Positions 1 to 55,407 of a stretch of DNA of 55,407 nucleotides are shown here, in pieces. The notes below the pieces were generated by a model. That model was not told the origin of the DNA, ran no database searches, and saw nothing but the letters and a program-made list of their open reading frames with translations. The stretch lies in assembly GCF_900142415.1 (NCBI RefSeq), contig NZ_FRAU01000004.1:277501-332907 (forward strand). Direction: 5' to 3'. A program made the position numbers and the translations under genes. The DNA comes from Rhodothermus profundi (GTDB lineage Bacteria; Bacteroidota; Rhodothermia; Rhodothermales; Rhodothermaceae). Each line of letters starts with the position of its first letter. Position 1 is the first letter of the stretch.

Positions 1-216
1 GTAACCGTGCCCGATGTGACTGGCCGAACGGTAGCCGAAGCCCAACGCATCCTGCTGGCCCACCGGCTGCGCTCCGTCGTAGTCGAACCCCGCGAATCTA
101 CCGAAGCGGCTGGCGACACGTCGCGCATTGTTGTCCGTCAGAGCCGAGAACCCGGCACTCAGGTCCGCGAAGGCTTCGAGATTCGCCTCTTTGTCGCTCC
201 CCCCGATACGCTATAA
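1..216 (+). CDS. C-terminal end of a PASTA-domain protein (partial)
   Basis: The reading frame is open from the first base, so the gene begins before the window. The 71 visible residues form one PASTA domain: it opens with VPDVTGRTVAEA, a typical PASTA start, continues with a long helix, and ends with the usual beta strand shortly before the stop. PASTA domains occur at the extracytoplasmic end of PknB-type Ser/Thr kinases and of some penicillin-binding proteins, where they bind muropeptides or peptidoglycan. Which of these the parent protein is cannot be told from the fragment. It converges on pyrR with only 10 bases between the stop codons. Confidence 0.8.
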   Translation, partial: VTVPDVTGRTVAEAQRILLAHRLRSVVVEPRESTEAAGDTSRIVVRQSREPGTQVREGFEIRLFVAPPDTL

Positions 217-226
217 AAAGCTGCCG

Positions 227-748
227 CTAGACTTCCTCTACGTACACTGCTAACCCTTCGTCAGGAACGACAACAATCCGCTCCTGATACTTCGTCGGAA
301 CCACCCGTCCTACATAATCGGCCCGAATCGGAAACTCCCGATGCCCGCGATCTATCAACACCGCTAGCTGGACGCTCCGAGGACGCCCCCATCGCAATAG
401 GGCATCCAAAGCCGCCCGAACCGTCCGCCCGGTAAACAGCACGTCATCTACCAACAATACCGGCCGATCGGTGATCGTATCGACCTGCAGGGAAGAGTGG
501 TCCGCAACCGCGGCTTCCAAGGAACGATCGTCCCGGTAAGGCCGCACGTCTAACGCACTCACCGGAAACGAACGGTGTTCAATCTGCGCCAGCCGCGCGC
601 TCAGCGCTTCTGCCACCGCTACTCCCTTCTGCAAAATGCCTAAAACAACCAGCCCTTCTCCCCCACGGTTGCGCTCCAACACTTCAAAAGCCATGCGGTC
701 TAAAATGCGAGCGACCTGATCCGAGGTCAAAATGCGGACGCGATTCAT
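227..748 (-). CDS. pyrR: PyrR bifunctional pyr regulator / uracil phosphoribosyltransferase
   Basis: This 173-residue protein has the usual PyrR length. The PRPP-binding loop VLLVDDVLFTGRT lies near residues 97-109. The N-terminal block RILTSDQVARILDRMAFEV and the C-terminal KYQERIVV are typical of PyrR. In characterised bacteria PyrR binds pyr mRNA in response to UMP or UTP and controls attenuation, and it has some UPRTase activity. No pyrimidine genes are visible nearby, so any regulation here would act in trans. The start codon overlaps the stop of the upstream Fn3-like gene as ATGA (745-748), which points to translational coupling. Confidence 0.93.
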   Translation of the reverse strand: MNRVRILTSDQVARILDRMAFEVLERNRGGEGLVVLGILQKGVAVAEALSARLAQIEHRSFPVSALDVRPYRDDRSLEAAVADHSSLQVDTITDRPVLLVDDVLFTGRTVRAALDALLRWGRPRSVQLAVLIDRGHREFPIRADYVGRVVPTKYQERIVVVPDEGLAVYVEEV

Positions 749-1158
749 CGCTGAAACATCGCCTTAATGCTCCCCCAGGTGCGCCGAACCGCTGTGGGTG
801 TATAGTTAACCGCCTGCTCAGCCAATAGCTGAGCCGTACCATTCCCGTAAATAACCCAGAGCTGATAGGCCACCTCATCAGCCGCTTGCTTGTAGACCTG
901 CCGATCCACATAACGATAGGGCTTGCCGACACCCTGCGGCGCGATCTGGGCAATCAATACGTACCGCCCCTTACTGGCAGGCGTGCGCCGCCGCAACTCG
1001 TACCGCTGCACCCCCTCCTCCCGGTTGGCCTGCCACGTTACAACCAGATCGTTCCCTTCCGCCGTTACTTTGAAAAAAGCCAGCTCAACCCCTACCGGGA
1101 ACCCCCACGCTCCCAGCAACCACCCTATAATCAGTCCGCTTAACCAGAGGCAACGCAT
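745..1158 (-). CDS. Small secreted protein with Fn3-like domain
   Basis: The product is about 137 residues. A hydrophobic N-terminal segment (MRCLWLSGLIIGWLLGAWGF) looks like a signal peptide or anchor. The following domain carries LVVTWQANREEGVQRYELRRR, the strand pattern of a fibronectin type III fold, as found in proteins that describe elements of composite secreted enzymes. The start is uncertain. A strong AGGAGG lies 13 bases before the ATG at 1158 but only 1 base before an in-frame GTG at 1170, with a TTG between them. It is the first gene of a two-gene unit with pyrR. No specific function can be assigned. Confidence 0.6.
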   Translation of the reverse strand: MRCLWLSGLIIGWLLGAWGFPVGVELAFFKVTAEGNDLVVTWQANREEGVQRYELRRRTPASKGRYVLIAQIAPQGVGKPYRYVDRQVYKQAADEVAYQLWVIYGNGTAQLLAEQAVNYTPTAVRRTWGSIKAMFQR

Positions 1159-1401
1159 AAAACCCAACACACCTCCTGAATCTCTTTAAAGAAACAGCAT
1201 CCTAACCAACAAGTCAAAGGAAAAACAGCGAACTTTGATGCTTTTCCTTTTTACCTCCAAAAACAATACCGCCCCGGCTATAAACATAGCTGCAAAAACC
1301 TCAAAACTCTTAACAAAACAGGCCGCCACATGTCCACTGCCCCCTCAAAGACACCCACACCTTTGTCGAAAGATGAAAAATCTGTTGTTTACCAAATTAG
1401 G

Positions 1402-1432
1402 ATTGATTAGTATTAAATACGATTTATCTTAT
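1402..1432 (+). promoter_or_regulatory. Candidate promoter with embedded palindrome upstream of the heme-copper operon
   Basis: The 1171-1467 gap is AT-rich and has no supported gene. Within it ATTG (1402-1405), a 19-base spacer and TATCTTAT (1425-1432) approximate the TTTG-N19-TAnnTTTG promoter of Bacteroidota. The spacer contains the perfect 11-base palindrome GTATTAAATAC (1410-1420), placed where a repressor or activator could act. The transcript would reach the first start codon (1468) after a leader of about 30 bases. This is a pattern match only. Confidence 0.4.
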
Positions 1433-1467
1433 AGTCAGGTAGCCTCTGGTGCAGACCTGCAACAGCC

Positions 1468-1626
1468 ATGGAGACGCATCAACAACACCCCATCCCCTGG
1501 CAGCAGCAAATTTACGACAACCCCTGGCTGCTGGCCGGGGCTGCCATTGTGTTCTTCGTGCTTTCCTACATCGTCTGGGGCGTGATTGATCTGCTCACCA
1601 TCCCGGCAGGAGGGACAACGCCATGA
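1468..1626 (+). CDS. 52-residue single-helix protein, probable small subunit of the heme-copper enzyme
   Basis: This short frame encodes a soluble head rich in His and Gln (METHQQHPIPWQQQ), one hydrophobic helix at about residues 20-43 and a short tail. Its TGA overlaps the ATG of the CuA subunit gene (1623-1626), so the two are very likely co-translated. Its position and one-helix topology resemble the tiny IIa subunit (CbaD) of Thermus ba3 oxidase, but I see no sequence identity that proves this. It is easily missed because of its length. Assignment as a subunit is inference from position and topology. Confidence 0.65.
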   Translation: METHQQHPIPWQQQIYDNPWLLAGAAIVFFVLSYIVWGVIDLLTIPAGGTTP

Positions 1627-2162
1627 GCTCGCCACTAAAACCCCTGGAAGGAAACTGGTGGGCCATCCCTGCCAGTCGCCACGAAAAGGTCTGGGTCTGG
1701 CTCAGCGTCGCGTGGGGCCTGATCCTCTTCGGGTGGATGGTCGGTTGGAGTTTCTTTGGCGCTCAGAACCAACACGGTCCCACCTATCGCATTGAGCCGG
1801 CCGCCTATCGGGCCAAACTCGCCGCCTACCGCGAGGCCAGCACGACCACCACGCAGGGCCTGCGCCCTGCTGGAGAGGATGTGTATATCGCGGCTATGCG
1901 GTACGGCTTTGACGGTCTGCCCGTCATTTTAAAAGCCGGCAAAACCTACCGGCTGCATTTGACCAGCTACGACGTGCAGCACGGATTTTCTATCCGTCCG
2001 GAGCATGCGCTCAGCAAGCAGATCACCCTGCAGCTTTTGCCCGGCTACGAATGGGTGATCCCCATGCGGTTCGATGAACCGGGCGTCTATCACGTGATCT
2101 GCAACGAGTTCTGCGGCATCGGGCATCGCACCATGCACGGCATTTTCATCGTGGAGGAATGA
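1623..2162 (+). CDS. Heme-copper enzyme subunit II with CuA centre
   Basis: This 179-residue protein has one membrane helix at about residues 24-46 and then a periplasmic cupredoxin domain. All CuA ligands are present: His120 (DVQHGF), Cys160 and Cys164 with Glu162 between them (CNEFC), His168 and Met171. The short length and single helix match subunit II of ba3-type (B-family) oxidases and related enzymes rather than A-family subunit II, which has two helices. An intact CuA site means that electrons are likely delivered by a cytochrome c or another soluble donor, not by quinol. It overlaps the upstream 52-residue gene and lies 3 bases before subunit I. Confidence 0.92.
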   Translation: MSSPLKPLEGNWWAIPASRHEKVWVWLSVAWGLILFGWMVGWSFFGAQNQHGPTYRIEPAAYRAKLAAYREASTTTTQGLRPAGEDVYIAAMRYGFDGLPVILKAGKTYRLHLTSYDVQHGFSIRPEHALSKQITLQLLPGYEWVIPMRFDEPGVYHVICNEFCGIGHRTMHGIFIVEE

Positions 2163-2165
2163 GCT

Positions 2166-3878
2166 ATGGCTGGCCTGCTACTTTCCGGAACCTATGATGC
2201 CGACGGCTTCCGGACGTGCTCGGTCACCGGCCTGCGCATTCACCGGGACGTCGAGCGCTACGTGAAGCTGTTCGCGCTAACGGCTGTAATCGCGCTGTTA
2301 ATCGGCGGCATTTCGGCGATCTTTGTCGCGCTCACCCGGTGGGAAGTGATCGGGTTAGCCGATCCTCCTGCCTTCTACAAATGGCTCAGCATTCATGCCT
2401 GGAATTTGCTGATCTTCTGGATGGTCTTCATGGAGGTGGCCATCCTCTACATCGGGGGACCGCTGGTGCTGGGCCGACCGCTTCCGGCACCCAAACTGGC
2501 CGGCATCGGCTACATCGTCATGCTGGGAGCGGCCCTGATGATCAACCATGCCATCGCCACCACAGAAGCGCCTGACAGTGCTCCCCTGCTGACATCCTAT
2601 GCGCCGCTACCTTCGTCTCCCCTGTTTTATCTGGGCGTCAATCTATTTATCGTGGGGGTTATCATCGCCGCCCTGCCCTTCTTTATCACAATCTGGCAGG
2701 AGAAACAAGCGCACCCCAACCGTTCCCTACCGCTGGTCAGTTTTGGCGCTTTTATTACATCAATCATCGCTCTGGAGGCCTTGCTCGGGGGACTGATTAC
2801 ATACATTCCCACCTTCCTCTGGCGCATCGGCGTGATTGAACACATCGACGCAGCCTGGTACCGGCAAATGTACTGGATTATTGGTCATGGAAGCCAGCAA
2901 ATCAACCTGGCGGCCATGATCACGGTCTGGTATTTCCTGACGCATGTGGTGGGAGGCGCCGAGGTTGTTAGCGAAAAGCTTTCGCGGACGGCCTTTATCC
3001 TGTATCTGTTCTTCATCAACATGGGAGCCGCCCACCATCTGCTGGCCGATCCGGGTGTTCATATGAGCTGGAAGCACTGGAACACCTCCTATGCTGTCTA
3101 CGGCGCCGTACTGGCCAGCATGATCCATGCCTTTGCCATTCCAGCCGGCTTAGAAGCAGGTCGCCGGAAACGCGGCTTTGGACGCCAGGGACTTTTTGGC
3201 TGGCTCTGGTCGGCCCCCTGGGGCAACCCTGTCTTTTCGGCCACCGTGCTGGGCATCATTATGTTTGGGTTTATCGGCGGCATTTCGGGCGTCGTCATGG
3301 GGCAGACCCAGCTTAACCTGACGTGGCACAACACGCTGGGCGTGCCGGGGCACTTCCATGGCACCGTAGTCCTGGGTACTACGCTGACGTTTATGGCCCT
3401 GGTCTACTTTGCCCTCCCGGTCCTGTTTAACCGGGACCTGGTGTTCAAACCGCTGGCCCGGATTCAACCCTACTTCTATGCGGTGGCCATGGGGCTGGCC
3501 ACAATCATGATGCTCTACCTGGGTGTGCTCTACGGGGTCCCGCGCCGGCATCCGTCGGTGATGAGCTTTCCGGGCACAGACTTTAGCTTTGAAGCGGCTG
3601 CCCCCCTGTTTGCCATTTTCGGCGTGGCAGCTTTACTGGCAATCATTGCCGGCGGCAGTTTTCTGGTCGTAGCCGTAGGATCGCTGCTTTTCGGAAAGCG
3701 GATCGATAATCCCGCCCTGGTTATGCCGCCACTGATCTCAGGCGGCAGCGACGACAAGCCGATTTATCAGTACTCTATGCAGGGGACGCTCACGCTGACG
3801 CTCATCTTCCTTGCAGTGTTTGCCATCATCTACGCGGTGAACTGGTACCTGCTGGGGCGCCTGTGGGCGATTGGCTAA
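2166..3878 (+). CDS. Heme-copper catalytic subunit I without active-site Tyr, eNOR-type nitric oxide reductase
   Basis: This 570-residue membrane protein has the ba3-like subunit I layout. Metal ligands are kept: His77 (low-spin heme), His241, His290 and His291 (CuB), and His396 and His398 in PGHFH (high-spin and low-spin hemes). In ba3 oxidase the helix VI motif is GHPIVY, and its Tyr, four residues after the CuB His, is crosslinked to that His and needed to split O2. Here the motif is GHGSQQ, so Gln245 replaces the Tyr. Loss of this Tyr is a mark of nitric-oxide-reducing members of the superfamily, and as I recall the eNOR family was characterised from Rhodothermus marinus. Glu90 in the second or third helix could be a proton or iron-site residue. 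NO reduction to N2O is therefore the best reading; automated annotation may well say cytochrome c oxidase. Confidence 0.85.
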   Translation: MAGLLLSGTYDADGFRTCSVTGLRIHRDVERYVKLFALTAVIALLIGGISAIFVALTRWEVIGLADPPAFYKWLSIHAWNLLIFWMVFMEVAILYIGGPLVLGRPLPAPKLAGIGYIVMLGAALMINHAIATTEAPDSAPLLTSYAPLPSSPLFYLGVNLFIVGVIIAALPFFITIWQEKQAHPNRSLPLVSFGAFITSIIALEALLGGLITYIPTFLWRIGVIEHIDAAWYRQMYWIIGHGSQQINLAAMITVWYFLTHVVGGAEVVSEKLSRTAFILYLFFINMGAAHHLLADPGVHMSWKHWNTSYAVYGAVLASMIHAFAIPAGLEAGRRKRGFGRQGLFGWLWSAPWGNPVFSATVLGIIMFGFIGGISGVVMGQTQLNLTWHNTLGVPGHFHGTVVLGTTLTFMALVYFALPVLFNRDLVFKPLARIQPYFYAVAMGLATIMMLYLGVLYGVPRRHPSVMSFPGTDFSFEAAAPLFAIFGVAALLAIIAGGSFLVVAVGSLLFGKRIDNPALVMPPLISGGSDDKPIYQYSMQGTLTLTLIFLAVFAIIYAVNWYLLGRLWAIG

Positions 3879-3897
3879 GCAATCGAAGCAGGCAAAC

Positions 3898-4668
3898 ATG
3901 GCTTCCCATAATGTCGATCTGATGCCGCGCGTTAACGGGGCGGCTGAGTCCCCGACCCTCCTGCCGGCAGGATGGCGGGGACTCAGCCGGGGGCAGCGGC
4001 TCTGGCGTTTTATCAAGAGTCTCTACTACGCCAGCAGTCCGAGCTGGCGACTGCTTAAAAGTGGCGCCTTGTTTTTCTTTGGGTTCTTCTGCTGGGCAAT
4101 TGGCAATTTGTTGCATGCGTATCTGCCGGACGTGTACTGGCCGAATCTGCTGATCGTCTACGGCGCCCTGCTGTTCTGGTTTGGACCGCTGACGCACCTG
4201 GTGTTTGTGCCGCACCTGCTTCCCTGGTTGCGCCGTCAGCGTCGGCATCGAGCACTGCACTGGTTGGGCGGGCATTTCACCGCAACCCTGCTGACGGTAT
4301 TTTTCACCACGGTAGTGCTTCTGAGTCTAAATCCACCGGACTTTGTGGTACTGGACGTTCGGGGCCGTCTGCACGGCACCTCAACGCAAGCTGCGGCAGA
4401 GCTAGCTGCCCACCCGCCGGAGCTAACCTGCCGGCGCGCGCGCCATCAGATCACCTGCACGCTGACCTATGTGCCTGCCACCGTCACACGCATTGAGGTA
4501 ACCTCAGGACCGCGGCGCCTGCTTCAGCTTAACGCGCAAGAGACGACCTTCACCCTCTCGGAACAGGACCTGACCGAAGTGCTGGGACAGCGGGAATTTC
4601 GCGTAACGCTCTACGACCGGCGCGGGCAGCAGCTTCGCGAGTTTGTTCGGACGACCGCGTTTCTCTAA
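3898..4668 (+). CDS. Three-helix membrane protein of the heme-copper operon, unknown function
   Basis: From the ATG at 3898 the product is 256 residues. An in-frame TTG at 3871 would overlap subunit I by 8 bases and add 9 residues. After a basic N-terminus there are three hydrophobic segments (roughly residues 52-75, 82-105 and 126-146), followed by a soluble C-terminal domain of about 100 residues containing two cysteines 7 apart (LTCRRARHQITC). It shares the operon with the CuA and catalytic subunits, so an accessory subunit or assembly role is plausible, but I do not recognise the family. It converges on the Fur gene with a gap of only 3 bases. Confidence 0.6.
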   Translation: MASHNVDLMPRVNGAAESPTLLPAGWRGLSRGQRLWRFIKSLYYASSPSWRLLKSGALFFFGFFCWAIGNLLHAYLPDVYWPNLLIVYGALLFWFGPLTHLVFVPHLLPWLRRQRRHRALHWLGGHFTATLLTVFFTTVVLLSLNPPDFVVLDVRGRLHGTSTQAAAELAAHPPELTCRRARHQITCTLTYVPATVTRIEVTSGPRRLLQLNAQETTFTLSEQDLTEVLGQREFRVTLYDRRGQQLREFVRTTAFL

Positions 4669-4671
4669 AGC

Positions 4672-5202
4672 TCAGGCAGACTCTCTGGCGCCGGCTCCTG
4701 CTTCCGACTTCCTGGCTGTAGCAAGCGCTTCGCGGCTGGCAGCCGGACGATTGGGGCAGTTTTCGCGTCGGCAATGTCCGTAGAAGTTCAGCGCATGGTG
4801 GCGAATGTCAAACTGGTAGATATCTGCCACCATTTCCTGAATGCTCTGGATGCGCGGATCGCAGAATTCAAACAGTTCCCCACAGTCGAGACAGATGAGA
4901 TGGTCGTGCTGCCAGTAGCTATACGCCCGCTCGTACTTGGCCTGATTGGTGCCGAATTGATGCTTGACCACAAGATCACACTCGAGTAGCAATTCCAGCG
5001 TATTGTAAACGGTCGCTCGGCTTACCCGAGCCCCCTTTTGCTGGAGACGCAAGTAGAGTTCGTCGGCATCGACATGGTCGTTGGTGGAATAAATTTCTTC
5101 GAGCACGGCAAATCGCTCGGGGGTTTGCCGCTGCCCGCGTTGTTTCAAAAATGCCCGAAAGATGTTCTTGACCTCTTCGAGCTGTTGGGTAGAAACCGAC
5201 AC
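4672..5202 (-). CDS. Fur-family metalloregulator
   Basis: The 176-residue protein has the Fur winged helix (about residues 20-85, with SRATVYNTLELL as the recognition region) and the dimerisation and metal-binding half. The motif HDHLICLDCGELFEF gives the His ligands and the first Cys pair, and CRRENC near the C-terminus gives the second pair of the structural zinc site. A Glu in ELFEF, where PerR proteins normally have Asp, favours an iron-responsive Fur over a peroxide sensor. The start is GTG at 5202; no ATG fits, and the conserved N-terminal helix begins a few residues later. It is 26 bases downstream of tmk on the same strand. Confidence 0.85.
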   Translation of the reverse strand: MSVSTQQLEEVKNIFRAFLKQRGQRQTPERFAVLEEIYSTNDHVDADELYLRLQQKGARVSRATVYNTLELLLECDLVVKHQFGTNQAKYERAYSYWQHDHLICLDCGELFEFCDPRIQSIQEMVADIYQFDIRHHALNFYGHCRRENCPNRPAASREALATARKSEAGAGARESA

Positions 5203-5228
5203 GATCCGCTCGTTTCAGGTTCAGACGC

Positions 5229-5888
5229 TCAACCGTTGTGATTGTTAGAAGAACCGCTGCCTGTTGGGCGAGTTCCGAGCTGCTGCAACAGGCGTTGCAC
5301 GTCGGTCCAGATCCTCTCATGCAGCGCTTCAATAGGCGCAGTGGCATCCAGTCGTAAAATGCGGGCAGGTTCTTCGGCAGCCAGTTTCGCATACGTAGCC
5401 CGCACGCGTTCGAAAAACGCTGGATCGGCCTGTTCCATACGGTCAGGCTTGTCTTGCTTGCGGCGCGCCCAGGCCACGGCAAGCGGCACGTCCAGCCAGT
5501 AGGTGCGATCGGGGACCAACCCATCCGTTACGCGCCGGTTGAAATCTCGCAGCCAATCCAGGTCTGCCACCCCACGCCCTCCACCCTGGTAAGCGGTTGT
5601 TGAGTCATAAAATCGGTCGCACAACACAAGGCAGCCGGCTTGCAGCGCAGGTCGGATTTGCTGCATGACCAGCTGGCGACGCGCTGCCGAAAACAGCAAC
5701 AGCTCGGCAAAAGGATCAATCTCCAGCGCTGGATCAAGCAGGAGCTGACGGATGCGCTCAGACAGGTCCGTGCCTCCTGGCTCACGAACCAACAGGATGC
5801 GATAGCCAGCCTGCTCCAGCCGCCGGGCAAGCAATTGGGCCTGGGTGCTCTTCCCACACCCGTCAATACCTTCGAAACTGATTAGCAT
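5229..5888 (-). CDS. tmk: Thymidylate kinase
   Basis: This 219-residue protein phosphorylates dTMP to dTDP with ATP in DNA precursor synthesis. The P-loop GIDGCGKST starts at residue 7, the DRF motif (CDRFYDSTTAYQG) is near residues 94-106, and REPGGTDLSE follows the first strand as in other TMP kinases. Length is normal for the family. It is the first gene of a short minus-strand unit that continues with the Fur regulator. Confidence 0.95.
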   Translation of the reverse strand: MLISFEGIDGCGKSTQAQLLARRLEQAGYRILLVREPGGTDLSERIRQLLLDPALEIDPFAELLLFSAARRQLVMQQIRPALQAGCLVLCDRFYDSTTAYQGGGRGVADLDWLRDFNRRVTDGLVPDRTYWLDVPLAVAWARRKQDKPDRMEQADPAFFERVRATYAKLAAEEPARILRLDATAPIEALHERIWTDVQRLLQQLGTRPTGSGSSNNHNG

Positions 5889-5957
5889 AGAGGAACGGCT
5901 AAGCTTTTGCCACTTTTTAGACGATATTAAAGACTACAGCAGGCCAACACAAAGTTC

Positions 5958-5986
5958 TTGCAAATTGTGTCAACGGCTATTAAACT
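5958..5986 (+). promoter_or_regulatory. Candidate promoter for the TPR gene
   Basis: In the 209-base gap between the divergent tmk and TPR genes, TTGCAA (5958-5963), a 17-base spacer and TAAACT (5981-5986) form a sigma-70-like pair pointing to the TPR gene, leaving a leader of about 105 bases. No other element is evident in this gap. The match is by eye only. Confidence 0.3.
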
Positions 5987-6097
5987 GAGAGCGGTGGAGC
6001 GCCGCGCGTGAACATTTTCGGACGGTCTGCTTTAATAGGCTAGCCGGGAAGTTATTCCGCCAGGAACCCGGAAATCTCTCCAAAGCCTTCGGCGCCT

Positions 6098-7495
6098 ATG
6101 AGCTTCTTCGATTTTGGCTTCGACGACGCGGATGACGAGCTGGACCCCAGCCACATCGAACAGTTAGTAGCCGCCTACGAAGCACACGGGGCATCAGCCT
6201 ACTTCGATTCGGATACGCTGGAGGAAATCGCTACGTATTACTATGAGCGGGGGCGCTTTGAGGAGGCGCTGGGGGTAATTGATCGTCTGCTAACGCTGCA
6301 TCCCGCCGCTTCAGACGCCTGGATGCGCCGAGGTATTTTGCTCAGCCATCTGGGACGGCACGAAGAAGCGCTCGAAGCCTACGAACGCGCATTAACCCTC
6401 AATCCCACCGATACTGAAACGCTCGTTAACCTGGGCATTACGCTCGACAATCTGGGACGCTTCGAGGAGGCGCTGGACGCCTATGACCGGGCCCTGCAGA
6501 TCGATCCCTTGAACGATGAGATCTATTACAATCGGGGCATTACGCTGGAACGCATGGATCGCCTGAACGAGGCGGTCGAAGCCCTGGAGCAGGCTGCTCG
6601 GCTGAATCCAGATCATCCAGAAGTCTGGTATGAACTGGGGTATTGCTACGACCGGCTGGGCGATGATGAACGTAGCCTGGCCTGCTATGATCGCCACCTG
6701 GAACTGGACCCCTATTCGGCCGATGCCTGGTACAACCGGGGCATTGTGCTCAACCGCATGGGACGCTACCGCGAGGCGGTTGAGTCGTACGACTATGCCA
6801 TTGCGATCCAGAGCGACTTTGGCTCCGCTTACTACAATCGGGGGAATGCTCTGACCAACCTGGGCGATCTGCGAGGCGCAATCGAAAGCTACGAAAAGGT
6901 GCTGGAAATTGAGGGAGGAGATCCAGCAACCTATTACAACATTGCTCTGGCTTACGAAGAGTTGCAGGAATACGAAACAGCCATCCAGTACTTTCAGCTT
7001 GCCCTGGAGGAGGATCCTGCCTACGCGGAAGCCTGGTACGGCCTGGGATGCTGCTACGACGCTCTGGAGCGCTTTGATGAAGCCATTGCCTGCATGGAGC
7101 GTGCTGTTGCGCTTCGGCCGAAAACCAGTGAATTCTGGTACGCCAAGGCTGATTGTGAATACAACGCACGGCGCTTGCAGGAGGCCCTCCAATCCTATCG
7201 GCGGGTAATTGAACTCGACCCGCAAAACCGAGACGCCTGGCTTGACTATGCGGAAACGCTGCTTGAAGCCGGTTACGTCGAAGAAGCGCTGGCCTCCTAT
7301 CGCCAGGCCCTGCAGCTTAACCCGGATGCTCGGGCGTACATCCGGCAGGCGCGGGCACTGCTGGCTCTCGGGCGGTCGGAGGAAGGCATTCGTTCCTTGA
7401 AGATGGCGCTCCGGTTGGACCCTTCGGCCAAGGACGAACTTCCCGAGTTTTATCGGGACGCCGCCATTCGGCGACAGCTCGGTCTGGATGGCTAA
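6098..7495 (+). CDS. Tetratricopeptide repeat protein
   Basis: This 465-residue protein is acidic at its N-terminus (FDFGFDDADDELDP) and is otherwise almost entirely tandem 34-residue TPR units, with repeated signatures such as AWYNRGIVLNRMGRYREAVESY and YYNRGNALTNLGDLRGAIESY. I count about eleven to twelve units. There is no signal peptide or membrane segment, so it should be a cytoplasmic scaffold. Binding partners cannot be inferred. The DUF368 transporter gene follows after 15 bases and is probably co-transcribed. Confidence 0.9.
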   Translation: MSFFDFGFDDADDELDPSHIEQLVAAYEAHGASAYFDSDTLEEIATYYYERGRFEEALGVIDRLLTLHPAASDAWMRRGILLSHLGRHEEALEAYERALTLNPTDTETLVNLGITLDNLGRFEEALDAYDRALQIDPLNDEIYYNRGITLERMDRLNEAVEALEQAARLNPDHPEVWYELGYCYDRLGDDERSLACYDRHLELDPYSADAWYNRGIVLNRMGRYREAVESYDYAIAIQSDFGSAYYNRGNALTNLGDLRGAIESYEKVLEIEGGDPATYYNIALAYEELQEYETAIQYFQLALEEDPAYAEAWYGLGCCYDALERFDEAIACMERAVALRPKTSEFWYAKADCEYNARRLQEALQSYRRVIELDPQNRDAWLDYAETLLEAGYVEEALASYRQALQLNPDARAYIRQARALLALGRSEEGIRSLKMALRLDPSAKDELPEFYRDAAIRRQLGLDG

Positions 7496-7510
7496 AACGG
7501 GCCCGGCTGC

Positions 7511-8404
7511 ATGCGCTCGCCTATGCGTATTGCTTTTCGCTCCTTCCTGGCCGGGCTGTTGATGGGCATGGCCGATGTCATCCCCGGGGTCAGTGGCGGA
7601 ACGATGGCGTTGGTCGTGGGCATCTATGAGCAGCTCGTAGCGGCCGTCCACCAGGTCTTTCAGGCAGTACTGCTGGGCATTCGTGGTCGTCTATCTGACG
7701 CCTGGCAGCATTTTCGGCGCGTTCCCTGGCTTTTTCTACTTCCACTGGGGCTGGGTATTGCCACGGCGATTTTCAGCGCAGCGCGGCTTATTTTGCACCT
7801 GTTGGACACGTACCCGACGCAGATGCGGGGGCTGTTTTTCGGTTTGATTGCTGGCTCGCTGCTGTTGCCCTGGCTGCGTCTGCGGCAACGTACGTTCCGT
7901 GAGGGGCTGCTGGCACTTGGCGGTGCCATTGTGGCCTTTCTACTGGTCGGCATTCCTCCTCGGACCGTGCTGGATCCTGCCCTCTGGCAGGTCTTTGGGG
8001 CAGCCGCCGTGGCTATTTGTGCCATGATTCTGCCTGGCGTCAGCGGGGCCTTTCTGCTCTTGGTCCTTGGCTTTTACGAACCCACGCTGCGCGCGCTGGC
8101 TGAGCACCAGGTGCCTTACCTGCTGGTCTTTGCGCTGGGTGCCGCGGCTGGCCTGGGGTTATTTTCGCGGCTGCTGCATTACCTGATTCGTCACCATCAC
8201 GACGCCACGATGGCGGTGCTGGTCGGCCTGATGGCAGGTTCACTTCGAGCGCTCTGGCCCTGGATAGACGAAACGCGCCGTTTGAAGCTGCCCGATGCGT
8301 CCGATCCGGTAATCAGTGTGCTGCTGCTGGCCGCAGGCGGCCTGCTGTTTGTCGGTGCATTAACCTGGTGGGAACACCGCCGTCCTCGCTCGGTCCCTCG
8401 CTAA
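7511..8404 (+). CDS. DUF368 membrane protein, probable undecaprenyl-phosphate transporter
   Basis: The 297-residue polytopic protein opens with the DUF368 hallmark GMADVIPGVSGGTMALVVGIYE, and a second related block MILPGVSGAFLLLVLGFYE occurs near residue 177, consistent with an internal repeat. DUF368 proteins (PopT) have been reported to return undecaprenyl phosphate to the cytoplasmic face for cell-envelope synthesis. A second ATG at 7523 is an equally good start because neither candidate has a clear ribosome binding site. It converges with the LVIVD-repeat gene 2 bases away. Confidence 0.88.
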   Translation: MRSPMRIAFRSFLAGLLMGMADVIPGVSGGTMALVVGIYEQLVAAVHQVFQAVLLGIRGRLSDAWQHFRRVPWLFLLPLGLGIATAIFSAARLILHLLDTYPTQMRGLFFGLIAGSLLLPWLRLRQRTFREGLLALGGAIVAFLLVGIPPRTVLDPALWQVFGAAAVAICAMILPGVSGAFLLLVLGFYEPTLRALAEHQVPYLLVFALGAAAGLGLFSRLLHYLIRHHHDATMAVLVGLMAGSLRALWPWIDETRRLKLPDASDPVISVLLLAAGGLLFVGALTWWEHRRPRSVPR

Positions 8405-8406
8405 GC

Positions 8407-10047
8407 TCACCGCATTCGCACCAGGGGCTGCACAGCGGTGAACGTTTCGCCTTCAGCGCGGAGCAGATATAGCCCGGGAGCTACCTCGCCGCGCAGGGTA
8501 AGCAACACGGATCCAGCGCCCACATAGCCCTGCAACACCGTTTGCACGGTCCGTCCGAGCAGATCCAGCAACTGCACCTGTACCCATTGTGGCCGATCGA
8601 CATATAGCCTTAGCTGCGTGGTGGACCGCCAGGGATGCGGCGCGGGCGCTGAGAAGCCAGTGCGCGGTGCCTTGCCGGGGAGTTGCCGTGCTGTGGGTAC
8701 GCTTTCCAGACGGAGCACAAACAATCCTTCTCCTATGCTACTCACCAACACCACTCCGTCCGGCAAAAAAGGATATACGCCCCAGGCCCCTGCAAACCTG
8801 ACGGCATCGCTCCACCGATACGTGTCAAAAAAGCCAATTTCAACCGGCTGCTCCCGATCCGAAATATCCAGCACGCGTAGTCCTGCTGTATAGTTGGCCT
8901 GAAAGAGCAAGCGGTCGCGCACAAACAGGTTATGATCAATAGCCGCGGTGGGGCCCCAGTATTCAGCGGCCAACCGTGGGCTGTCCAGATCTGCCAGGTC
9001 AAAGATAAGCATTCGCGTGCGCGGTGGTGTCGATCGCGGGTCTTCCTGATACGCCCGCCAGGCTCGCACCTCGTCCAACTCATCCCCTGCATAAAAGTAA
9101 CGGTGCGTTTCGTCGAGCCACCCCTGGTGGGCATATCCAACATCCGGATACGAAAAGGCAGCAATTTCCTGCACGTTGGTTTTGTCGGTGACGTCCAGAA
9201 TGGCGATGCCAGTTTCGTCGGTCCCGATGCAGATTTCGCGCCCCTGGTAGTCCGGGTCGGGTCCCCGGTAAATTACGCACTGCGCATCGTGCGTATAGCC
9301 CGGTCCCACGTAGCCACCCAGCGATGATTTAAAACATCCGGCAAATCGCGGCCGTAGTGGATTTGCAAGATCTATGGCGTGGTACCCAAAATCACACCGC
9401 GCCAGCGAATCGGGATGCTCACGCACTCCTACGGCATAAGCAAAACCGGTCTCTTCATTTACAACTATATTGTGGGCTTTACCGAAACCATGGTAGTGCG
9501 CAACCGGCTCCAATACCACCGGTATCTGCGAAATCGATTTCAGCTTTCGCAAATCAAATATTTGAAGGCCGTGCCCCGGGTTGTTGTCGCTGACCACGAG
9601 CGCATAAGGGCCATAGGTTTTGATATCGCGCCAGAGACTGGCGCCTTCGTGCGCTGCACGGGCCGGACGCGCCTTGTGCGCATGGCCACGCTCTGGTTCC
9701 GGCAGGAAGGCGACCAGGCGCGGCTGCACAGGGTCGGTTACGTCTACTACTGACACGCCGTTGCTTAGTCCGACCAGGGCATAGCGGCGATCTGTTTCCG
9801 GATCGACCCATCCCCAGATGTCATTGGCCCTGACCACCGTGGTATCGTCCTGGGAAAAATCATCGTCGATAGACGCCAGCGGCAAGAAGGATAGCAATGT
9901 AACCTGGTTGCAGGAAAAGCCAGCGGCCTGTCCATTCAGGCATTGCACAGCCTGCCCCGTAACGGGAAGGAGCGTGCGCTGCGCCGGCTGCGCTAACGCT
10001 ACTCCGGGCAGCAGCCAGAGTAACCATATGACCTGTCGAGCCCTCAT
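8407..10047 (-). CDS. Secreted LVIVD-repeat (choice-of-anchor B) protein with type IX-like sorting tail
   Basis: From the ATG at 10047 the product is 546 residues with a clear signal peptide (MRARQVIWLLWLLPGVALAQ); a GTG 27 bases upstream gives a less natural start. The body contains LVIVD-type repeats, for example VVDVTDPVQPRLVAFL, AILDVTDKTNVQEIA and RVLDISDREQPVEIGFF, forming a predicted beta-propeller like the choice-of-anchor B family. The last 65 or so residues (VQVQLLDLLGRTVQTV, then APGLYLLRAEG) match the Por/type IX secretion C-terminal signal, which would place the protein outside the outer membrane. Its substrate is unknown. Confidence 0.82.
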   Translation of the reverse strand: MRARQVIWLLWLLPGVALAQPAQRTLLPVTGQAVQCLNGQAAGFSCNQVTLLSFLPLASIDDDFSQDDTTVVRANDIWGWVDPETDRRYALVGLSNGVSVVDVTDPVQPRLVAFLPEPERGHAHKARPARAAHEGASLWRDIKTYGPYALVVSDNNPGHGLQIFDLRKLKSISQIPVVLEPVAHYHGFGKAHNIVVNEETGFAYAVGVREHPDSLARCDFGYHAIDLANPLRPRFAGCFKSSLGGYVGPGYTHDAQCVIYRGPDPDYQGREICIGTDETGIAILDVTDKTNVQEIAAFSYPDVGYAHQGWLDETHRYFYAGDELDEVRAWRAYQEDPRSTPPRTRMLIFDLADLDSPRLAAEYWGPTAAIDHNLFVRDRLLFQANYTAGLRVLDISDREQPVEIGFFDTYRWSDAVRFAGAWGVYPFLPDGVVLVSSIGEGLFVLRLESVPTARQLPGKAPRTGFSAPAPHPWRSTTQLRLYVDRPQWVQVQLLDLLGRTVQTVLQGYVGAGSVLLTLRGEVAPGLYLLRAEGETFTAVQPLVRMR

Positions 10048-10140
10048 GGGAGGTAAATTACGGAATTTGCACACATTTCCCTCAGAAAAACCGCTATGCT
10101 TCTTAGCTTTTAGCAGGAGTTAACCTGCAAATGTTACGTC

Positions 10141-10926
10141 ATGGAGTTACGAAACCGCATCGTCTTTATCACAGGCGCTTCTTCTGGGATCGGATCGGCC
10201 TGCGCCGAAGCGTTTGCGCGGCTGGGCGCGCGGCTGTTGCTCTGCGCTCGTCGGCTAGACCGTCTGAAGCAGTTGGCTGAGCATCTGCAGCACAACTATA
10301 ACGTCGAGGTCCATGTCTTTGCTTTGGACGTGCGGGATGCGGCAGCCGTTCAGCAGGCCATCGATAACCTTCCAGAGACCTGGCAGGCTATTGAGGTGCT
10401 GGTAAACAATGCCGGGCTTGCCCGCGCGCTTGACCCAGTCTATGCCAACCAGCTCGACGACATAAATCAGATGGTTGACACCAACGTCAAAGGACTGCTC
10501 TATGTCACGCGGGCGGTGGTTCCCGGCATGCTGGCCCGAGGGCGTGGGCACATTATCAATATCGGGTCCATAGCCGGGCATGAAGTGTATCCCGGGGGAA
10601 CAGTTTACTGCGCCACCAAGCACGCGGTGGGCGCCATTACCCGGGGACTCAAGATGGACCTGCACGGCACGCCTATTCGCGTTTCAACCGTTGACCCGGG
10701 TATGGTGGGAGAGACGGAGTTCAGCCTGGTCCGCTTTGGAGGCGATGCTGAACGGGCTGCCCGCGTCTATGAGGGCACGCGTCCGTTAACGCCAGCCGAC
10801 GTGGCCGAGGCCGTTGTCTGGTGCGCTACACGTCCTGCGCATGTCAATATCGCGGAAATTATTTTGATACCCACCGACCAATCCTCGGCCACCATGATTG
10901 CGCGACGCACGCATGAAGCGTCATAG
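10141..10926 (+). CDS. Short-chain dehydrogenase/reductase, YdfG-like
   Basis: The 261-residue protein has the classical SDR pattern: cofactor motif TGASSGIG (residues 11-18), NNAG at about residue 97, the catalytic Ser in INIGSIAG and YCATK at about 156-160. An Arg-rich segment after the first strands (CARRLDRL) favours NADP(H). The family resemblance is to YdfG, which oxidises serine, threonine or 3-hydroxy acids and also reduces malonic semialdehyde. The exact substrate is not predictable. Its end overlaps the start of the OmpA-like lipoprotein gene by 14 bases. Confidence 0.88.
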   Translation: MELRNRIVFITGASSGIGSACAEAFARLGARLLLCARRLDRLKQLAEHLQHNYNVEVHVFALDVRDAAAVQQAIDNLPETWQAIEVLVNNAGLARALDPVYANQLDDINQMVDTNVKGLLYVTRAVVPGMLARGRGHIINIGSIAGHEVYPGGTVYCATKHAVGAITRGLKMDLHGTPIRVSTVDPGMVGETEFSLVRFGGDAERAARVYEGTRPLTPADVAEAVVWCATRPAHVNIAEIILIPTDQSSATMIARRTHEAS

Positions 10927-11548
10927 CTACGGCATCCTGTTACTTTATGCCCTGGTGCTAACCGGCTGCGCCACGCAGCGCCTACTGGTAGAGCAACAGG
11001 CGGCCCGCATTGCCCAACTGGAGGACTCCCTGGCGGTCTTGCGAGATTCTCTGGCCTTCTATGATTATATCGACTCGGGGCAGTATGCGCAGGACCTCCG
11101 CAGTCTCTACGAGACGATCGATCGGCTGCGCTATGAACTGGCCGTCTGTCGGGATGGAGGGTTGCGCCTCGCCGTGGAGCTGGCTGACGATCTGTTTGCG
11201 CCGGCCAGTGCTGTGTTAACCGACCGGGGACGTCAACGGCTGGATGCGCTGGCCAGGCGACTTCACCAATTTCCGGAGCATCGGATCCGCATTGAAGGCT
11301 ACACAGACAACGTCCCCATCGGGGCACGGTTAAAGGATCGCTTCCCCAGCAACTGGGAGCTGGCCGCTGCGCGGGCAGCCGCGGTTGCTCGTTATTTCAT
11401 TGACGTCCATGGTCTCAATCCTGAACGCCTGGAGGTGGTCTCCTATGGCCCCACGCATCCCATTGGTCCCAACGACACGGCCGAAGGCCGTCGGCTTAAC
11501 CGTCGCGTGGTCATTCGGGCTATGCCTCCCTTGCGCAAAATTCCCTAG
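10913..11548 (+). CDS. OmpA-family lipoprotein
   Basis: The chosen start (ATG 10913, 211 residues) gives a lipoprotein signal with lipobox LTGC, so the mature protein is probably an outer-membrane lipoprotein. A predicted coiled coil follows (QQAARIAQLEDSLAVLRDSL), then an OmpA-like peptidoglycan-binding domain with IEGYTDNVPIG and NWELAAARAAAVARYF, ending in EGRRLNRRVVI. This resembles the Pal or OmpA_C domain that tethers the outer membrane to the cell wall by binding diaminopimelate. It overlaps the SDR gene upstream, and its stop codon overlaps the convergent pgeF stop (11545-11548). Confidence 0.88.
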   Translation: MKRHSYGILLLYALVLTGCATQRLLVEQQAARIAQLEDSLAVLRDSLAFYDYIDSGQYAQDLRSLYETIDRLRYELAVCRDGGLRLAVELADDLFAPASAVLTDRGRQRLDALARRLHQFPEHRIRIEGYTDNVPIGARLKDRFPSNWELAAARAAAVARYFIDVHGLNPERLEVVSYGPTHPIGPNDTAEGRRLNRRVVIRAMPPLRKIP

Positions 11549-12327
11549 CGCTGTCCGATAAACCCCAGCATGCGGCCTGTTCGTCCCCCCTCGGCGCGAT
11601 AGGAAAAGAAATCGGCCGTGCAACCGGCCGTGTCGTAGGGCGCCACGTCAAGGTGAGCTGCAGGAATCCCTGCCTGTAGCAAACGCCGCACAATCGCCTG
11701 CTTTAAATCGACGTGAGGACGAGTCCATTCTGGCTGCCGATACACGACCGCTGGCTCGAAACGAGCGGCCACCTCTTCGCCGACTTCAAAATGCACCAGA
11801 CCAATGCACGGACTTATGTATGCCCAGAGCGTTTCCAGACGGGCTCCCAGGCGCTGCATCGCAGCAACCGTTGCCGTAACCACTCCGCTTATCACGCCGC
11901 GCCACCCCGCATGGCAGGCTCCCACTACCTGGTGCACAGGATCGTAAAGCAGCACCGCCGCACAATCGGCCGCTGTAATCCCTAACACGAGATTGCGTTC
12001 GGTGGTTACCAGGGCATCGCAGCCCGGATACAATCCAGGTTTCGACGCGACGCACACCTTTGCCCCATGTACCTGGCCAGCCAGCGCCAACCGCTCCACT
12101 TCAAACCCCACCGCATCGGCCAACCGACGTCGGTTTTCCTGCACATGCGCTGGCCGATCTCCCGTGCTCATCCCAAGGTTTAGCGTAGCAAACGGCGGTG
12201 CACTGACTCCCCCGTGGCGCAGGCTAAACCCTGCGAGGAGCTCAGGAAAATCGGCTGTGAAAGCCGGCTGAAGCCAACGAACAGCTTCCGCAGTTTGCGA
12301 TGCAACCGAAGACGTTGCCTGCGACAT
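11545..12327 (-). CDS. pgeF: PgeF/YfiH-family (multicopper-oxidase-like laccase domain) protein
   Basis: The 260-residue protein carries the family landmarks FSLRHGGVS, QVHGAKV, GITAADCAAVLLYD, GACHAGWRG and ISPCIG. The conserved His and Cys residues form the zinc-binding active site of the DUF152/YfiH fold. The Escherichia coli member PgeF hydrolyses wrongly incorporated L-Ser from UDP-MurNAc precursors, and others show purine nucleoside phosphorylase or deaminase activity. The gene is divergent from tenA across a gap of 92 bases in which I see no recognisable element. Confidence 0.9.
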   Translation of the reverse strand: MSQATSSVASQTAEAVRWLQPAFTADFPELLAGFSLRHGGVSAPPFATLNLGMSTGDRPAHVQENRRRLADAVGFEVERLALAGQVHGAKVCVASKPGLYPGCDALVTTERNLVLGITAADCAAVLLYDPVHQVVGACHAGWRGVISGVVTATVAAMQRLGARLETLWAYISPCIGLVHFEVGEEVAARFEPAVVYRQPEWTRPHVDLKQAIVRRLLQAGIPAAHLDVAPYDTAGCTADFFSYRAEGGRTGRMLGFIGQR

Positions 12328-12419
12328 AATGTTACGGACTCGTTTCAGCCAACAGGGTGCCCGTTTCGTGTCAGTGTGGTATAAGCATCACGCATAAAGA
12401 TCAGAAATTCAGAAGACCT

Positions 12420-13130
12420 ATGTCGTCGCCGGTTACGCTGCCCGACTTTCCGCTGGCACCGCCCGCCAGTTTGTTTGCTCGGCTGCGCCAGGCCGTAGCT
12501 GAAGACTGGCTGGCCTACACGCAACATCCTTTTGTAGAACAACTGGGCAAAGGGACCCTGCCGGAAGCGGCTTTTCGGCACTACCTGGTGCAGGACTACC
12601 GGTTTCTGATTCATTTTGCACGAGCCTGGGCCTTGGCGCTTGTCAAAGCGGACACGCTGGAGGACATGCGCCACGCAGCCGATACGATCTCGGCGCTGCT
12701 CAATGAAGAGATGCGGCTCCACGTGCGCTACTGCGCCCGCTGGGGGATAAGCGAAGCGGATCTGGAAGATGCGCCGGAAGCCCAGGCTAACCTGGCCTAT
12801 ACCCGCTACGTTCTGGAACGCGGCTTTTCAGGCGATGTGCTGGATCTGCAGGTGGCCCTGGCTCCCTGCATTGTAGGGTATGCCGAAATTGGTCGAGCGC
12901 TTCATGCCCAATTTGCGGAATCACTCGCCCAGAATCCTTACCGGGACTGGATCGAAATGTATGCAGGCGAGGCCTACCAGCAGGTAGCCCGCCATGCCAT
13001 CCTGCAACTGGATCGCCTGGCAGCCCGCCGGCTAACCGAAGCCCGGTTTCCTGACCTGGTCGAAACGTTTCGCCAGGCGACCCGCCTGGAGATAGCTTTC
13101 TGGGACATGGGGCTGATGCAACGTTTCTGA
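12420..13130 (+). CDS. tenA: TenA-family thiaminase II / aminopyrimidine aminohydrolase
   Basis: The ATG at 12420 gives 236 residues, the usual TenA length; an upstream in-frame start would add an unconserved 21-residue leader. Motifs include FVEQLGKGTLPEAAFRHYLVQDY, the Cys in ALAPCIVGYAEIG and WIEMYAGEAY. The retained Cys places it in the TenA_C group, which salvages thiamine by hydrolysing 4-amino-5-aminomethyl-2-methylpyrimidine. No thi genes and no TPP riboswitch are visible in the gap upstream. The protein should be cytoplasmic. Confidence 0.9.
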   Translation: MSSPVTLPDFPLAPPASLFARLRQAVAEDWLAYTQHPFVEQLGKGTLPEAAFRHYLVQDYRFLIHFARAWALALVKADTLEDMRHAADTISALLNEEMRLHVRYCARWGISEADLEDAPEAQANLAYTRYVLERGFSGDVLDLQVALAPCIVGYAEIGRALHAQFAESLAQNPYRDWIEMYAGEAYQQVARHAILQLDRLAARRLTEARFPDLVETFRQATRLEIAFWDMGLMQRF

Positions 13131-13198
13131 CAGGCCTTGCATCGACGGATTCCTTTTTGTATGCTTGGGAAAAGTAGCCACTTGGGCACGTCCGCACC

Positions 13199-13411
13199 AT
13201 GATAGGCTTTGGGCAGCTATTGCGTAACTGGGTGGTATACACCTTAGTTTTTCTAATCTGTGGAGGCATTGGGGCCGGTCTGACCAATCTGCTTTTTGAA
13301 TGGATCGTAGGGCGGGAGTTTGATCCGGTGCTCTACGCCATAATCTTTGGCGGCACGGGTTGGATCGGCTATCGACAGGCGGAATCTGGTGCCCGCATGA
13401 CCTCTTCCTGA
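13199..13411 (+). CDS. Small two-helix membrane protein of unknown function
   Basis: This 70-residue protein has two hydrophobic segments (about residues 11-34 and 43-58) separated by a short charged loop (EWIVGREFD). I do not recognise a family. In the 68-base gap before it, CTTG (13136-13139) and TATGCTTGG from 13160 could be a Bacteroidota-like promoter. The downstream gene starts 44 bases after its stop. Coding status is supported by frame consistency and membrane pattern only. Confidence 0.55.
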   Translation: MIGFGQLLRNWVVYTLVFLICGGIGAGLTNLLFEWIVGREFDPVLYAIIFGGTGWIGYRQAESGARMTSS

Positions 13412-13455
13412 AACGCCTGGGCCTACCCTCTTCTAACCTGTTTTCGAGAAGAGTT

Positions 13456-14217
13456 ATGAAATGTTGTAGCGCAGGATTGCTGTTTCTGTGGCTACTTGTC
13501 GGTTCCCTCTATGCTCAGGAGGTTCCGCCGCTGACCACCGACCGTCCTGGCATAGGGGTGGGGGCGGGCGTCATTGCTCCTGGTGTCTTTCAGCTTGAAA
13601 CCGGTATGAGCTTCGACCGCATTTCTTTTGCCCGCACCTATCTCTACGGTCCTACGCTCTGGCGCTATGGGCTGGCCCCTTCTGTAGAGTTTCGCCTGCA
13701 CGTACCCGCCTATCTGGTCGCCCGTGGTCCTGAGGAAAAGCAGCAGGGTTTTTCGGATCCTCTACTGGGATTCAAGCTGGGCATCTACCGAGCGCGTCAG
13801 ACAGACCATCCGGAGGTCGGGTTGCTCTTTGAACTGCGTCTGCCCCGAGGCGCCTCACCTTTTCGCGCCCCTGCTGCTCAGCCTTCTGTGACGCTGGCAT
13901 TTGACTGGCCCCTGCATACCTCGTTCAGCTTTTCGGCCAATGGTACGTTCACGAGCTACTGGTCCAACCGCAAACGTTTTGATGAAGGGCTCATTACGGC
14001 CACACTGAACGTTGCGCTGTCGGAGGCGCTGCCAGCAGGTGCTTATTTCGGGTATGCCTGGATGTTCGGACCGGGACGCGACCCGCATTATCTTGAAGGA
14101 GGATTAACGTTGCTGCTCATGCCGGATCTCCAGCTTGACGTAAACGGCGGCGTTGGCCTCCATGCGCGGCGCACCTATTTTATTGGAGCTGGTCTTGTCC
14201 AACGCTTTCGATTCTGA
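13456..14217 (+). CDS. Outer-membrane beta-barrel protein, transporter-like (phenol MetA_deg type)
   Basis: The ATG at 13456 gives 253 residues with a signal peptide (MKCCSAGLLFLWLLVGSLYAQ). The mature start TTDRPGIGVGAGVIAPGVFQLE is typical of the porin-like family annotated as phenol degradation MetA_deg or simply transporter, and the rest alternates aromatic and small residues as in barrel strands, ending in RFRF with a terminal aromatic residue. Substrate is unknown. The stop overlaps the aroE start by one base, so the two genes are transcribed together although no functional link is obvious. Confidence 0.72.
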   Translation: MKCCSAGLLFLWLLVGSLYAQEVPPLTTDRPGIGVGAGVIAPGVFQLETGMSFDRISFARTYLYGPTLWRYGLAPSVEFRLHVPAYLVARGPEEKQQGFSDPLLGFKLGIYRARQTDHPEVGLLFELRLPRGASPFRAPAAQPSVTLAFDWPLHTSFSFSANGTFTSYWSNRKRFDEGLITATLNVALSEALPAGAYFGYAWMFGPGRDPHYLEGGLTLLLMPDLQLDVNGGVGLHARRTYFIGAGLVQRFRF

Positions 14218-15110
14218 TGGAGCTGGCTACAGAAGTTGCGATTCGCGCCACTACGCGTCTGGTTGTTCTGCTGGGCGATCCGGTCGCCCACTCCTTCTCA
14301 CCGCTCATTCACAACACAGGATTTCGAATCCAGGGCCTGGATTATGTCTACCTGGCCTGCCGCGTCCCTCAGGACGCCCTTCCGGAGGCCATAGCTGGCC
14401 TGCGCGCGCTTGGCTTTGCCGGTGCCAATGTAACCATTCCCCACAAAGAGCGGGTGCGGGCGCTGCTGGATCAGTGCACGGCGCGGGCTGAGGCGATAGG
14501 AGCTGTCAACACGATTATCTGTCGCCCTGATGCGCAGGGCGCCGTGGAGCTGATCGGCGACAATACCGATGTGGAAGGCTTTCTGGAGCCTCTGCGTCCG
14601 CTGACCCCACGGCTGACGGCGGCGGAAATGGTGGTGCTGGGTGCTGGCGGCGCTGCCCGAGCTGTGGTGTACGCCTTGCTCACCGCGTTTCGGCCAACGC
14701 GCCTGACCATTGCAGCCCGCACGCCTGCGCGAGGGGACGCCCTGGCAACCGATTTCGCTGCTTACGATTCGAATCAGGCATTGCAGGTTGTGCCCTGGGA
14801 CAAAGCTGCCCCGTTTATTCGCACGGCGCGCCTCATCGTCAATGCCACGCCGGTGGGCATGCATCCTCAGGTTGAAGCCTCACCCTGGCCCCATGCAGAA
14901 GATTTCGCGCCCGAGCAGATCGTTTATGATCTGGTATACAATCCTATCCAGACCCGTCTGTTGCGTGCGGCGGCCAGGCGGGGTGCAACTACCATCGACG
15001 GACTGGCCATGCTGATCGGACAAGCAGCCGCAGCCTACCAGCAATGGACCGGCCGCCTCTTCCCTCGCGAGGCGGTCCAGACCGCCCTGCGGCCTCTGCT
15101 TCAGCGCTAG
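14217..15110 (+). CDS. aroE: Shikimate dehydrogenase
   Basis: This 297-residue enzyme reduces 3-dehydroshikimate to shikimate with NADPH in aromatic amino acid synthesis. Substrate-site motifs are HSFSPLIHN at the N-terminus and NVTIPHKE with the catalytic Lys at about residue 72; GDNTDVEGF contributes the catalytic Asp. The nucleotide loop GAGGAARAV is near residue 142, and NATPVGMHP and DLVYNP follow as usual. Its stop and that of the convergent pcm gene overlap by 4 bases (15107-15110). Confidence 0.95.
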   Translation: MELATEVAIRATTRLVVLLGDPVAHSFSPLIHNTGFRIQGLDYVYLACRVPQDALPEAIAGLRALGFAGANVTIPHKERVRALLDQCTARAEAIGAVNTIICRPDAQGAVELIGDNTDVEGFLEPLRPLTPRLTAAEMVVLGAGGAARAVVYALLTAFRPTRLTIAARTPARGDALATDFAAYDSNQALQVVPWDKAAPFIRTARLIVNATPVGMHPQVEASPWPHAEDFAPEQIVYDLVYNPIQTRLLRAAARRGATTIDGLAMLIGQAAAAYQQWTGRLFPREAVQTALRPLLQR

Positions 15111-15781
15111 CTATTGGTCTCGTCGTTTTCGCGTATCAAAGGGACAAAGCGAAAGACGTGCATGGTTTCGGTCTCATAGGTACCCGGTCCGGTGCAGCGC
15201 ACGCGGGTCATGCGTTGCTGATGGGCGTTACCGACCGGAATGACCAGGCGCCCTCCCGGGCGATTTCCTTCAGGCATGCGTAGTTGCGCGCACAGGGCAG
15301 GTGGAATTTCGGTTGCCCCGGCCGTCACGACAATCCCGTCGAACGGCGCAAAGGCAGGCCAGCCCTGCGAGCCGTCTCCATGACGCGCTACCACCCGATA
15401 GCCCAGTGCTTCTAAACGCGCCAGGGCCCGTTCCAGCAACGGCCGATGCCGTTCGATGGTAAACACGCGAGCCCCTAAGGCGCACAGAATGGCGGCCTGA
15501 TATCCACTACCTGTTCCGATTTCCAGCACGCGGTCTCCCGGCTGCACCTCCAGCAGTTGCGTCTGATAGGCCACGGTGAAGGGCTGCGAGATGGTCTGTT
15601 TCAGGCCGATAGGTAGCGCTACATCGTCATAGGCCCGCAACCGTAATGCTGGTTCTACAAACAGATGGCGGGGCACGCGCGCAATAGCCTCCAGCACCCG
15701 TTCATCTTGAATTCCTTTCTCGCGCAGCGTCTCCACCAGCCGAAGACGCCGCCGTCGGTACAGCGGATCATCCTCCATCAT
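15107..15781 (-). CDS. pcm: Protein-L-isoaspartate O-methyltransferase
   Basis: The 224-residue protein methylates L-isoaspartyl residues with SAM to start repair of aged proteins, a function of value in thermophiles. It shows VPRHLFVEP, the conserved PIGLKQTISQPFTVAYQ substrate segment, the SAM motif VLEIGTGSGYQAAIL and the late motif FDGIVVTAGATEIPPAL. Its ATG overlaps the stop of cdaA (15778-15781), so folP, cdaA and pcm form one minus-strand operon. Confidence 0.94.
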   Translation of the reverse strand: MMEDDPLYRRRRLRLVETLREKGIQDERVLEAIARVPRHLFVEPALRLRAYDDVALPIGLKQTISQPFTVAYQTQLLEVQPGDRVLEIGTGSGYQAAILCALGARVFTIERHRPLLERALARLEALGYRVVARHGDGSQGWPAFAPFDGIVVTAGATEIPPALCAQLRMPEGNRPGGRLVIPVGNAHQQRMTRVRCTGPGTYETETMHVFRFVPLIRENDETNS

Positions 15782-16587
15782 GACGGCAACTCCATCGACG
15801 TTTCCTCTTCAACTTCGACGGCCGGACGCGCCTCCAACGCTTCGATTAAAAGCGTGCGTAGCTCGGCAGCCGTCAGATTAGAAATCAGCTCGCCTTGTTG
15901 CGCCACGGAGATTGTTCCCGTCTCTTCCGAAACCACAACGACAAACGCATCGGTTTGCTCGGTAATTCCTACTGCTGCCCGGTGCCGCAGTCCCAGGTGG
16001 GGGCTTAACTTCATACTGGTCGAAACGGGCAAGATGCAGCGAGCTGCAGCAATCACCTGATTTCGGATAATCACGGCACCGTCATGCAGGGGATTTTTGT
16101 CATAAAAGATGGTTAGTAGCAGCTCGCGAGAAATCCGGGCGTTCAGGATCGTACCTGTTTCGATATAGTGGCGCAGTCCGGTCGAACGCTCAAACACAAT
16201 GAGTGCGCCAATACGTAGCCGGCTCATTTCAGCTACGGCAGCACAGACTTCATGAATCACTTCTTCTCGAACGGGGGCGGAGACGAAGCGCCGCAGGAAG
16301 GGCGTCTGCGCCACCATGACGAGCAGCCGCCGAATTTCAGGTTGAAACAAAATAATCACGGCGAGCACCGCCACTTCGCTGAGCGCGCCAAAAAAGCGGC
16401 GCAGCATGGTCATGTCAAGCGCCGTTACAATAACCTGCAGGAGGTAGATCGCCATGACGCCCAGGAAGATCTGCACGGCCAGGGTGCCGCGCATGAGCTG
16501 ATACAGCTTGTAGAGCACATATGCCACCAGGCCGATCTCTAGCAGATCGACCAGACGAATCGGGATGATCCAGTGAACAAGCGTCAC
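15778..16587 (-). CDS. cdaA: Diadenylate cyclase CdaA (membrane-bound c-di-AMP synthase)
   Basis: Three hydrophobic helices occupy about residues 1-80, followed by a DisA_N catalytic domain. The active-site motifs are intact: DGA at 169-171 (NPLHDGAVI) and RHR at 201-203 (GLRHRAAVG), with EETGTISVA further on. The enzyme joins two ATP into c-di-AMP, a messenger that controls potassium transport and cell-wall homeostasis in other bacteria. The start is GTG at 16587, 15 bases after folP. A folP-cdaA pair is common in Bacteroidota-type genomes. Confidence 0.94.
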   Translation of the reverse strand: MTLVHWIIPIRLVDLLEIGLVAYVLYKLYQLMRGTLAVQIFLGVMAIYLLQVIVTALDMTMLRRFFGALSEVAVLAVIILFQPEIRRLLVMVAQTPFLRRFVSAPVREEVIHEVCAAVAEMSRLRIGALIVFERSTGLRHYIETGTILNARISRELLLTIFYDKNPLHDGAVIIRNQVIAAARCILPVSTSMKLSPHLGLRHRAAVGITEQTDAFVVVVSEETGTISVAQQGELISNLTAAELRTLLIEALEARPAVEVEEETSMELPS

Positions 16588-16602
16588 GGCGTTTGGGAAT
16601 TT

Positions 16603-17541
16603 TCAAACAGCATGCAGCGATTCAGGGCGCGGCTGAGCCAGCGTGGCAGCCAGCAGGCGTAGCATCTCGACGGTGGGTTTTACGTCGTGCGTCCGCACCA
16701 ACGTTGCTCCGCGCAGCACGGCGACGGCCGTTGCCCCCAGGGTACCGTAGAGCCGTTCTGCGGGCGGCACGGGTTTCTCCGGTGCGCCCAGCACCTGCCC
16801 AATGGTACTTTTGCGGGAAATTCCAACCAGCACCGGGTAGCCCAGGCGTAGCAGTACATCGATATTATTAACCAACTGCAAATTTTCGGCCGCGGTTTTT
16901 CCAAAGCCGAACCCCGGATCAATTACTACCTGACGCACCCCGGCAGCATGCGCTCGGCTTATCGATGCGGCCAGCGAATCACGGACAGCTCCTACTACGT
17001 CGTCGTAGTGTAGTTCGTGGGGCATTTCACCCGGGCGCCCTACTGAGTGCATCAGGATAAGGGGAGCGTCGAAACGCGCCGCTACTTCCGCCATTTCCGG
17101 ATAGAGCCGCAATCCCGTCTGATCGTTAATAACATGAGCTCCGGCTTCCAGGGCATCGCGGGCTACCTCTGGCTTGTAGGTATCGACCGAAATGATTGCT
17201 TCAGGAAACCGCTGCGCAATGGCTTCGATCACCGGCAAGACGCGCCGCCGTTCTTCGTCAGGCGAGACGGGCGCTGCTCCGCGGCCGTACGTGCGGCCGC
17301 GGGGCCGTGTTGATTCCCCTCCTACGTCGATGATTGCAGCCCCTTCTTTTAACATAGTTTCTGCCCGGCGCAGGGCAGCATCTACTGTCTGATATCGGCC
17401 TCCGTCCCAGAACGAGTCGGGCGTAACGTTCAGAATGCCCATAACCTGGGCCCCTCCGGGCAGTCCCGGACGGCAATCCAGCAACCGTCCCCGGCAGTTC
17501 AGCACGAAGCGGTTTCTGTCGAACGATTCGGCATGCCACAT
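16603..17541 (-). CDS. folP: Dihydropteroate synthase
   Basis: The 312-residue protein condenses p-aminobenzoate with dihydropterin pyrophosphate in folate synthesis and is the sulfonamide target. Signatures are MGILNVTPDSFWDGG, IIDVGGESTRPRG, ISVDTYKPEVA, VINDQTG and VIDPGFGFGKT, in the expected order along a TIM barrel. It is the first gene of the folP-cdaA-pcm operon. Upstream lies a 104-base gap shared with the divergent GH3 gene, containing a GC-rich hairpin (17586-17598) followed by seven T. Confidence 0.95.
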   Translation of the reverse strand: MWHAESFDRNRFVLNCRGRLLDCRPGLPGGAQVMGILNVTPDSFWDGGRYQTVDAALRRAETMLKEGAAIIDVGGESTRPRGRTYGRGAAPVSPDEERRRVLPVIEAIAQRFPEAIISVDTYKPEVARDALEAGAHVINDQTGLRLYPEMAEVAARFDAPLILMHSVGRPGEMPHELHYDDVVGAVRDSLAASISRAHAAGVRQVVIDPGFGFGKTAAENLQLVNNIDVLLRLGYPVLVGISRKSTIGQVLGAPEKPVPPAERLYGTLGATAVAVLRGATLVRTHDVKPTVEMLRLLAATLAQPRPESLHAV

Positions 17542-17645
17542 AGATCGCTCTGCAGCTTGGGGAACACGGAATATAGTACGGCGTAGCGCGCCTCGCGCGA
17601 TTTTTTTCGCGAAAAGTCCGTCGGACGTTCCGACCGGGAGCTTCT

Positions 17646-19214
17646 ATGATCGTTGCTTCTCTCCTGCAATGGTTGCCGTTCTTTTATCGCCATCGCCGTT
17701 TTATACAGGATCCAGCCGGCACGCAGGCCCGTCTGCTGCGCCGCTTGCTGCAGCGGGCTGCCCATACGGAATGGGGCCGTCGTTATGGCTTTGCTGAGCT
17801 GGCGCGCGCCCGGGACGTCGTGCGGGCCTATCAAACGCGCGTGCCTCTGCACACCTATGAGGACTTTCGCGCAGATGTGGAGCGCATGCGGCGTGGCGTG
17901 CCAGACATCTGCTGGCCCGGACGCATCCGTCATTTTGCCGTCTCCAGTGGCACTGCCTCGGAAGGTACGCTCATCCCGGTCAGCCGAGAAATGCTCCGCG
18001 CCGATCGCCGGTTTAGCATCGAAGTAGGGTTGCACTATTTGCTGCAGTCTGGCCGCTGGTCCTTTCTCAAAGGCCGTCACCTGACGCTGCCAGGACGTGC
18101 CGACGAAGATCCGCGCTATCCAGGCACCTGGGCGGGTGAAATCAGCGGGCTGGTCGCGCGCCATGCGCCCTGGTATGTGCGCCTTTTCTATCAGGCAGTA
18201 CCGGACCGAATTCTCATGCTGCCGAACTGGGAGGCAAAATTGCGGGCCATTGCGCAGCATACGCTGCATCAAGACATTCGTCTGGTGGTTATGGCGCCGA
18301 CCTGGGGGCTGGTGCTGTTTAACTTGCTGCTCGAGGAAGCGCGGCGGCAAGGGCATCTGGCCACAACCGTTCGTGACATATGGCCTAATCTGCAGGTGTT
18401 TATTTCGGGAGGAGTCGCCCTCAGCTCTTACCGCACCTTGCTTGAAGAAATGATCGGGCAGCCTGCGCCAGACTTCATCGAAACCTACGGCGCTTCGGAA
18501 GGCTTTTTTGCCTTTCAGTCCACGCGCGATGATCCGGCGATGCTATTGCATCTGGACAACGGAATCTTTTATGAATTTGTCCCGCTGGAGGCCCGCGACC
18601 ACCCCAATCCCCCCCGCTACACCATTGCAACCATTGAGCCTGGCGTGCGCTATGCGCTCTACGTGACCACGTGCAGCGGACTCTGGAGCTATGCGATGCG
18701 GGATGTGGTGCGTTTTACCCAGACCAACCCGCCCAAGCTGGTGGTTGCAGGTCGCACCAGCGAGATGCTTGACCTTTACGGCGAAGCCGTCTTCGGAGAC
18801 GAAGCCCGCGCTGCGCTTGAAGAAGCCTGCCGACGCACCGGCGCGCGAGTGCACGACTACCATATTGCTCCCCGTCCCGCGACTCGAACGCGCCCGCCCA
18901 CGCACCAGTGGCTCATTGAGTTTGCGCACCCTCCCGCAGATCTGTCGGCTTTTGCAATGGTCATCGACGCTCACCTGCAACGCGTCAACCGGCATTACCA
19001 GATTCGTCGGGAGGCCCGCGCTTTCGACCGGCCCGAAATTGTTGCGCTGCCACCGGGTGCCTTTCTCGAATGGATGCGACGGCATCGAGCGCGGCTCAGC
19101 GGGCAGAGCAAAATTCCGCGCATGCGTTCGGATCGGCGCTTAGCGGATGCGCTTCTGGCGCAATGTGCGGATTTTGTGTCTTCTACGGAAACCTCGCCGG
19201 ATTCTTCTGCATAA
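17646..19214 (+). CDS. GH3-family acyl-adenylating enzyme
   Basis: The 522-residue protein matches the GH3 (auxin-responsive promoter) family, part of the ANL adenylate-forming superfamily. The ATP-binding loop SSGTASEGTLIPVS lies near residues 98-111, with ETYGASEGFFAFQ near 279 and the YALYVTTCSGLWSYAMRDVV block later, as in plant GH3 acyl-amido synthetases that conjugate hormones to amino acids. Bacterial members are widespread but their substrates are mostly unknown. A good GGGAG site lies just upstream of the ATG. It appears monocistronic, with rpoD 177 bases downstream. Confidence 0.85.
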   Translation: MIVASLLQWLPFFYRHRRFIQDPAGTQARLLRRLLQRAAHTEWGRRYGFAELARARDVVRAYQTRVPLHTYEDFRADVERMRRGVPDICWPGRIRHFAVSSGTASEGTLIPVSREMLRADRRFSIEVGLHYLLQSGRWSFLKGRHLTLPGRADEDPRYPGTWAGEISGLVARHAPWYVRLFYQAVPDRILMLPNWEAKLRAIAQHTLHQDIRLVVMAPTWGLVLFNLLLEEARRQGHLATTVRDIWPNLQVFISGGVALSSYRTLLEEMIGQPAPDFIETYGASEGFFAFQSTRDDPAMLLHLDNGIFYEFVPLEARDHPNPPRYTIATIEPGVRYALYVTTCSGLWSYAMRDVVRFTQTNPPKLVVAGRTSEMLDLYGEAVFGDEARAALEEACRRTGARVHDYHIAPRPATRTRPPTHQWLIEFAHPPADLSAFAMVIDAHLQRVNRHYQIRREARAFDRPEIVALPPGAFLEWMRRHRARLSGQSKIPRMRSDRRLADALLAQCADFVSSTETSPDSSA

Positions 19215-19391
19215 GGATAGGCGCTTTGCCTGAAGGCAAACGGTCCGATCACAATGGATTGGGAACAAGCGGCTGGTGCCAGCGTGAAGGGGCTGCTGTC
19301 ATGGAGGCGGAGGGGCGCCTGCCGTTATGCATACAGCCTTCCACCAACCGGCCACTCGTAGAGACCTGTCACCAAACCCAGGAGAAGGGCT

Positions 19392-20231
19392 ATGTACGTC
19401 CCGCGCCAGCAACGCATGCTGGATCAGTACCTCCAGGAGATCGGGAAAATCCCGTTATTGACGCCTGAGGAGGAGGTCGAACTGGCACGGCGCATCAAGC
19501 AGGGCGACGAAGAAGCGTTGCACAAGCTAACGCGTGCCAACCTGCGGTTCGTGGTCTCTGTCGCCAAGAAGTACCAGGGACAGGGCCTGAGCCTGGCCGA
19601 CCTGATCAATGAAGGCAACTATGGCCTCATCAAGGCGGCCCAGCGCTTTGACGAGACGCGCGGGTTCAAATTTATCTCTTATGCCGTCTGGTGGATCCGC
19701 CAGGCTATTTTGCAGGCTCTGGCCGAGCAGAGTCGCGTGGTGCGCCTGCCGTTGAACCGAATCGGTACCATCTCTAAAATCCGTAAGGTAAGTGCCCGGC
19801 TGGCGCAGGAACACGAGCGCGCCCCCAGCGCCGAAGAACTGGCCGAAGAGCTCAACATCGACGTTGAAAAAATCCGGGAGGCACTCCAGCATACGGGCCG
19901 CGCGCTCTCCATGGACGCGCCCTTCACCGACGACGATGACAACAGCCTGCTCGACGTTCTGCCCAACGAAGAGGATACGGCTCCGGACGAAGGCCTCATG
20001 GAAGAGTCGCTCAAGATTGACATTGAGCGGGCGCTTTCCACGTTACATCCACGCGAAGCTGAAATTATCCGCCTCTACTTCGGCATCGGCCGAGAGCATC
20101 CGCTAACGCTGGAAGAAATCGGGCAGCGTTTTGGTCTGACGCGCGAGCGCGTGCGCCAGATCAAGGAAAAGGCACTCCGCAAACTCCGTCAGAAACATCG
20201 CCGCGAAGAACTGCAAATCCACGTGGGCTAA
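19392..20231 (+). CDS. rpoD: Primary sigma factor RpoD/SigA, short form without region 1.1
   Basis: The 279-residue protein contains sigma regions 1.2 ([18 protein letters not shown]), 2 (LIQ-like [28 protein letters not shown]), 3 and 4 ([18 protein letters not shown], with the helix-turn-helix [21 protein letters not shown]). It lacks region 1.1 and the non-conserved insert of proteobacterial RpoD, as in Bacteroidota, where the matching promoters are TTTG/TAnnTTTG. An AGGAG site precedes the ATG, and a strong terminator follows. The 177-base gap upstream holds no supported gene. Confidence 0.95.
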
Positions 20232-20256
20232 GGGCCGCGCAGGCATTAGACATCGG

Positions 20257-20283
20257 GAGGCGCCCAGACCGGGACGCCTCTTT
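20257..20283 (+). terminator. Intrinsic terminator of rpoD
   Basis: GAGGCG (20257-20262) pairs with CGCCTC (20275-20280), extended by an inner CCC/GGG helix with one bulged A, and is followed by TTTCTGT. It starts 25 bases after the rpoD stop. Confidence 0.75.
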
Positions 20284-20294
20284 CTGTATCTGTA

Positions 20295-23189
20295 TTAGAA
20301 GGGGACCGTAGCCCGAATGCGGTAGTACAGCTCCCGCCGGGCCCCGGGTTCGTCAGGGGACAGGGGATAAGCCCATCCCAGCGCGTGCGTCAGCACAAAA
20401 GGGCCCAGGTGCAGGTCGCTTTTCATTTCTACGCCGACTCCCAGCCGATCTGTATCCATGCCCCCTCGCACAACCGCCCCATCCGCAAAGACGGCCAGAG
20501 CTGTTGTCCCAAGCCGCAGCAGGCCCAGCAGCTCAGTTTGCAGGTCCCAGTGCAGCGGCAGGCGGTATTCCACCGATCCGAAAAGCACCAGGCGGCCAGC
20601 AGCCAGTCGTCGATACCCCCGCACCCGTTCCCGAAGAGACGGGGCGAAAATCTCCGGCTCGACGTCAGGCAGTAGCAAGTGCAGAGCATCGGACCGGGCC
20701 AGCCCCAGATAGTCCTGGGGCAGACTATGCCCACGCTGCGCCTGCACCCGACCATAGGTCAGCAGCCGGTGGGATCCTATCACAGGCCAGATGCGATAGG
20801 CAGCTACGTCCAGGCGTACAAAGCGCAGGGTGGCCCCGAGCACCGGCACAGATCCCAGGATTCGAAAACGCACACCTGCTCCATCGAGCGGATGAACAGC
20901 ATGGTAGCGGTAGGGTCGCCGATGCCACAAGCGCACTTTAAACACTACGTCCAACTGCCGACCCGTTTCCGGTGGAGGTAAAGGGCCCTGCAGGCGTTCC
21001 GGGTGGCGAGGCCAGACAGGCCGGCGGTCCCAGTAGCGCAGATATGCACTAAGGCGGCGTCTTCCGTAGGGTGGGGCCGGCAGATTGCGCACGATGCCCA
21101 GCACTCCTCCTGTCTGCGCCTCAATCAGGGTAGCGTGGTCATAGCGGACAGAAGGACTAATCCAGCGAAAGAGCGTGCCTCCTACCATTCCCCAGAAACG
21201 GCGCGTCAGATAGCTTATCCACCCCCAGCTATACCGCAGCCTGGTTAAGGATAGCATTCCCCCTGCCGCAATCGTGTGATATCCCAGCGGCTCCAGCCAG
21301 AGCGTAAATCCCCCGATCCCTCCTCCGAACGGTTTCAAGTAGTAGGGTACAGCCAACGAAGCGACATGCGTCAGGTTGGCCCAGGGGCGATAAGGCTTCG
21401 GCGCAGACATCAATATTGGAGACGTGGGCAGCGAGTCGAGCATTCGCCGCGGTCGGGCTACCTGACGCCTCCACGCCTGGTAAGGCTCCGGGACCACTAC
21501 CTTCCGTTCAATGGCGCGTCGCCGAGCATCTATCAGCCGCACGCTTTCGCCATACTTTGACAGCGTAACGGCCACAACCAACCGTCCCTCTGGGAAACCA
21601 GGCGCAGGCGGTAGCCAGGCAAGCACGCGCGCTCCTGCTACCAGTCGCGTTACCCGAGCCACCCGTCTCGTCGCGCGATCCACTACAAACACATTCGGTA
21701 CCCCATCCCGCAGCGACGTGAAGGCCAGGCGTTGCCCATCAGGACTCCAGACCGGCGCCCGGTCGTCATACCGACCGCTGGTCAATACAATCAGGCTATC
21801 CTCTTCCACCCTCCACAGCACGAGATCGCGACGCACGCCTTCAACAAAACGATCAAAGACCAGCGCCTGGCCATCCGGGCTCCAGCGGACCATCCCAATA
21901 TGCACGGGTGCCCGGGAGGTCCACAACAGTTGCAGTGTTCCTGTTTGTAGATCCAGCATTTCTAGCCGGGCGTACCCTTTGCTGACGGTTATGAATGCCA
22001 GGCGCCGGCCATCTGGAGCAAACGTGGGCGAAAAGGCGCGGCGGCCCCGGGTCAAACGTCGCTGCACGCGTCCGTCGGCCGATGCCAGCCACAGATCGTA
22101 CACAAGTCCACCGGTCGGACCGCGCGCCCGGCGGGCAAAGGCCACCCAGCGTCCGTCTGGACTCCAGGCGACGGGTGGACGGATATCCCCCTCGGCCACG
22201 GTCCTCCAGCGTCCGGGTCGTCCTACATAAAGCGTGCGCACAGGACGCGTCATCGACGGGAGGCCCAGCACGGCCCAGCGTGTAGTGTCGGGGCTGGGCG
22301 CCAGGTCGTCCACATAAGCGACCGGCACGGCCAACGTGTCGCCCCGAAGCGAATCAGGCGTTTCCATCTGGCCGGCCATCGTGTTGTAGAGTACGTTGAC
22401 GTGCCGCCGCCAGCGTTCATAGAACGTATGGTAGGACGTGCCCGTAACCGCGCGAAACGCGGCATAAAAGTCATGGACCGGCACCCCCAACCGGCGGACG
22501 CGATGCGCCAGGATGCGCCGTAGCGTTGTGTCGCCCTGTTGCCAGGCCAACCAGCGCGTTTGCGCATGTCCCACCGCGTAAAGCAACCGACCATTCCAGC
22601 GCGAACGGCCATCTTCATATGAAAGGGCATCGTCCAGCACGGCGATGCGCAGCCAGCGCTCGCCTCGCTGCGCATCCCAGCTCTCTGTCGTGTACTGGGC
22701 CAGTCCTTCCGTCCAGAAACGTGGGAGCGGGCGGCCGAGCAGTAAATTCAGCCAGGCGGGCTGGCTGCGCACAGCCTGATAGTGAAACAGATGGGCCAGC
22801 TCGTGCGGCACCACCCGTTTCAGCCACGGTGTAGTTCCTGTCCACGCCTCCGGTTCATTGCCATACAGCCAGATACAACTGTAGCCATCCCCCAGAGGAA
22901 CCGCTAGCCCGTTGGCAATGTCGTCCGCATCGGAAAGGTAGAGGCGAGGTTTTCCCTGAAGGGCACGTCCGAACCAGGCTGCCAGCGCTGCGTGGCTCGC
23001 TTCGGCAACGGCAGCCACTTGTGTTGCAAGGGTATCAAGCGACGCGGGATAGACAAGGCGAAAGTGCGGAGTTTCAATTACGTACCAGCGGCGCCCTCCG
23101 GGTCCCCCTCCCAGCAGATCAAAGCATTGCGCCTGCGCCCCTCCGACCAGCAGCCCGAAAAGCAGCCCCATGCTGATGCAACGGCCCAT
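20295..23189 (-). CDS. Secreted peptidase MA-like / TolB-like propeller / outer-membrane barrel fusion
   Basis: The 964-residue protein has a signal peptide (start MGRCISMGLLFGLLVGGAQAQ; a second ATG lies six codons in). A gluzincin-type metallopeptidase domain follows, with zinc motif HELAHLFHYQ at about residue 129 and a downstream Glu in FWTEGLAQYTTE, as in peptidase MA-like proteins. Residues 290-560 hold several TolB-type PD40 blades (WSPDGRWVAFARRARG, FAPDGRRLAFITV, WSPDGQRLAFTSL). The last 350 residues look like an Omp85-type barrel and end in a terminal Phe. The whole could be a surface-anchored protease. No neighbour clarifies its substrate. Confidence 0.75.
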   Translation of the reverse strand: MGRCISMGLLFGLLVGGAQAQCFDLLGGGPGGRRWYVIETPHFRLVYPASLDTLATQVAAVAEASHAALAAWFGRALQGKPRLYLSDADDIANGLAVPLGDGYSCIWLYGNEPEAWTGTTPWLKRVVPHELAHLFHYQAVRSQPAWLNLLLGRPLPRFWTEGLAQYTTESWDAQRGERWLRIAVLDDALSYEDGRSRWNGRLLYAVGHAQTRWLAWQQGDTTLRRILAHRVRRLGVPVHDFYAAFRAVTGTSYHTFYERWRRHVNVLYNTMAGQMETPDSLRGDTLAVPVAYVDDLAPSPDTTRWAVLGLPSMTRPVRTLYVGRPGRWRTVAEGDIRPPVAWSPDGRWVAFARRARGPTGGLVYDLWLASADGRVQRRLTRGRRAFSPTFAPDGRRLAFITVSKGYARLEMLDLQTGTLQLLWTSRAPVHIGMVRWSPDGQALVFDRFVEGVRRDLVLWRVEEDSLIVLTSGRYDDRAPVWSPDGQRLAFTSLRDGVPNVFVVDRATRRVARVTRLVAGARVLAWLPPAPGFPEGRLVVAVTLSKYGESVRLIDARRRAIERKVVVPEPYQAWRRQVARPRRMLDSLPTSPILMSAPKPYRPWANLTHVASLAVPYYLKPFGGGIGGFTLWLEPLGYHTIAAGGMLSLTRLRYSWGWISYLTRRFWGMVGGTLFRWISPSVRYDHATLIEAQTGGVLGIVRNLPAPPYGRRRLSAYLRYWDRRPVWPRHPERLQGPLPPPETGRQLDVVFKVRLWHRRPYRYHAVHPLDGAGVRFRILGSVPVLGATLRFVRLDVAAYRIWPVIGSHRLLTYGRVQAQRGHSLPQDYLGLARSDALHLLLPDVEPEIFAPSLRERVRGYRRLAAGRLVLFGSVEYRLPLHWDLQTELLGLLRLGTTALAVFADGAVVRGGMDTDRLGVGVEMKSDLHLGPFVLTHALGWAYPLSPDEPGARRELYYRIRATVPF

Positions 23190-23210
23190 CTGGTGCCCCT
23201 CCTTTTGCTT

Positions 23211-23867
23211 TTATTTCAGACGGGCCACCTGTTCCAGGTCTTCTTCTTTGCCGGCTACAAACAGCGTATCGGTGTCGCGCAACGGAACGTCCGGATCCGG
23301 TGGAATGTGAATCTGATCGCTCAGCACGTCGCGCACGGCTACGACCGACAGGCCGTAGCGCTGGCGCAGTTCAAGCTGCCGCAACGTTTTCCCTTCCCAT
23401 TCATCAGGCACCGCCATTTCCTGAATGCCAAACCCGGCGCCGATGCGGAAATAGTTGAGCAGGGCTCGGCCCGAAAGGCGGCTGGCCAGATTTAACGCCG
23501 ACTCCCGTTCCGGAAAAATCGTCTCGGTTACCCCCAGTCGGTTCATAACGCGGGCATGGTCGCGTGAAATAACCTTCACGTAGATTTCCCCCACGCCTAA
23601 ATCACGCAACACAAGCGTTGAAAGCACACTGGCTGTAATGTCGTCGCCTGTTGAGATAATGCCGACGTCTACTTCACGGACGCCCAGGCGTTCGAGCGTT
23701 TCTAAGTCGCGGCCGTCACAGACTACTGCCCGCGTTACATGCGGTGCAATGCGATCAACGGCCCGTTCATCCAGGTCGATGGCCAGCACTTCATTACCTT
23801 CGGCGTATAGCGCTTCGGCCACGCTGGCGCCGAAGTTGCCGAGTCCAATCACGACAAAACGTTTCAT
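23211..23867 (-). CDS. KtrA/TrkA-type RCK regulatory subunit of potassium uptake
   Basis: The 218-residue protein consists of an RCK_N Rossmann domain with GLGNFGASVAEAL at residues 8-20 and Asp at the end of strand 2 (AIDLDERA) for nucleotide binding, followed by an RCK_C domain from about residue 140. A single RCK_N plus RCK_C unit is the KtrA/KtrC architecture, which gates a KtrB-type channel in response to ATP and ADP and, in some bacteria, c-di-AMP. It overlaps the end of the ktrB-like gene by 4 bases (23864-23867). Confidence 0.92.
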   Translation of the reverse strand: MKRFVVIGLGNFGASVAEALYAEGNEVLAIDLDERAVDRIAPHVTRAVVCDGRDLETLERLGVREVDVGIISTGDDITASVLSTLVLRDLGVGEIYVKVISRDHARVMNRLGVTETIFPERESALNLASRLSGRALLNYFRIGAGFGIQEMAVPDEWEGKTLRQLELRQRYGLSVVAVRDVLSDQIHIPPDPDVPLRDTDTLFVAGKEEDLEQVARLK

Positions 23868-25288
23868 CCGACCACCACGTCTTCGTAGGCGTAGCGAAAC
23901 TGGGGCGTGCGGTGTCGCCGGAGGGTCAACGCCGCCGCAAAGGTCAGCGGTCCCACTCGCCCGACAAACATGAGCAGAATGATTATCCAGCGTCCTGTAG
24001 TCGAAAGGGACGGCGTCACCCCCATCGACAGGCCCACCGTTCCAAAAGCGCTGTAGGCTTCAAACAGGTATTTTAAGAAGCTACCCGGGGCAGTCACGCC
24101 ATGTTCAATTTCTGTAGCGGTTAGCACAAAGCTGCCGAGCATCAGCGCGGCAACTGCCACCACAAACAATCCAACGGCTCGTTGCACGACCTCATGGGGA
24201 ACTGAGCGGCTCCAGCAGCTCGGAATTTCCTGCCCGCGCATCCGAGAGATGGCCAGCAGCACAAGCAGGGCCAGAGTCGTGGTCTTGATGCCGCCTGCGG
24301 TAGAGCCAGGCGACCCTCCCACGAACATAAGCAAGATGGTCAGAAAGCTTGTCTGCTCTGTAGCCTGTCCATAGTCGATGGTGTTGAAGCCGGCCGTCCG
24401 GGCCGTTACGCTCATAAACAGGCTGTTGAGTAGCCGGGCGCCAATAGGCAGCTCCGCAAGGGTTCCCTTCCATTCAAAAAACGCGAACAGAATCCACCCA
24501 ATCCCGAGCAATAACGCTGTCGTGGTCAGCACCAGACGCGAGTGCAGGGAAAGCCGAAAGCGCCGCCGTGCTCGGATCGACCGCCGCCAGAGATAGAGCT
24601 CTTCGAGCGTTAGAAAGCCCAGTCCGCCAATGACAATCAGTAGCATAACGACCGACAGCACGACAGGATTGGCGCGGAACTCGACAAGCGAGCTGGAAAA
24701 CGTCGAGAAGCCCGCATTGCAAAAGGCGCTGATAGCATGAAAGAGGGCCGGCCAGAGCGCTTCCCGCCCGCCCAGCTCTGGCCAAAAGCCCAGGTAGAGA
24801 AGCAGCGCCCCTATTCCTTCAATCAAAAACGTGAAGCGTACGACGTCACGGGCCAACTGTCGGTAGTTGACGTGCGGAGCAGCCTCCACGACACTGGCAG
24901 CCAGGGCTTGCTGCCGCAGTGAAAGCCGTCGTCCCAGGGCAACGATCAGGACCGTGGTAAAGGTAATGATGCCCAGTCCACCCAACTGAATGAGCAACAA
25001 CAGAAACGCCTGGCCCCAGACCGTGAAATAGGTAGCTGTGTCCACGACGATCAGTCCTGTTACGCAGACTGCACTGGTGGCCGTAAACAGCGCATCAAGC
25101 CAGGAGAGTGAGGGTCCCGTATACAACCCGGGGAGCGTTTTAAGCCCCAGCGTTCCCAGCAGGATAAGCAATAGAAACGAGCCAACGAACAATTGGGGAG
25201 GCGACAGGCGACGCCAGAAGCGCTCGTGTGAGGGCTTCCGCACGGAGCGTGCCGGAAAACGCGCGATCAACCCTTTCAGAGCCAGCAT
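23864..25288 (-). CDS. KtrB/TrkH-type potassium transporter subunit
   Basis: The 474-residue membrane protein has the repeated M1-P-M2 layout of the SKT superfamily. Pore-loop segments can be seen at TATSAVCVTGLIVVD, ISAFCNAGFSTF, MSVTARTAGFNTIDYG and YSAFGTVGLSMG, each with the Gly that forms the selectivity filter. A break near FVGGSPGSTAGGIKTTT corresponds to the gating loop of the third repeat. With the adjacent RCK subunit it should form a Na-dependent or ungated K uptake system in the inner membrane. It is the first gene of the pair. Confidence 0.93.
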   Translation of the reverse strand: MLALKGLIARFPARSVRKPSHERFWRRLSPPQLFVGSFLLLILLGTLGLKTLPGLYTGPSLSWLDALFTATSAVCVTGLIVVDTATYFTVWGQAFLLLLIQLGGLGIITFTTVLIVALGRRLSLRQQALAASVVEAAPHVNYRQLARDVVRFTFLIEGIGALLLYLGFWPELGGREALWPALFHAISAFCNAGFSTFSSSLVEFRANPVVLSVVMLLIVIGGLGFLTLEELYLWRRSIRARRRFRLSLHSRLVLTTTALLLGIGWILFAFFEWKGTLAELPIGARLLNSLFMSVTARTAGFNTIDYGQATEQTSFLTILLMFVGGSPGSTAGGIKTTTLALLVLLAISRMRGQEIPSCWSRSVPHEVVQRAVGLFVVAVAALMLGSFVLTATEIEHGVTAPGSFLKYLFEAYSAFGTVGLSMGVTPSLSTTGRWIIILLMFVGRVGPLTFAAALTLRRHRTPQFRYAYEDVVVG

Positions 25289-25373
25289 GGACGCCTGTTG
25301 GCCAGATCAAGCCCATAGCGGAGGCGATAGGACCACTCGACAGGTGGCACCATTAGCCGGGCCATGGCGCATT

Positions 25374-26684
25374 CTACTCTAGAATGGTACAGGTACCACT
25401 CTCATAGGCTTCACGGAGCGCTTCGGTGGCGTCGGCGCGAAACTGCTCGGGCGTCTGATGGCGTTCCTGGAGCACGGCGACGCCTATACTCACGCCTCCT
25501 TCCAACCAGCCGCCCGCCTTGGCCAGTTGCGCCTGCAGGCGAGCTGCCCAGGCCTCCACTTCGGGTACGGGAGCTCGGTAGAATACGCCATAGGTCAGTT
25601 CGCCAAAACGCTCAATGCGTTGGTCGGGCGCACTCTCCTGGAGCGCCGCTTTCAGCGCCTGTTCGGCAGCGGCCAGTGCTACGGGGCCTTCCGTAGCAAT
25701 TGCATCGGCACGGTTCAGGTGTACCAGCGCCAATGCCAGCGGTTCCCCGAGACGGCGGGCCCGCGTCATTTCTTCGGCAATGATCTCCCGTCGTGGACGG
25801 TAAGCCCGGGCTTCGGCTTCCCGGCGCGATTGCTGCAGTTCGAGCACCGTAGCCAGCAACCGACCAAATTCAACCAACAATGTTGAAGCCGACAGCCGGT
25901 CAAACCGCCCGGACTCCGGTGCATCAGCCACCAGAAAATAGAGGGCTCCTTCGCGCGTGAAGGGAATGGGAGCAAGCGCCAGTTCCGCTACCTGCGGAGG
26001 AACGTCTGTATAGTACCCAAGCGCTTCATAGAGTTCATCACAGACTTCACGTACCGTGACCGGCCGATCCACCATGCTGGGCGCCAGTAAGGGCACCGGT
26101 GCGGTGAACGTCTGCCCGGCAGATACTCCCGATACGACGCTGCTGATGCCCAGCACCCGATATTCCAGCGATACGTCTTCCTGGACCAACAGAGCCACCG
26201 TCTGGGCTTCCAGCGCAGCCCGCAGCGCTTCCAGACAGGGAGTCAGTACGGGATCTTGCTCTGCTGCCGCTTCAGGAGTCTGCGAGGGTTTCGACGGCTG
26301 CTCCTCTCTGGGGGTAGAGGGCTCGGGAACATCGACTGGTGGAGATCCCTCTGAAGCGGACACCGCTGAAGCAGGGGACGATTTTTCAGCAGGCTCTGCA
26401 GCTGGCGAGCGGCTCCGAGGCCGCGCGCGAATCTCCAGAATACCCAGTGATTTTAGCTCTTCTTCTGGCGAAGCAGGCGGGGGCGGAATAAAGAGCGATT
26501 GCTTTTCACGTCGCCGGCGGCGCAGCCAGCCTACCAGTGCGACCAGCAGCAAAATCAGCAACAGGCCTGCTCCAGCCACGTAAAGCCACGGCTGCGATAA
26601 CGTAAATCCCAGCAGCAACTCGATAAGAGAAAGCAGCCAGAGCATGGCCTGCATCATAGATATTCGCCCGGTTGCCAGCAGCAT
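25374..26684 (-). CDS. Membrane-anchored protein with GAF-like domain and degenerate GGDEF domain
   Basis: The 436-residue protein has two hydrophobic helices (about residues 12-58), a basic stop-transfer (RRRRREK), a Pro/Ser/Glu-rich linker to about residue 145, a GAF-like domain (about 145-300) and a C-terminal domain with GGDEF fold features. The second GGDEF signature is recognisable as GVSIGVAVL, but the catalytic loop reads RFGELTYGVFY where an active enzyme has RxGGDEF, so synthesis of c-di-GMP is unlikely. A sensory or nucleotide-binding role is inferred. Start is uncertain among several nearby ATGs. It is 55 bases downstream of kamA. Confidence 0.7.
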   Translation of the reverse strand: MLLATGRISMMQAMLWLLSLIELLLGFTLSQPWLYVAGAGLLLILLLVALVGWLRRRRREKQSLFIPPPPASPEEELKSLGILEIRARPRSRSPAAEPAEKSSPASAVSASEGSPPVDVPEPSTPREEQPSKPSQTPEAAAEQDPVLTPCLEALRAALEAQTVALLVQEDVSLEYRVLGISSVVSGVSAGQTFTAPVPLLAPSMVDRPVTVREVCDELYEALGYYTDVPPQVAELALAPIPFTREGALYFLVADAPESGRFDRLSASTLLVEFGRLLATVLELQQSRREAEARAYRPRREIIAEEMTRARRLGEPLALALVHLNRADAIATEGPVALAAAEQALKAALQESAPDQRIERFGELTYGVFYRAPVPEVEAWAARLQAQLAKAGGWLEGGVSIGVAVLQERHQTPEQFRADATEALREAYESGTCTILE

Positions 26685-26739
26685 AGAGGAAAATACGTCA
26701 GTCTCTATAAATGCTGCAACTTATTTCTGCCATTTCTTT

Positions 26740-27927
26740 TCAGCGTGCTGTGCACAAAGGCTTTTCCAGTTTGATCGTATCGACTTCCTCGGGCCAAGGA
26801 ATTTCGGGTAATTGGAACGGCAGCTCTTCCTCTTCCGGAATCGGGTTGGGCTCGGCCCAGAGCACCCCGCGCGGCGTTTCAACAATGACATAGTCGCCGG
26901 CCCGTCCCCGCACATAGGTGCCGTCAAGCGGCACCTTACCATAGGGCGTATCAAGCACATATTTGGGGATAGCAAAACCCGTCGTGCGCCCCTGCAGTGC
27001 TCGTATGATGGCCATACCTTTTTCGATAGGTGTGCGAAAGTGGGCCGTGCCTCCGATAAGCTGTGCCTGATAGAGATAATAGGGGCGCACACGCATGCGG
27101 ACCAGGCCCTCACAAAGCGCTTTCATCGTCTCAACCTGATCATTGATGCCGCGCAGCAGCACCGTCTGATTGCCCACCGGAATGCCAGCCCGCAACAGAC
27201 GATCGATCGCCTCCGCGGCGTCGGGAGTCAGCTCTTTCGGATGGTTAAAATGGGTGTTGATCCACAGAGGATGGTAGCGCTCCAGGAGCTGGCATAGCTC
27301 CGGCGTAATGCGATAGGGGAGTTTGACGGGCATGCGGGTGCCGATGCGGATAATCTCAACGTGCGGAATAGCCCGCAGTCGATCGAGGATCCAGGCCAGG
27401 TGCGTTTCGCTCAGCGTGAGCGGATCGCCGCCTGTCAGCAGCACGTCTCGAATTTCCGGGTGGGCCGCAATGTAATCGATCGCCGCCTGCAGCTCTGCCC
27501 TGCGCATCATAAAGGCCGCATCGCCGACCATGCGCTTGCGGAGGCAGTAGCGGCAGTAGATCGCACATTCGCTGGTAACGCAGAAAGCCACCCGGTCCTG
27601 ATAATTATGGATCAAATTTTTGACGGGCGAATGGGCCACTTCCTCAAGCGGATCCATAACGCCGATCAGATCGGGCGCCAGCTCCTCTAGCCGGGGCACC
27701 ACCTGGCGGCGAATCGGACAGTTGGGATCTTCAGGATCCATGAGGCGGGCATAGTACGGGGTAATGTTCCAGCGAAAGACGCCCCGGGTAGCCTCTATTG
27801 CCCGTCGTTCGTCATCGGTGAGCCGAATCCATTGGGCCAGCTCCTCGGCCGAATGGATTCGATGGCGCATTTGCCACCGCCAGTCGCGCCATTGCGGATG
27901 CGTCGCATCAAAGGGAGGACAGGCCAT
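26740..27927 (-). CDS. KamA-family radical SAM aminomutase
   Basis: The 395-residue protein matches lysine 2,3-aminomutase along its length. The radical SAM motif is CAIYCRYC (Cys121, 125, 128), LLTGGDPL follows, and the PLP lysine is probably Lys331 in LDTPYGKVP. From my memory of the clostridial enzyme, two Asp residues (293 and 330) bind the lysine side-chain amine. Here the first aligns with Gln289 (YLYQAQL) and the second with Asp326. The substrate may therefore not be lysine; glutamate and arginine aminomutases are known relatives. A GAGGGG site lies 10 bases before the ATG. The ATP-grasp gene lies 35 bases upstream on the same strand. Confidence 0.82.
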   Translation of the reverse strand: MACPPFDATHPQWRDWRWQMRHRIHSAEELAQWIRLTDDERRAIEATRGVFRWNITPYYARLMDPEDPNCPIRRQVVPRLEELAPDLIGVMDPLEEVAHSPVKNLIHNYQDRVAFCVTSECAIYCRYCLRKRMVGDAAFMMRRAELQAAIDYIAAHPEIRDVLLTGGDPLTLSETHLAWILDRLRAIPHVEIIRIGTRMPVKLPYRITPELCQLLERYHPLWINTHFNHPKELTPDAAEAIDRLLRAGIPVGNQTVLLRGINDQVETMKALCEGLVRMRVRPYYLYQAQLIGGTAHFRTPIEKGMAIIRALQGRTTGFAIPKYVLDTPYGKVPLDGTYVRGRAGDYVIVETPRGVLWAEPNPIPEEEELPFQLPEIPWPEEVDTIKLEKPLCTAR

Positions 27928-27962
27928 GTGCGTTCATCCCCTCGTTTCCAAGGATATTTCCC

Positions 27963-28955
27963 TCAGGCCAGACCTAAACGCCGAAGTCCACGTTGCACAA
28001 TCTCGGCCAGAAAGTCTACGTAGGATTGCTGCATCAATTCCGCCAGGATAGCAAACGTCCCATCCGGCGCAAACGTCGGAAGCGGATTAATTTCCAGAAA
28101 CCACGGGTTACCCTGCCGATCCACGCGAAAGTCCAGGCGCGCAAAGTCGCGGCATTGTAATTTTTCATAAGCGCGCACGGCCAGTTGTTGCAGGCAGTGT
28201 TCCAGTTCTGTGGTCAGCGGCACGTAAGGTGCTGGTTCCAGGTCGGCTGCCGGCGCCATCCCCCGATGCTCCAGCGCATGCAGGCCAATCCCAGTGGTTG
28301 CCTCTACGGCCCGCTGCAACACAGGCAGCGCCTCGGGAGGATTATTACCAATGACTGCTACGGTGAACTCGCTCCCTTCGATAAAGGGTTCCACGATAAC
28401 CTCCTGTCGGTAGGCAGCCGTCAGGTGGGCGACCTGTGCGCGAAGTGCTTCCAGCGAATAGACCTTAGAAGCTGCCGTGATGCCCTTGGAAGAGCCCTCG
28501 TAGCGTGGCTTTACAAACAACGGAAACGGCCCGGGCAGATCGTGGGGATCGATCGCCTCCGGACCGGCATAGGTGCGGTATGGGGGCGTAGGCACTCCGG
28601 CTGCGGCCACCAGATCCTTGGTCCAGGCTTTGTCAAGACTCAGGGACAGCGTCAGCGGATCGGAGCCAAGGTAGGGAATGCCGCCCATTTCAAAAAGCAT
28701 CGGCGCATACGCTTCCCGGTTGCGCCCGCGCGCACCCTCGGCGATGCTAATGCCACAGTCAATGCGCAAATCCGGCAGCTCGATCAGCAAGTCGTAAGCC
28801 GTGCCAATGCGGACCGGCTTATGGCCCAGCCGACGGATCGCTGCCGCCAGCACATCAACGGTCTCAGGTGGCTCATTTTCGGCATCGGCGTCCGGGGGCT
28901 CGCCCACTTCCCAGGGATAATCGTCAAACAGATCGTAGACGATACCAATTCGCAT
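27963..28955 (-). CDS. ATP-grasp ligase related to D-Ala-D-Ala ligase
   Basis: The ATG at 28955 begins MRIGIVYDLFDD, a typical first strand, and gives 330 residues. Ddl-like landmarks are IPYLGSDPLTLSLSLDKAWTK, FVKPRYEGSSKGI, the loop VEPFIEGSEFTVAVIG and the metal-binding end RLDFRVDRQGNPWFLEINPLP. The substrate-facing HGxxGEDG loop of true Ddl enzymes is replaced by AEGARGRNREA, so the amino acid substrates probably differ. The gene is first in an operon with the KamA-like aminomutase, so ligation of a beta-amino acid is a reasonable hypothesis but not more than that. Confidence 0.78.
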   Translation of the reverse strand: MRIGIVYDLFDDYPWEVGEPPDADAENEPPETVDVLAAAIRRLGHKPVRIGTAYDLLIELPDLRIDCGISIAEGARGRNREAYAPMLFEMGGIPYLGSDPLTLSLSLDKAWTKDLVAAAGVPTPPYRTYAGPEAIDPHDLPGPFPLFVKPRYEGSSKGITAASKVYSLEALRAQVAHLTAAYRQEVIVEPFIEGSEFTVAVIGNNPPEALPVLQRAVEATTGIGLHALEHRGMAPAADLEPAPYVPLTTELEHCLQQLAVRAYEKLQCRDFARLDFRVDRQGNPWFLEINPLPTFAPDGTFAILAELMQQSYVDFLAEIVQRGLRRLGLA

Positions 28956-29132
28956 AAGACCGTTTACACGCATCGTCTGGGTACTCAAAGACGCCACACT
29001 ACGCCTCGATTGACTTTTGGCTCCCGACCAATGACAGCCAAAATCGCACCGTTCATGCTATCCCCCTTGAATTCTAAGCCAGAACTTTTTTATCCTGAGT
29101 ATTAAACAAACGTTCACTTATCTAAAAGCACC

Positions 29133-30551
29133 ATGCGCATCGCCATGCGGTACAGATTTCCGTTTAATGGACTGTGTTTTCTGGCGTTACTTTCCAGTCT
29201 GCTACTGAGCCCATCCGTTCTGGGGCAGGGATTTCTGCTGAGTCCTCCCGGCGCCTGTACGCTTGGTCGCGGCGGCACCGGTGTGGCGCTGCCCTGTGCT
29301 GATGGATCCGCCATGGCGCTTAATCCTGCCGGCATAGCACTGGTCAACCAGTGGGCTGTGGCCGCTGGAGGTACAGCATACCTGGTTCAGGGCAGCTTTA
29401 CGGATGATTATACCCGGCAAGAAACGCGCCTGGAAGAGCGTCCCGTAACGGTCCCGCATTTGTTTGCCGCTTTTCGAGCCACTTCCAACCTTACCATCGG
29501 CTTTGGCGCGTATATGCCTTACGGCCTGGAAGTCCGGTGGCCACGCACCTTTGAGGGCAGCTTTGTCAGCTACCAGACCCGCGTACAAACGACCTATCTG
29601 CAGCCCACGCTGGCCTTTCGGCTTGTCGAGCCAGTCCTGGTAGGAGCAGGCCCCGTGCTGGCGGTCAGCACGGTGTCACTCTGGCATCAACTGGATCTGG
29701 CACCGGTAGAGGCGCTGCCGGGCGTTCCCTTTGCTGCTCTGGGCATTCCTCCGGGAACGCCCTTTGCCAACGTTAAAATGGAAAGTAACAACTCCTATGG
29801 ATTGGGCGGACACGTAGGCCTGCTGGTTCAGGTAACGGATCAGTTTCGGATCGGAATCCGGTACCTGACTCCGATTCGGGTGAGGTACTCGGGTATGATC
29901 CGCTTTACTCCCCTTTCAACCGGTATCATCATTCCGACGGAGATCACCCTGAACGGTCAAACCATTCCAGCCGGAGCGCCACTTGACGCGGTACTATCCC
30001 GCCTGAACCTGTTTGACGATCAGGGTCCCCTGGCGAATCGGGATATTGAGACCGAGCTCACCATGCCGGCTCAGTTTGTGGCAGGCTTCAGTTGGAAGAC
30101 CTTCCCGGGCATCACGCTGCTGTTCGACTATCAGTGGACCGGATGGGCTACCTTTGACCAGTTTATCATTGAACCGGTAGGAGGTGGCAATCCTATCGTG
30201 CGCATCCAGGATTATCGGAATACCCATACGTTCCGGACCGGTCTGCTTCTCCAGGCCAATTCCATTCTGGAAATGCGGCTGGGATATACCTTTGCCCAGG
30301 GGGCGGCTCCTTCAAAAACCGTCACGCCGTTGCTTCCTGAAGCCAGCCGCAACCTGATCACGCTGGGTACAGGCTGGCGGCTGGGCCGCGGCGTAATGCT
30401 GGATCTGGCCTACCAGTACGTTCGGCAGGATGACCGCCGCGGCCGCGTCATCGATCCGCCACCAGGTACGGAGCCTTCACCAGCACTTAACAGTGGCCTC
30501 TATCAGCTTAGTGCCCATGTGGTCTCGCTTACGGTTAGCGTTTCGCTTTAA
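29133..30551 (+). CDS. FadL/OmpP1-family outer-membrane transporter
   Basis: The 472-residue protein has a signal peptide ending at SVLGQ and a mature N-terminus GFLLSPPGACTLGRGGTGVALPCADGSAMALNPAGIAL, the classical FadL hatch region with an NPAG motif. Alternating strands fill the rest, ending in a short hydrophobic strand. FadL-type barrels pass long-chain fatty acids or other hydrophobic compounds across the outer membrane. A second ATG at 29145 could be used. The SGNH lipoprotein follows after 23 bases, suggesting lipid uptake coupled to hydrolysis. A weak TTGAAT-17-TTATCC promoter (29067-29095) lies upstream. Confidence 0.88.
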   Translation: MRIAMRYRFPFNGLCFLALLSSLLLSPSVLGQGFLLSPPGACTLGRGGTGVALPCADGSAMALNPAGIALVNQWAVAAGGTAYLVQGSFTDDYTRQETRLEERPVTVPHLFAAFRATSNLTIGFGAYMPYGLEVRWPRTFEGSFVSYQTRVQTTYLQPTLAFRLVEPVLVGAGPVLAVSTVSLWHQLDLAPVEALPGVPFAALGIPPGTPFANVKMESNNSYGLGGHVGLLVQVTDQFRIGIRYLTPIRVRYSGMIRFTPLSTGIIIPTEITLNGQTIPAGAPLDAVLSRLNLFDDQGPLANRDIETELTMPAQFVAGFSWKTFPGITLLFDYQWTGWATFDQFIIEPVGGGNPIVRIQDYRNTHTFRTGLLLQANSILEMRLGYTFAQGAAPSKTVTPLLPEASRNLITLGTGWRLGRGVMLDLAYQYVRQDDRRGRVIDPPPGTEPSPALNSGLYQLSAHVVSLTVSVSL

Positions 30552-30574
30552 ACATAGACCATCCTATAAGGATC

Positions 30575-31795
30575 ATGAACTATCCGCTTGGAATTGCACC
30601 GTTTCAAGCCTTACCCAAGGGACTGTTAGCCTTACTTTTGCTTACCCTTGGCTGCCGCGACGAAGCTTTGCAGCCACCAGAACCTATTGGTGGAGAGTTG
30701 TTCGCTCGTTATGTAGCTATTGGTAACAGCATTACGGCTGGCTATCAGTCCGGTGGTATCAATGCTACACTGCAACAGCAGGCCTATCCGGTACTGTTAG
30801 CCGCCGCTATGGGAACTCCCTTCAATGTGCCGCTACTGCGTGATCCTGGATGCCCGCCACCACTGATCAATCTGCTCACAGGCGAACGGCTAGGCGACTT
30901 ACCTGGCAACTTCTGCGCCTACCGGCAGCTACCTGCACCACGCATAATTAATAATGTGGCTGTACCAGGAGCCAAGGTAATCGATGTGCTGACCAACCTA
31001 GGTGAAGGCACCTCAGCTAACACATTAACATTGTTACTCCTGGGTGGCCGCACCCAGCTTGAAGCTGCCGCCGAAGCACGTCCTACGTTCGTCTCGGTCT
31101 GGATCGGTAACAACGACGTACTTGGTGCTGCCATTGCAGGTGATCCTGCACTTGTTACACCTATTGACGCCTTCCGGCAGCGCTATAGGCAAATGCTCAA
31201 CCAGCTTCAGGCAATGGGCGTGCAGGGAGGCCTACTTATTGGTGTGGCAAACGTAGCGGTTATTCCCCACCTTTCCCCAGGAATTGCCTACGCTCAAGCC
31301 AAACAAGGTGGCGCCTTTCCCCCCACCTTCAATGTAGCTGACAACTGTGCTACTACAGAGGCCACAGCTCTGGTGCCCTTCTCTTACGCTTTTGGAGAGC
31401 TATTGGCCACAGCCTTACAGGGACAGAGTGTTACGCTCGACTGTGCGGATGATCCGCGGCTGCTTTCTCCTGAAGAGACGGCCACCATTATCCAGACGGT
31501 CCAGGAATACAATGCGTTCATTCAGCAGGAGGCCGAAAGGCTGGGCTGGGCTTACCTGGATCCCAATCCCATCTTGCTGCAGCTCAAAGAGAACGGGGAG
31601 ATCCCCCATTTTCCGCGGCTGACTTCCAGCGAACCCTTTGGGCCTTACTTTAGCCTGGACGGCGTGCATCCCAGCTCGCTCGCGCATCAGCTAATCGCCC
31701 AGGAAGCTGCTGCGGCCATCAACGCAGTCTACGGCACGAACCTGCAGATACCGGTGCAGTCGCCACCGGCCCAGCAGCTTGCAGTCGTTCAATAA
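30575..31795 (+). CDS. SGNH/GDSL-family hydrolase lipoprotein
   Basis: The 406-residue product has a lipoprotein signal with Cys in LTLGCRDE. Block I is YVAIGNSITAGYQSG with the nucleophilic Ser, block III is WIGNNDVLG, and the C-terminal catalytic pair is DGVHPSS. It is therefore probably an esterase or lipase attached to a membrane. The codon use in the first half appears less GC-rich than in neighbouring genes. It lies downstream of the FadL-like gene and is followed by a strong terminator, making a two-gene operon that may release and import fatty acids. Confidence 0.88.
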   Translation: MNYPLGIAPFQALPKGLLALLLLTLGCRDEALQPPEPIGGELFARYVAIGNSITAGYQSGGINATLQQQAYPVLLAAAMGTPFNVPLLRDPGCPPPLINLLTGERLGDLPGNFCAYRQLPAPRIINNVAVPGAKVIDVLTNLGEGTSANTLTLLLLGGRTQLEAAAEARPTFVSVWIGNNDVLGAAIAGDPALVTPIDAFRQRYRQMLNQLQAMGVQGGLLIGVANVAVIPHLSPGIAYAQAKQGGAFPPTFNVADNCATTEATALVPFSYAFGELLATALQGQSVTLDCADDPRLLSPEETATIIQTVQEYNAFIQQEAERLGWAYLDPNPILLQLKENGEIPHFPRLTSSEPFGPYFSLDGVHPSSLAHQLIAQEAAAAINAVYGTNLQIPVQSPPAQQLAVVQ

Positions 31796-31817
31796 GAGCC
31801 CTATCGCACCAGCATCG

Positions 31818-31845
31818 CCCCGGCCTTATCGGGCCGGGGTTTTTT
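31818..31845 (+). terminator. Intrinsic terminator after the SGNH hydrolase
   Basis: CCCCGGCC (31818-31825) pairs with GGCCGGGG (31832-31839) around a 6-base loop and is followed by six T. It is a textbook rho-independent terminator. Confidence 0.92.
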
Positions 31846-31867
31846 ATTCTTCAACCAGAGCGTTTCA

Positions 31868-31896
31868 TTTGCCTGGCGCGCTTTGCCGTAACTTGC
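31868..31896 (+). promoter_or_regulatory. Candidate Bacteroidota-type promoter for lactate dehydrogenase
   Basis: TTTG (31868-31871), a 17-base spacer and TAACTTGC (31889-31896) approximate the TTTG/TAnnTTTG promoter read by short RpoD proteins such as the one encoded here. It lies between a strong terminator and the ldh start, leaving a leader of about 30 bases. Spacing is at the short end of the usual range. Confidence 0.4.
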
Positions 31897-31930
31897 CGCA
31901 GCAACGCTCACCTGAACCGGAGAGGGTGCT

Positions 31931-32872
31931 ATGCTTCAACGTCGGGTCGTCGGGGTGGTCGGCACCGGCCACGTCGGAGTAGCCGCAGCGTACGCCCTGT
32001 TCATCAAAGGCCTGGCCAGCGAACTGATACTGATCGACAGGGATGCTCGGCGGGCCGAAGGCGAGGCTATGGACCTGATGCATGGCCAGTCGCTTGTGGG
32101 GAGTATGACCGTACGGGCTGGCACTTACGCCGACCTGCACAACGCGCAGATCGTGATCATCAGCGCCGGTGTTGCGCAGCGTCCCGGCGAAAGTCGCCTG
32201 GCTCTGCTGCATCGGAATGCGGAGGTCTTCCGCGAAATTATCGGCGAGCTGGACCGCCACGCCCCCGAGGCCATTCTGATTGTGGCCACCAATCCGGTGG
32301 ACATTCTCACCTATGTGGCTCAGGAGCTCAGCCAGCGGCCTTCCGAGCACATTATCGGGACAGGGACCCTGCTCGACACCGCCCGCTTTCGGGCCCTGCT
32401 GGGCCAGTACTACGGCGTTGATCCTCGCTCCGTCCACGCCTACATCCTGGGCGAGCATGGCGATTCGGAGGTTGCTATCTGGAGCCAGGTGGCCATCGGT
32501 GGGCAACGCATATTAAACCGCACGGTGCTTGGCCGTCCATTCGACCGGACGCGCATGCAACAGCTTTTCGAGGAAGCCCGCACAGCCGCGTATGCCATCA
32601 TCGACCGAAAAGGTTATACCAACACCGCCATCGGTGTCGTCATTGCCCGCCTGGTGGAGGCAATTCTGGATGATGAAAAAAGCGTGCTTCCCGTAAGCGT
32701 GCGGCTAAATGGCGAATACGGAATCCATAACGTGTGTTTGAGTCTTCCCTGCGTGATCGGACTGCGGGGCATCGAAGGCCGCGTGCTGCCCGAATTAGCG
32801 CCCGACGAGCTAGAAGGCCTGCGTCGCTCCGCCGAAATCCTCCACCAGTCGCTGCGCGAGCTCTCGTTGTAA
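31931..32872 (+). CDS. ldh: L-lactate dehydrogenase
   Basis: The 313-residue protein has the NAD motif GVVGTGHVG at residues 8-16 and Asp in LIDRD for NAD preference. The substrate loop reads VAQRPGESR: Gln at the specificity position marks lactate dehydrogenases, while malate dehydrogenases have Arg there. NPVDILTYVA and GEHGDSE with the catalytic His follow. It reduces pyruvate to L-lactate with NADH. It looks monocistronic, with the DUF1028 gene converging 7 bases away. Confidence 0.92.
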   Translation: MLQRRVVGVVGTGHVGVAAAYALFIKGLASELILIDRDARRAEGEAMDLMHGQSLVGSMTVRAGTYADLHNAQIVIISAGVAQRPGESRLALLHRNAEVFREIIGELDRHAPEAILIVATNPVDILTYVAQELSQRPSEHIIGTGTLLDTARFRALLGQYYGVDPRSVHAYILGEHGDSEVAIWSQVAIGGQRILNRTVLGRPFDRTRMQQLFEEARTAAYAIIDRKGYTNTAIGVVIARLVEAILDDEKSVLPVSVRLNGEYGIHNVCLSLPCVIGLRGIEGRVLPELAPDELEGLRRSAEILHQSLRELSL

Positions 32873-32879
32873 TTGTTCC

Positions 32880-33944
32880 TCAACGACGACGTGGCACCCA
32901 GCGCCCTTTGCGATAGACCTGCCGGATATGTTCCAGCATGACGCGGTCGATTTTGAGCGTATCGCCGGCCGTCAGGTCCACCGCCTCCACGGCCGGAATG
33001 CGCATGTCGTAATTCTCCCAGCCCATGAAGTCGATCAAAATGCGCTGGAAGGTCGTATCGACTACACCGTTGATGGGACCGTCATAAAAGCCCCGATCTT
33101 TCCAGATCTGCTGCAGTTCGCGGGCGATCTCAGGCGTTACCGGAATCAGATCTTCTGGCCGACCGAGCGAGAAATATAGCTTGTTCAGCTCATACAGACG
33201 AATCAGCTCCTCAATGGGTCGCGGATGATCATAGACCGAGATGTCGATATAATTGTCGAGCCCGTCGTAGCCAGCCCCTTTGCGCACAACCAGCAACGCG
33301 GCGCTCTGCTGACCGCGCCGGTCGCCACCAGCTTCTTGCCCGGCTTTAAGGGCGGCCAGTAACCGTTCAGCTAACGGACCCGGGGTCTGCTCGAAGGCCT
33401 GTGCCATAGCGACGACGGTGGCTTCCGAAACCAGAATGTTGCCCTGGGCCGTGTAGCCATACCCGGTGACCACATGGCCGGGCATCGCGGCAACGGCTTC
33501 GCCGTCGCGCTGCCCGACCCGACCGCCTGCCCACGGAAAGCATTCGGTGCCCGTCCAACTGGCCGCATTACCACGGGCATCCACAATGCCTACCTGCCGG
33601 AGCTGGCGACCTTCGTCTTCGCGCAGCACAATGCGCAGGGCTTCCTCGGCCGTAGCCCCATTGGCCATGAGCTCCAGCCCCTTTAGCGCATAATCCAGCT
33701 CGGCGTAGCTCTGCGTGGCCACTGCTCCTACCCCTGCCCGCGCCCACGGCACGATGGGTCGTACGTTCGGGAATTTCGACTGCACAGCCACCCCCAGTTC
33801 GCCGGTTACCGGATCATAGCCTACAATCGAAAACGTAGCCACCAGCGGCGTCTGATCGCCGGCCGAATGCACCGGCACAAAAACCATTGCCAGACCGGCC
33901 AGGAGCACGCCGAGCAACCGCAGGCCATTGCGCACCCGCATCAT
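32880..33944 (-). CDS. DUF1028 protein with C-terminal peptidoglycan-binding-like domain
   Basis: The ATG pair at 33941-33944 gives 354 residues with a signal peptide (RLLGVLLAGLAMVFVPVHSAG). The DUF1028 domain follows with ATFSIVGYDPVTGELGVAVQSKFP, a proposed N-terminal nucleophile-type fold, and continues to about residue 240. The last 100 residues contain ARELQQIWKDRGFYDG and GVVDTTFQRILIDF, resembling the peptidoglycan-binding domain PG_binding_1, followed by a tail about 40 residues long. Role unknown; a secreted or periplasmic enzyme is likely. Confidence 0.8.
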   Translation of the reverse strand: MMRVRNGLRLLGVLLAGLAMVFVPVHSAGDQTPLVATFSIVGYDPVTGELGVAVQSKFPNVRPIVPWARAGVGAVATQSYAELDYALKGLELMANGATAEEALRIVLREDEGRQLRQVGIVDARGNAASWTGTECFPWAGGRVGQRDGEAVAAMPGHVVTGYGYTAQGNILVSEATVVAMAQAFEQTPGPLAERLLAALKAGQEAGGDRRGQQSAALLVVRKGAGYDGLDNYIDISVYDHPRPIEELIRLYELNKLYFSLGRPEDLIPVTPEIARELQQIWKDRGFYDGPINGVVDTTFQRILIDFMGWENYDMRIPAVEAVDLTAGDTLKIDRVMLEHIRQVYRKGRWVPRRR

Positions 33945-34083
33945 GGCGTCATTTTTGCTTTTTAAAAACAACAGGTTGTCTCTTTAGAAGGGAAGATCGG
34001 TGCCAGGTTGCAAAAAATCCAGCATCAAACCTTTGCCCGAGCGTTGCGTTCGTGCCCTGCGTACTGACGCAACGGACGCTGCC

Positions 34084-34761
34084 ATGAAACACGTGCTGCT
34101 AACGCTTGGCCTGATGCTGGGGCTGCCCCTGACGTTGCGGGCTCAAGAGGACTACACGTTCCGAATCGCAGCAGTCAAGTATGGAGGAGGGGGCGACTGG
34201 TACCAGGCCATCTCCCCGCTACCCAACCTGCTTCGCTATGTGCGGGAGCACACCAACATTGATGTAGCGCCTCAGGCCGACGTGGTCGAATTAAGCAGTG
34301 ACCGTATTTTCAGCTATCCTTTTCTGTTTCTGACCGGTCACGGCAATATTGTTCTTACCGAGGACGAAGCCCGTCGCCTGCGGCGCTATCTGGAAAACGG
34401 CGGCTTTCTCTATATCGATGACGACTACGGACTCGATCCGTACATCCGCCGCGAAATGAAAAAAGTGTTTCCAGAGCAAGAGTTTGTTGAACTCCCCTTC
34501 AGCCATCCCATTTACCACATTCATTTCAATTTCCCCAACGGCCTGCCTAAAATCCACGAGCACGACGGCAAGCCCCCACAGGGGTTTGGTCTGTTCCACA
34601 ATGGACAGTTGGTCGTCTTCTACACCTACGAGACTAACATCAGTGATGGCTGGGAAGCGCCTTCCGTGCACGGCGACCCACCGGAGAAGCGGGAGGCCGC
34701 GCTGCGCATGGGGACAAACATTCTCGTTTATGCCCTGACCCGGCTAAAACCACCAACCTGA
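34084..34761 (+). CDS. DUF4159 domain secreted protein
   Basis: From ATG 34084 the product is 225 residues with signal peptide MKHVLLTLGLMLGLPLTLRAQ. The body is a DUF4159 domain: FRIAAVKYGGGGDWY, FLFLTGHGNIVLTEDEARRLRRYLENGGFLYIDDDYG and a C-terminal helix AALRMGTNILVYAL. In relatives this domain resembles a glutamine-amidotransferase-like fold and occurs next to MoxR or BatA-type systems, which are not visible here. Function unknown. It precedes the DUF4359-like gene by 10 bases and is probably co-transcribed. Confidence 0.85.
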   Translation: MKHVLLTLGLMLGLPLTLRAQEDYTFRIAAVKYGGGGDWYQAISPLPNLLRYVREHTNIDVAPQADVVELSSDRIFSYPFLFLTGHGNIVLTEDEARRLRRYLENGGFLYIDDDYGLDPYIRREMKKVFPEQEFVELPFSHPIYHIHFNFPNGLPKIHEHDGKPPQGFGLFHNGQLVVFYTYETNISDGWEAPSVHGDPPEKREAALRMGTNILVYALTRLKPPT

Positions 34762-34771
34762 GGAGAAGGCT

Positions 34772-35098
34772 ATGCGGATCGGACTGGTGCTGTTGCTGAC
34801 GGTAGCCGGTGTGCTGTATCTGTACAATCCCAACCTACAGGACTTTCAAGAATACGTGCGCACCCAGGCATCTACGCATCTGCAACGCGAGTTAGGAAAT
34901 ACGGCCCTCGGCCAGGCCTTTACCAGGGCGGGATCCGATCTGGCAGCCCTCCTGACCCGAAAGGCCACGCGACGCGACAATTATTACTTCTGGAGCATTT
35001 ACACCATTGACCCTGATGGGGACGATGGCGAACAGGACTACTGGCGCTTTCTGGGCATCGGAGGGCAGTTCTTCTTAATCGAACGACCACGGCGCTAA
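34772..35098 (+). CDS. Small secreted or membrane-anchored protein, DUF4359-like
   Basis: The 108-residue protein begins with one hydrophobic segment (RIGLVLLLTVAGVLYLY) followed by NPNLQDFQEYVRTQ, an Asn-Pro plus Tyr pattern that I associate with DUF4359. The C-terminal part reads YYFWSIYTIDPDG and FLGIGGQFFLI. A strong GAGGAGAAG ribosome binding site lies 5 bases before the ATG. It forms a pair with the DUF4159 gene. Function unknown. Confidence 0.68.
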   Translation: MRIGLVLLLTVAGVLYLYNPNLQDFQEYVRTQASTHLQRELGNTALGQAFTRAGSDLAALLTRKATRRDNYYFWSIYTIDPDGDDGEQDYWRFLGIGGQFFLIERPRR

Positions 35099-35123
35099 CA
35101 TTACTTTTTGCCGAAAATCTGCG

Positions 35124-35140
35124 AAAGCCCGTGGCTTTTT
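35124..35140 (+). terminator. Weak terminator-like hairpin before glyA
   Basis: AAAGCC (35124-35129) pairs with GGCTTT (35133-35138) around a 3-base loop and is followed by T residues. It may end the DUF4159/DUF4359 unit. TATCTTGG at 35143-35150 just downstream could be the -7 element of a glyA promoter. Confidence 0.4.
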
Positions 35141-35192
35141 CGTATCTTGGAGTCCAGGAATTAATTGTTCCACCTCATAATCCATTACGGCC

Positions 35193-36500
35193 ATGTCGGT
35201 ACTCCAGGTGCAGGATCCCGAAGTTTTTCAGGCGATCCAGAAGGAAGTGGAGCGTCAGAATAACGGGCTCGAACTGATCGCTTCCGAAAACTTTGTCTCA
35301 CGGGCCGTGCTGGAAGCCATGGGCTCGCCTCTGACCAACAAGTATGCCGAGGGCCTGCCTGGTAAACGCTACTATGGGGGCTGCGAGTACGTAGATGTGG
35401 TCGAGGAGCTGGCCCGGGAGCGCGCCCGCAAGCTCTTTCGCTGCGAGTGGGTCAACGTGCAGCCTCACTCAGGTGCCCAGGCCAACGCGGCTGTGTATCT
35501 GGCCACGCTCAAGCCAGGCGATACGTTTCTCGGATTGAACCTGGCCCATGGGGGCCACCTGACCCATGGAAGCCCGGTCAACTTTTCGGGCATGCTCTAC
35601 CAGGCCGAGTACTACGGGGTTGAAAAAGAGGGTCCCCTGGCCGGCCGGATCGATATGGACAAAGTGCGCGACAAAGCCCGTAAGATCCGGCCCAAGCTGA
35701 TCTCCATCGGAGCCAGCGCCTACCCGCGCGACTTCGACTACAAAGCCTTCCGGGAGATCGCCGACGAGGTAGGCGCGCTCCTGTGGATGGACATGGCGCA
35801 CACAGCCGGATTGATTGCAGCCGGTGTGCTAAACGATCCGCTCCCGTATGCCCACATCGTCACCACGACCACGCACAAGACGCTTCGCGGGCCCCGCGGC
35901 GGAATGATTCTTATCGGCCGCGATTTTGACAATCCCTTCGGGATTACTGCGCCGAAAAGTGGCCGCATCAAGAAAATGAGCGAACTGCTCGACTCAGCCG
36001 TCTTTCCCGGCACGCAGGGAGGCCCCTTGATGCATGTAATCGCGGCGAAAGCGGTCGCCTTCGGCGAGGCGCTCAAGCCAGAATTTAAAACCTATGCCGA
36101 GCAGATCGTGCGTAATGCCAAGGCTATGGCCGAGGCGTTCTTAGAACGCGGCTATCACCTGGTCTCAGGAGGCACCGACAACCACCTGATCCTGATCGAC
36201 CTGCGCAATAAAGGGCTGACCGGCAAAGAGGCTGAGACGCTGCTGGGCGAGGCGGGCATTACGGTGAACAAAAACATGGTGCCCTACGACGACAAAAGTC
36301 CGTTCGTAACCAGCGGGATCCGGATCGGCACGCCGGCGATGACCACCCGCGGATTTAAGGAAGAAGAATTCCGCCAGGTTGTAGACTGGATTGACCAGGT
36401 GCTTATGCATCCGGGCGACGAAGCGTTGCGGCGTCGCATTCGGCAAGAAGTAGAGGCGCTGTGCCGGCAGTTCCCGCTGTATGACTTTGTGGTTGCCTGA
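35193..36500 (+). CDS. glyA: Serine hydroxymethyltransferase
   Basis: The 435-residue enzyme interconverts serine and glycine with tetrahydrofolate, feeding one-carbon metabolism. It shows [18 protein letters not shown] with [11 protein letters not shown], the SGAQAN segment, DMAHTAG and the PLP-binding Lys229 in [15 protein letters not shown]-terminal [12 protein letters not shown] and [14 protein letters not shown] are as expected. Length is normal. It sits in its own unit, with hairpins on both sides. Confidence 0.96.
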
Positions 36501-36513
36501 AGCGGAACGTGCC

Positions 36514-36530
36514 AACCCTTTTGGGGTTTT
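36514..36530 (+). terminator. Weak terminator after glyA
   Basis: AACCC (36514-36518) pairs with GGGTT (36524-36528) around a 5-base loop, followed by TT. It is short and may be inefficient. Confidence 0.35.
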
Positions 36531-36583
36531 CAGAGAGATAAATTTGAAGGAAGTAGGCCCCTGGGGCCTTGATTCAGGCTGCC

Positions 36584-37192
36584 ATGGCAGAGCGTACCCT
36601 GAGCCCATCGGCTTACGCCGACCTGGTTGATCTCGGGCGTCGGTTATATGCCCGGGCGCTTGTGCGCCGCGAGCAGGAGCCTATCACCGATCCACGGGGC
36701 CAGCCGATTGGATGGCTGCTGGACACCCGGATCCCTATGCTGGAAGGGGACACGTTCCGTGAAGTGGGCCGCGTGTTAGCTGACCGGGTACGATCCCGAG
36801 GCGTTCAACAAGTAGCGGGCTTTGGCTTTGGGGCGTATGCCCTTGTTTGCGCCATCTTATCGGCGCCTCCGCCCCCGGGAGCTCCTGAACTGCGCGGCGG
36901 CTTTATCCGGGCCCAACGCAAACCATACGGCCGCCATCGGCTCATTGAAGGACCGCTATGCCGAGAAGAGCCGGTGGTACTGGTGGACGACATTCTCAAT
37001 AGCGGCCGCAGTGCCGCTCGGGCCATTGCCCTCCTGCGCAGCGACGGCTTTCAGGTATGCGGCGTGCTCACCCTGTTCAATTTTACCTGGAGCAGCGGAC
37101 GAACCCGCCTCGAAGCCGAAGGGCTCTGGGTAGATTCGCTGCTGGACCTGAATCTGAGGGACGGACCGCGAAGCGCATCGGACTCGCTGTAG
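36584..37192 (+). CDS. Orotate-phosphoribosyltransferase-like protein
   Basis: From ATG 36584 the product is 202 residues; a TTG five codons upstream is less likely. The type I PRTase loop VVLVDDILNSGRSA lies at about residues 131-144, and a preceding segment GGFIRAQRKPYGRHRLIEG resembles the Lys-rich loop of orotate phosphoribosyltransferase (normally RKxxKxHG). Several expected Lys are replaced, so the true substrate may differ from orotate. No pyr genes are nearby. It is followed after 15 to 30 bases by tatC. Confidence 0.72.
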   Translation: MAERTLSPSAYADLVDLGRRLYARALVRREQEPITDPRGQPIGWLLDTRIPMLEGDTFREVGRVLADRVRSRGVQQVAGFGFGAYALVCAILSAPPPPGAPELRGGFIRAQRKPYGRHRLIEGPLCREEPVVLVDDILNSGRSAARAIALLRSDGFQVCGVLTLFNFTWSSGRTRLEAEGLWVDSLLDLNLRDGPRSASDSL

Positions 37193-37222
37193 GCATGGTG
37201 CGCTGCTGTGCTGGAAATCGCC

Positions 37223-38098
37223 ATGAAACTGTTCGGATCGCGTAGTTCATCATCCACCACCACTTCTCCGCTGCCCCCAGCCCAGGGTGACGGTGCGCCT
37301 TCTCAGGCCGCCCCAGCGGCCGACATGGCCGAAATGTCTTTTCTGGACCATCTCGAAGAGTTACGCTGGCGGCTCATCAAGGGACTGGCAGGTGTGCTGG
37401 CTTCGACAATCCTCTGCAGCTTCTTCAGCAAATGGATCATCGACAATATCCTGCTAGGCCCCACGCGCCCCAGCTTCTTTATGTACCAGGTTTTTGGCCT
37501 GGACGCTAAGCCTCTGGAGCTGCTCAACCGTACCATTACCGGACAATTTTTTGCCCATATCGGTACAATTCTGTTCGTGGGGGTCATTATTGGTTCTCCG
37601 GTGCTCATCTATCAGATCTGGAAATTTATTGAGCCGGGACTTTACCCCCACGAAAAGCAGGGCATGCGCTTTGCCGCGGCCTTTGCCACCGGCTTTTTTA
37701 TCCTGGGCGTGCTGTTCGGCTACCTGGTCATTACCCCGCTGGCTCTTCAGTTCTTCGCCAACTATACAATTTCAGAGCAGATCATTAATCAGTTTGACAT
37801 TACGAAGTATTTTAACATGATTACCATGTGGGCCTTCGGGGTAGGGGTGCTCTTTGAATTACCTGTTGTGGTATATTTCCTGGCCAAAATGGGTCTGCTT
37901 ACAGGGGACACGCTGCGAAAGGGCCGTCGGTATGCCCTGGTTATTGCGCTGTTGATGGGCGCGCTGTTTACCCCGCCTGATCCCATCTCTCAGATCCTGG
38001 TAGCTGTTCCGCTTTTATTGTTGTATGAATTGTCGATACATATAGCGACCTTTGTAAGCCAGCGGCGAGAAGAGGAATTGCGCCGTGCCCTGTACTGA
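37223..38098 (+). CDS. tatC: Twin-arginine translocase subunit TatC
   Basis: From ATG 37223 the product is 291 residues; a GTG at 37208 would add five. After an unusual Ser/Pro-rich leader of about 35 residues the canonical start MSFLDHLEELRWRLIK appears, then six membrane segments with the conserved FVGVIIGSPVLIYQIWKFIEPGLYPHEK region and FGVGVLFELPVVVYFLA. TatC is the receptor for twin-arginine signal peptides in the inner membrane. tatA or tatB is not visible here. The S41 protease gene follows after 12 bases. Confidence 0.93.
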   Translation: MKLFGSRSSSSTTTSPLPPAQGDGAPSQAAPAADMAEMSFLDHLEELRWRLIKGLAGVLASTILCSFFSKWIIDNILLGPTRPSFFMYQVFGLDAKPLELLNRTITGQFFAHIGTILFVGVIIGSPVLIYQIWKFIEPGLYPHEKQGMRFAAAFATGFFILGVLFGYLVITPLALQFFANYTISEQIINQFDITKYFNMITMWAFGVGVLFELPVVVYFLAKMGLLTGDTLRKGRRYALVIALLMGALFTPPDPISQILVAVPLLLLYELSIHIATFVSQRREEELRRALY

Positions 38099-38110
38099 CC
38101 CAGGAATGTC

Positions 38111-39772
38111 ATGAAGGCTCCGCAGCGACACCTGATGCCCTTCCTACTGGTCCTGTTGCTGGGGATCGGGATCGGGCTGGTGGCGCCGCGTAGTGATACG
38201 TTTTTTGCACTCCAAAAGCACTTCCGGATCTTCGGAGCCCTCTACGAAACGCTGGTTACCGATTACATCGATCCCATTGATCCCGGCCGGCTCATGCGCA
38301 AAGGGATCGATGCAATGCTGGCGGAGCTGGACCCGTACACAACGTTTTTCGACGAAGCCGACCGGAGCGAGATCGAGCTTCTCACGCGCGGCCGCTACGG
38401 GGGCGTTGGTCTGAACGTGGGCATTCGCAACGGCAGGCTCACCGTGCTGGCACCTATTGAAGGCGCAGCCGGCTATCGTCAAGGCATTCGCACAGGTGAC
38501 ATCATTACGCATATCGACGGCCAGCCCACCGACGGGCTTTCGCTGGAAACGGTGCGGCAGCTGCTGCGCGGGCAACCAGGCACCACGGTCACGCTAACCA
38601 TTGAACGCGAAGGGGAGCCGTTGCCCCTGCAATTTGTGTTGACTCGGGAAGAAGTGCAGCTTAAAAACGTTACGTACGTCGGCTTCCTGGACGACGACAC
38701 CACCGAGGGGTTGGGCTACATCCGGCTGGAACGCTTCACGCTAGGCGCTGGCGAAGAGGTGCGCCGTGCCATTGAGCAGCTCAAGGCTGCGGGTTCGCTC
38801 CGGGGTCTGGTGCTGGATCTTCGGAACAATCCCGGCGGCCTGCTGGAAGCAGCCGTCGAGGTAACTGGCTTGTTCGTTCCCCAGGGCGCTCCTATCGTTT
38901 CAACGCGCGGCCGCACGCCCGACCGCACGCGGATTTATCGGAACGCATCAGCTCCCCTGTATCCGGATCTGCCGCTGGTCATCCTTGTCAACGAACTCAG
39001 CGCTTCGGCCAGCGAGATTGTCGCCGGGGCCATCCAGGACCTGGATCGGGGCTTGATTGTAGGAACGAACACCTACGGCAAAGGTCTGGTGCAGATTATT
39101 CGCCCACTTCCCTATAACACTGCGCTCAAGCTGACCACCGCCGCCTATTACACACCCAGCGGTCGCAGCATCCAGGCCATTGACTACAGCCGACACGACG
39201 GCCGGGGCCGCCAGGTGCCGGACTCTCTACGCCGCATCTTCTACACGAGGCGTGGACGCGTTGTGCGCGATGGTCACGGGATTGAGCCCGACGTGGTGGT
39301 TGCTCCCCCTACGCCCGGTCCGCTGGAGACGGCACTGCGCCGCCAAGCTGCTTTCTTCTTCTTTGCCAATCACTATGTCGCCCAGCATCCAGAACCTCCC
39401 ACTCCCGACGTCCAGGTGGATGATCAGATCCTGGAGGAGTTCCGGGCGTGGCTAGAGGCCCAGCAGTTCGACTATCAGATAGCAGCCGAGCACACCCTGG
39501 CCACGCTCCAGACCCAGCTGGAAACGGCACATTACACGCAGGCGTTGGAGGCGCTGGAAACTGTCCACACCGCCTTAATGCAGGCCAAGAAAATGGCATT
39601 TGAACGGGAAGCTGAAGCGCTTCGTCGCCTGATTCGCCAGGAGCTGCTGGCCCGCTATCTACCTCCTGAAGTGCACACGCGGTATCTGCTGGCCGACGAC
39701 CCGGTCGTGCAACGCGCTGCTGCTCTGCTTCGCGACGCGCAAACCTACGCGGCCCTGCTCTCTCCAAACTGA
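38111..39772 (+). CDS. ctpA: S41-family C-terminal processing protease
   Basis: The 553-residue protein has an N-terminal hydrophobic anchor (LMPFLLVLLLGIGIGLVAP), a helical region, a PDZ domain (about residues 95-175, with GGVGLNVG) and the S41 catalytic core. The Ser block SASASE spans residues 297-302 and the catalytic Lys is Lys324 in TYGKG. A long C-terminal helical extension (about 440-553) is longer than in small Ctp proteases. It should work in the periplasm, cleaving C-terminal ends. The last base of the stop codon is the first base of the TSUP start. Confidence 0.92.
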   Translation: MKAPQRHLMPFLLVLLLGIGIGLVAPRSDTFFALQKHFRIFGALYETLVTDYIDPIDPGRLMRKGIDAMLAELDPYTTFFDEADRSEIELLTRGRYGGVGLNVGIRNGRLTVLAPIEGAAGYRQGIRTGDIITHIDGQPTDGLSLETVRQLLRGQPGTTVTLTIEREGEPLPLQFVLTREEVQLKNVTYVGFLDDDTTEGLGYIRLERFTLGAGEEVRRAIEQLKAAGSLRGLVLDLRNNPGGLLEAAVEVTGLFVPQGAPIVSTRGRTPDRTRIYRNASAPLYPDLPLVILVNELSASASEIVAGAIQDLDRGLIVGTNTYGKGLVQIIRPLPYNTALKLTTAAYYTPSGRSIQAIDYSRHDGRGRQVPDSLRRIFYTRRGRVVRDGHGIEPDVVVAPPTPGPLETALRRQAAFFFFANHYVAQHPEPPTPDVQVDDQILEEFRAWLEAQQFDYQIAAEHTLATLQTQLETAHYTQALEALETVHTALMQAKKMAFEREAEALRRLIRQELLARYLPPEVHTRYLLADDPVVQRAAALLRDAQTYAALLSPN

Positions 39773-40602
39773 TGCAAGCTGCTCACCTGCTACTTCTCCT
39801 GGGCATTGGTTTGCTAGGAGGCTTCCTGGCAGGCCTTGTCGGCGTCGGGGGAGGAATTGTCTTTGCCCCGGTACTCTTTTTTTACTTTCAGGCCATCGGG
39901 GTGCCTGCTGCTGTCGTTACCCCGCTAACGCTGGGAACCAGCCTGTTCTGCACGCTGCTTGCCTCGCTGAGCAGCGCCTGGTTCCAGTATCGGCGGCAGG
40001 CTGTTGTGCCAGCCGTGGCCGTAGGAGCTGGTCTGTTCAGCACCCTGGCCATTATGCTCACCACCCGCTACATCACCACCCAGCCCTGGTACAATGGTAC
40101 GGCTTTTCGGCTGGTCTTTGGGATGGTGCTGTTCCTAGTTGCCCTGCGCATGCTACGCAGTCCCCGGCAGACCGCTGCGGAAACTGAACGCTTTCAGCTC
40201 CGCTGGCCTGCCCTGGCAGGCGCTGGCACCGTAGCCGGCACGGTGGCCGCAGCCGCCGGCGTGGGAGGTGGGATCATCCTGGTGCCGCTTTATCATCGAC
40301 TGCTGGGATTGACCATGCATCGAGCCGTCGGAACCTCCAGCGCCACGATTGTGCTGATTTCGCTGGGAGGCATTTTGAGCTATGCGCTTTCCATGCCTGC
40401 CGTCTCACCCGGTGTGCCTGCGCTGGGCCACGTCGATGTGCTGCACGGCCTGCTGCTGGCGGTGCCGGCTACCTTCAGCGCCCGCCTCGGGGTGCAGACC
40501 GCCCACCGACTCCGAACCACCGGCCTACGCCGTGCTTTTGCCCTGCTGGCTCTGTTCATCGCAGGCCGTTTGCTGCTGCAGGCGCTTCAGGCCCTTCTCT
40601 AA
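39772..40602 (+). CDS. TSUP-family (TauE/SafE) membrane transporter
   Basis: The 276-residue protein has about eight hydrophobic segments in two repeats. The first repeat holds GGFLAGLVGVGGGIVFAPVLFF and the second GTVAAAAGVGGGIILVPLYH, the glycine-rich signatures of the family. TSUP proteins carry sulfite, sulfoacetate, sulfonates or related anions, but the substrate here is not evident from context. It is co-transcribed with the protease and tatC. Its stop overlaps that of the convergent alcohol dehydrogenase (40599-40602). Confidence 0.85.
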   Translation: MQAAHLLLLLGIGLLGGFLAGLVGVGGGIVFAPVLFFYFQAIGVPAAVVTPLTLGTSLFCTLLASLSSAWFQYRRQAVVPAVAVGAGLFSTLAIMLTTRYITTQPWYNGTAFRLVFGMVLFLVALRMLRSPRQTAAETERFQLRWPALAGAGTVAGTVAAAAGVGGGIILVPLYHRLLGLTMHRAVGTSSATIVLISLGGILSYALSMPAVSPGVPALGHVDVLHGLLLAVPATFSARLGVQTAHRLRTTGLRRAFALLALFIAGRLLLQALQALL

Positions 40603-41618
40603 CGCACCTCCATTACCAGCACAGCCGCTCCCTGCAACTGTCCCTTGCGGAGTCGTTGCAGCGCCTCGTTGGCTGCTTCCAGCGGAAAGCACGTGACTTC
40701 CGTGCGCACCGGAATGGTAGGCGCCAGCTTCAGGAATTCCTCCCCATCCTGGCGCGTCAGGTTGGCCACCGAGCGAATGACGCGTTCTTCCCAGAGCAGC
40801 CGATACGGAAACGACGGGATATCACTCATGTGAATGCCGCCACACACTACCACACCTCCTCGGTCCACAGAGCGCAGGGCTTCGACCACCAGCGCCCCGA
40901 CCGGTGCAAAGATCAGGGCTGCGTCGAGCGGCTCCGGCGGGCGTTCGGTTGACGCACCCGCCCAGACCGCTCCCAGCTTTCGGGCAAATGCCTGGGCCTC
41001 TGCATCTCCAGGCCGTGTAAATGCATAGACCTGCTGACCCCGCGCCACGGCCACCTGAATGATCAGATGCGCAGCCGCCCCGAATCCGTACAATCCCAGG
41101 CGCTCCACGTGGGGTCCGGCCAGACGGTAGGTACGGTACCCGATCAGTCCGGCACAGAGCAACGGGGCCGCATGGGGTGCATCGTAAATTCCATCTGGCA
41201 GGGGATAGCAGTAGTCGGCCCGTGCGGTGGTGAACTCGGCAAAGCCACCATCCCGGGTATAGCCAGTGAATCGGGCATCGGGACACAGATTTTCCTGACC
41301 GCGGCGGCAGTACCGGCAGCGCCCACACGTCTCGGCCAGCCAGGGCACTCCCACACGGTCCCCTTCCTGAAAACGCGTCACGCCTTCGCCCAGGCGTACT
41401 ACTCGTCCTACGATTTGATGCCCCAGAATAAGCGGCAGCTTAGGGCCGGGCAGTTCCCCCTCTACAATGTGCAGGTCGGTGCGACAGACCCCGCAGGCTT
41501 CTACGCGCAGCAGCACTTCACCGGGCGCCGGTGCGGGCACTGGAAGCTCCCGCATCACCAGCGGCTGGCCAGGCGCTTCCAGTACCATGGCCCGCATGGT
41601 TGGAGGAAGCTGTTGCAT
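40599..41618 (-). CDS. Zinc-dependent alcohol dehydrogenase
   Basis: The 339-residue MDR-family protein has the catalytic zinc region VEACGVCRTDLHIVEG, the four-Cys structural zinc lobe CGRCRYCRRGQENLC and a nucleotide motif GLYGFGAAAHLI near residue 175. The absence of an acidic residue at the end of strand 2 (YAFTRPGD) leaves cofactor preference open. Family members oxidise simple alcohols or reduce aldehydes. The downstream order is methyltransferase, then this gene, 16 bases apart on the same strand. Confidence 0.9.
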   Translation of the reverse strand: MQQLPPTMRAMVLEAPGQPLVMRELPVPAPAPGEVLLRVEACGVCRTDLHIVEGELPGPKLPLILGHQIVGRVVRLGEGVTRFQEGDRVGVPWLAETCGRCRYCRRGQENLCPDARFTGYTRDGGFAEFTTARADYCYPLPDGIYDAPHAAPLLCAGLIGYRTYRLAGPHVERLGLYGFGAAAHLIIQVAVARGQQVYAFTRPGDAEAQAFARKLGAVWAGASTERPPEPLDAALIFAPVGALVVEALRSVDRGGVVVCGGIHMSDIPSFPYRLLWEERVIRSVANLTRQDGEEFLKLAPTIPVRTEVTCFPLEAANEALQRLRKGQLQGAAVLVMEVR

Positions 41619-41634
41619 AGTCTGCTCACGCCGT

Positions 41635-42252
41635 TTATTCTCGCTGAAAGCACACGTACAAGTAGGGCTGTTCTACACCGCCGGGCGTAACGTGGTGCTC
41701 GCGGCCATGGCGCACCAGTCGGAAGCCCGGCCCTACCGTACGCACCAGCGTGTCCAGATCGTACCGTACGACCGGCAGTCCACTACACCTTGGAGGCGCC
41801 TCAGGTGCAAACGTTGCCAGGATCACAAAGCCGCCGGGTCGAAGCGCAGCGCGCAACTGCTTCAAGTAACGCGCGCGCTCTTCTGGTGTAGTTAGAAAAT
41901 GAAACACGGCCCGGTCGTGCCAGAGATCATAGGCGGCTGCCGGCAGCGACACCTTCGTAATGTCAGCAACGATCCAGGTAACCCGTTCGGCCTGCTGCCC
42001 CAGCCGCGCCTGCGCCTGTGCCAGCGCCGTAGCCGACAGGTCCAGCACCGTGATGGCTTCAAACCCCCGGGCCAGCAGGTCATCTACCAGCGTCGAAGCT
42101 CCGCCTCCCACATCTAGAATACGCGCGGTCAGAGGCAGACGTAACGCTTGAATGAAGGCCAGGGAGGTGTCGAGGTGGGGTCGGTACCAGCCAACCGTCT
42201 CAGGTGGCTGCGTTGCATAAAGATGCTCCCAGTGTGCCTGCCGGTCTTTCAT
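41635..42252 (-). CDS. Class I SAM-dependent methyltransferase
   Basis: The 205-residue protein has the SAM motif I ILDVGGGAS near residue 45, motif II-like VLDLSATAL, a motif with DLWHDRAVFHFLT and post-motif LRPGGFVILATFAPE. The early HWEHLYATQPPETVGWY block is typical of thiopurine or unassigned small-molecule methyltransferases annotated class I. The substrate is unknown. Its ATG overlaps the trehalase stop (42249-42252), so it is translationally coupled to that gene. Confidence 0.83.
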   Translation of the reverse strand: MKDRQAHWEHLYATQPPETVGWYRPHLDTSLAFIQALRLPLTARILDVGGGASTLVDDLLARGFEAITVLDLSATALAQAQARLGQQAERVTWIVADITKVSLPAAAYDLWHDRAVFHFLTTPEERARYLKQLRAALRPGGFVILATFAPEAPPRCSGLPVVRYDLDTLVRTVGPGFRLVRHGREHHVTPGGVEQPYLYVCFQRE

Positions 42253-43844
42253 CTTTGCTGCATCTGCGCCAGCAGCTCAGCGAAGACCGCGTTGGTCCAG
42301 CCAAAGCCGATTTCATTCGACGTGTATCCGTATTGCAGCGCCACGTCGGAGCGGCGTTGCACAACGTCATACTTTTCCAGAATGACGCCGGTTCGTTCAA
42401 AGTCTTCTACGACCATCGAAATAAACTTGGCCGAGAGTCGATCTGCTGCCTTGTCATATCCGTACCGCCGAAGTCCCTCAACCACGATCAGATAGAGTGG
42501 AGCCCAGCCATACGGTGCATCCCATTGGCTGCCACTGATGTGCGTGCTGGTCAGCAAACCGCCGGGAGCTTCCAGCAGATACAGGTTGGCCGCCACACGC
42601 GCTGCCTGTTCCGGTGAGGCCATGCCCACCCACAACGGATAGAAGGTGGTGGCAAACACATAGTCGCTCCGGCGGCCGGTCTCGAAGTTATAGTCGAAGT
42701 AAAGTCCTCGCTGAGGATCCCACAGGTAACGATCAACCCGAGCGCGTCGCGTCTCGGCCCGGGCACGCCAGCGTGCAGCGGCTGCGGTATCTCCCAGGAT
42801 TTCGTGAATGCGAGCGACATCCATTTCCATCCGATACAGGAGCGCGTTCAGTCCCACCGGCGCGTAGTGGATAATGTCCACACTGAAGGGGCCAAAACGA
42901 TTCGACGGGTCAAAGCCCGACTCCCGCATGGAACGGTCACCTTTGTAAAAGAGCGGGGTCAGCGAATCTGCTTCGGCGACGTAGTAGCGCGACACGTCGT
43001 AGGCAGTTATCTCCTGCGTGCGGTAGTATTCGCGAACGCGGTCGTAGTGCGTGCGTCCCTGGGCATCCCGTTCGCTGGCCACTACCTCGGGAGCTGGTCC
43101 GTTTCCCAGATCGTAATAGCGCGAGAGGCCTGTTTCGCCCGCCAGGTGCGGGGGCGTTGTCCAGTAGGCATAGTAGCGTTCGATGGCTGGAATGGTAGCG
43201 GCCAGCCAGTCACGATCCTGCACGTGCGCATACACGGCCAGGATCATAGCCGTCAGAAACGGAGGCTGCGAACGCGTCAGGTAGTAGGTGCGGTTAGCAT
43301 TGAGCACTTTGCCATAATGGCGGACCTGGTAGAGGTGATTTTCTGTCATGGCCCGGGCCAGGTCAATTCGCCCATCACGCAGGAGTCCTCTCACAATGAA
43401 GTAGCTGTCCCAGCCATACATTTCGTTAAAACGTCCTCCTGGCACCACATACGGTTCAGGCAGATAAAGCAGACCGTGCGGTCGGATCTGGTCCAGATGT
43501 GCTACCGGGTTTTCGGGCAGCACGCGCAGTTCGATCTGGCGAAGCGCGGAGTCGGGCAGGGCCGCTTGCAGCCGTTGCCAGACCGACGCGCGGTCTTCGG
43601 TAGCTGCAATGTAGAGCGGCCAGGGCGTGCCCGGTTCGTGTTCGACTTTGGGGTCCTGCACGGCCGCGAGCAGATCGCGGTGCGAGCGCGTCAGGAGATC
43701 CCAGCTCTGGCGAATGTACTGGCGCACGGCTTCGATGCGCTCGGGCGCAGGCAGCGCCACATAGCAGGCCGCCTGGTCCTGTGCCTGAAGAGCCGGAGCC
43801 AGACTGAGCAGCAGGATCAGGTGCCAGAAGGTTCGCGCATGCAT
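42249..43844 (-). CDS. treA: Secreted GH37 trehalase
   Basis: The 531-residue protein has a signal peptide ending in LQAQ. Trehalase signature 1 is PGGRFNEMYGWDSYF at about residue 135 and signature 2 is QWDAPYGWAPLYL near the C-terminus. The catalytic Asp is probably in ESGFDPSNRF (normally SGWD), and GFGWTNAVFAELL is near the end. It hydrolyses trehalose to two glucose in the periplasm. As I recall, a thermostable trehalase was described from Rhodothermus marinus, which supports the organism call. It is first in the trehalase-methyltransferase-alcohol dehydrogenase strand. Confidence 0.92.
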   Translation of the reverse strand: MHARTFWHLILLLSLAPALQAQDQAACYVALPAPERIEAVRQYIRQSWDLLTRSHRDLLAAVQDPKVEHEPGTPWPLYIAATEDRASVWQRLQAALPDSALRQIELRVLPENPVAHLDQIRPHGLLYLPEPYVVPGGRFNEMYGWDSYFIVRGLLRDGRIDLARAMTENHLYQVRHYGKVLNANRTYYLTRSQPPFLTAMILAVYAHVQDRDWLAATIPAIERYYAYWTTPPHLAGETGLSRYYDLGNGPAPEVVASERDAQGRTHYDRVREYYRTQEITAYDVSRYYVAEADSLTPLFYKGDRSMRESGFDPSNRFGPFSVDIIHYAPVGLNALLYRMEMDVARIHEILGDTAAAARWRARAETRRARVDRYLWDPQRGLYFDYNFETGRRSDYVFATTFYPLWVGMASPEQAARVAANLYLLEAPGGLLTSTHISGSQWDAPYGWAPLYLIVVEGLRRYGYDKAADRLSAKFISMVVEDFERTGVILEKYDVVQRRSDVALQYGYTSNEIGFGWTNAVFAELLAQMQQR

Positions 43845-43863
43845 GGGCTAGGTGCGGTTGTGT

Positions 43864-45342
43864 TCAATACCGTGCCGGTGTGCGGGCGGCCTCCAGGGCC
43901 TTCCGGATGAAATCGCGCAGGTCATCGTTGGCGGTGGCCAGGTCTTCCTCTCGCAGATACATCATGTGGCCGCTCCGGTAGCCTTTGAAAAAGAGACGAT
44001 CCCGTAGCTTTCCGCTCGGATCCAGTTGCCACAGGGTGTATTTGGCCGAAAAGTAATCGGTCCCGCCATCAAAATAGCCAGCCTGAACGAGCACGTGCAG
44101 ATAGGGATTTTGCGCCATCGCGCGCCGAAGCTGCTCGCCGGTTTCGTTGCCCTCCCGATTCCAGGGACGCACCGGCCCAAAAATCCAGTACTCCAGATCT
44201 GTCTGGAAGCCCAGAACTTCCCGCAGGTAGTAGTTGATGGCCGGCGTAAAGGCATGATTCCAGGCGCTAAGTGCCGGATCGTGGTCGAAGCGCTCGCCAG
44301 CCGCCTGTCGGTCGATGCCTCGGTAGCGGGAATCCAACCGGCCGATGGTGAATCCCTCATCCCGCAGCAGTTCCTTCCAGAACACGTTGCGGGGGACGGC
44401 CAGGTTGTACTGCAACACCACCTGCTCTGAGATGCCTGCATAGGTGGCCACCTGCCGGGCAATCTGGCGACGGCGCTCCGGCTCCAGAAAACCGCCCCGC
44501 ACCAGCGCCGGCAAGTAGGTTTCTACCGTAAATGCTTCGACCTCGGGAAGTAGCGCTTCCAGGTCGCGCTGCTGGAGTTCAGGCGTCAGTTTCCGGTGGT
44601 ACCAGGCCGCCGCGGCATAGTAGGGCAGCAGCAGCGCCTGGCCGACCGGCCCGTCCCGCTCGATGCCCAGTCCGGTAGGCGAGACCAGAATGACGCCGTT
44701 CAGATACATCCAGTGCCGCTCCTGCAACGCGCTGGCCAGTCCGGCTACCCGCGTGGTACCATAACTCTCCCCGATCAGAAACTTGGGCGAGCGCCAGCGG
44801 CCATGCCGGCTGACCCAGGCGGCAATCCAGTCAGCCAGATAGGCAATGTCTTCGTTCACCCCGAAGAACTGCCGACGATCCACCGTATCGCTCAAGATGC
44901 GAGAAAAGCCTGTATTGACGGGATCGACATAAACAATATCGGCCACGTCCAGAATGGCGTGGGGATTTTCCTCAATCCCGTACGGCTGCACCGGAAAGCC
45001 TTCTGGATCAATGCGCACGCGCCGGGGACCGGTATAGCCAATATGCATCCAGACCGAAGCGGAGCCAGGCCCACCATTAAACGAAAAAATCAAAGGCCGC
45101 TGCGACCGATCTTGCACGTCTTCGCGCTCGTAGTACACATAGAACATGGTGGCAATAGGACGGCCCCACCGATCCCAGACAGGCTGCATGCCCGCCTCAG
45201 CGCGATAAGGAATTCGCTGGCCTTTTATCGTAACGGTGTGTCGCGTAACTACCGTAGTATCAAGAGGAGGCCGCCGAGATTGGGCCAGCACTGTGCCCGC
45301 CAGATACAGACCAGTCAGTACAAGCAGCGCACGTCGCATCAT
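43864..45342 (-). CDS. Secreted serine carboxypeptidase (S10)
   Basis: From ATG 45342 the product is 492 residues with a signal peptide (RRALLVLTGLYLAGTVLAQ). The oxyanion region is FNGGPGSASVWMHIG, the nucleophile elbow is LIGESYGTTRV with Ser near residue 192, and the catalytic His is in GYRSGHMMYL close to the C-terminus. Family S10 enzymes remove C-terminal residues, often at acid pH. It is 19 bases upstream of trehalase on the same strand, perhaps in one operon of secreted hydrolases. A 141-base divergent gap separates it from the TlpA-like gene. Confidence 0.9.
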   Translation of the reverse strand: MMRRALLVLTGLYLAGTVLAQSRRPPLDTTVVTRHTVTIKGQRIPYRAEAGMQPVWDRWGRPIATMFYVYYEREDVQDRSQRPLIFSFNGGPGSASVWMHIGYTGPRRVRIDPEGFPVQPYGIEENPHAILDVADIVYVDPVNTGFSRILSDTVDRRQFFGVNEDIAYLADWIAAWVSRHGRWRSPKFLIGESYGTTRVAGLASALQERHWMYLNGVILVSPTGLGIERDGPVGQALLLPYYAAAAWYHRKLTPELQQRDLEALLPEVEAFTVETYLPALVRGGFLEPERRRQIARQVATYAGISEQVVLQYNLAVPRNVFWKELLRDEGFTIGRLDSRYRGIDRQAAGERFDHDPALSAWNHAFTPAINYYLREVLGFQTDLEYWIFGPVRPWNREGNETGEQLRRAMAQNPYLHVLVQAGYFDGGTDYFSAKYTLWQLDPSGKLRDRLFFKGYRSGHMMYLREEDLATANDDLRDFIRKALEAARTPARY

Positions 45343-45483
45343 AAACGCCACGCCTGTGAATGATGTTATCATTTTCCGGCTGTTAATATCCAAACTATGT
45401 TTTTCTTGCGCAATGTACATAAGATCTTGGGGGCTGTTGTCGTTATCCCATCAAGGCTCCATACAATTGCCAGTTGGTCCACG

Positions 45484-46872
45484 ATGAAGCGCACCGGCTG
45501 GAAGCGCGCGCTCCTGTTGTTACTGGTGGTTACCTCTGCTGCCTCAGCAACCCCCGGCGATACGCTCTGGGCACGCCGGGCGCTGCGGCAGCAGCTCTTC
45601 TTTATCCACTACCTGCAGCAAACCCCTCCCGATACGCCGTTCACCTCGCTGGCCCGCCTGGACACGTTCCTGCAACGGGCCGAACGCGCCTGGCTGCGCC
45701 ACACCCCGCTCCAGGAAGCAGCCCTTCGCCGTCTCAGTCCCTATGTCTATCTGCTGCTGGTCGCCTCGGCAACGCAGTTTACGCCCCTACCGCGCCCGCT
45801 CGAATGCCATGTTTACCGTCGGTATATGGTCCCTGCATTTCTGGCGAACTTCGACGATGCAGCGCCCGCTACTCATCCGGAACGAGCGCATCTGATTGCC
45901 TATGCTCCAGACCTTGAAGTGATCACCAGTCCACTCCTGTTTGAATGCGCACTGCCTGACTTCACCTGGCAGGCTCTCTACCAGCGGCTGCAACGCCTCC
46001 CTGACCTGATCCAGGCCTATCAGCTCCGAGCCTCTTCGGATTCCCTTTTGCACGCCCGCCTCCAACGCACCAGCCGTCTGATCAGTCGCAGACTGCCCCT
46101 CCTTACCCTCGAAGCACTCCGCCGCCAGCAACAGTTTGGCCAGGTGTTCCTGGAGCTGGCTGCGCAGGCCTCTCGCTTCACTCAGCCCCGTTATTTGCGA
46201 GCCCTCGGCCATTCGCTCTGGAACGATCTCCGTCAACGGAAACAGACAGACCAGGCCCTGGCTGTGCTCGACCTGCTGGCCCGCAGCCTTCCGGCCTCTG
46301 AGTTGCCGCCCGACACGCTCCGCGCCTGGTATCTGCACACCGATTCGACACGTGGCCTGCAACGCTTTCAGCTGTTTTCGCGGGCCCCCCTGCCGGTCCT
46401 TCTTCCTTCTGAACGCCGCCATACGCTGCAGGGACGCTATCTCGAACTCCAGCAGCAACAGGAAGTGGACATAAGCCAGTGGCAGGGGAAATGGGTCTTG
46501 CTCGACTTCTGGGCCACCTGGTGCACCCCCTGCATCGCGCAAATTCCCAAACTGCGCGCGCTGCACCGTCAGTATGGGGACCAGATCGTCCTGCTCAGCA
46601 TTTCCAGCGACGCTGTAACTGGAGGTGCGCCGGTCGATACCGTCCGCGCCTTCATGCAACGACACGGCATCGATTATCCAGTCCTGTATGACCGCCCCGA
46701 TGCGTCCCTTACGCGTCAGTTTGAAATTTTCGGCTTTCCCAGCCTGCTCCTGCTCAACCCGGAAGGCTACCTTATGGTCGCCGCCGCATCGCCCGGACGC
46801 TACATGCTCACGCTACCGGAAGTGCAGGCTTTTCTGGAACAGCGCACAAGGTTCGCCTGCGGCCAGGACTGA
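45484..46872 (+). CDS. Secreted protein with C-terminal TlpA-type thioredoxin domain
   Basis: From ATG 45484 the protein is 462 residues and has a signal peptide (LLLLLVVTSAASA). About 320 residues of a helical, Arg/Leu/Gln-rich domain follow with no recognised family. The final 140 residues are a thioredoxin fold with WATWCTPC, a cis-Pro in FGFPS and strand pattern typical of TlpA or ResA reductases. A thiol-disulfide role in the periplasm is likely. The long N-terminal domain may bind a substrate protein. Confidence 0.85.
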   Translation: MKRTGWKRALLLLLVVTSAASATPGDTLWARRALRQQLFFIHYLQQTPPDTPFTSLARLDTFLQRAERAWLRHTPLQEAALRRLSPYVYLLLVASATQFTPLPRPLECHVYRRYMVPAFLANFDDAAPATHPERAHLIAYAPDLEVITSPLLFECALPDFTWQALYQRLQRLPDLIQAYQLRASSDSLLHARLQRTSRLISRRLPLLTLEALRRQQQFGQVFLELAAQASRFTQPRYLRALGHSLWNDLRQRKQTDQALAVLDLLARSLPASELPPDTLRAWYLHTDSTRGLQRFQLFSRAPLPVLLPSERRHTLQGRYLELQQQQEVDISQWQGKWVLLDFWATWCTPCIAQIPKLRALHRQYGDQIVLLSISSDAVTGGAPVDTVRAFMQRHGIDYPVLYDRPDASLTRQFEIFGFPSLLLLNPEGYLMVAAASPGRYMLTLPEVQAFLEQRTRFACGQD

Positions 46873-47039
46873 TTTTTTTCTCTCTACCCGGAACCCCCGG
46901 GCTACCCATCCGTTGGGGGTGTTGTTAACGTTACTTTACACGACGTCACCTCCTGCGGGTTGACCACTTCCGAGTGCTCTTCGAGTGGCTACGGTTCCAG
47001 GGTTAGCCCCACGTGAGGCGACACAACATTCAGGGTATC

Positions 47040-47270
47040 ATGGCTCAACGAGGACGCGTCAAGTGGTTCAACATCGACAAAGGCTACGGCTTTATTGAAC
47101 CCAACGACGGCAGCAAGGACGTATTCGTACATCGCAACAACGTACCCGGTCTGGGCTGGGACGAAGGCCTGCGCGAAGGCGAAGAGGTTTCCTACGAAGT
47201 GGAACGCACGCCCAAAGGGCTCAGCGCGACCAACGTCGAACGCCTCTCGCAGTCGTCCGAGCTGTTCTAA
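47040..47270 (+). CDS. Cold shock domain protein
   Basis: The ATG at 47040 gives 76 residues starting MAQRGRVKWFN. RNP1 is KGYGFIEP and RNP2 is VFVHRNN, so it binds single-stranded nucleic acid. The 167-base gap before it contains a 6-base-pair hairpin (46893-46898 with 46915-46920) and possibly a long leader as is typical of csp genes. A strong terminator lies 24 bases after the stop, so it is monocistronic. Confidence 0.93.
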   Translation: MAQRGRVKWFNIDKGYGFIEPNDGSKDVFVHRNNVPGLGWDEGLREGEEVSYEVERTPKGLSATNVERLSQSSELF

Positions 47271-47293
47271 ACACGCCATTTACGCGTGATCAT

Positions 47294-47329
47294 AAACGCC
47301 TGGTCTGTGAAGGCCAGGCGTTTTGTTTT
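47294..47329 (+). terminator. Intrinsic terminator of the cold shock gene
   Basis: AAACGCCTGG (47294-47303) pairs with CCAGGCGTTT (47314-47323) around a 10-base loop, followed by a T-rich run. Confidence 0.9.
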
Positions 47330-47438
47330 GCAGCAATGGCTACTGTGTTGCGAGTTCGTCACAAAACGGACTGAACATTTGTTCACTTCCTCCATTGCAG
47401 GCAAGTGCATGGTCAAACAAAAAAATGGAGACGTCATC

Positions 47439-48125
47439 ATGGGCCGTGTTCTGTTCGTCGTAACCAATCACAGCGAGCTTGGCAACACGGGGCATAAGAC
47501 GGGCTACTACCTGTCTGAAGTAGCGCATCCTTTTCATGTGCTCCACGAAGCGGGTTATGAGATTGACTTCGTCAGTCCCCGGGGTGGCAAAGCACCTATG
47601 GATCCGAGGAGCAACCAACTGGACGATCCCATCAACAAAGCTTTCTGGGAAGCTCACGGTGCTCGCCTGGAGGAAACCCTGGCTCCCGAGCAGATCGATC
47701 CGGCCCGCTATATAGCGATTTTCTACGCAGGTGGCCACGGCACGATGTGGGACTTTCCGGAAAGCGAGGCTATTGCTCGCATTGCGGCAAGCATTTATGA
47801 GCGCGGGGGTGCTATCGGCGCTGTATGCCACGGACCGTCTGGCCTGCTTCCCATCCGGCTATCTAACGGTCGACCGCTTGTTGAGGGACGCCGGATCAAC
47901 TCGTTTACGAACGAAGAGGAACAGGCCGTCCAGTTGGACAAAATTGTGCCTTTCCTGCTGGAGACGCGCCTGAAAGAACTGGGGGCAATCCACGTGTCGG
48001 TGAAAAACTTTGCGCCCTACGTGGAGGTAGATGATCGCATTGTGACAGGCCAGAATCCCGCTTCGGCTGAACGGGTAGGACGGGCGCTTGTCGAAGTGCT
48101 CAGCCGCCTGAGCGTACCAGCCTAA
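47439..48125 (+). CDS. DJ-1/PfpI-family protein (Hsp31-like class I glutamine amidotransferase fold)
   Basis: A GGAG 8 bases before the ATG at 47439 decides this start and gives 228 residues. The nucleophile elbow is GAVCHGPSGLL, the loop AGGHGTMWDFPE matches the family, and VDDRIVTGQNPASA closes the domain. Relatives act as chaperones or glutathione-independent glyoxalases that detoxify methylglyoxal. Upstream in-frame ATGs give unconserved leaders. A strong hairpin terminates the gene. Confidence 0.9.
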   Translation: MGRVLFVVTNHSELGNTGHKTGYYLSEVAHPFHVLHEAGYEIDFVSPRGGKAPMDPRSNQLDDPINKAFWEAHGARLEETLAPEQIDPARYIAIFYAGGHGTMWDFPESEAIARIAASIYERGGAIGAVCHGPSGLLPIRLSNGRPLVEGRRINSFTNEEEQAVQLDKIVPFLLETRLKELGAIHVSVKNFAPYVEVDDRIVTGQNPASAERVGRALVEVLSRLSVPA

Positions 48126-48146
48126 CGATTGGGCTTGCTGCCAGGT

Positions 48147-48183
48147 AACAGGCCGGATGTCCCGCGGGACATCCGGCCTGTTT
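48147..48183 (+). terminator. Strong intrinsic terminator after the DJ-1 gene
   Basis: A nearly perfect 16-base inverted repeat, with arms beginning ACAGGCCGG and ending CCGGCCTGT and an inner GTCCC/GGGAC, is separated by a 2-base centre and followed by TTTCATT. Confidence 0.85.
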
Positions 48184-48265
48184 CATTAAAAGCAAGGCAA
48201 GAGGAATCTCACCACGTGCCTTCGCGTTCGCTTTGCATCCCCTTGCACGAACCGACCTGCCAGCC

Positions 48266-48658
48266 ATGGAAGGCCCTGCCTTCGTACCTGCCTATAACCG
48301 TCCCCGGCAGCCTGGCATCTGGATGAACTTCGACAACACGGTCTCCATCTATCACGTGGTGGAACCGGACGATACGTTCGAGGAGGCCGCCCAGGCGCTC
48401 TTTGCGCTGCTGCGGGAAGCGCAGGAGCGCTTTCCGGACTGGCCGCGGCTGCTTTTCATCGACATCATCGGCCACGAAGGCGACCGCGCCGGCTTCGACG
48501 ACGACTTCTTCGAGTTCCAGCAGGAATTTCTATTTGCGACGCTGGCCCCGTTCGTGACCGCCCTCGACACCCCGCTGACCGGCCCCCTGCTCAACCCGGC
48601 CCCCCAGCGCAACGACCTGCCGGACCGGCTCGTCATCCGCACGCCCGGCACGGAGTGA
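48266..48658 (+). CDS. Hypothetical acidic protein
   Basis: From ATG 48266 the product is 130 residues; an upstream TTG at 48233 would add eleven. It is soluble, acidic and rich in Phe (DRAGFDDDFFEFQQEFLF), and has a helix with FEEAAQALFALLREAQERF. The mid-region LLFIDIIGHEGD looks like a buried strand followed by a conserved turn. I do not recognise the family. It lies 82 bases after the terminator of the DJ-1 gene. Confidence 0.6.
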   Translation: MEGPAFVPAYNRPRQPGIWMNFDNTVSIYHVVEPDDTFEEAAQALFALLREAQERFPDWPRLLFIDIIGHEGDRAGFDDDFFEFQQEFLFATLAPFVTALDTPLTGPLLNPAPQRNDLPDRLVIRTPGTE

Positions 48659-48847
48659 CAATCATCGTACGCTGCAAGTCTCCCTGTAACTCAGCCCTGT
48701 TGTATCATCTTTGCAAAGCTCCTGTGCTGTATCGCCATCTCTGCATTCAAAAATTGCAAACCATACCTCTTGCCTCGATCTTCTTGTTTTTTAGGTTAGA
48801 GTCAGACTCTTCAAAATCCTTCCCCCTCAAAAAACCATGGAGGAGTC

Positions 48848-49102
48848 ATGAAGAAGCTGCTGCAACGGCTGCCCGTACTCCATGCTTTTTTCGCGGTGCT
48901 CATTCTCTCCGGCAGCCTGATCTTACTGGACCCGTCTCCGGCCTGGGCCATAAAGTGCAGAGCGGAGGTAACCTGTGGGAATTGCGGCAAAGTTTCCTGT
49001 GAAGCGGATGGGCCAAATGCACAGTGCGAAGCAAGCCAGAGGAATGGTGAAGTTCGCTGCTATGACGGGGATGGCTGGTCCTATGGCTTTTGTCGTGAGT
49101 AG
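48848..49102 (+). CDS. Small secreted Cys-rich protein (cassette A)
   Basis: The 84-residue product has a signal peptide of about 34 residues ending in SPAWA and a mature 50-residue domain with seven Cys (37, 43, 46, 51, 60, 71 and 82). The core is CRAEVTCGNCGKVSC. A GGAGGAG site precedes the start closely. The odd number of Cys would leave one free or allow dimers. I do not recognise the family; similar small secreted peptides next to beta-propeller genes occur in Bacteroidota (NVEALA type), but the sequence is not that motif. The 189-base gap before it has no supported gene. Confidence 0.7.
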   Translation: MKKLLQRLPVLHAFFAVLILSGSLILLDPSPAWAIKCRAEVTCGNCGKVSCEADGPNAQCEASQRNGEVRCYDGDGWSYGFCRE

Positions 49103-49118
49103 GTGAAACGCAGTCGGA

Positions 49119-49150
49119 GGGTAGCAGAGACAAGCTGCTATCCCCCTTTT
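49119..49150 (+). terminator. Hairpin between Cys-rich peptide and propeller genes
   Basis: GGGTAGCAG (49119-49127) pairs with CTGCTATCC (49135-49143) around a 7-base loop, with one G-T pair, and is followed by CCCTTTT. It could be a partial terminator that lowers propeller expression relative to the peptide. Confidence 0.45.
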
Positions 49151-49169
49151 GAATCGTCGCAAAAGCGCC

Positions 49170-50225
49170 ATGAAGCCCCTGAAATTCTTCCTGCTGCTTC
49201 TATTCCCTGCTTTTCAGACTACTCGGGCACAGGAGATCCCTTATATCGACCTGTACCCAGACACAGCGCTTACCGTACTGGGCCCGCACTTTTACCTCGA
49301 CAAAGTCCTGGCCATTGCCTATGCACCAACATATGGATACTTCATTGGTGACGATGAGCTGAGTCAGATTGCCTGGACAAACCGCCAGTTCCAGTTAATA
49401 CGTACGTTGGGCAAGCCTGGAGAAGGTCCAGAAGAATTGATGGGTATATCCTTCCTCCATTTATGGGGAGATACCCTGTTTGTAGGTACAGGCAGGATTA
49501 TCAAAAAATTTTTGTTGCCCGATTTTGTATACCTTGATCGCTATCTTATTCGTAGTCGCTGTGCGCATTGCGTTCACGTTACACCTTACGGAATTGTACA
49601 AACCGTTGTTAGCTCCGAAGATCCTCTTCGGTTGTATGATCTCCACGGACGTCTTGTGCGCCGATTCGGACGCATGCTGGAACCTGACCATCCCTCTTCT
49701 GCTTTTTTCAATTTCCGCGTTGGCGTTTTTATAACGGAGTCGCAAGACATCATTGCCGTTCCGCGCTTGCACCCCCAGATCGAGCGGTACACTTTCGAGG
49801 GCAAGGTGCAGGAGATTCTCACGCTAAACCAGCCCCCATTCCTAGCCCAGCTTTTTCAAGAGGCCTGGGGGCGCACGCAGGAACTACAGCGCAAACAGCC
49901 TTACATGCTCGCCCAACTCTGGGGAGATGCTGCTTATGCAAAAGGCTGGCTTTATCTGGCCGTTGCAATGCGCTGGCCAGAGGCGCCTCACATCCAGCAT
50001 GTGTTGGTCGTGCGGGTCACGCGTGAACGAATGGAGCTATCGCATATTTTGCGCCTCCACCGCGACCAGACACCCCTTCAGATGGGTCTCCTTGAAGCGG
50101 ACCGTATAGAGGAGGTATCTCTATCTGCTCGCCTCATCGAAGTCATCCCCCAAACGGGCAGGCTGCTGGCCCGGATGTTTCCAGAAGATTTGCTCTACGT
50201 CTACACGCTTCCCGAACAGCCATGA
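49170..50225 (+). CDS. Secreted propeller-like protein (cassette A)
   Basis: From ATG 49170 the product is 351 residues with a signal peptide (MKPLKFFLLLLFPAFQTTRAQ). The repeated pattern of turn and strand, for example LIRTLGKPGEGPEELMGI (the GxPGxGPGE-type turn of 6-bladed propellers) and DLHGRLVRRFGRML, fits the 6-bladed beta-propeller family found in Bacteroidota. The base composition is more AT-rich than in the housekeeping genes. It follows the Cys-rich peptide and overlaps the start of the broken DsbA-like gene (50222-50225). Function unknown. Confidence 0.72.
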   Translation: MKPLKFFLLLLFPAFQTTRAQEIPYIDLYPDTALTVLGPHFYLDKVLAIAYAPTYGYFIGDDELSQIAWTNRQFQLIRTLGKPGEGPEELMGISFLHLWGDTLFVGTGRIIKKFLLPDFVYLDRYLIRSRCAHCVHVTPYGIVQTVVSSEDPLRLYDLHGRLVRRFGRMLEPDHPSSAFFNFRVGVFITESQDIIAVPRLHPQIERYTFEGKVQEILTLNQPPFLAQLFQEAWGRTQELQRKQPYMLAQLWGDAAYAKGWLYLAVAMRWPEAPHIQHVLVVRVTRERMELSHILRLHRDQTPLQMGLLEADRIEEVSLSARLIEVIPQTGRLLARMFPEDLLYVYTLPEQP

Positions 50226-50846
50226 AAGCCGAACGCCTGCAACTGATCTTCTCCGGAGACGCAGTCTCCGTCTCCCTTCCCTGAAGACTTTGAAACGCTG
50301 CCCGCGTTACCGGATTCCCTCTGGGAACCGCTCCTCCAGGGCGACCACCGGGTAGGCGCGGCTGAGCCCAGAGCCATTCTGGGGGAATTCCTGGATTACC
50401 GGTGTGCCTACTGCCGCCAGATACACCCGACACTGGAGGCCCTGCTGGAGGCGTATCCCGACCTGCAGATTATCTACCGACACTATCCGCTGAACCTCAA
50501 CCGCTCGGCAGCGGCTGCCCGCATTGCCCTCTGCGCCGACGCGCTGGGGTGGTTCGAGCTCATGCACACCCGCCTCTTTAGCGCTCAGCAACTGGATATA
50601 GAAAGCCTGCTCTACGATCGCACGGAATCCGAACGGGCCGCCTTCAATTCGTACCTGTATGGCCGGGACACTCCTGTAGACTCTCTGCTATTGCAGGATA
50701 TTGCGCTGGCACGGCGAGTCGGCGTGACCGGCACGCCCACGTTCTTTTTGAACGGGCGCCGCGTGCCGGTAGGCGTTCCGGCTTCCCAACTCCGAAATTA
50801 CGTCCACCAGGCGCTGCAGAGCGAAAACCGTCCAGCGCGTCGCTGA
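50222..50846 (+). pseudogene. DsbA-like thioredoxin gene with interrupted 5' end (cassette A)
   Basis: An ATG at 50222 overlaps the propeller stop and encodes only 20 residues before TGA at 50282-50284. In the next frame an open stretch (50247-50846) without ATG, GTG or TTG until 50562 encodes a DsbA-type domain: YRCAYCRQIHP with CxxC (Cys codons at 50403 and 50412), RHYPLNLN, and the cis-Pro loop GVTGTPTFFLNG. A single +1 shift at CCC TGA A (50279-50285) would join the frames, but the joined protein lacks a hydrophobic signal. Either a decayed gene or, less likely, programmed frameshifting. Confidence 0.7.
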
Positions 50847-51280
50847 ACCCTTCAGGCGCTCCGCAGGGTATGCCCTGCCATCAGGCGACAGCACGATCTG
50901 CCCGGGTGTTCTGAGAAATGCCCGGAATGCGCAAGTGGTCCAGAATAATGCTATCAGGGCTGGTAGAGCGTGGTTGACCTCGTTTCCTGCCCGCGCAGCA
51001 GCCACTGCTCGGCATGCAACAGCGCCTCCAGCGCGCCCCTGTTTCTGGTGATCGACCGCCAGTTCCTCTCGCTCTGCCGACTTCCGCACCGTTACCTTGC
51101 GTCCAACGGCAGGATGTTTGTAAGCTTGGGTGCCAGCTTGCTGCGCTGGCCCGAACGAGCCTTCGGGCTCAGGAAGGAGAGAGGGCGTTCGAGGGGCAGT
51201 AGCTCCTTACGAAAAACGCACTCGCTGGCTGGCACGCTTCGAGCGAAAAGCGTCAAAGTTCGCTGACGTTCCCGCAAACC
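50847..51280 (+). other. Gene-free stretch between DsbA-like remnant and deacetylase gene
   Basis: About 430 bases with no gene I can support. Reading frames in either direction are short and lack recognisable motifs or start sites. A short minus-strand frame near 50970-51090 ends in a helix-like segment (ALEALLHAEQWLLRG), which could be residual coding sequence but may be chance in GC-rich DNA. Confidence 0.5.
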
Positions 51281-52426
51281 GTGATCTCCATCGTTTACCA
51301 TCCGGACTATCTGAAGTACTGCTTTGGTCCGGAGCATCCGTTCAGTCCCCTGCGGCTGGAGATGCTCTGGACGTTGCTTGAGGCGCTGGGCGACCGACCT
51401 ACGCCCTGCCAGCCCGCCGCAGCTTCCCGCAACGAGGTGCTTCAGGTGCATACCGAAGCCTACGTTGCCCGCGTGGAAGCCGCCAGCCAGGGCGAAGCGG
51501 TGCTCGACGCCCGGGCCTTTGGCCTGGACACTCCTGACGTTCCCATCTTTCTTGATATGGACTATGCCACTCGGCTACAGGTGGGCGGAACGCTCTGTGG
51601 GGCCCGCCTGATTGCCGAGGGCCAGGCCCGGATGGTCCTGCAACTCGGCGGCGGTTTTCATCACGCGCACCCGAACCGCGCCGCAGGCTTTTGCATCTAT
51701 AACGACCTTTCCATTGCCATTCGGGCACTGACCCGGGCCGGACTGCGCATAGCGTACATTGACCTCGACGTCCATCACGCCGACGGCGTGCAGGCCATTC
51801 ACTACCATGAAGACACTGTCCTGACCATCAGCCTACACGAGACGGGCCAGTACCTGTTTCCCGGAACCGGTGCGATCAATGAGATCGGCGAAGGCCGCGG
51901 ACAGGGCTTTTCGCTCAACCTACCCCTGCAACCCTTTACCGAAGACGAAAGCTATCTGGAGGTGTTTGAGCGCGTCGTGCCCCATGCGCTAACGATGTTC
52001 CAGCCCGATGTGCTGGTCGTGCAGTGCGGCGCCGATGCCCATTTCCAGGATCCCCTGGCGGACCTCCTGCTCACCACCCACGCCTACGAACAGCTCTTCC
52101 GCCGACTCAAAGCACTGGCCGACGAACACACCGGCGGCCGCGCGCTGTTTACGCTGGGCGGAGGCTACGACTTCGATGCGACCGTGCGCGTCTGGACGCT
52201 GCTGTATTTGATTCTGCAAGATCGTCCGCTCCTTGAGCGGCTTCCCTCGTCCTGGCGCCTCGACTGGGAACAGCGCCTGGAACACCCACTGACTCCTACC
52301 CTCCACGACCACAAGCGCCCGCTCTCTGTAACCCCCACGCGCCGGGCGCAAATTGCCCTGCAAAACCTGCGAACCGCCCAGCGCCTCATAGAAACCGTCA
52401 CCCGTTACTGGTATGGCATCGCTTAA
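51281..52426 (+). CDS. Histone-deacetylase-family (AcuC-like) deacetylase
   Basis: The 381-residue protein starts at GTG 51281. The zinc and active-site motifs are [20 protein letters not shown] (with the His pair) and [11 protein letters not shown]; the second Asp is in [12 protein letters not shown] and the catalytic Tyr in LGGGYDF. Bacterial members deacetylate acetyl-lysine proteins (AcuC acts on acetyl-CoA synthetase) or acetylpolyamines. The ROK kinase gene overlaps its 3' end. Confidence 0.9.
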
Positions 52427-53309
52427 ACCGATGGCCGAACATCCTCTACTTGGCGGCATCGAAGCCGGCGGCACTAAGTTCGTCTGTGCCGTGGGAACCG
52501 GCCCGAACGACCTCCGCGCCCTGGCCCGCTTCCCGACCACAACGCCGGACGAAACGCTCAGCCGCGTGATCGACTTTTTCCAGAAACAACCCGAACCAAT
52601 CGCTGCGCTGGGCATCGGGTCGTTCGGCCCCGTCGATCCTGACCCCGCCTCACCCACCTATGGTTATATCACTACAACGCCCAAACCAGGCTGGGCACAC
52701 ACCGACGTGGCCGGTACGCTACGCCGCGCCCTGAACGTGCCGGTTGCCTTCGACACCGACGTGAACGCTGCCGCTCTGGGCGAGCATCGATGGGGTGCCG
52801 GCCGCGGACTGCACACCTTCGTCTATCTGACCATCGGCACCGGCATCGGCGGCGGGGCTATCGTGAACGGCCGGCGCCACCACGGCCACCAGCATCCTGA
52901 AATGGGCCACCTGCTCATTCCTCGCCTGCCCGACGACAACCGGCCCGGAATCTGCCCGTTCCATGGCGACTGCCTCGAAGGACTTGCCTCGGGTCCGGCC
53001 ATCGCTGCCCGCTGGGGGCGGCCCGCTCCCGAACTGCCTCCCAGCCATCCGGCCTGGGATCAGGTGGCTCACTACCTGGCCCTGGGCCTGACCAATCTGA
53101 TCCTGACGCTCTCTCCGCAGCGACTCATCCTGGGCGGGGGGGTCATGCACCAGACCCATCTGTTTCCGCGCCTTCGCCAGAAGGTGGCTGCCTGCCTCAA
53201 CGGATACGTGACGCTGCCAGATCTCGAAACGTTTATCGTGCCGCCTGCTCTTGGCGATCGCGCCGGCGTTCTGGGCGCCCTGGCCCTGGCCGAAGAAGTG
53301 CTCGCCTGA
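52413..53309 (+). CDS. ROK-family sugar kinase, fructokinase-like
   Basis: The 298-residue protein has the phosphate-1 motif [16 protein letters not shown] and a second loop [13 protein letters not shown]. The zinc-binding segment [16 protein letters not shown], preceded by HPEMGH, is typical of ROK fructokinases and glucokinases. A second ATG at 52431 would avoid the 14-base overlap with the deacetylase gene. It probably phosphorylates fructose or a related hexose in the cytoplasm; specificity is inferred from family only. Confidence 0.88.
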
Positions 53310-53333
53310 AAGGCCCCTTTTCTCCGCTGCCCA

Positions 53334-53558
53334 TTATTGCCAGAGCACCACCCGGTAACGCCCGATCAACCGACGAGCCGGCTCGTCCGACAAGCGAATG
53401 TAAAGATGATAGACCCCGTCTCGCCCCAGCACCGGGCCCGGAAGCTCCAGCGGCTGCTGTCACCTGCCCGAAATCGAAACAAGCACCCCATAGGGCTCAA
53501 TCGCCGCACTCGCACAAGAGGGCTCCGCTGACCACCACCCACAGCCACCGGCAGCCAT
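53334..53558 (-). pseudogene. Possible decayed coding remnant
   Basis: In the 269-base gap between the ROK and propeller genes, one minus-strand frame from ATG 53558 to TAA 53334-53336 reads as protein with a single internal TGA at 53460-53462. The second part, LELPGPVLGRDGVYHLYIRL and then RRLIGRYRVVLWQ, has strand-like alternation and ends at a natural stop. It could be the C-terminal end of a lost secreted protein. No family is recognised and chance cannot be excluded. Confidence 0.3.
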
Positions 53559-53578
53559 GCCCCTCCCGAGAGATGCAC

Positions 53579-54637
53579 TTACGGCCGGAGTCCAGCAGCT
53601 CGAAGTACATGCGGCTTCAAGCGGCCTACGAGCCAGTGATTCTCTGTTTCGTAATTCGGATGCGTGAAAAACAAGGTCCCTGTCTGTGGATTAACCGCCA
53701 GCAGTCGAGGTACGTCCGTCACTTCAAACAATACGCTTCCTCTCGGCGTGACTCCTGCCAGACTCCAGCGGGCCTTTCGGCGTTGAACATCCAACAAATC
53801 CTTATAAAGAATTAGAATGATTTTTCGGTTTAACCAGAAAACGCGCGTCAAAAGCGAGTGACTTTCTAAAAACTGAGTAAATGCTTCCAACGAGGCTATT
53901 GGCTTTTCAGGAATCGTTCGTCGAAAATGGCGTAAGGGCACTTCAATCGCTTCAATAAACCGGCCATTTAGATCAAAAAAATAAAGCCGGTTCAACAAAA
54001 GAAAAGTGGCTACAATACGATCACCCAGTACATCCGCATCAACTAAATGTGCCAATGAATGTATTACGCCACCATACTGGCCCGGAGAAATAGGATGAGG
54101 AAAAAAGCTTTTGGTAATCTTTCCCTTTTCTGGATCGAAAAAATGAAGCAACGGCTGAGCACCTCGCTGGGCTTTTCGCATGCCAATTAATAAAACTTCA
54201 GGCCCCGGTACATCCCGCACCGCATAGGTTCCTGATACGACAACCCGGGTATACCGCCGGATAAACTTTCCACGGGAATCAAATAACGAGAGATGCCCTC
54301 CAAAATCAGGGACCAGAATCCTACCGGATAAAAGGCGGACCGGCGCCCGAGGATGACGCAATCTACCCGGCGCCTCCCCGGGACCGCCAAAATATAAACG
54401 TAGATGACCTTCTTGCGTGTAAAGGCGCACCTGATGCTCCTGAACATCCGCTACCAGAAAGCCTCCTTCCGGATCTAAACTCACCTCAATAATTCCTGTA
54501 AATGTTTCTTCTGTCTCCTCAAGTTTGAGCGAGTCAACCCATAGGATTACATCCTCGATAGATTGTCCCAGGGAGGTAAGTGAATAAATCCAGATTATTA
54601 TTAAAATTAAAAATATTCTACATGTATCTTTGAACAT
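53579..54637 (-). CDS. Secreted propeller-like protein (cassette B)
   Basis: From ATG 54637 the product is 352 residues with a very hydrophobic signal (RIFLILIIIWIYSLTSLGQ). It shares the pattern of the cassette A propeller: EVSLDPEGGFLVADVQEHQVRLYTQEGHL, FGGPGEAPGRLRHP (a propeller turn like GxGEGPG) and LFDSRGKFIRRY. The gene is markedly AT-rich, especially at its 5' end. It is the last gene of cassette B, 16 bases after the Cys-rich peptide gene. Function unknown; a secreted or periplasmic binding role is inferred from fold only. Confidence 0.72.
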   Translation of the reverse strand: MFKDTCRIFLILIIIWIYSLTSLGQSIEDVILWVDSLKLEETEETFTGIIEVSLDPEGGFLVADVQEHQVRLYTQEGHLRLYFGGPGEAPGRLRHPRAPVRLLSGRILVPDFGGHLSLFDSRGKFIRRYTRVVVSGTYAVRDVPGPEVLLIGMRKAQRGAQPLLHFFDPEKGKITKSFFPHPISPGQYGGVIHSLAHLVDADVLGDRIVATFLLLNRLYFFDLNGRFIEAIEVPLRHFRRTIPEKPIASLEAFTQFLESHSLLTRVFWLNRKIILILYKDLLDVQRRKARWSLAGVTPRGSVLFEVTDVPRLLAVNPQTGTLFFTHPNYETENHWLVGRLKPHVLRAAGLRP

Positions 54638-54653
54638 AATGATTATTGACTTT

Positions 54654-54878
54654 TTATTGAACAATGGCAATTCCACAATCAAAGCAGCATAACGGTCTTC
54701 CATAACAGGGAATAAGCCAGTTGCAGTAGATCTCTTTCCTTATCCAATCATAGTCCAAACTGGGACACTCTGCGGAGGTCCTTTCTTCAGAAACTGCCGG
54801 CACAATCCACGGCAGCAGGCTCAGGCCTACCGCCACCACCAGAAACAACGTCGCCAGCCGATCCTTCCAGCGTCTCAT
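54654..54878 (-). CDS. Small secreted Cys-rich protein (cassette B)
   Basis: The 74-residue protein has a signal segment (RLATLFLVVAVGLSLLPWIVPAV) and a mature region of about 44 residues with six Cys (38, 52, 58, 64, 65 and 68), ending CCFDCGIAIVQ. The Cys spacing differs from cassette A, so the two are analogous in position rather than clearly homologous. Its ATG overlaps the stop of the thioredoxin-like gene (54875-54878), so its translation is coupled. The mature segment is hydrophobic and may associate with a membrane or partner protein. Confidence 0.7.
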   Translation of the reverse strand: MRRWKDRLATLFLVVAVGLSLLPWIVPAVSEERTSAECPSLDYDWIRKEIYCNWLIPCYGRPLCCFDCGIAIVQ

Positions 54879-55407
54879 AGCTCACCTCCTTCTGGTTGGT
54901 TTTTGAGAACAGAAAGATCTTCGCGGAAATAAGCAGCCAACAACAGCCGCACCGACTCAACCCCCCGCACCGTGCGCAACGCCTCCGGCCCCAGCTCCCC
55001 CACCACCCGACCCTCCCGCCGCACCAGCGCCCGCGGCAACGCCAACGCCCCATAATGCCGCCCGTACCAACCCACCGAATCCCACCACACCGCGAACGGA
55101 AATCCCATCACCGCCGCATAGCGGCGTGCCAGCTCCCGGCTCCGGTCTTCCAGAATCCCCACCACCCGATAGCCCAGCGCCCGCGCCCCTTCGACCCAGA
55201 ACGCCACCGCGCGCGCCACCGTCTGCCCACAGTCGTCCGGGCTGAAAAACAGCAGCACCTCGCCCGGGCGGTCAGTTGGTACTGGAGCTTTGGTCGGGGT
55301 CCAGACGGGCACGAACGCCTTGGACGGGAAGGGCACCTGCGGCAGGCGTCGCTGCGTTTGCCAGCCGTAGAGGCTCCAGCTTAGCGCGACAAGCAGCAAG
55401 CCCAGGC
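54875..55407 (-). CDS. Thioredoxin-fold protein (partial; cassette B)
   Basis: The frame is open to the window edge, so the start may lie outside; the earliest start inside the window is TTG at 55399. A hydrophobic anchor (LLLVALSWSLYGW) precedes a thioredoxin-like domain. The first strand is EVLLFFSPDDCGQT, with a single Cys where a CxxC would be expected, followed by YRVVGILED and ALPRALVRREGRVVGELG with a likely cis-Pro (LPRA). Thus it resembles a one-Cys peroxiredoxin or an inactive thioredoxin more than a disulfide oxidase. It is the first visible gene of cassette B. Confidence 0.65.
   Translation of the reverse strand, partial: LGLLLVALSWSLYGWQTQRRLPQVPFPSKAFVPVWTPTKAPVPTDRPGEVLLFFSPDDCGQTVARAVAFWVEGARALGYRVVGILEDRSRELARRYAAVMGFPFAVWWDSVGWYGRHYGALALPRALVRREGRVVGELGPEALRTVRGVESVRLLLAAYFREDLSVLKNQPEGGEL

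Follow-up and report, generated by a model that had tools for sequence, protein, structure and literature searches.

The stretch of DNA analysed here, referred to as the window, comprises 55,407 nucleotides of Rhodothermus profundi (assembly GCF_900142415.1, contig NZ_FRAU01000004.1, positions 277,501 to 332,907 of the forward strand). Near its start lies a heme-copper operon of four intact open reading frames, whose limits coincide with those given by a first-pass annotation (1468-4668), preceded by a putative regulatory block:

1376..1436, + strand: AT-rich, genus-conserved block 5' of the operon, probably a promoter or regulatory element
1468..1626, + strand: small single-helix membrane protein, 52 amino acids, likely a small enzyme subunit
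1623..2162, + strand: subunit II with a CuA site, 179 amino acids (PDB match and Pfam COX2)
2166..3878, + strand: subunit I, the predicted eNOR catalytic subunit, 570 amino acids (Pfam COX1, tree, ligands)
3871..4668, + strand: membrane protein, 265 amino acids, ending in a beta-sandwich domain; accessory to a single eNOR clade

The 265-residue frame begins at a TTG codon, and an ATG is present at 3898. In an alignment of six loci from the genus the block 1376..1436 is conserved and the DNA farther upstream is divergent. A genus-conserved, palindrome-like core at window positions 1407-1416 was considered as a shared regulatory site, and AT-rich sequences with AGTACT or GTAC are found upstream of nirK and nirS. 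We make no claim of a shared site, however, because the palindrome-like pattern is no commoner genome-wide than its reversed control (11 matches against 28, with two mismatches or fewer). An FNR-like box (TTGATTAGTATTAA) was likewise rejected, being exact in only three of the six genus loci. At gathering scores, Rfam models gave no matches anywhere in the window.

Subunit I is recognised by Pfam COX1 (E 5e-54), its AlphaFold model (mean pLDDT 86) predicts a heme-copper oxidase fold, and ba3 oxidases are its nearest sequence matches among solved structures. All six histidines claimed as heme and CuB ligands by the first-pass annotation are present and align with the ligands of ba3-type oxidases, whereby His77 and His398 are assigned to the low-spin heme, His396 to the high-spin heme, and His241, His290 and His291 to CuB. 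Helix VI reads GHGSQQ, and the column of Gln245 is occupied by tyrosine in 20 of 20 ba3 rows, which confirms the earlier proposal that this glutamine takes the place of the cross-linked tyrosine of ba3 oxidases. The motif is not a chance occurrence, because GHxxQQ[VI]N recurs in 80/80 of the nearest related loci, bacterial and archaeal, which were retrieved with peptides other than GHxxQQ (these are the best 80 of 131, a set therefore enriched for eNOR). The 37 eNOR rows used for alignment were hand-picked for spread and defined as open reading frames holding GHxxQQ; their glutamine is thus present by choice, and the 80/80 count is the choice-free figure.

The ba3-like appearance invites a second reading, namely an oxygen reductase in which another residue (for example Tyr280 in helix VII, or the two glutamines) replaces the missing tyrosine. 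The ba3 oxidases as nearest structures and the retention of CuA and K-channel-like residues are in its favour, as is Tyr280, which is invariant in 37/37 eNOR rows and located four residues from the helix VII tyrosine position of cbb3; Rhodothermus is, moreover, chiefly an aerobe. Against this stands the helix VII position itself, which is tyrosine in two rows that we call cbb3-like by motif (L216 and L217) and isoleucine (Ile284) in 37 of 37 eNOR rows, so that neither known position carries a tyrosine in these rows; a tyrosine donated by another helix, the counter-possibility raised in the first-pass annotation, is not found there. The occurrence of GHxxQQ in all of the best 80 of 131 loci also counts against oxygen reduction.

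Phylogenetic placement points in the same direction. All 20 ba3 rows cluster together (support 100/98 in the first tree and 99/97 in the second), and the window together with the other 36 glutamine rows falls outside it in both trees, with 100/100 in the second; the trees contained no cNOR sequence, and the first used six of the eight aligned companion rows and eight of the 21 other oxidases. Identity between subunit I and ba3-type rows is 27-31%. Two rows that we take to be qNOR-like from their HLWVE/HMWVE motif (L228 and L230) are placed far from the window in the first tree. In two trees lacking cNOR, subunit I thus groups with eNOR and outside the ba3 oxygen reductases, in line with the earlier annotation.

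Subunit II matches subunit II of Thermus ba3 in the PDB (E 6e-16) as well as Pfam COX2. H120, C160, C164, H168 and M171 all align with the Thermus CuA domain, and the intact CuA subunit noted earlier is hence confirmed. The motif C-x3-C-x3-H-x2-M occurs upstream of subunit I in 79/81 eNOR loci; in the two loci without it (L083 and L120) subunit I adjoins the contig end. The 52-residue protein has one predicted transmembrane helix, and a small-protein pattern, composed after the family had been seen, precedes subunit II in 72 of 79 loci compared to 0 of 760 random positions, with a like protein in five of the seven loci that lack the pattern. The 265-residue protein family is found downstream of subunit I in 40/42 clade-A loci and in none of the 39 others, where clade A comprises the window, L052-L091 and L094, loci outside the tree were assigned to it by identity (at least 57% versus at most 48%) and the remaining 39 do not constitute one clade in the first tree. 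Pfam has no match for this protein; in its predicted structure (mean pLDDT 86, pTM 0.62) Foldseek detects only partial immunoglobulin- or fibronectin-like matches (the best covering about 86 residues at E 4e-4) and leaves the membrane part unmatched, which is uninformative either way. Outside the window, a second, degenerate COX1-like protein resembling subunit I is found beside many distant eNORs.

It is conceivable, and here we are tentative, that eNOR occurs in two distinct multi-subunit forms: a four-protein enzyme in Rhodothermota and haloarchaea, made up of the 52-residue helix, the CuA subunit, subunit I and the beta-sandwich membrane protein, that has moved between domains as a unit, and a form, in many other eNORs, that has as its partner an additional subunit-I-like protein devoid of CuB. 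That the operon is a relic, or that its enzyme acts on another substrate, is extremely unlikely; subunit I scores above the cut-off of no NCBIfam model, but the four frames are intact, identity to five genus relatives is 88 to 95%, every metal ligand is retained and the accessory genes are conserved across domains.

Profile searches of the R. profundi genome identified cd1 NirS, NirK and NosZ above curated cut-offs. PF00115 retrieved three heme-copper subunits I, namely that of the window, an A-type and a ba3-type (types assigned from the tree), and no further NOR candidate; the presence of two oxidases already in this genome also speaks against a role in oxygen reduction. Neither the 55-kb window nor the 17.5 kb upstream contains a match to NirK, NirS or NosZ. 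Among relatives, 26/80 eNOR loci (the best 80 of 131, the window not counted; flanks of up to 8 kb, shorter at contig ends, 46 of the 80 being at least 17 kb; near-identical species, e.g. of Halorubrum, are not independent) are flanked by nirK or nirS, compared to 0/19 control loci (Fisher p 0.003), and NosZ lies near none of the same best 80 of 131. The control is small, consisting of 19 non-eNOR oxidase loci from six genomes, 16 of them haloarchaeal, with L254 dropped as itself an eNOR locus; in the six source genomes, three of six eNOR loci (L060, L088 and L129) have nirK or nirS nearby. This nir linkage is a further argument against an oxygen reductase, as is the NO reductase activity published for the family according to passages of PMC11388526 and PMC8879329, and we regard oxygen reduction as very unlikely. 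The operon very probably encodes a nitric oxide reductase of the eNOR type, a heme-copper enzyme resembling the B family, as the first-pass annotation had suspected for eNOR; tree placement, Gln245, the helix VII isoleucine, a genome with nirS, nirK and nosZ, and the published family all support this reading.

Within the eNOR reading, and compatible with it, NO might be reduced for detoxification rather than respiration, which we consider somewhat unlikely. Denitrification genes are absent beside the operon, narG stays below the cut-off in 7/7 genus genomes, and in one relative (G002) the operon has been lost by deletion with nirK and nosZ retained; the unlinked position and this loss would fit a defensive role. 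The genome nevertheless holds nirS, nirK and nosZ, nirK is linked in relatives, and electron entry at CuA, together with the K-channel-like residues, points to energy conservation.

From the ligands, glutamine, CuA site, clade and gene content, all of which are seen in the sequence, we infer the activity, electron donor, proton path and role of the enzyme as follows. A soluble carrier, be it cytochrome c, HiPIP or a blue copper protein, would deliver electrons to the CuA of subunit II. The low-spin heme would receive them next and transfer them to the high-spin heme and CuB, where 2 NO + 2 e- + 2 H+ would yield N2O + H2O. A passage of PMC8879329 has this type acting as an NO reductase with reduced cytochrome c, whereas one in PMC13274419 describes eNor as quinol-dependent, which counts against a soluble donor. 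In O2 reduction the cross-linked tyrosine has been proposed to supply the fourth electron (PMC3084760); with Gln245 in its place, it would be unneeded for a two-electron reaction. Tyr256, Ser318 and His321 are invariant in the 37 aligned eNOR rows, and protons would probably be taken from the cytoplasm through a changed K-channel that includes these residues; turnover should therefore be electrogenic. The enzyme would join NirS/NirK to NosZ, connecting nitrite to N2.

The enzyme thus resembles an O2-consuming oxidase and, judging from its sequence, very probably converts NO to the greenhouse gas nitrous oxide. As the first-pass annotation foresaw, mislabelling as cytochrome c oxidase is to be expected, because Pfam COX1 matches and no NCBIfam cut-off is reached. 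Read as eNOR, the operon supplies the missing step from NO to N2O in a thermophile, whose genome becomes that of a predicted nitrite-to-N2 denitrifier. Both the accessory genes and the naturally occurring loss of the operon in a close relative are simple handles on the function of the extra proteins and on whether NO reduction conserves energy here.

qNOR and cNOR share the heme-copper superfamily fold and the reaction predicted for the window enzyme, which differs from them, with only qNOR-like rows compared, in its CuA partner and CuB-type histidine ligands; cNOR, by description, features NorB with the heme c subunit NorC in place of a CuA protein. The C-family cbb3 enzymes have the helix VII tyrosine where the window has Ile284. 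The ba3 oxygen reductase of Thermus thermophilus has the same fold, heme and CuB ligands and CuA subunit II, and Tyr256, Ser318 and His321 presumably sit at its K-channel positions Tyr248, Ser309 and Thr312; the window enzyme differs in carrying Gln245 instead of tyrosine four residues past the CuB histidine of helix VI, and in its separate position in the trees. The eNOR of the primary paper (Murali et al. 2024, PNAS) reportedly came from R. marinus, a species that the first-pass annotation also names as the source of the characterised family. By description, the Bacillus bNOR shares with the window enzyme a CuA, to judge from its old name CuANOR, and is a NOR related to B-family oxidases in a passage of PMC11388526, which also terms eNOR biochemically characterised. 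The eNOR family (= ba3-a1; Chloroflexota, haloarchaea, Rhodothermus and others) is already in print with its diagnostic glutamine, a Rhodothermus member and NO reductase activity: parts of PMC8756737 define it by glutamine at the helix VI tyrosine place, list the R. profundi protein and predict a proton channel, and PMC4653789 mentions an operon shared with NirK. Our additions are modest, namely two conserved accessory proteins, the operon deletion in a relative and the second subunit-I-like protein. In comparison with eNOR no feature was found that excludes the window operon from membership; it shares the helix VI glutamine, the CuA subunit II just upstream and the B-family-like subunit I, and its clade differs from other eNORs in having the 265-residue downstream protein and in lacking the additional COX1-like protein present at many other eNOR loci.

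The first-pass annotation read window positions 1468-4668 as a heme-copper operon encoding a candidate eNOR, and all four open reading frames of the operon are present. This reading is supported by Gln245, the histidine ligands, the CuA subunit, the trees, Ile284 and the genome content, and the operon is best described as one predicted to encode a nitric oxide reductase of the eNOR type, a kind of enzyme already known, also from this genus. Its catalytic gene is the following:

2166-3878, plus strand: subunit I, 570 aa, Pfam COX1 match (E 5e-54)

No NCBIfam model scored above its curated cut-off against subunit I, the best being TIGR02891 with 62.7 bits of the 670.75 needed, and the closest solved structures in a sequence search are the Thermus ba3 oxidases (best E 1.5e-38). 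In alignments the heme and CuB ligand columns are occupied by His77, 241, 290, 291, 396 and 398, and Gln245 falls in the column that holds Tyr in 20/20 ba3 rows; the CuA ligands of subunit II (H120, C160, C164, H168 and M171) align with those of Thermus ba3 subunit II. The six histidines, the glutamine at the site of the ba3 tyrosine and the intact CuA subunit noted at first pass are thus all borne out. A model of subunit I built from 37 rows (mean pLDDT 86.4, pTM 0.88) has the heme-copper oxidase fold. Its top Foldseek match is a ba3 chain (E 9e-16, TM 0.76); in a structural aligner A-type and ba3 chains tie at Z 32-33, with rmsd values of 2.7-3.1 Å among the first 20 matches listed.

An active-site tyrosine could also be supplied by helix VII, as described for C-type oxidases (PMC3084760). 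The corresponding column, Tyr in two rows named cbb3-like by motif (L216 and L217), holds Ile284 in 37/37 eNOR rows; Tyr280, four residues from this position, is kept in all 37. Tyr256, Ser318 and His321 are likewise invariant in these rows, and we take their places to be those of Tyr248, Ser309 and Thr312 in the K-channel of Thermus ba3 (Thermus numbering). Published models give eNOR a proton channel (PMC8756737). As a separate observation, the eNORs of Thermus composti (L125:7980-9665) and T. brockianus (L129:7980-9665) carry GHFK in place of GHFH, a change of the low-spin heme His to Lys.

The gene occurs in 6/7 Rhodothermus genomes, its own included, at 88-100% identity, and was not found in G002 (one contig) in a search of the seven. 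Of 296 genomes sampled from the phylum, 12 gave matches above 780 bits, the next score being 249 bits. When named genomes were scanned, 131 relatives were confirmed and the best 80 of these were kept; the 80 come from haloarchaea (57-65%), Salinivenus (72%), Thermus, Verrucomicrobiota, Myxococcota, Chloroflexota, Nitrospirota and others, and all 80 loci carry GHxxQQ[VI]N. Tree placement, put forward at first pass as a check, is outside the ba3 oxygen reductases, eNOR and ba3 rows being separate in both trees that we built. In the first (73 rows, LG+C20, including qNOR, cbb3 and companion rows, the last from a second subunit-I-like protein at many eNOR loci), all 20 ba3 rows group together (100/98), and a second group (99/99) unites 37 eNOR rows with six companion rows. 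The second tree (63 rows), which omits the long-branched rows (companion, qNOR and cbb3), again gives two groups, one of the 37 eNOR rows (100/100) and one of ba3 (99/97). Within the 73-row tree the window belongs to a group (98/98) that also holds G004, G001, Salinivenus and two Bacteroidota MAGs. This group is nested in a 17-row clade, clade A (100/100), whose members are Rhodothermota-like bacteria, haloarchaea and one uncultured bacterium. This joint occurrence of bacteria and haloarchaea likely reflects transfer between domains; the two forks on which its direction would depend have supports of 83/57 and 86/89.

Two accessory proteins accompany the core subunits. The 52-aa protein, encoded 5' of the subunit II gene, is a conserved single-helix protein whose pattern, written after the family had been seen, occurs in 72/79 loci versus 0/760 random positions; a similar protein is listed in 5/7 of the remaining loci. 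Relatives of the 265-aa protein lie 3' of subunit I in 40/42 clade A loci (window counted) versus 0/39 others, and none was found downstream of subunit I in L076 and L086, both of clade A. This protein has no Pfam family match; two cysteines are invariant in 29 rows, and its model (mean pLDDT 86, pTM 0.62) consists of helices and a C-terminal beta-sandwich weakly resembling Ig/fibronectin-like domains. Its gene also marks the loss in G002, which matches G004 on both sides (4.8 kb at 97.7% and 2.9 kb at 95.0%) of ~2.97 kb present in G004 (L257) and absent from G002 (L256). The junction, with a 4-base overlap, lies within the 265-aa protein gene at about window position 4304, and what is missing is the probable promoter block, all of the first three genes and the beginning of the fourth. 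The remnant of the fourth gene shows deletion to be the cause of the loss; nirK and nosZ are still present in G002.

Outside clade A the neighbourhood includes other proteins:

L110:5819-7276, companion
L117:5909-7294, companion
L107:5877-7262, companion
L093:5765-7246, companion
L108:6413-9157, downstream protein of ~700-900 aa
L110:10759-12870, downstream protein of ~700-900 aa

The companion (~480 aa) lies upstream of subunit I in 28/39 of these loci, or 25/32 where at least 2.3 kb of upstream sequence exists. Among the 296 phylum genomes it is found in 5/7 with a non-clade-A eNOR, one copy (L258) containing a stop, and in one genome without an eNOR match (G310). In the seven members that were aligned, the His of helix II, the His of helix VI and the HxH of helix X are conserved and the CuB His pair is absent, so the companion may bind hemes without CuB. 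We found no mention of it in the literature excerpts searched, all from papers other than the primary eNOR paper. The ~700-900-aa protein lies 3' of many non-clade-A eNORs (a cluster in 35 loci); the one member scanned, from L108, carries cytochrome b and 4Fe-4S domains, and the protein is perhaps an electron donor from quinol. In the literature eNor has been called quinol-dependent (PMC13274419), and NO reduction with reduced cytochrome c is described for the ba3-a1 type (PMC8879329).

The genome encodes three heme-copper subunits I (PF00115 search), typed by the 73-row tree as A-type, ba3-type and eNOR, together with NosZ (872 bits, cut-off 625), NirK (392, cut-off 296) and cd1 NirS (398, cut-off 25.5); NarG reached its cut-off in 0/7 genus genomes. 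NirK or NirS is encoded in the retrieved flanking sequence (at most 8 kb) of 26/80 eNOR loci versus 0/19 non-eNOR oxidase loci drawn from six eNOR-bearing genomes (Fisher p 0.003), the eNOR loci of those six having such a neighbour in 3/6. The share is 17/41 in clade A and 9/39 in other eNOR loci, and 22/46 (p 9e-5) when only loci of at least 17 kb are counted. NosZ lies within these flanks at 0/80 eNOR loci, and for the window operon no NirK, NirS or NosZ is encoded either inside the window or in 17.5 kb of upstream sequence. In L057, a Bacteroidota MAG locus, eNOR has a fusion of NirK with cytochrome c as its neighbour, and the ORFs adjoining eNOR (11673-15513) look by eye HemN-, HemG/HemY- and HemH-like, presumably for heme synthesis. 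An eNOR in one operon with NirK has been reported (PMC4653789). AT-rich sequences with a GTAC or near-GTAC core occur close to eNOR, nirK and nirS starts in the genus (window 1407-1416; L169 for nirK; L179-L181 for nirS) and were not above background in one test.

The enzyme characterised by Murali et al. in 2024 reportedly came from R. marinus. The eNOR family is already published: it is defined by Gln at the helix VI Tyr site, many members are mislabelled cytochrome c oxidase, and a Rhodothermus profundi protein, said to lack the C-terminal part and possibly different from that of the window, is included (PMC8756737). The missing Tyr and a sister position to B-type oxidases have been noted (PMC6431628), and eNOR is called biochemically characterised with reference to Murali et al. 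2024 (PMC11388526). The parts that deserve a second look are the two accessory proteins and, at the distant eNORs, the companion. As regards the wider pathway, the available text of a compost study describes an R. marinus MAG with expressed nitrous oxide reductase genes, carrying nirB rather than nirK, and reports nirS in no MAG (PMC8434746). The nirK and nirS content of the genus genomes analysed here differs, NirK being encoded in 7/7 and full-length cd1 in 5/7 (not in G001 and G002); NosZ is present in 7/7 and eNOR in six of them.
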